Source of the DNA: Deroplatys truncata
Taxonomy: Eukaryota > Arthropoda > Insecta > Mantodea > Mantidae
Length of the DNA: 64,000 bases
Reading direction: 5' to 3'
Assembly: GCA_030765065.1 (NCBI GenBank)
Contig: CM060975.1
Coordinates: forward strand, 200,856,007-200,920,006
Under the pieces are notes generated by a model. It searched no databases and had not been told where the DNA came from. It saw only the letters and a list, made by a program, of their open reading frames with translations. Positions 1-64,000 of this stretch are shown piece by piece. The translations under genes were made by a program, and so were the position numbers. How positions within the stretch are numbered: the first letter of the stretch is position 1; every line of letters starts with the position of its first letter.

Positions 1-521
1 TGTATTTTAACGCGATCTACATTTTTTGTGTAGTAAAATTTTGTCTATCTCTTATGGTTTACCAGTTATGCAAAAGTCGTTCACAATGAAGAATACTTTT
101 GGAGACATTCCCAGTAAATTAGAGATATACATTTCATTTCTCATGACATTATCTTAAACATATGATATTTTCATCAAAATCGTTAGAGCCATTTTTGAGA
201 AAATTAAACTTTTCGAAAAATGTTCCATGTAAAGGGTAGTCTGGGGTGGGGGGATTTTCTTGAAAACCTTCATGTCGCATCTCTGGAAGATACTGAACCT
301 AAATACCAAGTTTGGTGTTTATCCGACTGTTCGTTTTTGAGTTATGCTGTTCACAGACACACACACACACACACAGACACACACACGGACATGTTTCCAA
401 AAATGCTTTTTTTGGATTCAGGAGGTCTCAAAACATGTATTTCCGGTGAAATCTCGGTATCGAATTTTTGGGTGGAATGCAATACTTCCCCTACTTACTA
501 TACGTAGTAGAGAAAGTAAAA
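1..521 (+). repeat. HLE-1 repeat, 3' part, nested in the next copy
   Basis: This is a copy of the HLE-1 family (full description at 20415-21372), cut by the window edge. It carries the CA microsatellite at about 356-388 and ends with the family's 3' hairpin and AGTAGAGAAAGT motif at about 506-517. The sequence straight after it (from 523) is the middle of a second HLE-1 copy, so this copy inserted into an A-rich stretch of that older copy. Confidence 0.85.
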
Positions 522-522
522 A

Positions 523-1011
523 TGAATAACGAATTTGAGAAAAAGTATAAGTATTGGAAAATTTAAGGAAATAACAAGCAATATCTCGAAAACGGTTCAC
601 TCAACAAAAGAAATGTATATGACATAAGTTGTGTATTTTAATGCGAGCTACATTTTTTGTGTAGTAACATTTTGTCTATCTCTTTTGGTTTACCAGTTAT
701 GCAAAAGTCGTTCACAATGAAGAATACTTTTGGAGACATTCCCAGAAAATTAGAGATATACATTTCATTTCTCATGACATTATCTTAAACATATGATATT
801 TTCATCAAAATCGTTAGAGCCATTTTTGAGAAAATTAAAATTTTCGAAAAATCTTCCATATAAAGGGTAGTCTGGGGTGGGGGGATTTTCTTGAAAACCT
901 TCGTGTCGCATCTCTGGAAGATACTGAACCTAAATACCAAGTTTGGTGCTTATCCGACTGTTCGTTTTTGAGTTATGCTGTTCACAGACACACACACACA
1001 CAGACCCCCCC

Positions 1012-1058
<47 letters not shown>

Positions 1059-1200
1059 ACACACGGACATGTTTCCAAAAATGCTTTTTTGGGATTCAGG
1101 AGGTCTCAAAACATGTATTTCCGGTGAAATCTGGGTATCGAATTTTTGGGTGGAATGCAATACTTCCCCTACTTACTATACGTAGTAGAGAAAGTAAAAA
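523..1200 (+). repeat. HLE-1 repeat, host of the preceding nested copy
   Basis: This is the 3' two-thirds of an HLE-1 copy, very similar to bases 1-521. The CA microsatellite is expanded (about 988-1054, interrupted by a C-run). It ends at the family 3' hairpin and AGTAGAGAAAGT. The remains of a gypsy element begin right after it. Confidence 0.85.
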
Positions 1201-2694
1201 TTAATAGCCAGTATGCTGGAAAATAACATCATTGAGCTTAGCAACTCCAATATATAAATAGCGTTTGTTGGACGGTAAATAAAGATAATAGTTTAAGAAT
1301 CACTATAGATGGGAGATATTTAAATAAGTTCATGCTACCAGACCACTTTCAAAATGAAAGTATAGAACAAACAATTTTAAAGTTATTACGTGGCAAATAT
1401 ATCTCTTCTATAGACCTAACAGCTTCATTTTGGCTAGTCGAGCTAGATCCCAAAGTACGTGATTATACAGCCTTTCAAATTTTTGGATTACAGTGTATAT
1501 ATTGTGTAAACCCGCACGGATTAAAAAAAATAGTGCTAGTGGATTCTTGAGAGTATTTTTGGTGATACAGCAGATGATTTCTTAATTAGATACATTGACG
1601 ACTTTTAATAATAAGCCAAACCTTTGAGGAAAATTTAGAGAATGTAAACTATGTACTAAATAAATTACATGAACATGGAATGACCCTAAATATAAAAAAC
1701 TCAAAATTCTGTGTGCCTGAAATCCAATTCCTGGGATATGTAATTAATGAAATAGGCATTCGATCAGATGAAGAAAGAATAGAAGCCATATTAAAAATCC
1801 CACCACCTAAAAATATTCGACAGCTACGACGCTTATTTGGAATTTGGAATTATGAAAGTAAATTTGTAACAAGATATGCTATAGAAGTAGAACCTTTAAG
1901 ACAGCTATTAAAGAAAACAAATAAATGGAAATGGACAGCAGAGCTACAAAAATGTTTCGAAGATGTAAGAAAGTTGTTCGCAAATGCAATACTGCTGGAA
2001 CGTCCAAGGGATGAATTAGATTACGAGTTGTATGTGGATGCATCTTGTCAAGGATATGCAGAAATACTAGGACAAAGAGAACATGACAACACATTTCATG
2101 TAATAAGCACTGCTTCACGTGGCCTAACCAATGTTGAAAGAAATGCCTCAGTAACAATGTTAGAAATAGGAGCACTCTATTTTTCATTACTTAAATTTAA
2201 GACATATATATTTCAGAAGAAAGTGAAAATATATACAAATCATATTAGCTTGACTTTCATTCAGAAATGTAGGTTATATAGCGGTAAGCTAGCTAGAATG
2301 ATTCTTGTTATTATGGAATTTTATGTAGAAATTATACATATTCCAGGCAAACAAAAGACATTCAGTGATTTAATATCAAGAATCAACCATGACAAAAAAA
2401 TTCCTGAAAGCTGTTCTAGACACAATATTAGATTAAAGTGCTTACAATATAAATTCCAATGGAGAGAGAATTGATATATCAATTTAAAAATATTAAAGTG
2501 GAGCAAGATAAAGATATTAAAATAGCAAGTTTGAAAGAAAAAGCTCCGAATATAGAAGAGGCAAAGAATAATACAATTGCTGTTAAAAATGGTATCTTAT
2601 ATAGGTCTTTCAACAAGAATGTCCTATCTTTTAACTTAAATAAAACACGTTCTATAAATGAGAGATGTTTATTTTTTTTTATTTTTGAACATAA

Positions 2695-3870
2695 TTAATG
2701 TCATTACGTGTGTTAAGTGACCGCCGCGACTTCGCTGGGTTGCGCGTATACGGTTGACCCAATTTTCAATGACAGTCCAACTTCACGAATAACACGCATG
2801 ATGTTATTCATAAGGTCATTTACTGTTTCTGGCTTGTTAACATAAACTTGAGATTTAACATAATCCCATAAGAAGTAATCCAACGGGTTAAACCACATGA
2901 CCTCGGGGGCCAGTTAACATCATCAACACGGGAAATGATGAAACCTCTGAACTTCTCCTTCAAAAGATCGATTGTTTCGAGAGCAGTATGACATGTGGCA
3001 ACATCTTGCAGGAACCAGATATTTCTGAGATCCATACCATCCAATTGAGGCCAAAAAAGTCCCTTATAAGAGCCCGGTATCTTTCTCCATTGACAGTTAG
3101 GGCTTCTCCATCTTCATCTTAGAAAAAATATGGACCAATGATTCTACCATACCACAATCCACACCACACAGCAACCTTTTGGGAATGAGTGGTCGTTTGT
3201 GAATCTGCATTGGATTGTGGTTGCTCCAATAGCGGCAATTTTGTTTGTTAACACAACCATCCATCCAAAAGTGGGCTTCGTCGCTGAAAATGATTTTTGG
3301 ACAAAAATCCGTGTGAGCTTCCAATTGCTCCATAGTCCAGTCAGCAAATACACGGCGCAACCTGTGGTCGTTGGGCTTTAGTTCTTGAGTTAACACCATT
3401 TTTTAAGCGTGAAACTTAAAGTCCAGATGAAAATTCGCCAAGTTGTGGTCGGTGAAAACTCCAATTCTAACGCTCGACGAGCAATTGATTTGTTTCCGTT
3501 CTCGCGTACACTCTCACGAACGGCGCCTATATTTTCGTTGGAGTGCTTACGTCGATTACGCACAGGCGTTCTTTGATAGCTAACAGAACCACTTCTTTCA
3601 AATTTATCGATCAAACGCCGAATCGCTCTCCCGCAGGGACGATTATGCACACCGTAAACTTCACGCAATACACGGAAGGTTTGGCGAACAGATGATCCAT
3701 TTTGATAATAAATTTTCATAATATCTACGCGTTGCTGAATGCTGTAACGTTTCATGGCTATTTGTCAATAACAACTGTAACCATATGAAAAAAATAGACT
3801 GCTGTAACTCAATAACAACGTCAGCTATCACATGTTAAAGATGGGACACACTTGTTGAAAGATCCCATAT
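2695..3870 (-). mobile_element. DD41D mariner-like transposon inserted in the gypsy element
   Basis: A minus-strand Tc1/mariner-superfamily transposon interrupts the gypsy integrase region: integrase zinc-binding sequence lies on both sides. The transposase remains fill 2713-3755. The end near 3850-3870 contains TGTGTCCCATCTTTAACATG (reverse strand), which looks like a terminal sequence. I could not find a matching repeat at the 2.7-kb end, so that end is probably decayed and both borders are approximate. Confidence 0.7.
2713..3755 (-). pseudogene. mariner-family transposase (DUF4817-type N-terminus, DD41D), frameshifted
   Basis: The N-terminal piece (3755 down to 3390) starts MKRYSIQQRVDIMKIYYQNG and reads as the helix-turn-helix domain seen in DUF4817-type insect transposases: GRAIRRLIDKFERSGSV, then NRRKHSNENIGAVRESV. 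The next piece (about 3399-3097) carries the first catalytic aspartate in IIFSDEAHFWMDG. The third (about 3044-2820) carries the second in WFLQDVATCHTA. The last (2898-2713) carries the third in NPLDYFLWDYVKS. By my count 41 residues separate the second and third aspartates. All three catalytic residues remain, but the frame shifts at least three times (near 3395, 3095 and 2900), so no full transposase can be made. The family cuts and pastes DNA at TA sites. Confidence 0.85.
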
Positions 3871-4595
3871 AAGAAGCATGGAAAGGAGATAAAGAGGTGG
3901 AAAACGTATATTCGAACAAGTATGGAATTAGAAGTGATAGAACAATTTCATCTAGGAATAACACATGCGGATACAGAGAAGATAACCCTAACTATTTTGG
4001 AGAATTTATGTATTTCTAAGCTAGGACATAAAGTAAGGAAATACATATCGTGTTGCGACCTTTGTCAAAAAGCAAAACACATTAATGTGGCTTACGAATA
4101 TACAACGAACTCAGTGCTTAGAGATAAACCAAGATGTTAGTTAAGTTTAGATTTGCACGGTCCGATGCCTATAAGTACTTTTGGGTACAAATTTCTATTT
4201 GTATGCTACGATGTATTCAGTAAATATGTACGAATATATGCACTCAAGAATGCAACCAGCGCAGGATGTTTAAACAGATTAACAAAATCATATTTCCCAC
4301 AAGAAGGAATCGTTCAGGTCAAACTTTGCGATAATCCATCGGTGTTTACCAGTTCTAAATTCATGAATGGAATCAAAGAGTTGGGAATCAAACAGTACTT
4401 CTCATCAAGATATCGACCTAATATCAATCCAGTAGAAAGAGAGATAAAAGAAATTTCAAAGTATCTACGTATAGTGTGTCACAACAGGAGAGCAGTTGGT
4501 ATTCCTACATAAATATTATTCAAAATCTACTTAATCAATCCGTAAATACAATAACAGGATTTAAACCAATAGAACTTCACCATGGAATTTTATAC

Positions 4596-4608
4596 AATAC
4601 TTCGAGCC
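4596..4608. repeat. 13-bp target-site duplication, left side of PLE pair
   Basis: AATACTTCGAGCC occurs here and again at 6231-6243, directly flanking the Penelope-like insertion in the gypsy element. The exact match shows that the whole head-to-head structure entered as one insertion. Confidence 0.85.
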
Positions 4609-4704
4609 ATGTAAGAACGTAGGTTTTCACGGCCGGTGTCACAATTATAACTAATATGATTTTCCGGGCTGTTATGCCGTGGTCTGCTGAAGAAAGATTT
4701 CCCA

Positions 4705-4739
4705 GACGTTTCGTCCACAACTGCGGTGGACATCTTCAG
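4705..4739 (-). ncRNA. hammerhead-ribozyme-like motif, PLE left arm
   Basis: On the minus strand the segment reads CTGAAGA (fits CUGANGA), a 6-bp stem GTCCAC/GTGGAC around a 7-base loop, then GAAA followed by CGTC. The palindromic ACGT gives the minimal stem III typical of PLE hammerheads, with GUC as the expected cleavage site. It is the same sequence as the right-arm copy at 6138-6172. Confidence 0.7.
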
Positions 4740-5333
4740 TGGCGCGGACGAAGTCTTCTCGGTGAAAGTATCGCAGCGTCTGATGCGTTGGCCGTTAGTG
4801 CCGCTCTCTTTATAGTGTGGGCGCTCTCTGCTGATTGGCCCGCTGGTATGAGGGGGCTGGCGCCGGCTGTGTTGTTGCTCTCTTCTGATTGGCTCGCAGC
4901 GTTTTTCGGTTTTGTATGACCTTTCTTGTTTTTGATGACTAGATGCCAGTTACTGTTGAGTTTCAATGCTTCTTCGTTCCTATTGAAATTATTGGGATGT
5001 TTATAAATCTCTATTGCTTCGCGTTGTAGCCGGGTATGGTAATGCTTTATGGAGGAAAGAATGTTGGTGTCCTGAAATCTAATGATGTGTTCGCCCTCGG
5101 CTTCAATGGCATGTTCGGCGACTGCCGATTTTTCTGTATGGCCCAGGCGGCAGTTCCTTTTGTGTTCGCTCAGTCTGGTGTTAGCGCTCCGCTGTGTGGT
5201 ACCAATGTACACTGAACCACACGAACAGGGAATACGGTAAACACCGGCCGATGACAGGGGGTCTCGGGGGTCTTTGGAAGAGCGCAGTAGGCTGTTTAAT
5301 TGTCTTGTAGGTTTGAATACTGTTTTGACGTTA
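4736..5333 (-). pseudogene. PLE C-terminal fragment with GIY-YIG endonuclease (left arm)
   Basis: This is the mirror-image copy of the right-arm frame. Reading down from 5333 it encodes the same linker and GIY-YIG domain. The open part from 5212 starts at the YIG half (MYIGTTQRSANTRLSEHKRN) and continues through AVAEHAIEAEGEHIIRFQDT to ASDAAILSPRRLRPRH. It differs from the right arm at only a few residues (T/N, A/T). It has no RT domain and is a truncated fragment. Unlike the right arm it lacks the small poly(A) insertion, so its last residues show the original reading. Confidence 0.8.
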
Positions 5334-5338
5334 CGTTA

Positions 5339-5911
5339 CTTCAACGTCATAACGTCAAAACAGTATTCAAACCTACAAGACAATTAAACAGCCTACTGCG
5401 CTCTTCCAAAGACCCCCGAGACCCCCTGTCATCGGCCGGTGTTTACCGTATTCCCTGTTCGTGTGGTTCAGTGTACATTGGTAACACACAGCGGAGCGCT
5501 AACACCAGACTGAGCGAACACAAAAGGAACTGCCGCCTGGGCCATACAGAAAAATCGGCAGTCGCCGAACATACCATTGAAGCCGAGGGCGAACACATCA
5601 TTAGATTTCAGGACACCAACATTCTTTCCTCCATAAAGCATTACCATACCCGGCTACAACGCGAAGCAATAGAGATTTATAAACATCCCAATAATTTCAA
5701 TAGGAACGAAGAAGCATTGAAACTCAACAGTAACTGGCATCTAGTCATCAAAAACAAGAAAGGTCATACAAAACCGAAAAACACTGCGAGCCAATCAGAA
5801 GAGAGCAACAACACAGCCGGCGCCAGCCCCCTCATACCAGCGGGCCAATCAGCAGAGAGCGCCCACACTATAAAGAGAGCGGCACTAACGGCCAACAGAG
5901 TTACCCACTAA
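5339..5911 (+). CDS. PLE C-terminal fragment with GIY-YIG endonuclease (right arm)
   Basis: An open frame (from 5300, but only sequence from about 5339 belongs to this arm) reads LLQRHNVKTVFKPTRQLNSL and then the GIY-YIG core GVYRIPCSCGSVYIG at about 5436-5482. After it come TRLSEHKRNCRLGHTEKSAVAEH and the family's conserved HYHTRLQREAIEIYKHPNNF. In PLEs this endonuclease nicks target DNA, probably to prime reverse transcription. The frame lacks an RT domain, so it is a 5'-truncated gene piece and not a functional polyprotein. Its end is altered by a small retroposon inserted at 5897. Confidence 0.85.
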   Translation, partial: LQRHNVKTVFKPTRQLNSLLRSSKDPRDPLSSAGVYRIPCSCGSVYIGNTQRSANTRLSEHKRNCRLGHTEKSAVAEHTIEAEGEHIIRFQDTNILSSIKHYHTRLQREAIEIYKHPNNFNRNEEALKLNSNWHLVIKNKKGHTKPKNTASQSEESNNTAGASPLIPAGQSAESAHTIKRAALTANRVTH

Positions 5912-6084
5912 CCCCAGGTTGCGCAAGCGGTACCTGGCACCACTAGCACCACTCCCTCTCCCATCCATTAGCTGTAGTTAGTGCATGGTAGGGGAGGCGA
6001 TGTAGATCCCTTTCGGATGATCGTCACCTGGTGTGGCGGAGGAGGGGCCACACCAATAAATTTAAAAAAAAAAAAAAAAAAAAA
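5897..6084 (+). mobile_element. small poly(A) retroposon inside the PLE right arm
   Basis: 188 bp are present in the right arm and absent from the left. The insert starts AGAGTTACCCACTAACCCC and ends in a run of about 21 A (6064-6084). GCCAAC flanks it on both sides (5891-5896 and 6085-6090), a 6-bp target duplication. It entered after the head-to-head PLE pair formed. It may be a SINE or the 3' tail of a LINE. I saw no clear tRNA promoter boxes. Confidence 0.8.
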
Positions 6085-6137
6085 GCCAACGCATCAGACG
6101 CTGCGATACTTTCACCGAGAAGACTTCGTCCGCGCCA

Positions 6138-6172
6138 CTGAAGATGTCCACCGCAGTTGTGGACGAAACGTC
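6138..6172 (+). ncRNA. hammerhead-ribozyme-like motif, PLE right arm
   Basis: The core CTGAAGA is at 6138-6144. Stem II is GTCCAC (6146-6151) with GTGGAC (6159-6164). GAAA is at 6165-6168, and the palindrome ACGT (6168-6171) is followed by C6172, the expected cut. Stem I can start as CCA/TGG and continue past an internal loop with GAAGA/TCTTC. PLEs are known to carry minimal type I hammerheads that work as dimers through the stem III palindrome. Activity here is inferred. Confidence 0.7.
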
Positions 6173-6230
6173 TGGGAAATCTTTCTTCAGCAGACCACGG
6201 CATAACAGCCCGGAAAATCATATTAGTTAT

Positions 6231-6243
6231 AATACTTCGAGCC
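6231..6243. repeat. 13-bp target-site duplication, right side of PLE pair
   Basis: AATACTTCGAGCC, identical to 4596-4608. The gypsy sequence resumes after it. Confidence 0.85.
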
Positions 6244-7337
6244 TTAATGTATCAGAAGTCATTGAAGATCAATCAGCTAAATTGCCAGAAAAAGAGGAAA
6301 TTTTTAAGTTAGCATTTTCTAAAATCTAAGTAAAGGTCCTGAAAAGAAAAGAAAAACATGAAGAAAGAAAAAGAAGTATTTGGAAAGTAAAGATAGGAGA
6401 TCAAGTGCTAGTGAAAAGCAAAAGGTTGTCAAATAAACTTCGTAAGGAATATTGGAGATTGTTTCTTAGTTATCATGGTCCTTACGAAATACTAAATATA
6501 TTTGGCACAGATGCATACGAACTAAGGAACAATAAAACGAATAAAGTAATTGGAAGATTCCACAAATGTTGAAGCCATACAAATGAAAGCAGTCTGTGGC
6601 ACAAGAAGAAACAGAAAAAGGTGATAAATAGAAATAAAGGAATAAACTATCCAAAACATAAAAAGGGATATCGCTGTAACTCCAAAAATTCTAATAATTT
6701 ATAGCCTTACAAAGCATAAAGAAATGAGCATTTAATAACTACAAAATAATATACACAAAATCACTTAAATAATGCAAAGTACTATTTCTAATATATCTTT
6801 ACTAAATCTAACCGATTGGTCGATAAAACAAAAGGGATTATAGATAAATATGGTGTAATAGAAGAAAATCCACTGTTATTGAGAAAAATAGCAGAAACCT
6901 GAATAGCAACTACATTTATAATGTATAATATGTAAATTATTAGAAATATAAATATGTTTAAGAAATAAGTTGTAAATAAAGGCTAATAAGTGTTAGTATG
7001 CCTAACTAAGTATTAAATATGCAGCAAATAGGATACTTAATAGTGGCTGCGTTAGTAAATAAACAAACTTTACGCAGGTCATTGAACACCAGATCACTGA
7101 CCTTAAAATGTTGAAAGTGAGAGTGGCAAACATATGGCAGACCATGTATAAACTACCCTGCTACGCGAGTGTTGTGAAAACCAGTGCGTGTAACCTAAAT
7201 AGTGCCGGTCTGAAATATAAAGTGCTATAGTAAAAAGGTTGTGTTTCTTTCTTTCAGGAGACTTTCAGAAAATATTTTAAAAATTAAAGGACAAAAACCA
7301 AACGAACAATTTTTAAATATTTCTAAAAGGGGGAAAT

Positions 7338-8235
7338 TTGAGGCAGTATTTTTTATCACTCATCTGATATCAGTCTAATTACACAGTATAAAAATAACAG
7401 CCCGCCTAGAAGCAATATGCGTATACTATACTATATAAAGTGTATAATGCAGTCATTATATTATTTTTATTTTATTATGTATATGTATAAAATGTTTATG
7501 TGAATATAATTCTTAGTTTCATAATGTAGGAGCTGTGAGAATAGAAGCAAGCTGCTTTTCGTAGCAAACAGAATTACAGAGTAGAAGCCAAAGGTTGCCA
7601 AAAATAACGTAACCTTGAGACAACAATAACTTAGAAAGTTAAAAAAGGCTACCAATAATCCATGCAACCATACCAATGTAATCTTCAAAACAGTTTGGAA
7701 ATGGTCACGTGGGTGCATAAAGCAAGCGAAAGTAAAAATGAAGGTATTCTAATCGGAGTAGGCTTAGCCAATCAGAAACTAGAAGTATAGAAATGTACAA
7801 ATTTAAACGGTAGACGCTAGGACGTCGGTTCGGTGGCTGTATGTTAGTGTGTGTAGACGTGAGAATTTAGTGCAGTGCGGATAATATATAAATGTTTACC
7901 TTTTAAAAGTGTAATTCAGAATACCATCTTACAGCTCCATATTAAGATACGCCAGTAAATTGTTATTCAACTGCCGTGAAGGATTAATAAAGAAGTAAAA
8001 ACTTAGTTATAATTTGTGTAACGTGTGTAAACATTATTCTTCAGCTGAACCAGCCCTATTTAGAGATACCTGCTCTACCAGACATTACTGACGCAGCCGA
8101 GTCATAAATAATAAATGAATAAACATTAAACAATTATTACGCATAAACACGTGGTTCCTACACGTCGGGCAAATTTGTACCCAACGTGGTTAATACCGCT
8201 GCAAATTTGGCGCCCATACGTAGTCCGACGTAAAA
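7338..8235 (+). repeat. 3' LTR (and following leader-like sequence) of the gypsy element
   Basis: It begins just after a purine-rich tract and starts TTGAGGCAGTATTTTT. The body shares long stretches with a reverse-strand LTR copy at about 34.0-34.87 kb: AGTCTAATTA, an AAGCAATAT block, TAGGAGCTGTGAGAATA, TAGGATTAGCCAAT-like sequence, and ACTGACGCAGCCGAG near the end. The true 3' border is uncertain. TTTGGCGCCC at about 8207-8216 looks like a primer-binding site, so part of this stretch may be leader sequence. A reverse-strand HLE-1 copy abuts it. Confidence 0.6.
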
Positions 8236-8245
8236 CTAAACCTAG

Positions 8246-9055
8246 CCAAACGCATTGTTCTGAGGCCCCTTGAATCCAAAATAAAAGGAAACATTTTTAT
8301 AAACAGGTCCGTATGAGAGTGTGGATGTGTGTGTGTGTGTGTGTGTGTGAATAGCATAACTCAAAAACGAAAAGTCGGATAAATACCAAACTTGGTAGTT
8401 AAGTTCAGTATCTTTCAAAGATGAGACATGAAGATTTTCAAGAAAATTCCCCCACCCCAGACTACCCTTTACATGGAACATTTTTCGAAGATTTTTATTT
8501 TCTCAAAAATGGCTCAAAAATTTTAATTAAAATATCATACGGTTAAGATACTTCCATGGCAAATGAAATGTATATCTTGAATTTTCTGGGAATGTCCGTA
8601 AAAGTCGTCTTCATTCTGTATGAATTTTGCATAAATAGTAAACCGTAATATATAAACAAAATTTTACTACACAAAACATGTAGATCTCTCAAAACACACA
8701 GTTTGTCATATACGCCTTTTTTGTCGAGTGAACCATTTCCGAGATATCCCTTATTTGTTTGAATTTTCCAATATTTATACTTTTACTCAAATGGAAATTC
8801 ATTATTGGTTTTTTTTTTCTCCTGGACATGCAAAGAGAATGGAATGCTCCACATAGCAACCAGCTCTTAAAAGATTTGACTATCGCTTAAAGCCTACCAT
8901 ATTCCCCTTGCACTTACAAGAAAATTAGCAATACGATTTTTTCTATTTTTTTCTGCAAATTTTTATATGGCTTAACATGAAGTAGATGGAGAATAAGCGT
9001 TTGTAAATTAGTTTGTAGAAGGATAGAGAAACTCATGCGAGTCTAACACGAGATT
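8246..9055 (-). repeat. HLE-1 repeat, reverse, missing its last ~100 bp
   Basis: A minus-strand copy with a GT microsatellite (8325-8350). It runs to the family 5' end (GAGTCTAACACGAGATT). Its 3' hairpin end is missing where it meets the gypsy LTR. At 9056 the sequence passes directly into another HLE-1 copy (TTTGTGGCATAAGCCG), so this copy inserted into that one. Confidence 0.8.
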
Positions 9056-9330
9056 CTTTGTGGCATAAGCCGTTTCTGAAAATGCAGTTATTAATGGTGG
9101 TATTTTCGATAAATTTTAAGGTCAACATGTAGTGTCCTGTTCTTAAATTTGACTGCTGTTATTCCCTTTGTATCTATAACGAAATATGTAATTAACTATT
9201 TCTGCAAAGGTTTATCTCGAATAAAATGAAGTGGTTAAAAAAATAAGCTTTCGTAAGAATAATTTGTACACCCTAAAAGTAGAGTAGAGAAAGCCATGTG
9301 AATGTAACATGTTAATATAGTTTCTATGCA
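9056..9330 (-). repeat. HLE-1 repeat (form b), reverse, 5' part
   Basis: Form-b 5' half on the minus strand (ATTTCTGCAAAGGTTTATCTCGA, then GTAGAGAAAGCCATGTGAATGTAAC). It was interrupted by the copy ending at 9055. Between here and about 9565 I see no recognisable gene or repeat. Confidence 0.65.
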
Positions 9331-9976
9331 TATAACTATAAGTAGCGGAAACTTTTCTAAAGTTTCACCTTTTAAAAGAGGTAAGCAACTAAGGAAAGAA
9401 GAGATTAGATTCGGCTATCTAGATTTCACCCTCCAATATGATATGCATAACACGCAAAGCTCCTTCATGTGAGACAAACAAGTGAACAAACAGCTCGTCA
9501 TATGGCAACACAACTATTTCTTACCACTTGTTTACTCGTATAGGTAGTTTCAATTTCCTGTACGCTTTTTTATATATTACTTAAACATATCTTATGACTC
9601 GTCTAGCTACAATCGTTTATTCTGGTATAACTTCTACAAATATTCATGTGAAAGCTTAGTTGTCTATTTCATTGCAGAAATAGTTTCATTACACATTTCC
9701 TTTGAAGGTACAAGGGGGGATAGAGAAAACCGAGTCGACAGTCAAATGTTAAAAATCCGTTTCCATACTCTTTCCATGACATCGCGAGAAACAACTGCAT
9801 AGTGATTACTCTTCAAGGAAATAACAAAAGTATCGACAAATTCAAACCAATAATAACAGATATTTCGAGAATTGCTGATGCCACAAAAGAAGTTATGTGA
9901 AATAGTGTATTTTAAATAGATCTATATTTCTTTGTGGTACGTTTTTGTCCATCTCTTATGGTTTACCAGTTATCTA

Positions 9977-11365
9977 CACTGCCAGTTGTGAAAATTGCAA
10001 CATCAAGAAAGAATTTACCGAATAACTCCAAACTTGGTGGAAGTGTAGCAGAATGTACGCAATAAGTGATTAGGTTTACAGAGAGATGGGGTACACATAG
10101 GCCGAGCAGAGGCCCCTCGTGTCGGTCCGACAAGGTTAGTGTTGCGCCCCAGTGTAGTCAGTGCAGAGCTGTCAAACAAGGTAAAAGCAATAAAGTTAGT
10201 GCCAGTATGCCTCGTCGACGTCAAAGGGAGTCATATCGGCATGTGAGTGAGATCGAACTGGTCAGAATGATCTGCCTCCGGGAAGCGGATTTGTCATACC
10301 GTGACATTTCGGCTCGTAGAGGGCATGCTGTTACGACAGTGATGCGTGTGTGTAAGCAGTGGATAGATGAAGGTCGTACGCAGCGAAGAGCGGGTACTGG
10401 ACCACGGAACATGACCACAGCACGGAATGACCGTCATCTTGTCCGTATGGACATAACGGACCGTACAGCTTCATCCACAGCGTTGGGTCGACGCTGGAGC
10501 ACTGCAACAGGTGTGAACTTGTCTGCATCAATGGTTCGTCGCCGTCTGCTGCAGATTGGACTGGTTGCATGCATGCCATTACGTTGGCTTCCATTGTCCA
10601 GAAACCACAAGCTCCTCCGACTTCAATGGGCACGTGAACACCGTCACGGGTACTGAGTGGAAAAATGCAGTCTTTTCGGACGAGTCCCGCTTCAACGTGT
10701 CCTACAGTGATGGCCGCATACGTGTCTGGCGGTACCTTTGTGAGCGCAACCTGGAGAGCTGCATTGTTGAGCGGCATAGCGGACAAACAACAGGTGTGGT
10801 GGTTTGGGGCTCCATTGGTTACAACAACCGATGTCACCTCCTATGAATTGAGGGCACTTTGAACAGCAAGTTGTAGAGCCCGAGGTACTCCCCTGCTTCA
10901 GGCATCTCCACAGGCCACATTTCAACAGGACAATGCCCGGCCACATATTGCGAGGAATGTACAAGCCTTCTTAGAAGAGCGACGGGTACCATTGCTTCCC
11001 TGGCCTGCACGTTCGCCTGACATGTCGCCCATCGAACATGTCTGGGATATGGTTGGCCGGCACCTGGTGCGTCACGGTCCTCCAGTAACCAGTGTCACGG
11101 ATTTGTGGGCTCGAATACAAACTGTGTGGAGGGAAATCCCTCAGGAACTTACTCAGAACCTTTTTGATTCAATGCCACGGCGTATAACAGTTCTAATTGC
11201 AGCGCATGGATGTCACACCAAGTATTGAATATTAGGGCCCAAAGGTCATGTATAGATTTGAAAAGCTTACGATATCATTTGTTACTTGTGTACCTAACCT
11301 GTGGTATTAATTCATTGAATTCATGCGTTTACTTCTTGGTATTGCAATTTTCACAAACACCAGTG
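9977..11365 (+). mobile_element. Tc1-like DD34E transposon with terminal inverted repeats
   Basis: A 1.39-kb element flanked by TA (9975-9976 and 11366-11367). The ends are inverted repeats: CACTGCCAGTTGTGAAAATT on the left and the complement of AATTTTCACAAACACCAGTG on the right. The repeat extends about 35 bp with a few mismatches. It interrupts an HLE-1 copy cleanly. Inside is a nearly complete Tc1 transposase with a few breaks. A fragment of the same family lies at 61378-61582. Confidence 0.9.
10207..11228 (+). pseudogene. Tc1-family transposase (DD34E), frameshifted
   Basis: The start at 10207 (MPRRRQRESYRHVSEIELVR) opens the paired-like DNA-binding region. It continues through YRDISARRGHAVTTVMRVCKQW and the second helix-turn-helix (GVNLSASMVRRRLLQIGL). 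The first catalytic aspartate is in AVFSDESRFNVSYSDGR. The second is in QDNARPHIARNVQ. The glutamate is in SPDMSPIEHVWDM, 34 residues after the second aspartate by my count. The C-terminus ends CHTKY at 11228. The frame breaks near 10650 (after AREHRHG) and again between about 10850 and 10930, so the copy is inactive. All three catalytic residues are preserved, which suggests recent decay. The enzyme type excises the element and inserts it at TA. Confidence 0.9.
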
Positions 11366-11562
11366 TATACAAAATTATACAAAATTCCTTCCGGATGAAG
11401 AGGGCTTCACAGGTTATTGCCAGAAAATTCAAGATATACATTTTATTTTTCATATAAATAATCTAAGCAAATGGTACTTTAATCAAAATCGTTGCAACCA
11501 TTTTTTTAAAAAAATCAATATTTTCGAAAAAAGGGTAGCTTGGGATTGGGGAATTCTCTTAA

Positions 11563-12084
11563 GGAGAGTCAGAATGGCATTCTGGGGTGGAATTCCACGA
11601 AGTTATTTATTGTGGAATTAATGTTCCCTGATGTTCTTAAAACCGAATAATAATATTTATTTTACTGTACCAATGATTTAAACGCCTTTAAATAATATGG
11701 AGCTGGGAAGTGCTAAAGTATGGTTCCAACATTGTAAAACCTGATTGCTGCTTTTCTCAATTCTAATGTTCTAACTCATCTCAAGTAGTTATAAGTCTAA
11801 CCTTTTGTGCAATTAAAACAGTACTTAAACTATTTTTTAAAATTTTCTTTCCAATAATTTATGTAAAATTATTATTTTTAAAAAGAAATTTTGAAGACAC
11901 ATAATTAAAAATAATAAATGCTTGTTGTTAACTTCAATATAATATTTATTATGTTTAATGTATTATAAAAGTATTGTAGAACAACAAGTAATACTTTGAA
12001 CTTGTTATGTGCAGTGATTCTTGAGCTAAGACTACCGGAAGAATCTCTTTTAAACATTGACGAGATAGACTGTTCCGACTCCCC
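11563..12084. mobile_element. non-autonomous TTAA-flanked element (piggyBac-like MITE)
   Basis: A 522-bp, AT-rich element with no coding capacity sits between TTAA at 11559-11562 and TTAA at 12085-12088. Its ends are imperfect inverted repeats: GGAGAGTCAGAA on the left, and GGGGAGTCGGAA when the right end is read inward. Removing it restores the expected HLE-1 sequence (GGGGAATTCTCTTAAAAATC). TTAA duplication is the hallmark of piggyBac-type transposases. The terminal sequence does not start with the usual CCC, so the family label is tentative. Confidence 0.7.
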
Positions 12085-12206
12085 TTAAAAATCTGCGTGT
12101 CGCTCTTTGTATAATGCTGAATCTAAATAGTACGTTTGGTATTTATAGGATATTTAGTGTTCGGATTATCTGTTTACAGACTCAGGCATGCATAACACAT
12201 GCATAA

Positions 12207-12310
12207 CACATACATACATACATACATACATGCATACATACATACATGCATACATACATACATACATGCATACATACATACATACATACATACATACATA
12301 CATACATACA
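12207..12310. repeat. (CATA)n microsatellite
   Basis: About 100 bp of CATA units with occasional CATG. It occupies the position of the CA tract in other HLE-1 copies, so it is the variable microsatellite of that family. Confidence 0.9.
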
Positions 12311-12430
12311 AGGATCTTTTTCTAAACGTTTTCCTTTTTTTATTCAGTGGCATTAAAATATCTATTTCCGGTGAAATTTCATATCGAATTTATGGTTGGA
12401 ATGCAGCACCTCCTCTGTCTATTGGGTATA

Positions 12431-13713
12431 CACACCCGTGAAAAAAAAGTCATCCCCAGATTCCATGTAACGATCGGGGTGCTTTGTATACCTTTGTAAC
12501 AGCTGTGTTCACAATGCACTGTAGAATGGTCTGAGTCCTGTGAGCGCAATGGTTAGCTTATAACTGTGCTTCTCGATAGTGACATTCATAAGCTACTGTA
12601 AAGAGAACACGGAAAAAGTTTCGCTGGCCGAGAGGTTAAGAAGGTACCGCTTGAACTCGTAAGCTCCTCGGTTCAAACCCCCCATTAGTTATTGTTAGTT
12701 TTATACTCTTAATTTTATGACTGGGTGTGTAGAACATAATATTCATTAACATAACTTTAGCATTTTAAGTTTTAGGCATATCTTTACACACAAAATACAA
12801 TTCTACAAAAATACTCCTTTTATATAAGTTCATGCAAATAAACTATTATCTTCTAAAACTAAAGTACATAACAAATAAACAAAATTAGTAGCAGGTATAG
12901 TAACCCTGAGCACCTCTAACTGCCTCATTTTCGGGTTACAGATGAAATTAAATTCCTGTAGTAACGTGGATGAGAAGCTACAAAATCACAGGCTTCTTGA
13001 ATGTGTGCCCAGAATCCTGTACGAATTCAACTTCATCAGGGTATCTTATCATCACAGAGGGCATCAAAATATTCTCAAGTTTTACCATGTATTGCTTGCT
13101 GTTCCGTGTATTGCCAAGCTGCCGCGAGCACCTAGACCGTCCTTTGATATCCCAAGATATAGATATGCAACCATGTTGAAACTGTGAAGCCACGTATTTT
13201 GCATCGTAATAACTATTCTGTTATGAACTTCACCAAATGCTGTGTATGAAATGGAGTATATTGAAAACAGTAATCATTAAACATTATTAACAGAAGAAAA
13301 ATTGTTTGCTACATGCGAGAAGCGAACTGCGGTCTTAACCACAGAAACACTATGCGCTTTGCCACAACGCTACAGAGAAGACACATCAAAGGTAGCATGT
13401 TTAATAATGCGTACAACTTGCTGCAGCGGCTACACAACTGTATTGCGTATGGTGTAAACAAGGTGCTGTGCCGTGTAGGACTTAGAAAAGTTTGACATTC
13501 AAGATATGGCTCATTTTTTGTCCACGGGTGTACATGGAAGAGAAAAGCAAAAATGTGACGTGGTGCGTTCACACGACGTTTTCTAGCCAACTAGACGTTT
13601 TCTAGCCGACGTTTTCACTTATATCCGTTAAATACTATAGTATTTGTGTAAAGGTTATTCTTGTATCCAGTTATGTTATTCACGATTATTTCTGAGTTTT
13701 TATTTAATGTAAT
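12431..13713. other. no recognised gene; one tRNA-like relic
   Basis: AT-rich sequence with short open frames that look accidental. At about 12622-12690 a tRNA-like pattern occurs: an A-box-like TGGCCGAGAGGTTAAG and a B box GGTTCAAACCC about 35 bases on. It resembles the ends of a tRNA-Ser but is too short and has no matching acceptor stem, so I read it as a relic of a tRNA-derived repeat. A short direct duplication (GACGTTTTCTAGCC) occurs near 13576-13612. Confidence 0.5.
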
Positions 13714-13798
13714 TAATTGTTCTTATACACAACCGTGTGTAGGACAAGGTTGAAACAGTAGAATCAGACGACTGCAAAATTCATAGCTGTGATTTTAT
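13714..13798 (-). repeat. SINE-A fragment, reverse (3' end)
   Basis: Reverse-strand 3' end of the SINE-A repeat: AATTGTTCTTATACACAACC, then GGTTGAAACAGTAGAATCAG, ending at the ATTCATAGCTGTGATT block. It lies head-on against a plus-strand SINE-A copy, forming an inverted arrangement. Confidence 0.7.
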
Positions 13799-14048
13799 CC
13801 TAACAGTTGTTAAACTATAAAGCCCGGGACTTGAAGTACTTAGGACAGAGTAAGTCGCCATTGGCGTGTGTCATCTCAAAACAGTTTGAGAGCTCCTTGT
13901 GGTTTACGGAAAAAATGCGCGTCAGTTGGGGAATTTAATGGGAGCTGCCATGGGAGCTCGGTTAGAGTAACCGGAGGGAAACCAGAAGACCTGTGGTTCA
14001 TATCCCGGCTATGGCATTGAATGTTTCACTTGTCTGGCTCACGTTTCC
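13799..14048 (+). repeat. SINE-A repeat with internal tRNA-like region
   Basis: The copy begins with a conserved body (AAGCCCGGGACTTGAAGTAC, GTGTCATCTCAAAACAG, CTCCTTGTGGTTTAC) and then enters a tRNA-like region. That region has GCTGCCATGGGAGCTCGGTTAGAG (A-box like), GTGGTTCATATCCCGG (B-box like) and the 3' acceptor-like CTATGGCA. It ends near TGGCTCACGTTTCC. The tRNA part sits about 150 bp into the repeat, whereas SINE heads are usually at the 5' end. Confidence 0.75.
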
Positions 14049-14446
14049 ATTTTTATTTATTTTGCCGGGAAATTATTTCAAATTAAAGTATAAGTACAGT
14101 GCTAATCGCACGTATATATTTTATTTATTTATTTATTTATTTGTGCTAGCAAACTTTCTTAGAATATGGCTATACATCAGCCCAAGCTGTTATCTTGCCA
14201 TATTCTACCCATATTACATTCTTTAATTATAACAAAATGATAATAATAATAATAATAATAATAACATAATAGTATTAATACCAAAATAATAATCTAATAA
14301 TACTAATATTATAATAATGATAATATAATTACATAACACAACATCACATGATGAAACTAATTCACATCTCTTTATTGTCCATAACCATTATCTTTTTTGC
14401 TTTGGACAGGTACTCTACGTCTATATATAGTCAATACTTTATACTT

Positions 14447-14484
<38 letters not shown>

Positions 14485-15460
14485 CATTGCCTTATTTCAT
14501 TAATAGTTTCCCTTTTCTCGGTTGCAAGGCCTTGACGTATTTTCCGCGTACCTTTCGCGTCACCTGCCGCGCCAAGTTCGCGGGGTCGGATTATTTCCCG
14601 GTTGCATTTCTGCCTCTCTTGGGAGTTGATTTCGTTAGTGTCCATGGGTGGTCCCTGGATGAGTATTTTAGTTATGTAGACTAGCAAACCTTTATTGTAC
14701 CAGAAACTCTGGCTCTTCTGACCGGCGTGTCTTTACTTGTGTTTGCCAGTAGCTTCTTAGGTTTTTCAAACCGATTACATATCCCCGACAATCATTTAGC
14801 ATTTACGCGAAACTACACACACACGGTTTGTTTTGGTTAGTTTTAAAGTGTTTTAACTTTGTGTAAGTTTACTGTAAGTTAGTATTTTCTGACTTCTTGC
14901 TGGCTATACGTGGGGGTGTTAAGCACTGCTATTTAAGCCTGTTCAAGGTGTTCTGATTTACAGAAAGTGTACAAGCGACCCTTTGCCTTGAACAATTTGT
15001 CAAGAACAAACCTATACTTTGTATGAAGCCTAGTACTTGTACACGTTATACTTATTAAAATGTGATCTATTTGACTCTTGAGCTTTAAGGGTTAGTCATT
15101 TGGGGGACATTTCCTGTCTTGTAGCGAGTCTTGCCGCGACTTCGTTTCCCGATACATATAATATGCAAAAACTGCACTCAAATGTTAGACTTTGGAGGGA
15201 GTATATATGCAGCGTAAAATATATCTAGCAGTTAACGCTACGAAAAAGTATCCTAATAAGCTGTATATCTTAGTGAGCTATACATTTTTCCTATAGTAAG
15301 ATTCGGACTTTGTTCCTAATCTACCTTTCAGAATTAGTTCACGCTTTGGCCGGTAGTAGCCAGTTTGTGGCTGTGCTGTTTACGCGGAAGAGCTCCCAAC
15401 ATCTGATCGAAAAACACATATGCGATTCACAACTGTAAAGCTTCCAACATAGTATGACTA
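14049..15460. other. AT-rich stretch with microsatellites, no gene recognised
   Basis: It contains a TTTA-rich run near 14120-14142, an AAT microsatellite at 14240-14265 and a TC microsatellite at 14451-14482. A GC-richer block at about 14520-14660 (CGCGTCACCTGCCGCGCC) shows no recognisable product in any frame. Nothing else is supported. Confidence 0.6.
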
Positions 15461-15463
15461 TGA

Positions 15464-16479
15464 TGCATCACAAATTACTTAAATGTAAATGATGATTGTA
15501 ATATGAATATCCATTTTTATGTGACATTGATTTGAGATGTTTCTTGACTGTAATTATTGTTGAGAAGTAAGTTTTTAATGCCTTACTGAAACTGTCAATA
15601 ATAGTGCGCAATAATGCAGCGAGGGGGTGAGCTGTTTATCATTATTGGAAACGAGGAAGTTACGTAATGTTGGCGCGTTTTTTCCGTTTAGAACCTTCTG
15701 GAATATTTCCCTAGAGCATATGTATTCATAATTTTCATTGGATATAAAAATAGACGCTAATGTTGGCGCGTTTTATTAGCCAATTGCAGTTCAGTTATAA
15801 TCTTAAGGCATATCGGTGTGTATAAATAGAAGCAGTAGGTTAGAGGTAAAATCCTTCAGTCGTTCAGTTCATCAAAAATCTGTGTACACTACACGTCGTC
15901 TTCAGTCAGTCAGTTCGTCGAAAGTATTTGTACGGCAAACGTCGGGTATCGATTCACAAGTTACACGCAGCAGAATTATGAAAGATCTAAAGTATGGTAA
16001 AGTTAATTATACAAAAGATTGAAGTACGTGGATTAAAAGAATTATCAGTAAGAAGTTGTTATAACAGTTTCAGTTTGGCGAGTATCTAGATCAATGTGTA
16101 AAAGTGAGAGTGAACGAGTTCGACAATAAAATTATAAACAAATTTCTTCATCAGTGTTCTTTTTGGATAAAAGATTCCTTTCCGTTTACACAACCCTGAT
16201 CAAGAGATATGTTCGACCGAGACATAATAGCTAGCCGGAGGACAGTAAACAAAAATTAAATCAAATAACAGTCGCATTCTTTCGAACACTAACACTGCTG
16301 CAAATTGATAACACCACATGGAGCTACAAACCGAACAAATGAATGACGTCACAAGATGGCTTCCACGCGTGAAGTAAACATAAATACATAAACATTTATA
16401 AATAAAACCGTCGCAAATGGCTACCACAACGTGGGGCTACAATAATGTTAAATAAATAAACAACATAAATATTACTACA
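15464..16479 (+). repeat. 5' LTR
   Basis: About 1,016 bp, TG...CA ends, matching 18536-19552. It holds a TATAAATA box, duplicated TCAGT initiator-like motifs, a heat-shock-element match and two copies of AATGTTGGCGCGTTTT. A 68-codon open frame (15816-16022) is repeated in the 3' LTR. It covers the transcription start region and is probably not a gene. Confidence 0.9.
15659..15860 (+). promoter_or_regulatory. LTR promoter with heat-shock-element-like site
   Basis: In order: GTTACGTAAT (15659-15668), which fits the PAR-bZIP/vrille-type consensus; AATGTTGGCGCGTTTT (15666-15681 and again 15759-15774), which resembles an E2F-type GGCGCG site; AGAACCTTCTGGAAT (15690-15704), a perfect three-unit nGAAnnTTCnnGAAn heat-shock element; TATAAATA (15821-15828); and TCAGT initiator-like motifs from 15856. 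The initiator region is a 44-bp imperfect duplication (15855-15898 and 15901-15944). The spacing from TATA to the first TCAGT (about 35 bp) suits an arthropod core promoter. Heat responsiveness is inferred. Confidence 0.6.
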
Positions 16480-16940
16480 AAATGGCGACCAACGTGGGGC
16501 AAAGTGACCAGGAAAGGGGCAAAGTAACCAGGAAAGTAGCAGAATTAACCAGGAAAGTAGCAGAATTAACCAGGATGTGCAATGAATGGAGCAGTGAATT
16601 GATCTACAAGACGCAGATTCCAGAAACAACAAAAGGGACGACAGACTACGCGGATGATTGGACATCGTAATTCCCAGATTACAAGGCAACAGGGGAATTC
16701 AACTACAAAAACATCGAGAAGACGCAGATTCCAGACACAACTATAGGAACGACAGACTACGCGGATGAGTGGACACAAAAACATCGAGACAACGTAGATT
16801 CATCGTAATACAACGCAGAAGTGACATCTAATCTAGGAGAGAGGGGCAGAAAGCTGGACATCAAAGCTACATCAGCAGATAGCATCAGAAAGGTTAGAAA
16901 CGTGTGATTTTTATTCTAAAAAAAAGGTGTAAAATTTTAA
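16480..16940 (+). other. leader of the LTR element with short tandem repeats
   Basis: Untranslated leader between the 5' LTR and the gag-like frame. It starts AAATGGCGACCAACGTGGGG, probably containing the primer-binding site. It has tandem copies of an AACCAGGAAAGTAGCAGAATT-like unit (about 16505-16575) and a longer imperfect repeat around GACGCAGATTCCAGA (about 16610-16770). Confidence 0.6.
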
Positions 16941-17966
16941 ATGTACCTTAGGAGCGGTAGGATAAAGAAAACAATGGCTACTAATAATACAGAAGAAATA
17001 ATTATGGAGGGAGATAATGTAACAGTTAGCTGTAATTCAATACAGGATACAGAAAATAGCTTAAACAATGTAGTATTTGATGGAGGAAATGTTAGTGAAG
17101 AAAGCCAGAATAAAATAGCAGGAAATGTTAATTTTGATGCTAGTATGATGATGGAAATGCTGAGAAATTTTAGAGATCAATTAAGGGAAGATATTGGTAA
17201 GAGTTTTGAGAAATTAGGGCATAAATTAGATCAAATCAATGAAGATATGAAAAAAAGGAATAGGGAAATAATTGGAGATATAGAAAATAGAAATAGGAAA
17301 ATACTAGAAGGATTTGAAAAGAAAGTTACGAAGCTAGATAGTAGTATGCCAAAAATGATAGATGAAAATCAAAAAGTAATAGTAAGTGAGACAGGAGAAG
17401 TTTCAAAGAAAATGTCAGATATGAGTAGGGAAATAGGTAACAAAAAAAATGAGGTTAATACTAAAAGTGAACATGTTGATGCAAAATGTACAGAGTTGGG
17501 TAGTAGAATGAGTAACATTTCAAGTGAGATAAGAGAGATGAAAGAGGTTATGAATGTAGATGTGAATCAGGCGCAGGTTAATTTCAGAGGGGAGATATCA
17601 GAAATACAGAAGGAGTCAGTAATGCAAAGAAATAAATTGTACGAAGAAGTTAAAGTTTTGCCTGTAAATAATCAAAAGTTAACTTCTGAAATTAACAAAT
17701 ACCAACCTGTTCAGAATGAAAACTCCAGTCCAGTACAATTTAGTACAGATTTGTCAGAGTACTCTCAAAGTAAAGAGACAGTAGGAGCATTGAAAATGAT
17801 AATTGTTAAAAGATGTGTTGTTCAGGAAACTGTAGATTGTTTTCAAATGTTATCATGGGATGAAATTTCATATGAATACAAGAGGTTATTTATGAACAAA
17901 TTTTGGAAGGTTAGGATACGGCTACGAGTAATGTTTAGCCACAGACAATTTGATCCAGGAGGGTAA
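16941..17966 (+). CDS. gag-like protein of the non-autonomous LTR element
   Basis: An open frame of 341 codons. The start MYLRSGRIKK resembles the N-termini of insect gypsy gag proteins. The middle is highly charged, rich in K, E, N and S, with heptad-like spacing over about residues 65-240, so it is probably coiled coil. The end (SWDEISYEYKRLFMNKFW) resembles the gag segment where related proteins begin their capsid-like domain. No zinc knuckle, protease or polymerase follows. In the family gag packages the element's RNA. Here it is the only product and other functions would have to be supplied by a relative. The assignment to gypsy gag is by pattern only. Confidence 0.65.
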   Translation: MYLRSGRIKKTMATNNTEEIIMEGDNVTVSCNSIQDTENSLNNVVFDGGNVSEESQNKIAGNVNFDASMMMEMLRNFRDQLREDIGKSFEKLGHKLDQINEDMKKRNREIIGDIENRNRKILEGFEKKVTKLDSSMPKMIDENQKVIVSETGEVSKKMSDMSREIGNKKNEVNTKSEHVDAKCTELGSRMSNISSEIREMKEVMNVDVNQAQVNFRGEISEIQKESVMQRNKLYEEVKVLPVNNQKLTSEINKYQPVQNENSSPVQFSTDLSEYSQSKETVGALKMIIVKRCVVQETVDCFQMLSWDEISYEYKRLFMNKFWKVRIRLRVMFSHRQFDPGG

Positions 17967-18535
17967 ATAGCAATGAGATGTAAAGTAAATGCTGGATAGT
18001 TAAAGATGAAATGCAGAGCAATGTATTGGATGAGAAAACAGAAATAAATTCAGAACAAAACAATAAAAAAAAATAAATTCAGAACAAAAAAAAATTGGGT
18101 AAAAATAATTAAAACAAATACTTATGTAGCAAACAGAAAATGTAAAACAGTGTCTAGATTTAATAGATGTAAATATATTTATGTAAAGGGTGAATATTTT
18201 GGTAAATATGTGTAATAATTACAAAATTCTTAAATGCACAAATTTTTGTTAACAACTTAAGAAAGTAAGCAATTTTGTAACAGTAATTAAATAATTCATG
18301 GTACAGTATTGGCTATAAAAAAATTGTAATGTTAGATTAATGTCTAAACACATTAAACAAGTAGTGGCGAGATAAAAAAAAACATATGTCGTGTGTTAAA
18401 TGCGTGTGAAGTGTTAAGTGAAAGTGATAGCGTGTGTTTCAAGATTTAGGAGACTAAAAACCCAATTATAAAATTTCCAAACAAGTTGTAAATATTCATA
18501 ATTATGTTTCTAGTGGGGCATATGATGCAGTAATT

Positions 18536-19552
18536 TGTATCACAAATTACTTAAATGTAAATAATGATTGTAATATGAATATGCATTTTTATGTGACATT
18601 GATTTGAGATGTTTCTTGGCTGTAATTATTGTTGAGAAGTAAGTTTTTAATGCCTTACTGAAACTGTCAATAATAGTGCGCAATAATGCAGCGAGGGGGT
18701 GAGCTGTTTATCATTATTGGAAACGAGGAAGTTACGTAATGTTGGCGCGTTTTTTCCGTTTAGAACCTTCTGGAATATTTCCCTAGAGCATATGTATTCA
18801 TAATTTTCATTGGATATAAAAATAGACGCTAATGTTGGCGCGTTTTATTAGCCAATTGCAGTTCAGTTATAATCTTTAGGCATATCGGTGTGTATAAATA
18901 GAAGCAGTAGGTTAGAGGTAAAATCCTTCAGTCGTTCAGTTCATCAAAAATCTGTGTACACTACACGTCGTCTTCAGTCAGTCAGTTCGTCGAAAGTATT
19001 TGTACGGCAAACGTCGGGTATCGATTCACAAGTTACACGCAGCAGAATTATGAAAGATCTAAAGTATGGTAAAGTTAATTATACAAAAGATTGAAGTACG
19101 TGAATTAAAAGAATTATCAGTAAGAAGTTGTTATAACAGTTTCAGTTTGGCGAGTATCTAGATCAATGTGTAAAAGTGAGAGTGAACGTGTTCGACAATA
19201 AAATTATAAACAAATTTCTTCATCAGTGTTCTTTTTGGATAAAAGATTCCTTTCCGTTTACACAACCCTGATCAAGAGATATGTTCGACCGAGACATAAT
19301 AGCTAGCCGGAGGACAGTAAACAAAAATTAAATCAAATAACAGTCGCATTCTTTCGAACACTAACACTGCTGCAAATTGATAACACCAGATGGAGCTACA
19401 AACCGAACAAATGAATGACGTCACAAGATGGCTTCCACGCGTGAAGTAAACATAAATACATAAACATTTATAAATAAAACCGTCGCAAATTGGCTACCAC
19501 AACGTGGGGCTACAATAATGTTAAATAAATAAACAACATAAATATTACTACA
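18536..19552 (+). repeat. 3' LTR
   Basis: Nearly identical to 15464-16479. It includes the heat-shock-element match at 18762-18776 and TATAAATA at 18893-18900. It ends ATTACTACA, after which unrelated sequence (AGTAACAAACACCGC) begins. Confidence 0.9.
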
Positions 19553-20120
19553 AGTAACAAACACCGCAGTTCTTACGCGAATGGCAGCTTAAGAGCCCTA
19601 CGCAAAACGTAGCCGAAGGATGCTTTTTTATAAGTAGGGGACTGAACCACTTGCGGCTAAACACTTTATTTGGTGGGATAGATACGGTAGGAAACGAGAG
19701 TGTGTGGAAGAACTACAAAGATCACTATTTTCGCGGATTTTGCTACTACTCATGGGTTGGGACTTTCTTCCGCGCATGCCCAGTGGTAATAAAATGGAGA
19801 AGTTTGACATTTAGCAATTTTTTTGTATATAAGAAAGTGTCTTAAAAAGGGGGGAGTGGGTACGTGCGTTACAGGTTTTCTAACAGTTAAAATCTCCGTT
19901 TAATCTGTGTAATATATGCATATTCCTCCTTTAATCATCTTTCTTCCGCATTTCAATCGAAAAGATATAGAAAATCGTTACTCAAGGTCCTGTGTATCTC
20001 TAATAGTTTCTTAGTTTTAAAAAAGTATTCAACATTATGTTTGTATGAAGTGGCTTCACAGGTTTTTCACAGAAAATTAAACATTTATATTATGTTTACA
20101 TTACATAATATCTGAGGTGT
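19553..20120. other. no recognised gene
   Basis: Unique-looking sequence with short open frames only. A fragment resembling HLE-1 (AGTTTTAAAAAAGTATTC, then GGCTTCACAGGTTTTTCACAGAAAATT) lies near 20015-20080 and may be a decayed copy. Confidence 0.5.
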
Positions 20121-20410
20121 AGTCGTCCTCCGTGGACTAGTGGTTACCGTGCTAGCCTCTAGTTCCCGAGGTCGCGGGTTCAACCCCGGGGGAGAGCAAT
20201 GAATTTTTTTTGGGCGTAAGAATCCTTAGCACGGCTTCCTTCGGAAGGGGAGTAAAGCCGGTGGTCCCGTGTCGTAGATTTACGGCACTTAAAGAACCTC
20301 AAACCGGATAAGAGACCTCTGAGCAAAATGTCCGGTCTTTCACGCTCAATACAGAATGGGACGCTCAGGACCATAGTAGTTAAAGAACGTCCATAAATAC
20401 ATAACAACAA
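20121..20410 (+). repeat. SINE-B, tRNA-derived
   Basis: The head is tRNA-like: GTCCTCCGTGGACTAGTGGTTACC (A box) and GTCGCGGGTTCAACCCCGGG (B box). It continues with the family body TTTGGGCGTAAGAATCCTTAG, GTCGTAGATTTACGGCAC, AAAATGTCCGGTCTTTCACG and AAAGAACGTCCATAAATA. It lies directly upstream of a full-length HLE-1 copy. Confidence 0.85.
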
Positions 20411-20414
20411 AAAA

Positions 20415-21372
20415 TCTGATGTGTTACACTGGCATGACTTTCTCTACTCTTGTACAAACTATTTTTACAAACTCTTATTCGCCATCTATTTAATATTAAT
20501 CGAGATAAACGTTTGCAGAAACGATCTTTTGACATACAAAGAGAATTACATTTTACACATAGCGACCAGCTCTAAAAATATTTGACTATCGCTTAAGGCC
20601 TACTATGTTTCCCTTGTTTTGTATTTGCAAGGACAATATAGAAATACAGTAAGCTTTAAGCATAGACATATCTCTTAATAGCTGGTTGCTAGGTGCAGCA
20701 CCTTTCCTACAGATTAATACTCTTTGCATATCCAAGACAAAAAAAGAATAACGAATTCCCATTTGAGAAAATTATTGAAAAATTTAAGGGAATAACAAGC
20801 AATATCTCGAAAATGGTTCACACAACAACAAAAAGTTAATGATATAAATTATGTATTTTAACGCGATCTACATTTTTCGTGCAGTAAAATTTTGTCTATC
20901 TCTTATGGTGTACCAGTTATGCAAAAGTCGTTCACAATGAAGAATACTTTTGGAGACATTCCCAGAAAATTCAAGATATACATTTTATTTGTCATGAAAA
21001 TATCTTAAACATATGATATTTTAATCAACACCTTTAGAGCCGTTTTTGAGAAAATTAAAATTTTCGAAAAATGTTCCATGTAAAGGGTAATTTGGGGTGG
21101 GGGATTTTCTTGAAAACCTTCGTGTCGCATCTCTGAAAGATACTGAACCTAAATACCAAGTTTGATGTTTATCTGACTGTTCGTTTCTGAGTTATGCTGT
21201 TCACAGACAGACAGACAGACACGCTCACAGACACACACGGACATGTTTCCAAAGTTGCTTCTTTGGATTCAGGGGACCTCAAAACATATATTTCCGGTGA
21301 AATCTTGGTATCGAATTTTTGGATGGAATACAATACATCCCCTACTTACTATACGTAGTAGAGAAAGTAAAA
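20415..21372 (+). mobile_element. HLE-1, full-length Helentron/DINE-like non-autonomous element
   Basis: Reference copy for the family. It starts TCTGATGTGTTACACT after a run of A. A 12-bp motif ACTTTCTCTACT (20437-20448) recurs inverted and perfect as AGTAGAGAAAGT at 21357-21368. Just before the end, CTACTTACTATACGTAGTAG (21342-21361) folds into a 7-bp hairpin with one bulge. A microsatellite of CAGA/CA units (about 21204-21240) sits about 130 bp from the 3' end, where other copies have long CA tracts. No protein is encoded. This matches the known plan of DINE/HINE elements: subterminal inverted repeats, a variable microsatellite and a 3' stem-loop. The 3' end lacks the CTRR of canonical Helitrons, so Helentron-type relatives fit better. 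The assignment is inferred. Confidence 0.75.
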
Positions 21373-22094
21373 ATCATTTGTAGACATTTAATATATACAC
21401 GTTTTAATAATTTTTACAGTTTTTTCTAGGATTACTGTTGTAATTTTAGATCTGTTATTTATAAATTCAATTATGTTCAGAAATTATCCAGCAATTTCAT
21501 ATTACATACGTGTATATGCCATTTATGTGTGTTTGAATCTGTTTTAGTGGATAGTACTTATTTGTGTCTGTATTTGTTACTTTAATACGTTGCACTGTGA
21601 TAAGCTTTGTATACAGCAGTCTTCAGTGGAATGAAGTGGAATTTTTCCATACGTTCATCAGAATTAAATAATTTAACATATTATAGTCATTTTAAAAAAA
21701 ATTTGTACTTTGAATTATGCAAAACTTATATAAATAGTATACCCCTAAGCCGTGTATGCTTAAGCTCCTTTTTCTTAGAATCTGAGGATATAAGAAGAAC
21801 AGAGTACAAGGACATGGTCCGTTTTATCGGCACCATTGGATTGGATAAAATTGCCAAATTAAGAGGCACAAAAGGCTCAAAAGAACCTACGTGCAGGCTT
21901 ATAAAAGAGGCCACTTAAATTTCATCATCACCGTCATACCCCTAAGCCCCGTGGCCATACTTAGTCAGTATTACCTTTTAAAAATCCAGTTCCTTATTGT
22001 GGATGCAGCAAATATTTTTTTCGCTAACCACTTTCCTAAATGGAAATGTGCCTACATCATAATAGGATGTTTTCGTCTCGTAAAACAATAAGCT
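21373..22094. other. no recognised gene; one 103-codon frame
   Basis: AT-rich sequence. The frame at 21607-21918 (plus) starts MYTAVFSGMKWNFSIRSS and contains YKDMVRFIGTIGLDKIAKLR. I do not recognise it, it has no coding-like company and I consider it accidental. CATACCCCTAAGCC occurs twice in similar form (about 21738 and 21936). Confidence 0.4.
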
Positions 22095-22590
22095 GCCACC
22101 ATGGCAACATGTGGGCAGGACATTAAATTCCATAACTGACACACCTTTCCTGGTAAAGGCGTTTTTAAATTAATTCTAAAATAACATACCCCAATGGGAA
22201 GATGCCGAAACTACATTAAATTCCCTAAACGACTCTCATACCCGCGTGTTGCCATAGTAGCTTAGTTGTTTAGATCAGTGGCATGGAAAAACGAAACTCC
22301 TTGATTCATATCCCGGCTAAAGAACTGAACTTTTCAGTCTGGTTCTAACTTTCCAACTTCAGGCACACAAGTCATGTGTGATAGAACAATTAATAGACTG
22401 ACTGACCTAATAGTGGTTTACTGTGAAACCCAGGACTTAAAGTACTTACGAGATTGTAAGTCGCAATTGGGTTATTATCTCAAAATGAATTTGAGAACGC
22501 CTTGTGTTACCAGGAAAATGTGAGTCAGTTGGGAAACTTAAAACCGTGCCGTTATACCATGGTAGCTCAGTTAGAGCGCTGCCGCTGCCA
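22095..22590. repeat. cluster of three SINE-A pieces
   Basis: First piece, reverse, about 22095-22204: CCACCATGGCAACATGTGGG to AACATACCCCAATGGGAAG. Second, forward, about 22240-22392: GTTGCCATAGTAGCTTAG with TTGATTCATATCCCGGCT, ending GTGATAGAACAATT. Third, forward, about 22393-22590: GACCTAATAGTGG, CCCAGGACTTAAAGTAC, then CCATGGTAGCTCAGTTAGAG. The second and third are head to tail, the first and second inverted. Confidence 0.7.
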
Positions 22591-22599
22591 CCGCTGCTG

Positions 22600-22870
22600 C
22601 TGCTGAGCGAGGTGGTGCCGCAGTAAAGTGTGCAACTCGCATTCAGGAGATCCCAGATTCGATCCCCGACGACCGCCCACTTTGGCCCATGGATTTTTCG
22701 TGGATTCCCCGGGTCGGCAGGCGAATGCTGGGATGGTTCATATTCTGCCTTCCTGACCCTCATTTCCTACACCTCTTCCTTGTCATTTGTTTGAGGGCTG
22801 TAAGAGCAGGCGATGGTGTTCGGTGGGTTGCCGCTGGGCGTAGGATGTACGCTCTGTAGAGGTTTCTTCA
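22600..22870 (+). repeat. SINE-D, tRNA-derived
   Basis: A tRNA-like head AGCGAGGTGGTGCCGCAGTA, GTGCAACTCGCATTCAGGAG and the B box GATTCGATCCCCGAC. The tail holds GGATTTTTCGTGGATTCCCC and CCTTCCTGACCCTCATTTCC. The head is like widespread arthropod SINE heads that read GTGGTGCAGTGG...ACTCGCATTCGGG. It is fused to the preceding SINE-A through a GCTGCC/GCTGCT tract (about 22578-22606). Confidence 0.7.
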
Positions 22871-22879
22871 CTGGCGTCG

Positions 22880-23110
22880 TTGCGGAACTGCTCAGTTAGG
22901 ATCCGCCTCGAGAGGGCGCCCCTTCGTGAGATCCCCGGGGGATAGGGGCTTGTAGGTGGGTCCGGGCGCCCTCGGATGCGTTCGATCCGGAAACTTCAGG
23001 GACTCCGTCCATGCTTGCGCGCGTCGGCATCCGGTTCTGGTCGCCCTTCGGGTCTCTCCCCCACATCTCTGCGCTCTCCCCGTTTTGGGGGGCCCTTCCC
23101 TTGGTCCGTA
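22880..23110 (+). repeat. repeat F, GC-rich
   Basis: GC-rich sequence including GACTCCGTCCATGCTTG and CCGGTTCTGGTCGCCCTT. It is matched in order at 63.79-64.0 kb (GATCCCGTCCATGCTTG, GGATCCGGTCGCCCTTTG). It is probably the 5' end of a LINE family but no coding sequence supports that here. Confidence 0.6.
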
Positions 23111-23119
23111 TCTTTATCT

Positions 23120-23450
23120 TTGCTACAACCACCACCACCGCCACTAATACTGTTACTATTACCATTAATATCACCACCAGTATTATAACTACCACCAATA
23201 CTACAACAGCCACCACCATCACTGCTACCACAAGCATCACCACTAATACCACCAACAGCATTCATGCTACTACTATTACCATTCCGACCACTGTTACCAC
23301 AACTACAGCCAGCAATACTACCACCAACTCCACTGCATTAGCCTCACTTCATCGCCAGCACTATCACCATGCTATCACTACTATCAGCACTACGGCCATC
23401 AGCATCACTAGTACAACCACCAAACCCATCATCACCTCTGCTTTGTTTGA
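23120..23450 (+). repeat. degenerate (ACN)n trinucleotide tract
   Basis: About 330 bp dominated by ACC, ACT, ATC and ACA triplets. It keeps an open frame of mostly threonine (23011-23478), but the period-3 repeat alone explains that, so I do not call it a gene. Confidence 0.85.
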
Positions 23451-24180
23451 TAAATGTTTATTAAAGTTCCAACCCTGAACCCTCATCGAAGGATGGTCAA
23501 AATAATCTTTCTGAAGCCTCTTGGAAGTTTTTAATAAGACAGAACAACCAGATTTTCTGTTATGTCATCCGCATGTCAGACTTGTCAACTATTTCAAAAT
23601 CTCTGAAGTAACTCTTAAAGATTTCCTAATGCGTCGGTAAACTTCCTTTCATTTTCAACGCTCTTTGTGTACACTTAGAATACATAATGGCTGTGTGTTC
23701 CTTTTGGAAAAGTTGAGAGCCTTTGTAATTAATGAGCTGTCTGTCAGACGTCAGACCCAGTTAATACCTTTTAAATTATTCTCAAAGAAGTAAACTGCTT
23801 TGCGTTTTTGCGATCAGCAGTTTCAGATTTCAGTTCATTGTACTGAGTACAGATACTATATTTAGTTATTATGTACAGCTGTTTTGGCGTTTACTTGTCC
23901 GTAGTAGTATGAAGTCGTAACTTGTGTAATACGTTCATAAAATATACAAGAGGTATTTTAAAAGTAAGATCGTTTTGCAATAAATTACCAACTACGAAAT
24001 ATGTTTCGATAATTCATTTTTACCTAAGACCTTATACCATTTTTCTACCAGTTATCAATGTTTATACTCTTAGAACATTTCTTTTATCGTAGCATAGATT
24101 ATTTAGAACCCCGTCACAGACTTCCGCCGCCAGTACATCTAGAACGTGTAGCTGCTTCCGGAGTTAAATTTTCTGTATTA
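23451..24180. other. no recognised gene
   Basis: AT-rich sequence with scattered stops in all frames. No repeat that recurs in the window was seen. Confidence 0.5.
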
Positions 24181-24184
24181 AAAA

Positions 24185-24980
24185 TCGGATATGTTGCACT
24201 CACATGACTTTCTCTACTCTTGTACAAACTATTTTTACAAACGTCTACTTCATATTAATCCAGATGAACATTTTGCAAGAGGAATATGGTAGGCTTTAAG
24301 CGATAGTCAAATCTTTTAAGAGCTGGTTGCTATGTGGAGCAGTCCATTCTCTTTGCATGTCTAGGACATAAAAAACGAATAACGAATTTCTATTTGAGAA
24401 AAAGTATAAGTATTGGAAAATTTAAACAAATAACAATGAATATCTCGGAAATGGTTCACTCAAAAAAAAATCTGTGGCATTAATTGTGTGTTTTAACGAG
24501 ATCTACATTTTTATGTAGTAAAATTTTGTATATCTGTTACGGTTTACCAGTTATGTAAAAGTCATTCAGAATGAAAGGAGCTTTTGGGGAAATTCCCAGA
24601 AAATTCAAGATATACATTACATTGGCTTTGAAAATATCTTAAACGTATATTTTAATCAAAACCCTTAGAGCCATTTTTGAGAAAATAAAAATTTTCCAAA
24701 TATGTTTCATGTAAGGGGTAGTTTAGGGTGTGGGATCTTCTACAAAATCTTCGCGTCGCATCTTTGGAAAATACTAAACTCAAACCCAGGTTTGGTATTT
24801 ACCCGGCTTTTCGTTTTTGAGCTATGCTGTTCACAGACACACACAGATATGTTTCCAAAAATGCTTTATTTGGATTCAAGGCACCTCAAAAAATCTATTT
24901 CTGGTGAAATCTCGGTAACGAGATTTTGCGTAGAATGCAATACTTCCCCTGTTTACTATACGTAGTAGAGAAAGTAAAAA
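24185..24980 (+). repeat. HLE-1 repeat, near full length
   Basis: Subterminal ACTTTCTCTACT at 24207-24218 and its inverted partner AGTAGAGAAAGT at 24964-24975. The CA tract is short (24834-24846). A small internal deletion in the 5' half shortens it relative to the copy at 20415. The following stretch 24981-25598 shows no gene. Confidence 0.85.
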
Positions 24981-25598
24981 TGAGTTGTAATAATCTCCTA
25001 TGACTTCCGGAGCGCTAGTTTGAATCCCCCTCCTGACACCAACGATACCAATAACCCAATTGCTTTTGCCAAGAAATCTTACACACTCAAAAATTCATCT
25101 TAGAAATTGTACAATTGTTTTATGGATAGGCGGCGAATTTGTATTAGGAGGAACCACTAAAATTTATTCTACATCAGAATGAGAATCCAATCGATTGTAA
25201 AAAACTGTGCGGAAAGAAAGCTTAAGGTATATACAATTGAACAAAAAGATTAGTCAACCAAACCGCTCAATAGTCCTTATTTTATTGCATAACGGACCAT
25301 TCTTTAAAAACATCCGTCGTACATACAGGAACTGACAATGTAAAAACACTTACACGTAATTCACACGTGTAAGAGGTTAGCAGTTCTACAGTTTATTCAT
25401 AGCAGAGAATATGCATTATGCTATTTTCAAAGAGTTATCCAACGTTAATTTTTTTTTTTTTGCAGCAGTCCAAACAAACTAAATTTCACTGTATCTGGGT
25501 ACACCAAAATCGCTCTCTCTCATCCCTCACCATCCCAATTTCTCTCCCCCATTCTCCCAAATCTCTCTTTAAAAAGTATTGTCCACTTTAGAAACAAT

Positions 25599-26447
25599 AC
25601 CTGATGTAATACATTCACATGGCTTTCTCTACCGTCTATCATTTATTAGTGGGTATACAAACTATTCTTACTAAAGCTTATTTTTCTATCGAATGCGTTT
25701 TTATCCAAATAAACCTTTGCAGAAAAAATTACATTACACATTTCGTTAAAATACAAAGGAAACAGCGATAGTCAAATCTTTATGAACTGGATGCTATATG
25801 CTGGCCTTAAAATTCCAGTTTCCATGCAATACCGAGAAATAACTGAATGTTGAAAGGACTTTTAAAACATGACCAACAAATGAACATTAATAACGGATAT
25901 ATCAGAAATGGGTTATACCATAAAAACACATATTCGAAATAAATTACGTGTTTTAAAGAAATTTACATTTTTTTGTGTAGTACGTTTTCGTCTTTCGCTT
26001 AACGTTTACCAGTTATACAAGGCTATACAAAATTCCTTTCAAATGAAGAAGACTTCAAAAGTTATTCCCAGAAAATTCAAGATATATATTTTATTTGTCA
26101 CGTAAATATCTTTAATATATGGTATTTTAATAGAAATCGTTGACATATTTTATAAAATCAAAATTTTCGAAAAATGTTCCTTGCAAAGGCTGCTTGGGGA
26201 GGGTGGATTTTCTTAAAAATCTTCGGGTAAAAGCTTTGGAAGACACTGAACCTAAATACCAAGTTTGATATTTATCCAACTTTTCGTTTTTGAGTTATAC
26301 TGTTCACAGACACACATACACATGAGTATCTTTTTCTAATTTTTTTTTGTTTCAGGGGGACCTGGAAATATTATTTCCGGTGAAATCTTGGTATCAAATT
26401 TTTGGGTGGAATGCAATACTTACCCTACTTTCTATATGTAGTAAACA
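25599..26447 (+). repeat. HLE-1 repeat, form b
   Basis: The 5' half is the alternative form: ATTTATTAGTGGGTATACAAAC, ATCCAAATAAACCTTTGCAG, CTATATGCTGGCCTTAAAATTCC. The 3' half is the common HLE-1 sequence. The 3' terminal motif is decayed (TATATGTAGTAAACATG). Confidence 0.8.
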
Positions 26448-27114
26448 TGGATGAATTTAGAAAAAGGGGATGTGAACAGAGAAATATATCCTGATAAGTG
26501 TTGGTACTTTGTTTGCTAATATTTGTGATTATTCAGGTTTCGTTACTGTGATGTATTTACTTCTCTTTCTTTAAAGTTCCTAAAGTAGGAACGAAAGGGG
26601 ACGATAATGTATCGTAATAATGTTTAGCGTTATTTCGTGTTTTGTTTTAATTTATACTTAACTATGTATTACTCTTGTGTTTTACTGTGAAATTTGTTCT
26701 CCCCTTTTCTTTATGATTCAAGGTCTTATAACAACGTATATGATCTGTTGGATCTACGAAATCAAAATTTCAAACATTAAAGTAAAATTGCGGAACGAGG
26801 TAAATTTTAAAGTGGCAAAAATGTAAGGGATGAATATTATGAAAAAATCATGCGCACGTCCATTTAAACGTCGCATTTGAACATTTAAATACACCTTTCT
26901 TTTATTTCAGGCGCCTTAATTTTCTTCAGATTGTGTTGTTTGTAAAACAATTTCTATTAAAATTGTCTCCATTTATACGTTCTCTACCACCTACTTACGA
27001 TGCGAGCAGATAGAGGAAGTATCCATTTCCCTGAACAATTCTTTATCTAAATGTCACTGGAAATGTACCTTTGCGATACACAGAACCCAACAGAAAATCA
27101 ATTTTGTAAAAAGG
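26448..27114. other. no recognised gene
   Basis: AT-rich, with no recurring repeat and no long open frame. Confidence 0.5.
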
Positions 27115-27270
27115 CCTGCGCACAAAATTTCAAATTTCATACTTGAGTTAGTGTTCAAGTGTGTCAGGCGAAGATTTTCGAGAAACTCTCTACACCCAAA
27201 ACAACCCTTTACATCAAAAAATCTTTATTTTCTAAGATTTTAAGTAAAATTTAATAAGTACTTCTCGGAG
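27115..27270 (-). repeat. HLE-1 fragment, reverse
   Basis: A short diverged piece from the middle of HLE-1 (GGCGAAGATTTTCGAGAAAC, CAACCCTTTACATCAAAAAA). A better-preserved reverse copy starts immediately after it. Confidence 0.6.
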
Positions 27271-27271
27271 C

Positions 27272-28153
27272 TCTTTTTACTTTCTCTACTAGTTATAGTA
27301 AGTAGGGGAAGTATTGTATTCCCCCAAAAATTCGATACAGAGATTTCACCGGAAATACATGTTTTGAGACCCCCTGAATCCAAAAAAAGCATTTTTGGAA
27401 ACATGTCCGTGTGTGTGTCTTTGAACAGCATAACTCAGAAACGAACAGTCGGATAAACACCAAACTTGGTATTTAGGTTCAGTATCTTCCAGAGATGCGA
27501 CACGAAGGTTTTCAAGAAAATCCACCCACCCCAGAGTACCCTTTACATGGATCATTTTTCGAAAATTTTAATTTTCTCAAAAATGGCTCTAACGATTTTG
27601 ATTAAAATATCATATGTTTAAGATATTTTCATGATAAACAAAATGTATGTCTTGAACTTCCTGGGAATGTCTCCAAAAGTATTCTTTATTGTGAACGACT
27701 TTTGTATAACTAGTAAACCATAATTTTACTACACAAAAAATGTAGATCGCGTTAAAATACACAATTTATGTCATATACATTTTTTTGTTGAGTGAACCAT
27801 TTTCGAGATATTACTTGTTATTCCCTTAAATTTTTCAATACTTATTTTCTCAAATGGGAATTGGTTATTCATTTTTTTTGTCTTGGATATGCAAAGAGTA
27901 TTAATCTGTGGGAAAGGGAATGGTGCTGCACCTAGCAACCAGCTATTAAGAGATATGATTGTGCTTAGAGGCTACTGTATTTCTATATTGCCCTTGTAAA
28001 TATATATTCCCCTTACATCTACAAGGAAATTAGCAATAAGATAGACTCTGCAAAAGTTTATCTCGATTAACATGAAGTAGATAGAGAATAAGCGTTTGTA
28101 AAAATAGTTCGTACAAGAGTAGAGAAAGTCATGTGAGTGTAACACATCAGATT
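27272..28153 (-). repeat. HLE-1 repeat, reverse, near full length
   Basis: It starts with ACTTTCTCTACTAGTTATAG and ends GAGAAAGTCATGTGAGTGTAACACATCAGA, the reverse complement of the family 5' end. The microsatellite is reduced to GTGTGTGTCT (27411-27421). 28154-28609 shows no gene. Confidence 0.85.
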
Positions 28154-28609
28154 TTTTCTGCAGAATTGCACAAACTTGGGATAGTTCTTCTAGGTCCCAT
28201 GGATTGAGGTTAGTTGATGTTTTTCGCAACACTATGGCCTAGCTGGTTTATAGATGTTACATTTTTCCTTGTGCACTTCCACCGGTTGATCATGGTTTAT
28301 ATCTCATCTGACAGTAGAGTTCACTCACTACATCAGAATTAGGCCTCTTATAATCTTCAACAATTTAAATAACTAGAAAGATAACATTTATTAATGATTT
28401 TTGTAAGTCCAGAGATTATGAAGGTAATTGCATATAAGATATTTTTAGGGGTATGCTCATCCCTTAATAAAAATTAGAGCTACTTTTAAAGAAAATGTCT
28501 AAAATAACTTTAGGTGGTACAAGAAACATTTTCCTGAACTCTCGGAAGGTGTGGGGCGTAAATATTTATTTTACTTTCTATGTGTTGAGTTGTGCGGTTG
28601 ATCCAAGTG

Positions 28610-29830
28610 CTTTTTACTTTCTCTACTACTTATCTATAGTAAGTATAGAGAGTACCTACAGCATTCCGCCCAACAGTTCGATGGCGAGATATCACGGAAA
28701 TACACGTTTTCAGGTTCCCTGAAACAAAAGAGCATTAAAAATCTGATGTGTTACACTCACATGACTTTCTCTATTCTTGTACAAACTATTTTTACAACCG
28801 CTTATTCTCCATATGCTTCATGTTAATCGAGATATCGAGATGTCAATCTTATTGCTAATTTTGTTGTAGGTGCAAGGGGAATATGGTAGGTTTTAAGCGA
28901 TAGTCAAATATTTTAAGAGCTGGTTGCTATGTGGAGTTTCTTTGCATTACAGGACAAAAAAAAGTTAATAACGAATTTCCATTTGAGAAAAAGTATAAGT
29001 ATTGGAAAATTTAAGGGAATAACAAGCAATATCTCGAAAATGGTTCTCAATAACAAAAATGTATATGACATAAATTGTGTACTTTAACGCGATCTACATT
29101 TTTTGTGTAGTAAAATTTTGTCTGTCTCTTATGGTTTGCCAGTTATGCAAAAGTCGTTCACAATGAAAAATGCTTTTGGAGACATTCCCAGAAAATTCGA
29201 GATATACATTTCATTTCTCATGACAATATCTTAAACATAGGATATTTTAATCAAAATCGTTAGAGCCATTTTTGAGAAAATTAAAATTTTCGAAAAATGT
29301 TCCATGTAAAGGATAATCTGGGCTGGGGGGATTTTCTTGAAAACCTTCGTGTTGTATCTCTGGAAGATACTGAACCTAAATACCAAGTTTGGTGTTTATC
29401 CGACTGTTCGTTTCTGAGTTATGCTGTTCACATTCACACACACGGACATGTTTCCAAAAATGCTTTTTTTTGGATTCAGTGGTTCTCAAAACATATATTT
29501 CCGGTGAAATCTCGGTATCGAATTTTTGGGTGGAATACAATACTTCCCCTACTATACGTAGTAGAGAAAGTAAAAAACTATCCGCATGTGTTTCTGCCGG
29601 TGAGCAGCAGAACTCGAAACACAAAAGTCGCTTAATTAGCATTTAAGTTCAGTCTTTCAAGGATACAACATGATTTTCATGAAAGTCTCCCACCCCAAAT
29701 TGCCCTTTTTATATCTAAAGGTTTTCATTACTTTTATTTTCTCAAAAATGGCTCTAACGATTTTGTTTCAAAAGCCATATATTTAATATATTTGCATGAA
29801 AAATAAAATTTATATTTCCACTATCTGGAA
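28610..29830 (-). repeat. HLE-1 repeat, reverse, split by a nested plus-strand copy
   Basis: The first piece (28610-28737) is the 3' end (CTTTCTCTACTACTTATCTAT, then ATTCCGCCCAACAGTTCGAT). The rest resumes at 29576 (CTATCCGCATGTGTTTCTGC) and runs to about 29830. A plus-strand HLE-1 copy sits at the break. Confidence 0.7.
28738..29575 (+). repeat. HLE-1 repeat nested inside a reverse copy
   Basis: It starts AATCTGATGTGTTACACTCA and ends GTAGTAGAGAAAGTAAAAA. Both junctions lie in A-runs of the older copy, so no target duplication can be separated from the tails. Confidence 0.85.
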
Positions 29831-29867
29831 GTATGAATAAGAAGTATTAGTGTGTGTGGGATTTAAT

Positions 29868-30425
29868 GTGTAAAAATCTGTTGGAATACATTCACATGAT
29901 TTTCTCTCCCCTCTAACGTTTATCAGTATGCATAAAAACTATTCTTACTAAAGCTTGTTTTTATATCTACTGCGTTTTAATCCAAATAAACATTAGCAGA
30001 AATAGCTACATTACACATTCCGTTATAAATACAAAGGGTACAGAGTAATAAACAATAAGAACCATTAATAATGGATATCTCAGAAATGACTTATGGCACA
30101 AAAAAAGCTTATTTGAAATAAATTGTATTTTTTAAAGAGATCTAAATTTTTTGTGTAGTGCGTTTTCGTCTATCGCTTAACGTTTACCAGTTATACAAAA
30201 TTATACAAAATTCCTTCCGAATGAAGAGGGCTTTAAAGGCTATTCCCAGAAAATTCAAGATATACGTTTTATTTGTTATGTAAATATCTTTAATATGTGG
30301 TATTTTAATCAAAATTGTTATCCAAGTTTTAGAAAACCAAACTTTTCGTAAAATGTTCCATGTAAAGAGTAGAAAATCTTCGTGCCGCATCTTGGGAAGA
30401 TACTGGACTTAAATACCATTTATAG
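29868..30425 (+). repeat. HLE-1 repeat, form b, 3'-truncated
   Basis: Form-b 5' end (AATCTGTTGGAATACATTCA). It runs to ACTTAAATACCATTTATAG and stops before the microsatellite. 30426-30868 shows no gene. It includes GGCACGGCTCGACTCCCCC and GAGCCGGCCCTGG near 30787-30822, which I cannot assign. Confidence 0.75.
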
Positions 30426-30868
30426 AAGTACCTGAACGCACAAACAGCGACTTTCACGATACCACTAAGGCGATAGCTGACCTGAGGGGTTCACGAGTCG
30501 CCAGTGTAAGCAAATAAGTTAAAGCTAGTGGCTTGAAGCACTCCTGTGTATAACTGTGATGCTTATTGTTAAACACCTGATTCACATATAATGTTTTTTT
30601 ACGATCTTCAGTGAGGGTTGCATCGCAACTTATCTATGCTGGCGCTTCATTTTTCACCAGTTTTTGTAACAAAAAATTCCAGAAAGTCGATAGCTTTTAA
30701 GCATAATTGATAATTCCGACACATTCCGACATATCTTGTTCAATTTCTAAGATTTTTGCGGCCTTAAAACCTGACGCCCTGGGCAGTGGCACGGCTCGAC
30801 TCCCCCTTTGAGCCGGCCCTGGTTTAAATTTACAAATACCCGTACCCTTTTTCAAGTAGTAAATCGGT

Positions 30869-31733
30869 ATTCTTTTTACTTTCTCTACTACGTATAGTAA
30901 GTCGGGGAAGTATTGTATTCCACCCAAAAATTCGATACCGAGATTTCACCGGAAATACATGTTTTGAGACTCCCTGAATCCAAAAATAGCATTTCTGGAA
31001 ACGTGTGTGTGTGTGTGTGTGTGTGTGTCTGTGTGTGAACAGCATAACTCAGAAACGAACAGTCGGATAAACACCAAACTTGGTATTTAGGTTCAGTATC
31101 CTCCAGAGATGCGACACGAAGGTTTTCAAGAAAATCCCCCCAACCCAGACTACCCTTTACATGGAACATTTTTCGAAAATTTTAATTTTCTCACAAATGG
31201 CTCTAACGATTTTGATTAAAATATCATATGTTTAAGATATTGTCATGAGAAATGAAATGTATATCTCGAATTTTCTGGGAATGTTTCGAAAAGTATTTTT
31301 CATTGTGAACGACTTTTGCATAACTGGTAAACCATAAGAGCTAGACAAAATTTTACTACACAAAAAATGTAGATCGCGTTAAAATACACAATTTATATTA
31401 TATACATTTCTTTTGTTGAGTGAACTGTTTTCGAGATATTGCTTGTTATTCACTTAAATTTTCCAATACTTGTACTTTTTCTCAAATTCGTTATTCATTT
31501 TTTATGTCCTAGACATGCAAAGAGAATGGAATGCGCCACATAGCAACCAGCGTTAAAATATTTGACTATCGCTTAAAACCTACCATATTCCCCTTGCATC
31601 TACAAGAAAATTATCAATAAGATTGACATCTCGATATCTCAATTAACATGAAGCATATGGAGAATAAGCGTTTGTAAAAATAGTTTGTACAAGAGTAGAG
31701 AAAGTCATGTGAGTGTAACACATCAGATTTTTT
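30869..31733 (-). repeat. HLE-1 repeat, reverse, full length
   Basis: Both subterminal motifs are present (CTTTCTCTACTACG at the 3' end; GTAGAGAAAGTCATG at about 31695). The GT tract is at 31004-31028. A good reference for the reverse orientation. Confidence 0.85.
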
Positions 31734-31779
31734 TTCGGGTTATGCAAATAGCATGGAATTTCATAGCCATTACATAACG

Positions 31780-32645
31780 ATTGGTGATTAACTTTCTCTA
31801 CTAAGTACATAGTATCAGAGAGGGTATTACATTCCACCCATAACTTCGATACCGACATACGTGTTTATATACATACCCGAAATATATGTTTTGAGGTCCC
31901 CGAATAAAAATAAAGCATTTTTAGAAAAAGATCCGGGTAGGTAGGTAGGTAGCATACCTCAAAAACAAAAAGGATAAATACTAAACTTGGTATTTAGGTT
32001 CAGTACCTTCCAAAGATGCTACACGAAAATTGTTGTGGAAATCCACCACACTAAACTACTTTTTACATGGAACATTTTTCGAATTTTATTATTTTCTAAA
32101 AAATTTTGATTAAAATGTCACATAATTATAGACATATACATTACAAATCAAATGTATATCTTGAATTTTCTGGGAATAGCCCGTGAATCCGCTTTTTTCG
32201 GAAGAGATTTTGTATAATCTTGCATAACTGGTAAATGTTAAGCGATAGACCAAAACGTACTACACAAGAAATGTAGATCTCTTTAAAAACGCACAAACTA
32301 TTTCAAATAAACCTTTTTGTGGCATGAGCCATTTCCTATAACCGTTATTAACGGTTCGAATTGTTCAATACTTTGTGATTCTTTTCAAGTCCTTTTGATG
32401 TTATTATTTTTCAAATTGCATTCGAAGGACATGAATTTTAAGGCCAGTACATAGCGTCCAGTTCTTAAGCAATCGCTATGCTACTCTATTTATATCTATA
32501 AAGAAATCTGTAATGCAGCTATTTTCGGAAAATTTTATCACTATTAAAATGAAGATAGAAAAATAAAAATTCTTAAGAGCAATTTGTATACCCACTAATA
32601 AGCACTAGAGGGAGAGAAAGTCGTGTGAATGTAACATATCAGATT
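31780..32645 (-). repeat. HLE-1 repeat, form b, reverse
   Basis: From AACTTTCTCTACTAAGTAC to GTGTGAATGTAACATATCAGA. The microsatellite is replaced by GTAGGTAGGTAG (31937-31949). The form-b half contains CAGTACATAGCGTCCAGTTC. Confidence 0.8.
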
Positions 32646-32833
32646 TTTAAAATTCTGTCTTATCGCTTTAGCTTACTATAACCGTCTTATAGCTACAACG
32701 AATGTGTAAATGTGCAATGGAAGCTTATCTTAATTAACAGAAAGTAGACAGAGGTATAAACTTTTGTAAGAATAAATAAGTGCGAAGGCTTTCACAGCCG
32801 GAGTTAATCCATAAAATATTAAAATCTTCCCGA

Positions 32834-33107
32834 AAAATTAAATTGAGTTTTATTTATGGACGCTCTTTAACTGCTATGGTTCTTAGCGTCCCATTCTATA
32901 TTGGGCGTGAAAGACCGGACATTTTGCTCAAAGGTTTCTATCAGGCTTGAGGTTCTTTTACATCCCGTAAATCTACGACACGAATCACTTCCCTTCCGAA
33001 GGAAGCCATGCCAAGGATTTTTACGCCCGAAAAAAATCCATCGCCCTCCGCCGGGTTTGAACCCGCGACTAATCTTCCGGACTGGTAGGCCGTGGTCTAA
33101 GGGGTCG
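32834..33107 (-). repeat. SINE-B, reverse
   Basis: From the 3' tail (AAATTAAATTGAGTTTTATT) to the tRNA-like head (CCGCCGGGTTTGAACCCGCG as the reverse of the B box). It meets a plus-strand SINE-B piece head-on at about 33103. Confidence 0.8.
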
Positions 33108-33286
33108 TCCTGCGTAGTGTAGTGGTTACCATGCTTGTATCGTAGATTTACGGCACGTAAAAGAACCTCAAGCCTGATAAAGAGGCCTCAGCAAAATTAT
33201 TGGTCTTCCACGCCCAATATAGAATTGGACGCTAAGGACCATAGCAGTGTTAAAGAGCGTCCATAAATAAAACTCAATTTAATTTC
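33103..33286 (+). repeat. SINE-B, forward, internally deleted
   Basis: The tRNA-like A-box part (GTCGTCCTGCGTAGTGTAGTG, GGTTACCATGCTTG) jumps directly to TATCGTAGATTTACGGCACG. The B box and part of the body are missing. The 3' tail ACTCAATTTAATTT is kept. Confidence 0.8.
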
Positions 33287-33314
33287 TGGTCTAAGGGTAA
33301 AATTATTTGCTCCC

Positions 33315-33349
33315 GACGTTTCGGTCAACCCTTTGGTTGCCATCTTCAA
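33315..33349 (-). ncRNA. hammerhead-ribozyme-like motif of the second PLE
   Basis: Minus strand: TTGAAGA (one change from CUGANGA in the first base), stem GGCAACC/GGTTGACC with one bulged A, then GAAA and CGTC with the palindrome ACGT. The shared layout with the motif at 6138-6172, despite different stem sequences, shows compensatory conservation of the fold. Confidence 0.6.
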
Positions 33350-33500
33350 GAGGGTAACATCCTGGACAGCTTAACGACAGCCGAACACCAGGAAGAAACG
33401 GCCATCCAACGCGGAAGTTTTAATATTTTATCGATTTTGTAAGAATAGTTTGTAGAGAGTGAGTAAAGAGAACCATGTGAATGTAACACATCAGATTTAT

Positions 33501-33879
33501 TTAGGATTCAGAAACCCTCAATCGGGTTGCTCTCCATATCGGGGGAGGTTTTGGAAGACGTAAGTTCCTTTACAAAGTATTAAAAACTGCTAAGTGTCCT
33601 TTTCTTTAAGCTATTAAAGATATTTGCTTTCCTAGCCACACATTTAAAAAGTTGAGGAGGGGGACCGGAAGTTCCGTGCAGCTGTTGTTTAGGAGCTTAC
33701 ATTTACATTCCCAAAACTGGTCCAGCAGCAGGACATCCTCACCCCCCCCTCGCTCGTACTTCACCGCTAGGCACGCGAACAAGCCACAACTCAGATTAAA
33801 GTTAATGACAAAACACGCTCGCTACAAACCGTAAGAAAAGGACCATAAACATACCGGGCTCTACAGACACGTGCGGTGT
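33501..33879. other. no recognised gene
   Basis: Short open frames only; no recurring repeat found. Confidence 0.5.
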
Positions 33880-35425
33880 CCTTAACGGCAGTTCTTCCTG
33901 ACTGTTGGTTCCTCGAGAGGCGCCGCAATTGCCTTCAGATATGTCAACTGATATTTAACTCCTCGCAACAGAAACGTAGATGATAAAGCATGAGGAAGGA
34001 GTTGTATTGTATTTCGAATGTTGGGGAGCCGAACTTGAAGTAGTTGCAACCGCACGTATGGTAAAAGGTTTCCGGTAGCCTTTGCCCCAAGTTTAAAAAT
34101 ATTAACTTTGTAATTTGACTGTTTCTTTAAATGTTATATATTTATGTTTGCCTCGGCTGCGTCAGTATTATTGTTAGAGACATGAATTTCTTTGCAGAGA
34201 GTGGTGCGGCTAAGAATGTAGACTTACACAGATTATAATTTTTACTTCACTCCTTTTATTAATTCTTGACACGATTTAAATAACACTTCACTGATATAGA
34301 GAGCTGTGAGATTATTTATTAATTACTTGCACTTTTTAATACGTAAACTATTTTTGTCTCACACTGAATATGTATTAAACTTCTCGAGGACGCGTCTCGC
34401 CTCCGGTTAGGAACGCTGTCTGCTATGAACTTACTTCTGAATTTGTAAATTTTGCTCCATTTCAGTTTTTAATTGGCTAATCCTACTCCAATAGGATACT
34501 TTTATTTTTAACTTAAGCTTTTTTTTTCTGGTTGTTGATTGGCTATTTATAAACTGTTTTAAAAATTACATTATTGCTGCTCCAAGAATTACCAGTAGCA
34601 TTATTAAACTTTCTAATTCATTATTGCCTCAATGTTACCTCATTAGCAACTTTTAACCTATTATTCTCACAGCTCCTACATTATTAAATTCGTAATCAAT
34701 TCACGTAACATTATTGAACATGTACATAATATAAACATTAATACTATGACTGTTACATGCATTTTATATATTATATAGATATTGCTTTAAGGCGGGCTTT
34801 TATTGAATTTATATATTATATAATTAGACTGAAATCATTTAAGTGTTAAAAATACTCCCGCAAGGAATGTTCAGCTATTGAAAGAATTTGCCTTGAAAAA
34901 TATAGTAAAGAGAAATGAAAGAGAGCGAGAGCTTTTACCATTGTACAGACATATGAAATTTTCCCATCATCTCTCATATGCTACAGTAGATTAGGTGCGG
35001 TTGAGGATTCCGGTACGGAAGCAATAGGTGGTGTGTTGTATAGGTCACGCCATGGATTTTGGCGTGTGAAAACTTTAATGGAAAGCTACGATGCGAGTCA
35101 TTTACCTTATAGATGTATGACACATACGGGGCCGCAGCTCGAAGAATGGTGCAAGTTGAGACGGGAGTTGTATACAGTGAAAGGAACTGGACAGAAGAAA
35201 CCGCGTGCTGCTTGCAAGGGAGGTGTTGAAACATAAGAGGGCTGGCTGACTGGACTACCCTAAAGGTCATACGCCAATATCCCTGTCGAGACCTATATCT
35301 ACTGTATCTTCGGAAGGAAGGGGGTGAAGCAAAGGAATAGAGGGCGACCTGATCCGGGGTGGCGGCAGGATTGGACGCAGCCGGGGTCCCTAACGACTCC
35401 TGGGTTTTCCAAACACGTACGTGTG
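33880..35425 (+). repeat. repeat R, copy 1, split by a gypsy LTR
   Basis: Matches copy 2 at 36597-37960 in order: GTTGGTTCCTCGAGAGGCGCCGC, TCAACTGATATTT, AATGTTCAGCTATTGAAAG, CCTTGAAAAATATA, ATGCTACAGTAGATTAGG, GGAAGGAAGGGGGTGA and GGCGACCTGATCCGGGGTGG. An about 0.9-kb LTR interrupts it. This copy has about 300 bp (35000-35310) not seen in copy 2. The reverse-strand frame over it (34974-35447) has no recognisable domain. The nature of R is unknown. Confidence 0.65.
33990..34868 (-). mobile_element. solo LTR-like copy of the 7.3-kb gypsy LTR family
   Basis: On the reverse strand it starts TTGCGGGAGTATTTTTAAC and shares ordered blocks with 7338-8235: AGTCTAATTATA, AGCCCGCCTTAAAGCAATA, TAGGAGCTGTGAGAATA, TAGGATTAGCCAAT and ACTGACGCAGCCGAG. 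No coding region is attached. The left border is approximate. It sits inside repeat R. It is diverged and old. Confidence 0.65.
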
Positions 35426-35429
35426 TCTT

Positions 35430-36148
35430 TAAGGGGATGCGTTGCACTCACATACTTTCTCTACTCTTTTACGATTATTTTTTACAAACGCTTATTCTCC
35501 ATCTACTTCATGTTAATCGAGATGAACATTTGCAGAAACTATCTTATTGCTTATTTTCTTGTAGGTGCAAGGGGAATACGAGGCTTTAAGCGATTGTCAA
35601 ATCTTTTAAGAGCTAGTTGCTATGTGGCATTTTATTCTGTTTGTATTACCAGGACATAAAAAAATAAATAAATAAAAAAGCTAATAACATATTGCCAATT
35701 GAGAAAAAGGAGTAAGTATTGGAAAATTCAAACAAATAACAAGGAATATCTCGGAAATGGTTCACTCCACACACACAAAAATGTATACGACATAAATTGT
35801 GTTTAAAGGAGACCTACATTTTTTGTGTAGTAAACATTTGTCTATCTCTTACGTTTATCAGTTATGAGAAAGCATTCTGAGTGAAGAGTGCTTTTGGGGA
35901 CTTTCCCAGAAAATTCAAGATATATATTTCATTTACCATGAAAATATCTTAAACGTAAGATATTTTAATCAAAATCGTTAGCCATGTTTGAGAAAAGTAA
36001 TTTTTTCTAAAAATGTTCCATGTAAAGGGTAGTGTCTGGGGTAGGGGAATTTTTTTGAAAATTTTCGTGTCGCATCCTTGGAAGGTAGGAAATTAAAGTA
36101 CCAAGTTTGGTATTTATCCGACTTTTCGTTTTTGAGCTGTGCTGTTCA

Positions 36149-36182
<34 letters not shown>

Positions 36183-36290
36183 CATGTTTCCAAAAATTCT
36201 TTATTTCTATTCAGCGCACCTCAAAACATGTATTTCCGGTGAAATCTCGATATCAAATTTTTGGTTGGAATGCAATACTTCCCATAATGA
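35430..36290 (+). repeat. HLE-1 repeat, 3'-clipped
   Basis: Starts GGATGCGTTGCACTCACATA and ACTTTCTCTACT. The CA tract is at 36149-36178. It ends at AATGCAATACTTCCC without the terminal hairpin. 36291-36596 shows no gene. Confidence 0.8.
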
Positions 36291-36740
36291 AAACATAAAA
36301 ATGGATTTTGAGCATAAAAAAATAAGGTTTTAGTTTTTTGCATTAAGAACATTTTGATCTCTCCTGTTTAAGAAACCAGTAAAACTAGACTATTACGACA
36401 TTTCAAACACAAATTTTAAAAATTGTGGTGCAAGGGTCTTTTTATGTAAATCTAAATTTGTTAATTAATATATTCATAAAATGTAAATCAGGCATCATAG
36501 AAACCTAAAAATTTGCAGATGATATTATTAGTCAGATAAAACATTCATTCAAATTTGGTGAGTCTAGCTTTATATATAAAGAAGTAGTGATTTCAGCAGT
36601 GTCCGCTTAACGTTCGTTCTGATTGTTGGTTCCTTGGGAGATGCCGCAACTGGCTACAGTGAAATCAACTGATACTCCTCGAAAAGCAACGTAGCAATGT
36701 TCAGCTTTTCAAAGATTGTCTTGAAAAATATTACACAGAA

Positions 36741-37620
36741 CGTATCTTTATTGGTGTCATATATTTGGGGACGTGTTCTTGACATCAAAACAGTAAAAAA
36801 AAAAGTTCATATGAACATGGGTCTGAAAATCATTCATTTCGGAGTTACAATACAAAATCGAGAGTTACAATAATTGCCCGAAGTGGCTTCCTCTTGCTTC
36901 GATGCATGCAGTAAGCCTGTGTTCCATGCTCTGGCGTACTCTGTTGAAAATTTCTGGTGTGTTTCGTATATGGGCAAATCCAGTTTGGATATGTCCTTTC
37001 AAAATGTCAACATCAGGTACAGGAGTCGCATAAACCAAGGACTTCAAATATCCCCAGTGGAAGAAATTCATTGGATTCAAATCAGGCGATCGAGCAGGCC
37101 ATGCAATGGGTCCCCCTCGACCAATCCATCTTTGCGGAAATCGATAATTGAAAAATTTAGAAACTATCATATTGAAATGAGCTGGAGCACCATCGTATAA
37201 AAACCACATTCTTTGGATGACGTCCAGAGGCACATTATCAGTTAAGTGATGCAACTCATTTCTGAGAAATTAGAGATAGGTTTATTCAGACACGGAGTAA
37301 AGAAGTAGGGACCAATAAGGTGATCATGAATGATTCCATCCCAAACATTGAGAGAGAACCTCTGTTGATGATTGTCCTGTCGTACTTCATTAGGATTTTC
37401 AAATGCCCAGTTATGGGTGTTATGGAAATTGCAGATGCCGTCACGAGTAAAACCAGCCTTATCCGTGAATAAGATACAGGCTAGGAAATTGATGAACACA
37501 GCGCACTGTTGTAACATGCATTGACGGAAACGTCTTCTTGACTCTAAGTCCGCCTCACTTTTTTAACTGTTTTGATGTCAGGAACACGTCCCCCAAATAT
37601 ATGACACCAATAAAGATACG
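36741..37620 (-). mobile_element. internally deleted DD41D mariner with 56-bp inverted repeats
   Basis: The ends are long inverted repeats (about 36741-36796 and 37563-37620). They start CGTATCTTTATTGGTGTCAT at both ends and differ by about one substitution and one indel. Between them is the C-terminal two-thirds of a transposase on the minus strand. The N-terminal DNA-binding domain is absent. The 880-bp size and preserved ends suggest a deletion derivative that may have been mobilised by a full-length relative. No target duplication was clear. Confidence 0.85.
36865..37517 (-). pseudogene. mariner-like transposase, C-terminal part (DD41D type, last Asp lost)
   Basis: Two overlapping minus-strand frames. 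The first (37517-37242) has ILFTDKAGFTRDGICNFHN, which carries the first aspartate, and NPNEVRQDNHQQRFSLNVW. The second (37254-36865) has MWFLYDGAPAHFNMIVSKFF, which carries the second aspartate, then RWIGRGGPIAWPARSPDL, NPMNFFHWGYLKSLVYA and a C-terminal RQSMEHRLTACIEARGSHF. Relatives read PLDFF where this has PMNFF, so the third catalytic aspartate is replaced by asparagine, 41 residues after the second by my count. The frame shifts near 37250 and the N-terminal helix-turn-helix is missing, so it cannot be active. Confidence 0.85.
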
Positions 37621-37625
37621 CCATG

Positions 37626-37661
<36 letters not shown>

Positions 37662-37979
37662 CTTTAGTATTTACTATTGTAAAGACGCATGAAATCTCCA
37701 CCACGTCTCCCCAGTACCTATCATATGCTAGAGTAAAGTAGATTAGGACATAGGAAGTATTTGTACCTATTAACCTCCGGGAGGAAGGGGCTGACACAAA
37801 GGACACAGGCCGACCTGATCCAAGGTGGCAGAATTGGACGCAGGCGGGACCCAAACCTCCCACCCCAAGGAGAGGATTCGCTGGGATTCGTAAAACACCG
37901 GACGCCAAGACAGTTATTCAAACCAAATTCCATCGCCACACACCTAACTACTGTCTACTCACCTGATCTTTGACCCTGA

Positions 37980-38340
37980 AACAAAGAAATGAAATGAAAG
38001 GAAAGGAAATAAGGAACAGGAATGTTCATAACATTACAGAAACCACCACAGCATTCGCCTACTGACCTAAGAACCCCCGAGAGTCGCCGGTCCAACGGAA
38101 ATCGAACCCGGGACCTCCTGGGGGGTATTTCATTGCCCTCTCTGGGCAGCTCCAGTAGTGGAACGGGTCTTCGAGCCAGGAGGTGTTAGGAATTTCGCGG
38201 GTCTCTGCAGCGTAACTACCTGCGGCTTATTGCCTCCTGTTGTTCCTTCCCTTCATCCTTTTCCTTCTGGGGGATGGTAGCCGAAATAGTTCTGACGCAG
38301 CATGCTGTGCACAAGGTGTCCCCCTCCACTGTATATTATG
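37980..38340 (-). repeat. tRNA-derived SINE-like repeat, reverse (tentative)
   Basis: GGAAATCGAACCCGGGACCTCC (38096-38117) is the reverse complement of a B box (GGTTCGATTT) in a tRNA-like arm. The sequence beside it (TCGAGCCAGGAGGTGTTAGG) has the GC-richer look of the other SINEs here. I found no second copy in the window, so family and borders are uncertain. Confidence 0.4.
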
Positions 38341-38461
38341 TGTATGTGTGTTAAATATTGAATTAATTTAAATAATCCTAGTTCCTGGTACTTCAAAGCA
38401 TCTCTGTTATGTGCATGCAAAATTTGAGCCGATTGGTCAACTCAAAACTGAGAAAAAGGAA

Positions 38462-39862
38462 CATTCCTATGATAAACATCTGTGACACATTTACATGACT
38501 TTCTCTACCCTGTATCTTATTAGTGAATACACAAACTATTCTTACTAAAGTTTATTTTTCTATCTGCTACATTTTAATTCAAATACATCTTAACAGAAAT
38601 GGCTACATTACACATTTCGTTATAGATACAAAGAGAACAGCGTTAGCTAAATGTATAAAAACTGGACGCCATATGCTGGCTTTAAAATTCCATACTCTTT
38701 CCATGCAAACACGAGAAACAACTGAAAATCCATGGAACTTGAAACGAATAAGTATTGAATAAATCGAACCTTTTATAATGGATATCAAAGAAACAGCTTA
38801 TGCCGCAAAAAATATTTATGTGGAGCATTCCATTCTCTGCATGTCCAGGACATAAAAAAAAGAATAACGTATTCCATTTGAGAAAAGTATAAGTATTGGA
38901 AAATTCAAACTAATAACAAGGAATATCTCGGAAACGGGTCACTCTACAAAAAACTGTATAGCACATTAATTGTGTGTTTTAACCAAATCTACATTTTGTA
39001 TGTAGAAAAACTTTGTCTATCTCTTACGGTTTATCAGTTATGCAAAATTCATTCAGAATGAACACGACTTTTGAGGACATTTCCAGAAAAGTCAAGATAT
39101 ACATTTCATTTGCCATGAAAGTATCTTAAACATATGATATGTCAATCAAAATCATTAGAGCCATGTTTGAAAAATGCAAAAGTTTCGAAAAATGTTCCAT
39201 GTTAAGGGCAGTCCAGGGTGGGAGGATTTCCTTGAAAATCTTCGTGTCTCATCTTTGAAAGATACTGAACCAAAATATCAAGTTTTGTATTTATCCAACT
39301 TTTCGTTTTTGAGTTATGCTGTTCAGTCACACAGACAAACACACGGACCATTTTCTAAAAATGCTTTATTGTATTTGCGGTGAAACCTCGATATCAATTT
39401 TTTCTGTAGAATGCAATACTTCCCCTTCTTACTGTACGTATTAGAGAAAATAATTGTTTGAAATAAGTTGTGTGTTTTAAAGAGATCTACATTTCTTGTG
39501 TGGTACGTTTTCATCTATCGCTTAACGTTTACCAATTATACAGGATTATACAAAATTCCTTCCGAATGAAGAAGACTTCCTAGACAATCCCCAGAAAATT
39601 CAAGACATACACCTTATTTGTAATGTAAATATCTTTGATATATGGTATTTTAATCAAAATCGTTAGCCATTTTTTAGAAAATGGACATTTTCGAAAACTG
39701 TCTCATGTAAAGGGTAGTCTACGGTGGAGGGATTTTCTTGAAAATTTTTGTGTTGCATTTTTAGAAGGTACTAAACCTAAATACCAAGTTTGGTATTTAT
39801 TCGACTTTTTGTTTTTTAATTATGCTTTCACAAACACACTGACACACGCGGACCACCTTCTA
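38462..39862 (+). repeat. HLE-1 form b, split by a nested HLE-1 copy
   Basis: The form-b 5' part (38462-38818, CTGTGACACATTTACATGAC to TATGCCGCAAAAAATATTTA) resumes at 39452 (TTGTTTGAAATAAGTTGTGT) and runs to the microsatellite (about 39833-39850). It is then cut at TTCTAAAAA by yet another copy starting at 39863. The nested copy is at 38819-39451. Confidence 0.75.
38819..39451 (+). repeat. HLE-1 repeat, 5'-truncated, nested
   Basis: Starts TGTGGAGCATTCCATTCTC, well inside the family sequence. It ends TACGTATTAGAGAAAATAA. The missing 5' end shows that some insertions are 5'-truncated. Confidence 0.75.
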
Positions 39863-40355
39863 AAAATCTGATGTTACACTCACATGACTTTCTCTATTCT
39901 TGTACAAACCATTTTTACAAACGCAAATATCCATCTACTTCATGTTAATAAAGATAAACCTTTGCATAAACTACCTTATGGCTAATTTTTTGTAGGTGCA
40001 AGGGGAATATGGTAGGCTTTAAGCGACAGTCAAATCTCTTAAAGAGCTGGTTGCTATGTGGAGCATGTCCACATAGAAACATAGAAAAACCAATAACGAA
40101 TTCCCATTCGAGAAAAAAGTATAAGTATTGGAATATCCAAACAAATTAATAGGAATATGTCAGAAATGGTTCACTCTACAAAACAAAACAAAACAAACAA
40201 ACAAAATGTGTAGGACATAAGTTGTGTTTTTACCAGATCTACATTTTCTGTGTAAAAAAATTGTCTATCTTTTACGGTTTACCAGTTATGCAAATGCCAT
40301 TCAGAAAGAAGAGGACTTTTGGGGACATTCCTAGAAAATTCAAGATATACATTTC

Positions 40356-40364
40356 TTTTTCATG
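40356..40364. repeat. 9-bp target-site duplication, left side of LINE
   Basis: TTTTTCATG, repeated at 46786-46794. Confidence 0.8.
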
Positions 40365-40676
40365 TCCCTCCACCAGGGGCTCACCTTATGTGGGTACGGG
40401 TTTGGCGTACCCGGGGGTCCCCGAACCACTCATCGCCATATTCATCCCTTCATCCCCGTCCGGTCGAGGTGGGTTCGTTCTCGTTACCAGGGGACTCAAG
40501 GTAGGCTCTCGTGCGTTCTGTGCATTTCATTCCATGACGCCCTCGCCATCGTTTCTTTATTCTCTCTTCTCTTTATACACATTTCGCCCCACTCCATTCA
40601 TTCACACATCTATTTTTCTTCTTCGCCGGCCTACCTTGCGTGCGAAACGCCCACACAGTTTTATTTATTTTACATT

Positions 40677-41111
40677 TTATTTTAATCCTCCGTGGACACA
40701 GCCTGACGGATACCCGCGCACTGGGTGAGCAGCTGGGTGAGTGGGTAATGTCGTCATCCCCACCACCTGGGTCGTCATGTAGGGTATGTGTTCGTATCCG
40801 CTGTTCAACTGCAGTTCCGCGGGGGGGCCATTGCATGAGCTGCTGACTTCTGACGGCGATTGGGTCCCTCTGTCTATGTTCTGGGAGGTGTGAACCTGGG
40901 ATGAGTCTGGTATAGATAGGCCACTCACCGAAGCCGGGGTAACGCAGTCAGAGTCCGAGGTCGGAGACGGTTGCAATGGTGGAGGATTTCTTTCGCTGTG
41001 GAGCACCCTTTCTCCATTACTCACAACAAGCGCCGAAAAGTCTATGTAACAGAAGTAGCACCGGCGACATCTGGTTGTTACTGGGTCATTTGACGTACAG
41101 AAGAAGGACAA
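40677..41111 (-). other. possible inverted ORF1 N-terminal segment
   Basis: The minus strand has a 144-codon open frame with a cysteine-rich start (CRRCYFCYIDFSALVVSNGE) followed by a proline- and serine-rich stretch (PPPLQPSPTSDSDCVTPASV). Its composition looks like the N-terminus of a LINE ORF1, while the plus strand here is uninformative. ORF1 coding on the plus strand picks up at about 41120. An inversion inside the LINE would explain this. It could also be a chance open frame in GC-rich DNA. Confidence 0.4.
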
Positions 41112-41119
41112 TGTTTTGA

Positions 41120-42770
41120 GAAAGTGAACCCTTTCATTATTCAGAAGGGCATTGACGCTATTGCAGGTGCGGTTCAGTCCTGCACTCGTCTTCGAATTGG
41201 TTCATTGTTGTTTCAAAACAAATCCGAACAGCAGAGTAAGTTCTTGTTGCGCGCCATGCTTCTCCACGGTTATCCTAACCGTGTTGAGAAGCACCGCACC
41301 TTGAATTCCTGTCGAGGCGTCGTTACCACCCATAGCCTCTGTGGTATGCGGACGAAGAACTTGTCGACTATCTTTCTGATCAAAAGGTGACAGCTGTTCA
41401 TCGAGTGCAGGCTAAACGTGACGGAATTTTGGTACCAACTCGTACCCTATTTATCACTTTCGATGGCGTCGATCTGCCCACAAGTCTTTCAGCAGGGTAC
41501 GAGCGTATTACGGTGAGGCCCTATATTCCTAGACCTCTGCGTTGTTTCAAATGCCAACGTTTTGGGCATACGCAAGTCTCATGTAAGAGTGCCGTTACCA
41601 TCTGTGCAATATGTAGCCAGCCCTCACACGAAGGTACCTGTTCAACAGCCCCCGTATGCGTTAATTGCAAAGGGTCTCATTCTGCTTCATTTGCCGACTG
41701 TCCGCGGTACTTGGACGAGGCGATCCAGGAGATCCGGGTAAAGGAGAACCTCTCCTTCGCTTAAGCCCGGAGGCGTTACCATGCGCGCCAAACTTCGCTC
41801 CTGCGATCTGGTATATTTAATTCTGCTGTTGCCTCCCCAGTACTCCGAAGTGATCCGAAACTCAGACCTGGACCACGACTGCATTAACCGCCACTACCAT
41901 CCGGCCATCCATATCTGATATAGTTACCAAGCCTTCTAAAGCCGGTCCTAAGGTCATGACGACCCAAGGCACTGATAAGAAATCCAAGCAGAAACTCCGT
42001 ACGGAAGATTTTCTCAAAGACCCTCCGCGTGCGCGCGGTAAGAAAAGTTCACCTTGGAAAGAATTGTTCTTTCACACAAGCCGTGTGTTGGACAGGGTTG
42101 GAAAGGTAGAATCAGACGACTGAAACATTCAATGCCATAGCCGGGATTTGAACCACGGATCTCCCGGTCTCCGTCTGGTTGCTCTAACCACTGAGCTACC
42201 ATGGCAACATGTCGGCACGCCATTAAATTCTCCAGCTGATTCGAAGTTTTCCCGGTAAACCACAAGGAGATCTCAAATGTATTGAGATGTCATACCCCAA
42301 TGGCAACTTACATTCTTTGTAAGTACTTAAGTCCCGGGCTTTTAGTTTCAACCACTATTAGGTCAAATAATGGAAATAATTGTTCTTTCACACAACGCGT
42401 GTGTTGGATAGGGTTGGAAAGGTAGAATCAGACGACTGAAAAATGCAATGCCATAGCCGGGATTTGAACCACGGATCTCCCGGTTTCCGTCTGGTTGCTC
42501 TAACCACTGAGCTACCATGACAACATACCGGCACCTTCTTCTCCTCGAAGGTTGCAGTCCCAGGATGCTCCTGGGACAAGCCGCGCTCAGCAGCCCCCAT
42601 CACTCATTACCACCCGGAACCGATTCACGGCGCTTGAATCGGTTTCTTGCACTGAGCGCGAGGGCCCTCCCTTCGAGGAGCCTATGGAGTCTGACCCACT
42701 CCTTAGCAAAAGCCCGAGCCCAAAGGTTAAGCAAAAGGTTATTTTAAGCCACCCAGACAGTTTATCCCTT
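41120..42770 (+). pseudogene. LINE ORF1 (gag-like, three CCHC zinc knuckles), interrupted
   Basis: It opens VNPFIIQKGIDAIAGAVQSC and LRIGSLLFQNKSEQQSKFLL, the RNA-recognition-like N-terminal domain of such ORF1 proteins. A frameshift lies near 41365-41385. The next frame gives TLFITFDGVDLPTSL and three zinc knuckles: CFKCQRFGHTQVSC, CAICSQPSHEGTC and CVNCKGSHSASFADC (about 41548-41703). A stop follows at 41764. Two SINE-A copies interrupt the 3' part. The final piece (from about 42540) holds TTRNRFTALESVSCTEREGP. ORF1 proteins bind the element RNA. Three kinds of damage make it non-functional. Confidence 0.8.
42056..42531 (-). repeat. two SINE-A copies, head to tail, inserted in LINE ORF1
   Basis: Reverse strand. 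The first (42056-42370) is complete. From its 3' end come AATTGTTCTTTCACAC, the tRNA-like region (CATAGCCGGGATTTGAACCACGG for the B box, CTCTAACCACTGAGCTACCATGG for the A box) and the body to TTTCAACCACTATTAGGTCA. The second (42371-42531) has only the 3' end and the tRNA-like part, stopping at CCGGCAC. CACCTT occurs on both sides (42050-42055 and 42532-42537) and may be a target duplication. Confidence 0.8.
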
Positions 42771-42776
42771 TTATTC

Positions 42777-45632
42777 ATGGCTATCCTGACCTGGAATTTA
42801 CGTGATGTACAATCGCATAGGGCGGAACTGCAACTTGTATTGCGTCCCCATTCACCTATGGCCGTGTGTTTGCAGGAGACTAAGCTTCGCCATCACGATC
42901 CTTTTGATCTCCGAGGGTATACTCCGGTTCGCTACGACCTTGAGCCGGATGAGGGTACTCCTGCTCATGGAGGTGTCATGCTGTTAGTGCGTAACGACGT
43001 TCATTTTCAAACTCTCGCTCTTACGTCCGACTTGCAAGCTGTTGCCGTTCGGCTTTAATTACCCGGATTTTTCTTTTCTGTTTGCTCTGTGTATACACCT
43101 CCATCTTCTCCCCTCGCTCACGTGGACATTCGCGATCTCCTGTCCGCTCTCCCAACACCATTCGTTTTGTTGGGAGATTTTAATGCCCATCACCCCCTGT
43201 GGGATTCGCCAAGAACCTGAGCGAGGGGAACTCTTCTTTCCGAATTTTTTTATCAGTTCAACCTCTCCATCCTCAATATAGGTGAACCTACATTTATTTC
43301 TGATTCTTTTGGTACATTCTTTCACTTGGACCTTGCTGTTTGCTCACTCCAGCTTGCTAGTCGTCTGCAGTGGAACGTCGTCGCTGACACCTACTCCAGC
43401 GACCATTACCCCTGCATCGTTTCTCTTTTGTCTCACCACGTCCAGCATTCCGGAGTACCTATCTTAATATTCAGAAAAGCCGACTGGAGATTGTATTCCA
43501 GCCTCATGTGTTTTCAGGACGAGCCCTTCTCTGACGTTAACCAAATGGTGCAGCACCTTTCGTCTACGATTCTGTCTGCCGCCGAACGCACGATTCCCCG
43601 TTCATCCTCTCACCCTCGGCGTCTTCCTGTTCCTTGGTGGAACGAGGCTTGTCGGGACGCTGTTCGTTCTCGTAGAACTGCACTTAGGGTGTTTCGGAGA
43701 CACCCTACACTTGATAATTTGGTCACTTATAAACAATCGCGCGCCAGGGCTCGTCGCATTACTCAGGATAGCAAGAAGGCGTCCTGGACTCGTTTTGTCG
43801 AGTCTTTTAATCGCTTCACGCCTTCCTCTGTTGTTTGGGATAAAATTCGTCGCTTATCCGGTAAGTTTTGCATTGTACTGTGTCTGGCCTTCAGGTTTCC
43901 AATGCCACCATAGCGGATCCGGCTGCCATTGCTAACACTCTGGGTGCTGCCTTTGAGGCGGTTTCCAGTTCTGCCCATTATTCCGCCGGCTTTCGCTCTC
44001 TCAAAGACCGGCAGGATTCCGAGACCTATAATTTTCGGTCTGCTAATACAGTGTGTTATAATGAACTTTTCACACTGAGGGTGCTGGAGCACGCTCTCCA
44101 TTGCTCTAGGCACTCCGCTCCTGTGCCGGACGGCATTCATGTCCTGTTGTTAAAGAAACTTTCAGCCGACAGTAAACTCTTTCTCTTACAGGTCTATAAC
44201 CGTATTTGGCAAGACGACCTTTTTCCTTCCGTTTGGCGCGAAGCCACCATTGTCCCTATCCTTAAGCCTGGGAAGGATCGTCAACTACCTTCCAGCTACC
44301 GCCCTATCTCCCTCACCAGTTGCATTTGCAAGGTGATGGAGCGCATGATCAACGTAGGTTGACATAGTGGCGTGAGCCTCAGAAACTTCTAGCGAACGCT
44401 CAGTGCGAATTTCGCCGCCATCGCTCTACCGTCGACCATCTGGTCTCTCTGTCGACGCATATGATGAACGGATTTCTGAGAACGTGTCAAACAGTGGCTG
44501 TGTTTTTTGATCTGGAGAAAACTTATGACACTTGTTGGAGGCGCGGCATTTTACGTACACTGTACGCATGGAATTTACGCGGTCTTCCCATATTTCTCCG
44601 GGAGTTTATGACGGACCGCGTCTTTCGTGTACGTGTGGGCTCGGTTTTGTCTAGTCGTTTTATTCAAGAGAACGGTGTACCGCAGGGCTCTGTACTTAAT
44701 TTCACACTTTTTGCGATAGCTATCAACCCATTGTTGATTGCATTCCACCTGGCATTTCATCGTCCCTTTTCATTGACAATTTTGCTATTTATTGTAGTTC
44801 CCGGCGGACCTGTCTGCTCGACTGCCGTCTCCAGAGGTGTATCGACCGTCTCTACGCCTGGAGTAACGCCAACGGCTTTAATGTCTCCGCCGAGAAGACC
44901 GTTTGTATTAATTTCTAGCGCCGGAAGGCTTTCCTTCCGCCCTCTCTCCATCTTGGGCCGGGGATACTTCCGTTTGCAGATGAGGCAAAATGTTTGGGGT
45001 TGATCTTTGATAGAAAGCTGAGCTGGACTTCACACATTTCCTTTTTAAAAGCAAAGTGTGACGTTCTCTTAATCTTTTACTGTTTTAAGTGGCACATCCT
45101 GGGGAGCTGATCGGACCATCCTTCTGTGTCTTTATCGCTGTTTGATCCTATCCAAGCTTGATTACGGGTGCAATGTCTATTCGTCGGCACGTCCATCTGT
45201 GATTAAATGTCATTCACCATCGTGGCATAAGAGACGCTACAGGGGCCTTTCCAACAAGCCCTGTACCTAGTCTATATGCTGAAGCTGCAGAGCCTCCGCT
45301 GTCCCGGCGTGAGATGCTTTTGTGCAGCTATGCCTGTCGACTCTCAAGCTTGCCTGACCACCCATTCTTCGAGTTATTTTTCTAGGATTCGCTTGATCGG
45401 CAATATTTAATTAGCTCCTCTGCTTTGCTCCCTCCAGGGGTACGATTTCGACAGTTTCTTCGGCGTTTGGACGTTACGCCAGCGCCGGCCCTTCCCAGGA
45501 GTAAACGCGTTTTCCTCCATGGTTGAGCTGAGGCTCACTGTTACCTTGGGTTATCGTCGATGCCGAAGACTGAGACCCCTTCTTCAGTCTTTAGATCAGC
45601 GTTTTTAGAACTACAGGGGCAATTCGGGGAAT

Positions 45633-45678
<46 letters not shown>

Positions 45679-46450
45679 GTCTAAGACTGATGTTGGAGTA
45701 GGGTGTGCCTTTGTTTTTCGAGAACATAGTTTTACTTTTCGTTTACCGGGGCAATGTTCGATTTTTACCATCGAACTTTTTAGTATTTATCAATCTGTTT
45801 TATACATTCAGCGGAACGACTTGCAGCATTGTGTTGTTTGTACGGACTCTCTGAGTGCCCTTCAGAGTATTACCGCGCTGTACAATTACCACCCCCTCGT
45901 ACAGCACATACATGACCTGTTCCACTAGTGGTGTCTTTGGCATCAGCGTCTCCTTCCTGTGGATTCCAGGTCATGTGGGCATCTCAGGTAATGAGTCTGC
46001 CGACGCCTCTGCCAGATCGGCGATTTTATTACCCAGATATTTTATCTCTGTTGTTCCCTCCACAGATTTGTTTGTTATTTTACGTAGCCGCATCCTCTCG
46101 CTTTGGAGGGATGAGTGGACAGCCCTCCGGGGGAACAAGTTGCGGGAGGTTAAGCCTCTCTCGTTAGTCTGGGGTACCTCTTCTCGTTCGCGTCGTCAGG
46201 AAGAGGTACTTTTAGCTCGTTTACGAATCGGACATTGTCTTTTTAGTCATAGATACCTGCTCAGTGGTGACCCCGCAGCGTGATGCGCCCTTAACGGTGC
46301 GTCACATTTTAACAGAGTGTCAAGTTTTAGCTCCGTTGCGCGTTCGTGTTGGTCTGCCCGTTGGCCTAGCCAACGTTTTGGCAGACGACGCGCGTGCTGT
46401 AGAATGTCTTTTACGTTTTATCAGTGACATTGGTTTTAGCCGACGCATTT
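42777..46450 (+). pseudogene. LINE ORF2 (APE endonuclease, reverse transcriptase, RNase H), broken
   Basis: The start at 42777 (MAILTWNLRDVQSHRAEL) begins the APE domain. Its motifs continue with CLQETKL, HGGVMLLVRND, LLGDFNAHHPLWDS (about 43175) and SSDHYPCIVSL (about 43400). The RT follows: REATIVPILKPGKDR, SSYRPISLTS (about 44300), FFDLEKTYDT (motif A, about 44510) and NGVPQGSVLN (motif B). Motif C reads LFIDNFAIYC at 44766-44795, so the second aspartate of the usual VDD is asparagine. RNase H spans about 45670-46000, with FTIELFSI, CTDSLSALQS and WIPGHVGISGNESADASA. The first catalytic aspartate is lost to an AT microsatellite. The C-terminus has LRIGHCLFSHRYLLSGDP and LTVRHILTECQ. Several frameshifts and stops lie between these parts. 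Confidence 0.88.
45635..45676. repeat. (TA)n microsatellite inside the RNase H domain
   Basis: About 21 TA units read as repeated YI just before GSKTDVGVGCAF. The family normally has TDGSK here, so the tract has overwritten the first catalytic aspartate. Confidence 0.85.
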
Positions 46451-46785
46451 GATGCGCTGAGCGTCTTTTGACTGTGTGATTTTATATTGTCTTTTTAATG
46501 GGGCCTCTACCCCCCAGTGGACATATGGCGCTCATGTCCCTCGCATTCTGCAGTTCTTGACACGATTTACTCTTTTATTGACCATGCTTTTAGTGTGTTG
46601 GTTTTTGGGATTTGGTGTATTGTTTTGTTTTGTTTTTTAGCTTTTTGGACATCGCGGGTTTGTGTCCCGTTTTTTAATTATGCGGTGTTTTACCTGTCTT
46701 TTATTTTTTGGACTTTAAATTTTATACTTTGTAAGGGCGCTGATGACCTTAGCTGTTAGCACCCTTAAACCGCATCTCATAATCA

Positions 46786-46794
46786 TTTTTCATG
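46786..46794. repeat. 9-bp target-site duplication, right side of LINE
   Basis: TTTTTCATG, identical to 40356-40364. HLE-1 sequence resumes from it. Confidence 0.8.
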
Positions 46795-47150
46795 AAAATA
46801 TCTTAAATATATTATACCTACTTTAATCAAAATCGTTAGCCATTTTTGAGAAAATCAAAGCTTTCCAAAAATGATCCGTGTAAAGGGTTGAATGGGGTGG
46901 AGAGATTTTCTTGAAAATCTTCGTGTCGCATCTTTGAAAGATACTGAACCCAAAAACCAAGTTTGATATTTCTCCAACTTTTCGTTCTAGAGTTCTGCTG
47001 TTCACAGACACACGAACGTTTTTCTAAACATGCCTTTTTTGGATTCAGGGGGCCTAAAAACATGCATTTCCGTGAAATCTCGATATCGTTTTTTTTTTGG
47101 TGGAATGCAATACTTTCCCTACATACTATACGTAGTAGAGAAAGTAAGAA

Positions 47151-47618
47151 TGTAACTTTTGACAATTTTGCACCTCCTGGTTACCTTAGAGATACATGGG
47201 GAATATAGAGTGAAAATAAAATCCTCCATAAAAGAGCATTAGGAGTTGGACCACCTCGCAAAGGCCGAAGTTTCTCTGGGATGTAAGAGAGGCAGGTGCT
47301 ATGATTCCTCGTGTCTCTGCTGCATGTTGTGCCTAATGAAAACAGGAGATAAGCAAGTAGGGGAGGTATGCGATGATATAATCTTCGCTACAATGCTTTG
47401 CTTATCCCTGTGATACGTAATATGGATTACTTCCCGGTTTGCCTCAGGCACTACTGGCATGAGCTGTGGAGTTGCAATCTACGCCGTACTCCCAAGGACA
47501 AGTTTCGAGTGAAACCCAGTAGCCTACTGTCCGGGACAACCAGCTGCTCATAGTAGAGGTAGAAAAAAATGACGCAACCGTTATTTTGGAACGGTTCCGG
47601 GAATGGAAGCGTTCCAAA
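47151..47618. other. no recognised gene
   Basis: Mixed-composition sequence with no domain or recurring repeat that I can recognise. Confidence 0.5.
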
Positions 47619-48427
47619 AAATATCTGATGTTGCACTCACATGACTTTCTCTACTCTTGCGCAATCTATTTTTACAAACGCTTATTCTCCATTACTTCAT
47701 GTTAAACATTTGCAGAAGCTATCTTATTGCTAATTTTGTTGTAGGTGCAGGGGGGAAATGGTAGGCTTGAAGCGATAGTCAAATCTTTTTGAGAGCTGTT
47801 GCTATGTGGAGCATTCCATTCTCTTTGCATGTCCAGGACATAAAAAAAACAATTACGAATTCCTATTTGAGAAAAAGTATACGTATTGGAAAATTCAAAC
47901 AAATAACAAGGAATATTTCGGAAATGGGTCACCCTACATGAAAAATGTATATGACATAAATTGTGTGTTTTAACGAGTTCCACACGTTTGGTGCCGGAAA
48001 AGTTTGTCTATCTCTTACGGTTTACCAGTTATGCAAAAATCATTCAGAAAGATGACTTTGGAGGCATTCCCAGAAAATTCAAGATATACATTTTGTCATG
48101 AAAATTCTTAGAGCTATTTTTTATAAAATCAAAATTTTCGAAAAATGTTCCATGTAAAGGGTAGTCTTGGGCGGGTGAATTTTCTCGAAAATCTTCGTAT
48201 CGCATTCTTTGAAAGATACTGAACCTACATACCAAGTTTGGTATTTATCCGAATTTTCGTTTTTGAGTTATGGTATTCACAGACACACACATGGACCTGT
48301 TTCTAAAAATGCTTTTTTTTGAATTCAGGGGATCTCAAAATGTGTATTTCCAGTGAAATTTCGGTATCGAATTTTTAAGTGGAATGCATTACATCCCCTA
48401 CTTACTATACGTAGTAGAGAAAATAAT
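47619..48427 (+). repeat. HLE-1 repeat, full length
   Basis: Starts AATATCTGATGTTGCACTC and ends CTATACGTAGTAGAGAAAATAA. The CA tract is short (48279-48288). 48428-48775 shows no gene. Confidence 0.85.
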
Positions 48428-48775
48428 ATAGTCCAGTCATAAAATTCGTTCCAGGATAATACTCCTCCAACTTTGCCCTTACGCTATCATTCAAATATTT
48501 TATAACCTCTTCTAAAAGTAATGTTCTGATCGTAGTATGTGTTGAGCTACAATACAACAGTTAAGTATATACAGAATGGAAATCAAGCCCCTGGATATAG
48601 GGATATAACATGGGCATAAGTTTTTCTCTGATTTTAGAGCTATAGTTTATAAGTATGCTTTTTAAAACTTTAAAAAAAGAATTAGAAACCAAAATCGTTA
48701 TATTTGTTTGTTGTTTATTTTAGGCAAAATTTCGGCAGCGTTTATTAATTCTTTACACAATTATTTTCATGTATT

Positions 48776-49540
48776 TTTACTTTCTCTACTCTGTACCGTA
48801 AGTAGGGGAAGTATTGCTTTCCATCCAAAAATTCGATACCGAGATTTCAACGGAAATACATGTTTTTAGGCCCCTGAATCCAAATAAAGCATTTTTGGGA
48901 ACATATTCGTGTGTGTGTGAACAGCATAACTCAAAAACGAAAAGTCGCATAAATAACCAAACTTGGTATTTAAGTTCAATATCTTCAAAGGATGCGACAC
49001 GATGATTTTCAAGAAAATCTTCCCACCCCCAGCTACCCTTCAAATAGAACATTTTTCGAAAACTTTGATTTTCTAAAAAGTGGCTAACAATTTTGTTTAA
49101 GATACTAAATATTAATTATATTTACATGACAATTAAAACGTATATCTTGAATTTTCTGAGAATAGCCTTTGAAGTTCTTTTAATTCGGAAGAAATTTTGT
49201 ATAATCACGTATAACTGATAGACGTTAAGCGATAGACAAAAACGTGCTGCACATAAAATATAGATCTCTTTAAAACACATTTCTTCGTAATTTTTTTAAA
49301 GTCCTTTCAGCATGCAGTTGTTTCTAGCGATTGCATGGAAACAGTATGGAATTTTAAGACCAGCATATAGCGTCCAGTTCTTAAACATTTGACTATCACT
49401 GTTGTCTTTGTACACTAACGAAATGTGTGAAGTAGTTATTTCTGGAAAAATAGGCTTTGTTAAGAATAGTTTGTATACCCATTAATAAACGATAGAGGCA
49501 GATAGTCAGGTGAATGTATCACCTTTTTTTTTAAATTTAT
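48776..49540 (-). repeat. HLE-1 repeat, form b, reverse
   Basis: Starts ACTTTCTCTACTCTGTACC. The form-b half contains CAGCATATAGCGTCCAGTTC and ends GTCAGGTGAATGTATCACC followed by a T-run. Confidence 0.8.
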
Positions 49541-49549
49541 TGTTTGAAG

Positions 49550-49830
49550 TTTAATGTGCTTTAACCAGGTAGGTCAAATCGGCCTGTGAATGAATGAATG
49601 AATGAATGAATGAATGAATGAATGAACGAACGAAATGGTTGAAATTATGCTCAAATGTCCCGGGTCCCTACAGTTTAGAGTTATCTTCCTGACATTCGTC
49701 TTCTCAGGATAAGGGAAAGCTCGGGGAAAAAAACCTCATCCAGGTAACTCATTGAATCCGAGATTCGAACTCGGAACCTCTTGAATGTGAGGCTCACAAA
49801 CTACTCCTACACCACGAAGGTGGGCTACCA
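49550..49830 (-). repeat. SINE-E, tRNA-derived, reverse, with (TGAA)n
   Basis: On the minus strand the head reads GGTAGCCCACCTTCGTGGTGTAG and TTCCGAGTTCGAATCTCGG (B box). The body runs toward a TGAA microsatellite (49587-49632) at its 3' side. One copy only was seen. Confidence 0.6.
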
Positions 49831-50504
49831 TTAAGTTTTGTTTCATTATCGTGGTCCACGTTCGCTACAAGTTTGTGACAAATGAGAATCGTGATATGAA
49901 AAACAGATTATAGAAAATTAGATTACTTGCATGTCATGATAGTAATTAAAGATGTTAACATTGTAATGAAGCATTGTTAATTTGAGGGATTTGTAAATAA
50001 AACTACATTTTTAATATTGTATTCTGATTCACTTTTTAACTCTTATTACAATAAACTGTTAAGATTTTCTGTGTAACTAACAGGAGAGAGCATTAGAGAA
50101 AAACGTATTTACTATATTAAATACCTATGGCCAGTGTTTTGATTTCCACCGTGTACTATATGATGTCGGATCTTGGAACCGTATCTACGTCCAAGTACTA
50201 ATAGGGGGCAACGTCCACCAGTGTCTGTCTTAGTCGCTAGAGCGTTTACTTTGTTGCTCCTTCAGGTGGAAGACCGCGGGTTCGAGTCCCACATTATGAG
50301 TGTTTGTGTCCATGTAAATGTCCGGGTGGAAAGTAAAAGCACAAAAAAGCAACCAGAATAATAGGGGGAAAAAGTTGAGAAATCTTCGCATTAATTTTGC
50401 CATTGAAATGCAACTAACCAAGATGCCTTTTTGGAGCACCTAATCATTAGCATAATGGAAATTGATACATGACGGTTACTACAATGTTGCTGGACGTGAA
50501 TTTT
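49831..50504. other. AT-rich; one tRNA-like relic
   Basis: At about 50232-50295 the plus strand has TCGCTAGAGCGTTTACTTTG and GACCGCGGGTTCGAGTCCCAC, an A/B-box-like pair about 45 bp apart. It is probably a SINE head. Nothing else is supported. Confidence 0.45.
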
Positions 50505-50520
50505 TTAACATGAGTTAAGT

Positions 50521-50887
50521 GAGCGGCAGCGTCGTGACCTCACACCGAGGCGGCCCGGGTTCAATCCCAGGGACCCGCATGTGGGATTTGTGGTGGACAA
50601 AGCGGCGTCTGGGCGGGTTTTCTCCGGGTTCTCCGGTTTCCCCCGCCATTCATGCCACCAACTGCTCCATCATCACCTTTCCTTTCATCCATTTCGCCAT
50701 CATTTCGTTTCATCTACTTCCTTCCTCCCTCCCATACCAGGCATCGGGCTGACCACCCATCCTGGATATTCTGTCTGATTCATGAGTGTCTGCTGCTTGA
50801 CGGGCCTCTGACCCCAGGTACCCTCTTGTAAGCCCTGGGGGGTGTAAGTCCTACATAAGAGGAGGTTAAACAGAGAAAGAAGAAGAA
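50521..50887 (+). mobile_element. SINE-C, tRNA-derived, with target-site duplication
   Basis: The head has GTCGTGACCTCACACCGAGG and CGGCCCGGGTTCAATCCCAG (B box). The body contains GGCGGGTTTTCTCCGGGTTC and TCCGGTTTCCCCCGCCATTC, a core found in SINEs of several invertebrates, and ends AACAGAGAAAGAAGAAGAA. GAGTTAAGTGAGC (50512-50524) and GAGTTAAATGAGC (50888-50900) flank it, a 13-bp duplication with one change. Confidence 0.75.
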
Positions 50888-50900
50888 GAGTTAAATGAGC

Positions 50901-51556
50901 AATAATTATAATATGTGGATGTTTGTTTTTAACAGTACACCACGAATTCTCCCATTCATGTTGAAATGGAGAGAAGAAGGGAAGGGAGATGTCTTCTGTG
51001 AACGGAACGAAGAGTAATGACTTGATGCGAAAGAACCCGAGTTAGTACGTTGCTGTTAGGGCTATGCGTGATTATTTGTGGAGGTACCTTATTGCTGTTT
51101 TGGAACGGTTTTTGCGACCTAGTAGCTTTTGGAACAAAATGCTCGAAACAGTTACTGAAAAATTACCTTTTTCCAATTGTAGTTCATAGGTCTTTTGAGG
51201 TCATCAACTTCAAGATGCTACACTTCCTGCTATGTGTGGGGAGGTAGAACAATGGCAGCTAAACACAGCAGAGATGTAATTAGGGATATTAGGTATAACT
51301 AAAAACAAACCTTAATAATCTCGCTTCATCCCCGTACATGCTTTTTGTATCATTTGATAGCATTGAATGGCTCAGCTTTCTTTACGGAAAGAAAGGACAT
51401 TAAGGCTAAACCTTAAGTATACAGGTGTGGGTTGTGGACGGAGAATCATTTCGCCACTGCGGCCAGCGTTGGGCAATTGTACTAAGAGACTTTCGGGAGG
51501 GTGGGAGGGAGGGATAAGATGAAGCACAGAGAGCCGCTGGATCTAGTGGCTGCAGG
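50901..51556. other. no recognised gene
   Basis: No domain, tRNA-like element or recurring repeat recognised. Confidence 0.5.
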
Positions 51557-51870
51557 CATACTGCAGGACAAATTAAAAATTAAATTGAGTTTTATTTATG
51601 GGCGCTCTTTAACTGGCGTGGTCCTCATTCTATAATTGGCGTAAAAGACCGGAAATTTTGCTCAGAGGTCTCTTTATCAGGCTTGGGGTTCTTTTACGTT
51701 CCGTAAGTCTACGACAATCACCGGCTTTACTTCCGTTCCGAATTAAGCCATGCTAAGGACTTTTACGCCCGAAAAAATCTATCTTCCTCCGTTGGGCTTT
51801 AACCCGTGACCTCAGGAACTAGAGGCTAGCGTGGTAACCACTACACCACAGAGGACGACATACTGCAGGA
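51557..51870 (-). mobile_element. SINE-B, complete, reverse, with 12-bp duplication
   Basis: CATACTGCAGGA occurs at 51557-51568 and 51859-51870. The 290-bp body between them is a complete SINE-B on the minus strand: tRNA-like head at the 51858 end (GTGGTTACCACGCTAGCCTC, then GGTCACGGGTTAAAGCCCAA) and the tail CTCAATTTAATTTTTAATT at the 51569 end. This copy defines the family borders. Confidence 0.9.
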
Positions 51871-52305
51871 GGTCCATAACATTTCCAGATGTAGCATCCT
51901 GGCGCTAGCTCTCCCATCTCGATGTCCCTGTGCACATGGGCCAAAAGTTCCATGCTAGATGAAGCAGTAGAACGTTTTCCTCAAAGCACGTCCACCGTCA
52001 TATGCTTCACACCACCGCGCCTGACCTGTGACGCTCAGAGATGAAGAAGGAATCGAAATGAGAGGGAGTGAGGGAAAATTCATGGAGTATGATAATTCAA
52101 CCCAACATTTGCCTAGCTTCCAGAGAAAACCATAAAAAGTCCTTGATCAGTATGACCGGTCATCTTGAAGGTTTGGGCCCTGAAGCTCTAATTGCCACCC
52201 TATCCCTGACACATCTTGCGCAGTCACTAGATATATTGATAAATCGTATGAATGATACTTACACCGCTTTATTCAAAGGGATTCCACAGGCTATTATAAA
52301 TGAGT
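51871..52305. other. no recognised gene
   Basis: A 96-codon frame (52068-52358) is not recognised and runs into a degraded HLE-1 copy. Confidence 0.45.
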
Positions 52306-52640
52306 ATTACTTTCTCTACTGCTTAGCAAGGGCACAAGGGATATCACGTATTATCTAAAGGTTCGATATAGAGCTTGTGGCTCCCCTGAATCAAAAACAG
52401 AATTTCTAGGAAACGCTGTATCCCTGTGTGTGTGGGGGGGGGTTGGTAAATGAACGGCATTGTTAAAAAGCAAGAAATCCTATAAATAATCCATTTAGAA
52501 TACAAAAAGAAGAATTTCATTATATATTTCCCAACCTCAATGTACCTTTACATTAAAAAAAAATTCATAACTGTTTCTCAAAAATGACTTGTGACGAGTT
52601 TATTAAAATATATTTAAAATATATTCAAATTCTTAATAAG
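52306..52640 (-). repeat. HLE-1 repeat, reverse, heavily diverged
   Basis: TACTTTCTCTACTGCTTAGC begins the 3' end. GGTTCGATATAGAGCTTGTG, a GT/G tract (52425-52444) and CCCAACCTCAATGTACCTTT follow in family order. One of the oldest copies here. Confidence 0.6.
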
Positions 52641-52986
52641 TTATATTTACCTAGTAAACCACACCATATAGTTAATATTTCATTAACGTTAATATTCCAT
52701 GCTTTATAGTATATATGCAGCAGCATTTTTGCATTCATGTTAAAGCTCTCGATATGACCAGAAGTTTAAGTAGGCTACACAAACGAAACAAAAAAGAAGA
52801 CAGAAGTTATACAATTTTTTCTTTATTATTATTCATGTACGTAAAACGTTTACTGAAAAAGCGTATAGTTCCAAAAGCATTGCAAGCATATGGAAGAAGC
52901 ATACATAAGTTTGTGTGCAATATTTATCAGCACCTCATAAAAAATGTTATTACCGGTTTTCTAAGCTTCACGTGACATGTATGCAT
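52641..52986. other. no recognised gene
   Basis: AT-rich; no domain or repeat recognised. Confidence 0.45.
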
Positions 52987-53163
52987 TGGACAGAGAGAGG
53001 ATAGAGAGAAAGCGAGGGGAGAGAATGGAAGATAGTCTGGAAGGGGCGAGAGGACAGAGAGTGAGGAAGTATAAGAGGGAGAGAAAGAAGGATGGACAGA
53101 GAGAAAAAGGAAAGGAAGAGAAAAAGGAAGTTAGGGACAGCGAGAGAGGGAGCGATACAGAAT
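52987..53163 (+). repeat. polypurine tract (GA-rich)
   Basis: About 175 bp with almost only A and G on the plus strand, made of GAGA, GAAAG and GGA units. Such tracts can form triplex DNA. The open frames across it are composition artefacts. Confidence 0.85.
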
Positions 53164-53214
53164 AGTCTCCCCAATAACGCAATAATATGAGCAGAGCTGC
53201 GGGATCTGCATTTT

Positions 53215-53600
53215 TGTAATATTCTGTTCATATCTTTTGAGCTATTTTTGAGAAAGATAAATGTGACGAAAATTTCTGTAAATAGGTTAAGATGGGGAAA
53301 ATTGCTTGAAAATCCTTGTCCAATATCTTTGGAAGATGTCTGACTTGAATACCGTATTTGTATACTACTCGTCGTTTTTTGAGCTACTCAAACCGCGTGC
53401 ACGCGCGCGCACACGCGCTCGCTAACACACACACGCACATATCCCCCCCTTATTTTCTCATTTAATTCAACGAGCATGTTGAATGCATGTCATTTCCCCA
53501 ATGCTTGTTATTTCCGCTGAAAACTCGATGATGAATTTTTGGGTTGAATGAAATGTTTCCTCTGTGCTCAATGAAAGTAGAGAATGTTAAAAATGTGATA
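53215..53600 (+). repeat. HLE-1 repeat, 3' part, diverged
   Basis: Starts GAGCTATTTTTGAGAAAGATA. The microsatellite is an alternating CG/CA tract (about 53393-53437). It ends CAATGAAAGTAGAGAATGT. 53601-54805 shows no recognisable gene or repeat. Confidence 0.65.
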
Positions 53601-54805
53601 TTTATGATTTTATTTTATGCAAAGGAGAATGCAACAAAGAAAGTAACAAAATTAATTCTGACCCCTATCTACTATTTGTTTCTTCATGGGAAGTCACACT
53701 TACTCTTATGAAACAACAATCCCACAGCATCCCCATTACTTTTGGAAAAGAGTAGCGCTGGACTGGTTGGCTGTCAGTAGATGCCTGCCAGTTCAGCCAT
53801 AGAAACTCCTTCCAAATCTCTACAGATGAAACTATTCGGTCATTTCTTATTGCTGCAGCAGAGATAAAGCTCGAAACTCAACTATATACTGTGGTGCGTA
53901 ACCAATGGAATCCAGCACCTGCTAACGTGACAGGACATTTGAACAACTTCTGCTAAGGAGCTATGCCGGGTGTTTGTACTCAATTGCTATTTGAGGGTCG
54001 CTGAAAAACATCTGGAAATCAGTTTAAAAGTTGGAAGCCGATAGTATGCTTGATCAAAGATGGAAAATGCAGTCTTTGAACAGTCTAGGTTTTACTGTTA
54101 TTAAAAGAGTAATAATTAGGGAAGTATGTCAAGACGATAAGGCTGAAAGCAATAACACAAATCGTTTTCGAAAGCGATGCACCAAAAATCGATGTATTTG
54201 TATTTTAATACAAAACATTCTATTAGTGTCCGGTTACTCGGGATGAGATACAAGGAATAAAATATATCTTATGAAGACATATCCGGAAAGTACCGCACTC
54301 AGTATAAATATTTAACACAATTATCTCAGCATATCATACGTAGACCTAAAGTATTTGATTGGCAATACAGGCACTGCAGCGGCCGAATTGGCGAGCAGTC
54401 TCAAAATCCCTGGCGCATTTCAAAAAGCATGACAGGTGTCGCACAGATGTTGCTTCAAACCCTGCACGTCAAGAACCGGCTCAACGTCCATCATACTCCA
54501 TGCGTCCCTAAAATTAAAGGTCAAGACAATTCAAACGGCAAGTCGTACATGTCATACTATACCTACACCCATGTTTCAGGAAAACGCAGATCAGATATAG
54601 GTATGTGAACAAAGTATGAAATAAAACGGAGCTCCGTCGTGATAAACTACTTGCACAGTCCAAATTTTGTTCAAATCCAATCAAAGTTTTATTCAAATTT
54701 TTAATAAAATAGTTGCTGTCTGTCTAAAATGCGTAGAATTTTGAGATGAAATAGCACTGTCTGTTATATTTGAAATCAAAGCATTTGTGGATATATGTCT
54801 ATATT

Positions 54806-55630
54806 ATCGTTTTCACTTTCCCAACCATGTACACAGTAGGTGCAGAAGGTATTGCATTCCACCAAAAAAATCGATATCGAGATTTCACCGGCAATACATG
54901 TTTTGAGGCCCTCTGAATCCACAAAAGCATTTTTATAAAAAAAAAAAAGGTCCGCGCACGCAGACCCAAATTGATATTTCAGCACCTTCCAGAGATGCGG
55001 CACAAAGATATTCTAGAAAATATCCCTACCCCAAAATACCCTTTGCATGGAACATTTTTCGAACTTTTTTATTTTCTAAAATTTAATTCTAATGATTTGA
55101 TTAAAATAACATATATTAAAAGACATTTACATTAAAAATAAAATCCCTATCTTGAGTTTTCTGGTAATAGCTTGACTAGTCCTCTTCATTCGGAAGGAAA
55201 TTTATAATACTGAATAACTGATAAAATCTAAACGATAGACGAAAACGTAGATACTACACATTGTAAATCTGTATAAAAAACACAATTTATTTCTAATAAT
55301 TATTTTTGTGGCATCATTTCCGAGATATCCGTTATTAATGGTACGAATTGTTCAATATTTAAGTAATTCTTTTAAATCCTTTCGATTTTCAGTTGTTTGT
55401 CGCGATGTCATGGAAAGAGAATGGAATTTTAAGGCCAGCCTATAGCATCCATTTTTAAAATATTTTAACTTTGTATCTATAACGAAATGTGTAATTGGCT
55501 ATTTCCGCAAAGATTTATCTCAATTAAAATGAAGTGGATAGAAAAGTAAGCCTTCATAAGAATACTTAGTACACACACTAATAAACATAGAGGTTAGAGA
55601 AATACATGTGAATGTAACACATCAGGTTTT
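54806..55630 (-). repeat. HLE-1 repeat, form b, reverse
   Basis: From TTTTCACTTTCCCAACCATG to ATGTGAATGTAACACATCAGG. The microsatellite is reduced to GCGCACGC. The form-b block CCAGCCTATAGCATCC is present. Confidence 0.75.
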
Positions 55631-55854
55631 TTTATCCCTGTAATACCAGCAACCATCCTTCGAAATTTATAACTATCATTTATTAGCAGCATACAGACTG
55701 CCCCGCCTATCTTCGATTATATTTCTTCAACCCTTTCAACCCTCTCACCCGGATTATTTTCGGCTGAAACCGGTTTTTGAAAGCGGACGGCATATGGTTC
55801 ATACTTCGAGGGTGGTCATCTGCAGACATGTATTAGTGTACTACATAAATGACA

Positions 55855-56155
55855 TGTTCAATAACATGTGAAAACATTCGAAAAATGATCCATATAAAAG
55901 GTGAAGGGATTTTCTTGAAAATCTTCTGTCGCATCCTCAGAAGATACTAAAATCAAATACCAAGTTTGGTATTTATACGACTTTTCGTTTTTGAGTTATA
56001 TTGTTTACTACACAGACACACACACGAACATGTTTCCAAAAATGCTTTATTTTGAATTAAGGACAGCTCAAAACATATATTTCTGGTAAAATCTCGCTAT
56101 CGAATTTTTTGTTGGAATGCAGTACTTCTATTTATATTAGTAGTAGAGAAAATAA
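55855..56155 (+). repeat. HLE-1 repeat, 3' part
   Basis: From ACATTCGAAAAATGATCCAT to AGTAGTAGAGAAAATAAT. The CA tract is at 56012-56024. 55631-55854 has no recognised content. Confidence 0.7.
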
Positions 56156-57649
56156 TAAAACCCCATTCAAACATAAAACGCTTACACAAAAATTGTAAGA
56201 TAATTCAAATTTCTAGTTAATTATAAAGGTAATACATATTAATTAATAATAACCTAATTAAAATAACTATAACTAATATAATATAAATAGCAATATAATA
56301 TCATGAATATAATATAATTAATGTTACAAACAGTGCGTCAGTTAGTGACTAAATGGTCGGCGTGCAAAATCTAAACACCTGGAATATAAAACGTAACAGA
56401 TACAATATGGCTAACCTTTCAAATACAAGTAACAAATACAAGTATTTGCGGAGTATTTGTCTTATGAATGGAACTTAACAACCTGAATATCACCAGTTCT
56501 AGTGACTTATCCCATAATGAAGGAAAAATGTCAAAGTTGCTCTTTAGTAACCTCTTGTACAGGTTGTAACTTCTGTATAATAGTTTTGTTTACACAAAAC
56601 TATTTCACCGCAATTAGGTTCTCTTACTTTCTCAAACTTAAATTCATCTGTAATTTTATATCCTTTCCACGGTCACTAACAATAATTTCCAAACATTTTG
56701 TAAGAATAATATTATATAGTTATGAACAAGTGTTAAAAGGCAAACTGTGCTCTTTGTGTGGAGCTGCTACGCAATTACCCATCCAAGTCGGTCTACCCCT
56801 ACTTCCCTACTTGTAGTAAAAAGTATGCTTATCGCTCTGGATGTTTGTTAACATTCAATCCAACTTAACATATGATTTACCCCACTTGTAGTTTATGACT
56901 CTTATTACCTGAGTTTTGCTGTATGTGTATATTGCATTCCTCATTTGTATTGCAAAGATCTGGAAAAAATCTGAAAAGTATACTCAGTCCTTCGCTCAAA
57001 TATATACTCTTAGAAGAGTATCTGATCTGGCGTTCGCAGCTCAGTTGGCTACAGAATTTAATATTAGCGACCAAATTTTCAGTGTCGCAAGATACCTAAA
57101 TTGAAATCATTGATGCGGTCCTATCAAGTAAAGGATGGGGAGGGCCCACATAAAATAACGGTGAATAGGTGTAGGAATGTCGACGTAACTTAATGGCGGA
57201 AAATCTGTTTTCCATATGAACGAAACTTTTGTTTTAAATTATGCTATTATCAATCAGCTTAAAAAGTCACCAATATAGCTATCGCTAAAGACAGAATTGA
57301 CGCCTAACATGTTAATTTATGGCTGCATGAAACCATTCTCTATAGACAAACTTCATAGTTCCATGCAGCCATAAATACCCAATGAGTTGTAGCGTTTTCT
57401 TATTGCTTTTTATAGTAAATATCCGAGTAATTAATGATTTCTAAGGTTATTTATGTACAAAGGAAATCAAATATTACTATCAAGTAAATTCTTACAAGAA
57501 CATTGTATTCAACTTCAGTGCGAGAAGCTAAGCAAAGAAATCGCGGTCTAAAATAAGAAAGTTGCTTTATCATTTGGGAAATAATTAAAACTGTTGTAAA
57601 ATTAGTTTATATCTACTATCGCGGTTGCCAATATATAGGGTAGTTAAAC
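56156..57649. other. AT-rich, no gene recognised
   Basis: Short open frames only (for example 56502-56816), none with a recognised domain. A small perfect-stem hairpin lies at 57312-57379. Confidence 0.5.
57312..57379. ncRNA. small hairpin, pre-miRNA-like (tentative)
   Basis: ATTTATGGCTGCATG (57315-57329) pairs perfectly with CATGCAGCCATAAAT (57362-57376). The stem extends inward to about 19 bp with one mismatch, leaving a loop of about 24 bases. Size and shape suit a microRNA precursor, but a chance or element-derived palindrome is equally possible. Confidence 0.35.
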
Positions 57650-57988
57650 TATATTCTAACCCACTCGCGGCCTCTCTCTACTGCGCTAGACAGCCGACAG
57701 TCGCCGGGGAAATTACACCGGCAGAGGCGTACTAAAATCCTTTTACCTTATAATAGATGCTGGAAATGTTGACCTTCTGCTCTCAAACAGGCAGCATATC
57801 TCGTGAAAATATTCGGAGAGTGAGCGAGGATATTTACACGAGATATGCTGCCTGTTTAAGAGCAGAAGGCCAACACTTCCAGCATCTATTATAAGGTAAG
57901 GATTTTAGTCCGCCTCTGCCGGGTAATTTCCCCGGCACTGCCGGCTGTCTCGCGCAGTAGAGAGAGACCGCGAGTGGGTTCGAATATA
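57650..57988. mobile_element. foldback element, two ~160-bp inverted arms
   Basis: The arms 57650-57814 and 57826-57988 are reverse complements with few mismatches. Shared blocks include ACCCACTCGCGG, CTCTCTCTACTGCGC, TTATAATAGATGCTGGAA and GGCAGCATATCTCGTG. They are separated by an about 11-bp spacer (GGAGAGTGAGC). There is no coding sequence and no clear target duplication. Transcription would give a long hairpin RNA. Confidence 0.85.
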
Positions 57989-59317
57989 ATTTATCTATAG
58001 ATAAAGGTTCAAAATATGTTCGTATTTAGACTATTATGTTTGCTTCTTTAGAAACTAGAGTATATATGCAGGCAAAAATTACGTAAGAACTCGCCCGAAT
58101 GCTCAGTTTTGACGCAGTTGTTTTAATGAAGTGAAAGTAACGCATGTATTAATAAATTACTGGGCCATATTGGAATTACAAATCCAAAGGATGAACAATG
58201 ATTTACATATATATCATTATTATGAGTGCATTGTGTAATAATTATCAATTAACATTGTTACAACATACCATATATAAAATAATATTTGCAACAAGTACTT
58301 ACACATTATCAAAAGTCAATTAAATTGTATTAATTATAAAGGAGAAAGAAAAATAAAAATAAATAGCGTCAAAAGGAAAATACTTTATAAAGAAAGCATG
58401 AAAAACATAGCATTCGTAATATTTTAAACATTGTATCACATAAAAAGGTCAACAAAAGAGAAAATCACAATTGAAATATGTTAAAAATTAATTTGAATTG
58501 TTAAAATGTTCTTTATTTTAATATGTGATTTATTTAACTTCTAGAACTTGTAGATAAATTGTAATTTATTTTGTTATGCTTATCAACCAAACTAGGATAG
58601 GTAAACAACATTCAACGTTTTTTATCACTTAAAGAAAAGTTATACAAAGAAGACGCCTTGAGCAACATTCAATTCAAATATTTACTTTCAAGGCAAATTA
58701 TATTACATTGTATGCAAGAGATGATTAATAATTAATTGTTGAACCAATATAAAGAGTCAACAAGCATAACATTGTAAATAGAACTGAATTAAAAAGGTAA
58801 CTGTTGCTTTACGTTGTATCATTCACATTGTATCATTCAGTTATAAGTGAAAATTATTATTGCTATCCTTATTTAAAATGTTTTACCCTAAAAACATGTA
58901 AGGAAACCCTAGATAAGAGTAGATTGTTATTATTTCTGAGATATACGTATTTTAAATCAGTTAAAATCCACCGGACAAACCAAGTAAATTAAAAGTTTTA
59001 ATAAGACTCTAAAGCGTAACACATGCTGTAGAATTTCAAAACTAATGGAGTAAAGTTTCCGTGAAATATAATTTCTGCCAAACCAGGCAGACACGATACT
59101 ACCAACTTATTTTATTAGCGCGGTAAATTCAAATCGTGCAATTACAAGTTCCAGTATCCGGGATTACCAGATCATCAGAGAACTACAAGATCAACCAATC
59201 TCCGAGGCGGAGATCCCGTTTGAGTTCTAAACTGGAATTTCGCATTATCATAAAAATGCATTCTCATCCAAAAACCACTTGTTAACTTCCGTTTCAGTAC
59301 TTCCGGTTATCCTGTTC
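57989..59317. other. AT-rich, no gene recognised
   Basis: Very AT-rich. Open frames are short and without known domains. No copy of the window's repeats was seen. Confidence 0.5.
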
Positions 59318-60170
59318 TAATTTTTACCTTTTCTATCACGGACATAGTAGATAAAGAGGATGTTCCTTCCACCAACAAATTCACCGCAAATACCTGTTTT
59401 GAAGCCCGTTGTATTTAAAAAAAACATTTTTAGAAAAAGGACTGTCCGCGTGCGTGCGTGCTTGGGAATAGTATACCTAAAAAACGAAAAGTGGGATAAA
59501 TACCAAACTTCGTATTTACGTTCCGTGTCTTTCAAAGATTCGATGCAAAGCTTATCAAGAATATTCCCCACCCTAACTACCCTTTACATGGAACCTTCTT
59601 CGAAATTTGGTATGTTTTCAAAAATGGCTCTAACGATTTTGATTAAAATACCATATATAAAAGAAATTTACATGACAAACAAAATGTATATCTTGAATTT
59701 TCTGCGAATAGCCTATGAATTCCTCTTCATTCGGAAGGAATTTTTTATAACTGGTATATGTTAAGCGATAGGCAAAGACATAGTACACAAACAATGTAGA
59801 GCTGTTTAAACCATACACTTTATTTCAAATAACTTTTTTGTGCCATCGCCCATTTCCGAGATATCCGTTATTAATGTTTCGAATTGCTCAATACTTCTCT
59901 TAAGTCCTGGAAATTCAGTTGTTTCTCGCGATTACATAAAAACAGTATGGAATTTAAGGCCGGCATATAGCGTCCAGATCTTAAAGATTTGAATATCGCT
60001 GTTCTCTTTATTTCTATAACGAAGTGTATAATGCAGATGTTTCTGCAAAGATTTATTTGGATTAAAATATAGTAGATAGAAAAATAAGCTTGAGTAAGAA
60101 TAACTTTTATACCCACTTATAAACGACAGATGGTAGAGAAAGCATTGTAAATGTAACACACTGGTTTTTT
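59318..60170 (-). repeat. HLE-1 repeat, form b, reverse
   Basis: From TTTACCTTTTCTATCACGG to GTAAATGTAACACACTGG. The microsatellite is GTGCGTGCGTGC (59450-59461). At about 60178-60232 a short plus-strand HLE-1 piece follows (AGATAAACGTTTTCAGAGA, TTTTGTTGTAGGTATAAGCG). The rest to 60454 has no recognised content. Confidence 0.75.
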
Positions 60171-60454
60171 TAAAATCCAGATAAACGTTTTCAGAGATAG
60201 TTTCACTACAATTTTGTTGTAGGTATAAGCGTTACAAAAAGTTGAATCATAGTGGCGATTCGTGAACATATCAATTGGGGGTGCTGCACTGGAATTGGTT
60301 TTACTTTAAAATGGTGATTATAAAGTGTAGCACAAAAATAAACTCGGTATAAGTGCAATTACCTCACTTCTATACGATGTTAGTTAACGCCTAACTGCGA
60401 GCGCGGTTACTTCTTGCTTTGGTCCCGCTCCCCCCTACATTGCAATACAAGAAT

Positions 60455-61290
60455 CTGATGTAATACATCTCTATCGTTTATTAGTGGGTATACAAACTAT
60501 TCTTACTCAAGAATTTTTTTTGTTTGCTTACTACATTTTAATACAAATCAACCTTTGCAGAAATAGCTACATTGCACATTTCGTTAGATATAAAGGGAAC
60601 TGCGATAATCAAACGCTTAAGAATGGCGCTGTATGCTGGCCTTAAAATTGCATACTGTTTCCATGCACTCACGAGAAACAATTAAATGTTGAAAGGACTT
60701 AAGAGAATGACAAGAAATGAACAATCCGAACCTTTAGTAACGGATATCTCATAAATGGTATATGCTACCAAAAATACCTATTTGAAATAAATTGTGTGTT
60801 TTAAAAATATCTACATTTCTTGTGTAGCACGATTTTGTCTATCGCTTAACGTTTACCAGTTATACAAGATTATACAAAATTCCTTCCGAATGAAGAGGAC
60901 TTTATAGGTTATTACCTGAAAATTCAAGATAAACATTTTATTTGTCATGTAAATATTTCTCATATATGGTACTTTAATCAAAATCGTTGGAATTACTTTT
61001 TTTAGAAAACCATAAATTTCGAAAAATGTTCCATGTAAAGAGTAGTTTGGGATGGGGAGAATTTTGTTGAAACTCTTCGTGTCACATCTTTGGAAGATAT
61101 TGAACCCAAATACCAATTTCGCTATTTATCCCACTTTTCGTTTTTCTGTTAACGGTGTTCACACTCAGACGGACAGACAGATATACACGAACATGTTTCC
61201 AAAATATGTATTTCCAGTGAAACCTTCGTATCGAATTTTTGGATGGAATGCAATACTTCCCCTACTTACTACACGTAGTAGAGAAAATAA
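60455..61290 (+). repeat. HLE-1 repeat, form b
   Basis: Starts ATCTGATGTAATACATCTC. The form-b block GCTGTATGCTGGCCTTAAAA is present. It ends CTACACGTAGTAGAGAAAAT. The microsatellite is replaced by CAGACGGACAGACAGA. Confidence 0.8.
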
Positions 61291-61377
61291 TTAAAAAGAA
61301 AGGAACAAATTAGTCATTGCTTCAAGAAGTATGTTAAAATTTTTAGAATCCACGTTTGTACGAAAGTCATAAATATA

Positions 61378-61582
61378 CTGCCGTTTGTGAAAATTGCAAC
61401 ACCAAAAAAGAATTTCCCGAATGACTACAAAACTTAGTGGAAGTGTAGAAGAGTGTGCAAGCAATAAGTGATGAGGTTTGCAGAGAGATGGGGTACACTT
61501 GGGCCGAGCAAACCCTCTCGTGTCGGTTCGACAAGGTCAGTGTTGCGCCCAGTGTAGTCAGTGCAGAGCTGTCAAACATGGT
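61378..61582 (+). mobile_element. Tc1-like element, 5' fragment
   Basis: About 200 bp matching the left end of the Tc1 element at 9977: CCGTTTGTGAAAATTGCAAC, AGAGAGATGGGGTACAC, AGTGTAGTCAGTGCAGAGCT. It stops before the transposase start and joins a SINE-A copy directly. Confidence 0.8.
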
Positions 61583-61735
61583 GGAAAATGCGAATCAGTT
61601 GGGTAATTTAATGTCGTACCGCCAAGTTGCCATGGTAGCTCAGTGGTTAGAGCAACCGGACGGAGGCCGGGAGATCCATGGTTCAAATCACGGTTCTGGC
61701 ATTGAATTTTTCAGTCTCTGATTCTAGCTTTCCAA
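61583..61735 (+). repeat. SINE-A, tRNA-like part
   Basis: GCGAATCAGTTGGGTAATTT, GTTGCCATGGTAGCTCAGTG (A box), CATGGTTCAAATCACGG (B box) and TCTGGCATTGAATTTTTCAG. The upstream body is missing at the junction with the Tc1 fragment. Confidence 0.8.
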
Positions 61736-61739
61736 AGTT

Positions 61740-61835
61740 TACCTGGATTACAAGTGGATAGAAAAATAAGTTTTTGTAAGAATCTTTTGTAAAGAGTCAG
61801 TAGTAAAAGTCATGTGAGTGTAATACAAGTACATT
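61740..61835 (-). repeat. HLE-1 5'-end fragment, reverse
   Basis: AAGTGGATAGAAAAATAAG, TTTTGTAAGAATC and AGTCATGTGAGTGTAATAC follow the order of the reversed 5' end. 61836-62200 has no recognised gene. Confidence 0.6.
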
Positions 61836-62200
61836 ACATTTTTTCTTTGCTTAATATGTAGAAGCAACGCTTTAAAGTGTGGACAACTTTCGGCCTTCGA
61901 AGAGGATCAACATACGACATTCATTTGTTTTAGCGGCGTGGCAGACGCGAAGCCAGTAAATACATTCATGCATTGTTTCGCGACAATCTCCGAGTCCAGG
62001 TGTAGTAATTGCCAACGAACCTTTAACATAGCCTCTAACTTGACTACAGCCGCATCACCTGCCTCTTTCTGACTTTTATCTCCGCAGCATAAAACATTTC
62101 TTTTTCGTTTTGGCGCGCAAGTAATATTCCCGTTATTGCCAATTAACGATATGATTACTGCCCCTCTTTCGCTCGAAATAATTGTATGCTTTGTTTGCAG

Positions 62201-62324
62201 CTGCTGGGATGTTGCGAGTGCTGCAGGCTTTCAGACACTGCGGGACCTTATATGGCTTACGTAGATAGAATTACTGCGGCCAAGTTCATCAGGCCAGCAG
62301 TCAAAGTGCATCAATTAGGAAAAG
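62201..62324 (+). CDS. exon-like block, unknown protein (tentative)
   Basis: A pyrimidine-rich stretch ending TTTGTTTGCAG precedes the block and AAAG|GTAAATG follows it, so both splice-site consensuses fit. Only one frame is open across all 124 bp. It reads LLGCCECCRLSDTAGPYMAY and then VDRITAAKFIRPAVKVHQLGK. I do not recognise the product. It is the only segment in the window not explained by repeats that has a coding-like look. It may instead be chance or part of an unrecognised element. Confidence 0.3.
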
Positions 62325-62336
62325 GTAAATGTTCTT

Positions 62337-62577
62337 CTACTTCACACAGCTTCGGGCTCTTGATTCTGTTCCGGTCTCAGATCCCTCTCACTCGGGGGTG
62401 CCAACACTCACTTATTTCTTATACAGGGTTACTTACTAAGTAATGTTCATATTTTTTGTCTTTGTTCTACTTGACACAGCTCTTCGGGTTCTTGATTCTA
62501 TTCCGGTCTCAGTTCTCTCTCACTAGGGGATGCCAAAATTCGCTTATTTCTTATACAGGGTTACTTACTAAGTAACG
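62337..62577. repeat. tandem duplication, two ~115-125-bp units
   Basis: Unit 1 (about 62338-62443) and unit 2 (about 62470-62577) share CTTGATTCT, TTCCGGTCTCAG, CTCTCACT, CTTATTTCTTATACAGGG and TTACTTACTAAGTAA in order, with about 10% differences by eye. Confidence 0.8.
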
Positions 62578-62989
62578 CAATATTTCGGTCTCCGATCGAA
62601 ATATTTGACACATCATTAAAATATATGGCATTGCTAGCAAAAGAGAAAGAAGACTGGTTCCTTAGCTCATTCGTTGAGGCACCTATTTGTGAGAGGAGTT
62701 CTAGTTTCGATTTCCAGTTGGGTTCGAGAAATTTTTCTTTAAACGAAAAGGTTTCTCGGTATGCCCAGATTCCAATGTGTGAGTGTGCTTGTTCTTGAAT
62801 GCATGTGTCTGTTTATACGTATTATATGAGTTATTTAACAATAATAACCAATTCAACCTGGGTATTCAGAATTGCCACATGGTATAACCCTGAACACACA
62901 TGCCAAGTCATATAATTATGCCAGTTAATCTGCAATCAGAACAACTATATGTCAACAATAGATGGACACCGTAAAGTTAACAAGACAAA
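62578..62989. other. tRNA-like relic; otherwise no gene
   Basis: At about 62658-62735: TTCCTTAGCTCATTCGTTGAG (A-box like) and AGTTTCGATTTCCAGTTGGG (weak B-box like). It is probably a decayed SINE head. Nothing else is recognised. Confidence 0.4.
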
Positions 62990-63540
62990 CGACAACACAG
63001 AGAACGGGATGAAGATAACTGCAAAACAGACAAAGATTGTGGTAATTGGTAGAAAACACTGGACACACCTTTCGGCTTTGAGATGAAGTAGTGGAGAATG
63101 TGAATAGCTCTAGATACTTGGGTGTACTTTAAGTAGTAACATAGGCTGTTGGCAAGAACTCGGTCAGAGAATGGCAGTAGAAAAGATAGATCTTCTATGG
63201 ATCCTTGAATAAAGAACTAAAGAAAATAACAGTGTACTAACTGCTCTACGTGGACTACGATAGTATATACTAAGAAAACTTATATGTTGAGACGAAATGC
63301 GGAAAACTATTATAATAATTTGAAATATGGAAAGGGAAAAGAGTAAAGTGTGTGAAACGAACGGGTAAAATAATGAGTGAAGCTATTTTTAACAAAGAGT
63401 AGGCAAAGGAACAACTGTCTTGAAGCTCATCATGAAAAGGATGAGAAACTGACTGGAACATTAACTGAGAGTAAACCACTTGCTGAAAGCTGAGGTTCAA
63501 AAAATAGTGAATACGAAACATGTTCGGTGCTGAAAACATG
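62990..63540 (+). pseudogene. RTE-like LINE, decayed C-terminal fragment
   Basis: The plus strand reads GMKITAKQTKIVVIGRK (about 63008-63058), then the equivalent of the family's NSSRYLG block (63103-63123) and FYGSLNKELKK (about 63195-63227). These match in order the region after the RT active site in RTE-type arthropod LINEs. Many stops and frameshifts are present. The RT core itself and the endonuclease are absent. A short, old 5'-truncated copy. Confidence 0.6.
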
Positions 63541-63789
63541 TTATGATATGAGAGGGAATATCAACCTTTCAAATGTGGAGATGAAGTCGAAAACGGAAGA
63601 GGCAAACATTGAAGACGGCTGGGTTCGCAGTGATGAACATGTCCTCTAATATTTCTTAATGCTGCTGAATGGCGTATACATTCACATTCATTAAACATTT
63701 ACTCTTATAACTTCATTAGTTTCTGAAATTGAAAACTCCAATGCTTGGAAACCGCTTTTATATTCGAGCAAGGGCAGTACAATGAAGTG
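63541..63789. other. no recognised gene
   Basis: It may be the last part of the decayed LINE, but no motif supports this. Confidence 0.4.
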
Positions 63790-64000
63790 TTCTACTGCTA
63801 AAGGACCCGCCTTCTGGAGCTGTAACCCTATGCTCTAGGGTCCCCCAGGGGACTCGGGGCTTGACAGGGTGACAGGCATCAGATGTTTTCAATCTAGAAT
63901 CGTTAGGGATCCCGTCCATGCTTGTGCAATTCGTCGCACGGATCCGGTCGCCCTTTGAGTTTCCCTCTCAACCTCCCCTCCCACGGGATCACGTTAGAAG
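63790..64000 (+). repeat. repeat F, second copy, cut by window end
   Basis: Ordered matches with 22880-23110: GGGGACTCGGGGCTTG, GATCCCGTCCATGCTTG and GGATCCGGTCGCCCTTTG. It continues past the window. Confidence 0.6.

Follow-up and report, generated by a model that had tools for sequence, protein, structure and literature searches.

A highly repeated, self-nesting HINE family and its autonomous Helentron parents in the genome of Deroplatys truncata

The window analysed here is a 64-kb stretch of DNA (C1:200856007-200920006) in a genome of 4.29 Gb and 818 contigs. The odorant-receptor family 7tm_6, regarded as a mark of winged insects, has 37 matches in this genome and is matched in 0 of 14 control genomes. 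It contains a full-length, 958-bp HINE copy on the minus strand (20415..21372), the ends of which align with those of other genomic copies. The strand is fixed by the ORF direction of the parent Helentron (see below): the true 5′ end is at 21372 and the 3′ end at 20415. From 5′ to 3′, all on the minus strand, the copy carries (i) a perfect 5′ subTIR, ACTTTCTCTACT, at 21357..21368, set 4 nt (TTTT) in from the 5′ terminus; (ii) a partial inverted copy of this subTIR at 21335..21346 (consensus AGTAGGGGAAGT; AGTAGGGGATGT in the window copy); (iii) a variable GT/CTGT microsatellite at 21203..21241, ∼130 bp from the 5′ end; (iv) the 3′ subTIR, AGTAGAGAAAGT, a perfect 12-mer at 20437..20448; and (v) a terminal stem-loop with the terminus at 20415..20436 (consensus CATGTGAGTGTAACACATCAGA), one stem arm of which is altered in this copy. 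A T-run (an A-run on the plus strand) of target or terminal Ts adjoins the 3′ end at 20409..20414. The preliminary description had read the element in the reverse orientation; because the parent ORF reads on the opposite strand, what was called the 5′ end there is the 3′ end, and the supposed 3′ hairpin consists of the 5′ subTIR and the inverted copy beside it.

The minus-strand consensus starts with TTTT-ACTTTCTCTACT-ACGTATAGTA-AGTAGGGGAAGT, followed by the GT/CTGT tract ∼130 bp in, and its AT-rich body leads to the 3′ end, AGTAGAGAAAGT-C-ATGTG-AGTGTAA-CACAT-CAGA, and then Ts. Both subTIRs are 12 bp long and the 5′ one lies behind TTTT, which agrees with the 11–15 bp and the distance of 2–4 nt from the 5′ end used to define such repeats; both are perfect in 15 of 27 copies. 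The 5′ subTIR and its partial inverted copy form a hairpin: DNA folding of this end in the consensus gives z = −2.6, a stability reached by 2 of 200 shuffles. The hairpin reported earlier as overlapping a 3′ motif is therefore real, with the true 5′ end as its actual location. The DINE-1-like subgroup is defined by an inverted repeat next to the 5′ subTIR together with a GTCY microsatellite in the 5′ part, both of which are present here. The 3′ end lies 22 nt from the 3′ subTIR, and its 5-bp stem (ATGTG/CACAT) is exact in 16 of 27 copies and has no extra stability over shuffles (z = −0.7). The family is non-coding, with no long ORF. Its consensus holds an imperfect internal inverted repeat (122–299 in the orientation of the preliminary description), and no central tandem repeats were seen in it.

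A genome search with 20415-21372 returned many matches that span the whole query at 87–91% identity among the best 40 of 10,974 candidates. The 963-bp consensus was built from 27 of 28 full-length loci (L001 is the window copy; L019 lacks one end), which are those most similar to the window copy and not a random sample. The termini of all 27 loci with both ends coincide to within a few bases, and the consensus has the same ends as the window copy. Divergence from the consensus is 2.8–5.6% (median 3.9%) over the 27 copies, and the window copy matches the consensus at 93.6%. The 5′ motif is perfect in 20 copies and the 3′ motif likewise in 20. A microsatellite of variable length, mainly GT/CTGT on the minus strand, was found in 21 copies; in 20 of these it starts ∼124–133 bp from the 5′ end, and in the remaining one (L024) 97 bp from it. 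The flank rule gave no tract in 6 of 27. The microsatellite noted in the preliminary description is thus confirmed, with the true 5′ end as the one it lies near.

In the window, consensus matches form 48 stretches that total 14,680 bp (22.9%) and include 16 5′ ends and 14 3′ ends. The 12-mer ACTTTCTCTACT occurs 26 times at no more than one mismatch (18 exact, eight with one mismatch), against a shuffle expectation of 0.51 and a largest shuffle count of 3. Both 12-mers are perfect in only four copies (starting at 20415, 24185, 27275 and 30874), and two more (28742 and 47624) have one mismatch at one end. More than twenty copies, as counted earlier, is hence a fair figure if fragments are included, but not for copies with a perfect motif at both ends. 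Besides the copy at 20415..21372, those with two perfect 12-mers are at 24185..24979 (minus strand), 27275..28151 (plus strand) and 30874..31727 (plus strand). Two further full-length minus-strand copies are at 28742..29575, with one mismatch in the 3′ 12-mer, and at 47624..48426, with one mismatch in the 5′ 12-mer; another minus-strand copy (35436..36286) is missing the outermost 28 bp at its 5′ end. The copy at 28742..29575 sits inside an older one of opposite strand, the halves of which are at 28612-28736 and 29587-29815. At the left edge (1..1199, minus strand), two successive copies interrupted at the 3′ side (consensus 1–515, running past the window edge, and 1–631) belong, as opening halves, to a nested array that extends left of the window and continues in L071. 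A subfamily in which the inner segment 762–847 of the consensus, in the region of its internal inverted repeat, is inverted is represented at 24185-24979, 28742-29575, 30874-31727 and 47624-48426. No Helentron coding remains were found in the window (tblastn, E 0.01).

Remains of other transposons are also present. Pfam matches at 1599-2474, 3390-3764, 10066-11228 and 43221-45003 include a retroelement RNase H, a DUF4817 helix-turn-helix, a Tc1-type transposase, a LINE endonuclease (weak, below the Pfam cut-off) and a reverse transcriptase. Nearly the same protein is encoded head to head at 4736-5335 (minus strand) and 5300-5911 (plus strand), as an inverted duplicate; the plus-strand copy has no Pfam match, and we take the protein to resemble the GIY-YIG stretch of a Penelope-type element. 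Two Rfam tRNA matches on the minus strand (42133-42205 and 42449-42521), 316 bp apart, lie in a LINE-like region. ARAGORN finds no tRNA at either position, and they are possibly a tRNA-derived repeat.

The target sites of the repeat were analysed by joining the two flanks of each copy and matching them to the other loci retrieved from the genome. A match that spans the junction was found for 11 of 27 copies, eight of which are clean (L003, L005, L007, L008, L010, L015, L018 and L026) and three too gapped to judge (L016, L017 and L020), while 16 have no match among these loci. In L008, for instance, the match is 94.8% over 269 bp, and in L026, where it is to the family consensus, 94.2% over 292 bp. 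None of the eight clean empty sites has a target duplication (L018 has a small repeat inside its neighbour's end), and none of the four nested insertions examined has one either. The absence of target duplication noted earlier is thereby borne out where it can be judged, i.e. in 8 of 27 copies. In 21 of 27 copies a run of at least three Ts adjoins the 3′ end, and the number of Ts at insertion sites differs by a few between empty and filled sites; a variable T number at target sites has been described for HINEs (PMC4067079). Insertion into TT or T-rich sites without modification of the target, as expected of a HINE, is seen in the clean empty sites, the nests and the T-runs alike.

Across the genome there are 173,596 exact occurrences of the 20-base 5′ end and 151,900 of a 20-base 3′ end (controls 0 for both), the latter count including a satellite. 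This satellite, near the start of contig C1, consists of 3,409-bp tandem units with one HINE copy each; two units read (L092, C1:20300-27400) are 99% alike, and the 3′-end motif recurs from C1:20528 to 122786. An exact 23-bp end pattern has 0 matches in viral contigs and 0 in bacterial assemblies, and on this basis we rejected a horizontal spread into either.

We also searched the genome with Pfam for the Helitron Rep domain, which gave 152 matches (150 of 291 candidates scored). At least 18 of them lie in open frames of at least 2,000 aa, i.e. 17 of the 65 tallied and one at C1:33206011. The element on C10 (L059 and L060), the one parent read across its whole ORF, has a stop-to-stop frame of 2,543 aa. 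Pfam assigns to it a herpes-tegument-like protease (PF04843, E 5.3e-9), DUF6570, Rep (PF14214, E 1.5e-27) and a PIF1 helicase (PF05970, E 1e-28). At its C-terminus is an endonuclease-like domain (PF14529, E 8.9e-6) that spans profile positions 2–117 of 117 with 26.0 bits, against a cut-off of 27.4. The motifs sought were found in each domain (VEFQMRGSPHEH, YIIKY, Walker A, GDFN and SDH), and the tegument-like domain has the Q-C and D-x-H residues. Between the protease-like and Rep regions (residues ∼300–830) lie tandem KESERKRNKEYMEQAREDEEY-like repeats of ∼21 aa. Parent ORF lengths vary among copies. The Rep motif reads GSPHEH in 10 of 10 loci (L049-L058), and the GSPH form of Rep motif 2, with S and not L, is the Helentron type (PMC4067079). 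The triplet beside it is YQR, only the first and last letters of which fit F/Y-(w/l/y/k)-R. Against solved structures, the Rep half has no PDB match at E 0.01, and the endonuclease part has no good match, the single one being at E 0.35; an AlphaFold2 model of the latter from one sequence has a pLDDT of 39 and is uninformative. NCBIfam matches to the parent protein are helicase relatives only, all far below their cut-offs.

These long elements share both ends with the repeat. In the C10 parent, a 3′ end that is 31/33 identical to the last 33 bp of the repeat lies ∼900 bp past the ORF stop in the same direction, and the same 31/33 identity holds in all six long elements examined, each of which had been chosen by its Rep match. 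Consensus 1–849 forms the 5′ end of all five parents in which that end was seen: four at 91.7–93.9%, and the C8 parent in two pieces (93.1% and 95.7%) around a nested HINE. The C10 parent's own 5′ end lies outside the stretch read. Four parents are 9,855–10,250 bp long and the C8 parent is 10,989 bp, including a 957-bp insert. The check proposed in the preliminary description, a search for a Rep/helicase element with these ends, is thus positive: elements of ∼10 kb have the 3′ end in six of six and the 5′ end in five of five, and they encode Rep, together with a PIF1 helicase in the copy read for it. No match to consensus 850–930 was found in the 3′ stretches that belong to the parents themselves. 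The body of the HINE corresponds to the first ∼850 bp of the parents plus a short 3′ end, and it would borrow the parent proteins by offering them their own ends. Between two of the autonomous copies, identity is 99.1% over 1,397 bp, which suggests, short of proof, recent movement.

Taken together, these observations indicate, with a probability that we put at about 95%, that the repeat is a HINE (DINE-1-like), i.e. a non-coding element moved by a Helentron of the same genome, an endonuclease-bearing rolling-circle transposon. The Helentron/DINE-like class proposed in the preliminary description is upheld by the ends, the microsatellite, the lack of target duplication where it could be judged, the T-run sites and the long Rep-coding partners with both ends in the same polarity. 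From the domains encoded by the parent, the following course of events may be proposed: the Rep domain would nick at the T-run/5′ subTIR end, the helicase would peel off one strand, and the 3′ subTIR and stem would act as terminator; the endonuclease-like domain would nick a poly-T target, where the single strand would be joined without duplication.

Two other classes could be considered. Inverted 12-bp motifs near both ends and a very high copy number would suit a MITE moved by a DDE transposase, with the 12-bp motifs as its inverted repeats, and DINE-1 itself was formerly called a MITE (PMC2374699). However, duplications are lacking at all eight clean empty sites and in all four nests, and the inverted repeats are set back from the termini of an element with asymmetric ends. 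Furthermore, the long elements that share these ends, which were picked by Rep match, encode Rep (plus a helicase in the one read), and we regard this origin as highly improbable. Equally improbable is a derivative of a canonical Helitron (5′ TC … CTRR 3′, inserted between A and T). In the orientation of the preliminary description most copies do begin with TC after an A, and a Helitron-type Rep (GLPHAH) is present in the genome, at 10 of 20 loci (L029-L048); near the Rep piece of one of these 20, L038, the 5′ end of the repeat occurs twice. But no CTRR occurs at the other end, the ends being TTTTACTTTC...CATCAGA, and insertion goes into T-runs. Both ends are common to the GSPHEH/endonuclease type, the ORF of which runs opposite to the canonical-Helitron reading, and the 3′-end motif was not found in the ∼3.5-kb stretches scanned at L029-L048. 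These 20 loci hold a second, mostly broken set of Rep genes and are probably old canonical Helitrons that exist alongside the Helentrons. Helitron2, which has Rep and helicase without an endonuclease, is not matched either, given the endonuclease-like domain in the parent.

The Helentron-driven HINE also inserts into itself. T-runs lie at the 3′ end of copies as well as at consensus 627–633, so that older copies are frequent landing sites for newer ones, and such landings would build nests and head-to-tail rows. In the genome, 6,749 exact head-to-tail junctions were counted, and at 18,247 exact junctions a new 5′ end is joined to the T-run at consensus 627–633 of another copy. In the four single H631 junctions examined, a whole copy is followed by the second half of the outer copy, the first half of which is reduced to 19 bp in one case (L093). 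The array in L071 (C1:200853007-200856106), which joins window 1-1199, has a Russian-doll order of two opening halves, two whole copies and two matching closing halves. The autonomous elements behave likewise: all five with a known 5′ end come after consensus ..630 of another copy, and a stretch that matches consensus 627 onwards follows those on C3, C5, C8 and C13 but is absent after the one on C4. About 10.5% of landings (18,247 over 173,596) are at consensus 627–633 against ∼4% expected (∼174,000 such sites over ∼4.16 million T-runs of at least seven, scaled from the window with all runs taken as equal). The estimate is rough: the two patterns are of unequal length, nests that have been amplified raise it, and 6–9 Ts stand at this place in only 19 of 27 copies.

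Rows could alternatively arise mainly by rolling-circle read-through after missed termination instead of self-insertion. Read-through is the published explanation for Helitron arrays (PMC4067079), and rows with inner copies cut at the 3′ end are described for Helitrons too (PMC7492417). In six arrays on C1, chosen for closely spaced junctions and hence not at random, near-identical units (99.5–100%) were found in three: 99.7–99.9% in L074, 99.7–100% for some units of L075 (others 93–97%; one pair of overlapping pieces, 100% by construction, was ignored) and 99.5% for one pair in L077. By contrast, units in L072, L073, L076 and part of L077 differ within an array (94.8–97.0% alike) as much as between arrays (mean 96.3%). 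Neighbours across head-to-tail junctions, all sampled on C1, are 92.8% alike (9 pairs) against 92.0% for cross pairs (72), an excess that is not significant (permutation p 0.13; 9 of 14 junctions usable, the other five lacking a long stretch on one side), which favours separate landings. In all four H631 junctions, moreover, the insert lies between the two parts of the outer copy. The array and neighbour comparisons thus give no support to read-through as the main source of arrays, which we consider unlikely; the 99.5–100% identical units of some arrays indicate that duplication or read-through happens too. Both routes to rows thus occur, and separate landing in T-runs seems common in this small sample from one chromosome.

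A wider and more tentative picture, which we hold at somewhat below even odds, is that of a Helentron system that may be moving now or have moved very recently, with many long-open autonomous copies. Its poly-T target, present on its own strand, would make the family its own landing pad, with about one-tenth of 5′ ends in one internal T-run, and arrays would form mostly by self-insertion and less by read-through.

The preliminary description did not recognise the family. The terminal 13-mer TTTCTCTACTACG has no occurrence in the literature searched, and novelty holds only as far as that literature. Nor does the family appear in the titles and abstract openings of the Helentron papers listed for Orthoptera or spiders. 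Its name, sequence and scale may therefore be new. DINE-1/HINE and Helentron are kinds already known, and what is notable here is the scale, the self-nesting and the long open autonomous copies. The open parents, the six partners that bear the 3′ end and the 173,596 5′ ends provide material for tests of the endonuclease role, the target rule and array formation, and biochemical work is still needed on how Helentrons move (PMC4067079). The neighbour test argues that many tandem arrays are made by self-insertion.

The closest known systems are DINE-1 (INE-1) of Drosophila, the mite HINEs and the VTD-carrying Helentrons. Like the present family, DINE-1 has (i) subTIRs of 12–13 bp with a partial inverted repeat beside the 5′ one; (ii) a variable CCGT/CTGT-type microsatellite in the 5′ part and a stem-loop, weak in the present family, after the 3′ subTIR; and (iii) a TT or T-rich target, no duplication and no long ORF (PMC2374699; PMC4067079). 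The 'IR' of DINE-1 is in the same place as the inverted copy of the window element (PMC2374699). The two differ in that the subTIR sequence found here matches none of the 14 in Table 1 of PMC2374699, the present consensus has no central tandem repeats and its 3′ stem is shorter. In scale, the 173,596 exact 5′-end 20-mers compare with 334–6,297 DINE-1 copies per fly species, though the counting methods differ (PMC2374699). HINE-Mo of the mite Metaseiulus is likewise a non-coding short version of a Rep/helicase/endonuclease element, Helentron-Mo, with ends in common, T-run targets and a variable T number (PMC4067079). The 3′ subTIR of mite HINEs is 38–60 bp from the 3′ end, compared with 22 nt here, a figure given for the mite families only (PMC4067079), while that of DINE-1 is described merely as 'clearly internal' (PMC2374699). 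Unlike in Helentron-Mo (PMC4067079), a tegument-like protease domain heads the ORF of the present parent. Such a domain in Helentrons has been published, insects included, and the VTD-carrying Helentrons are alike in having a PF04843 herpes-tegument-like deubiquitinase domain in a Rep/helicase/AP-endonuclease ORF; the transposon-borne VTDs tested are from zebrafish, and their likeness to the parent of the window family is by description only (PMC9741609).
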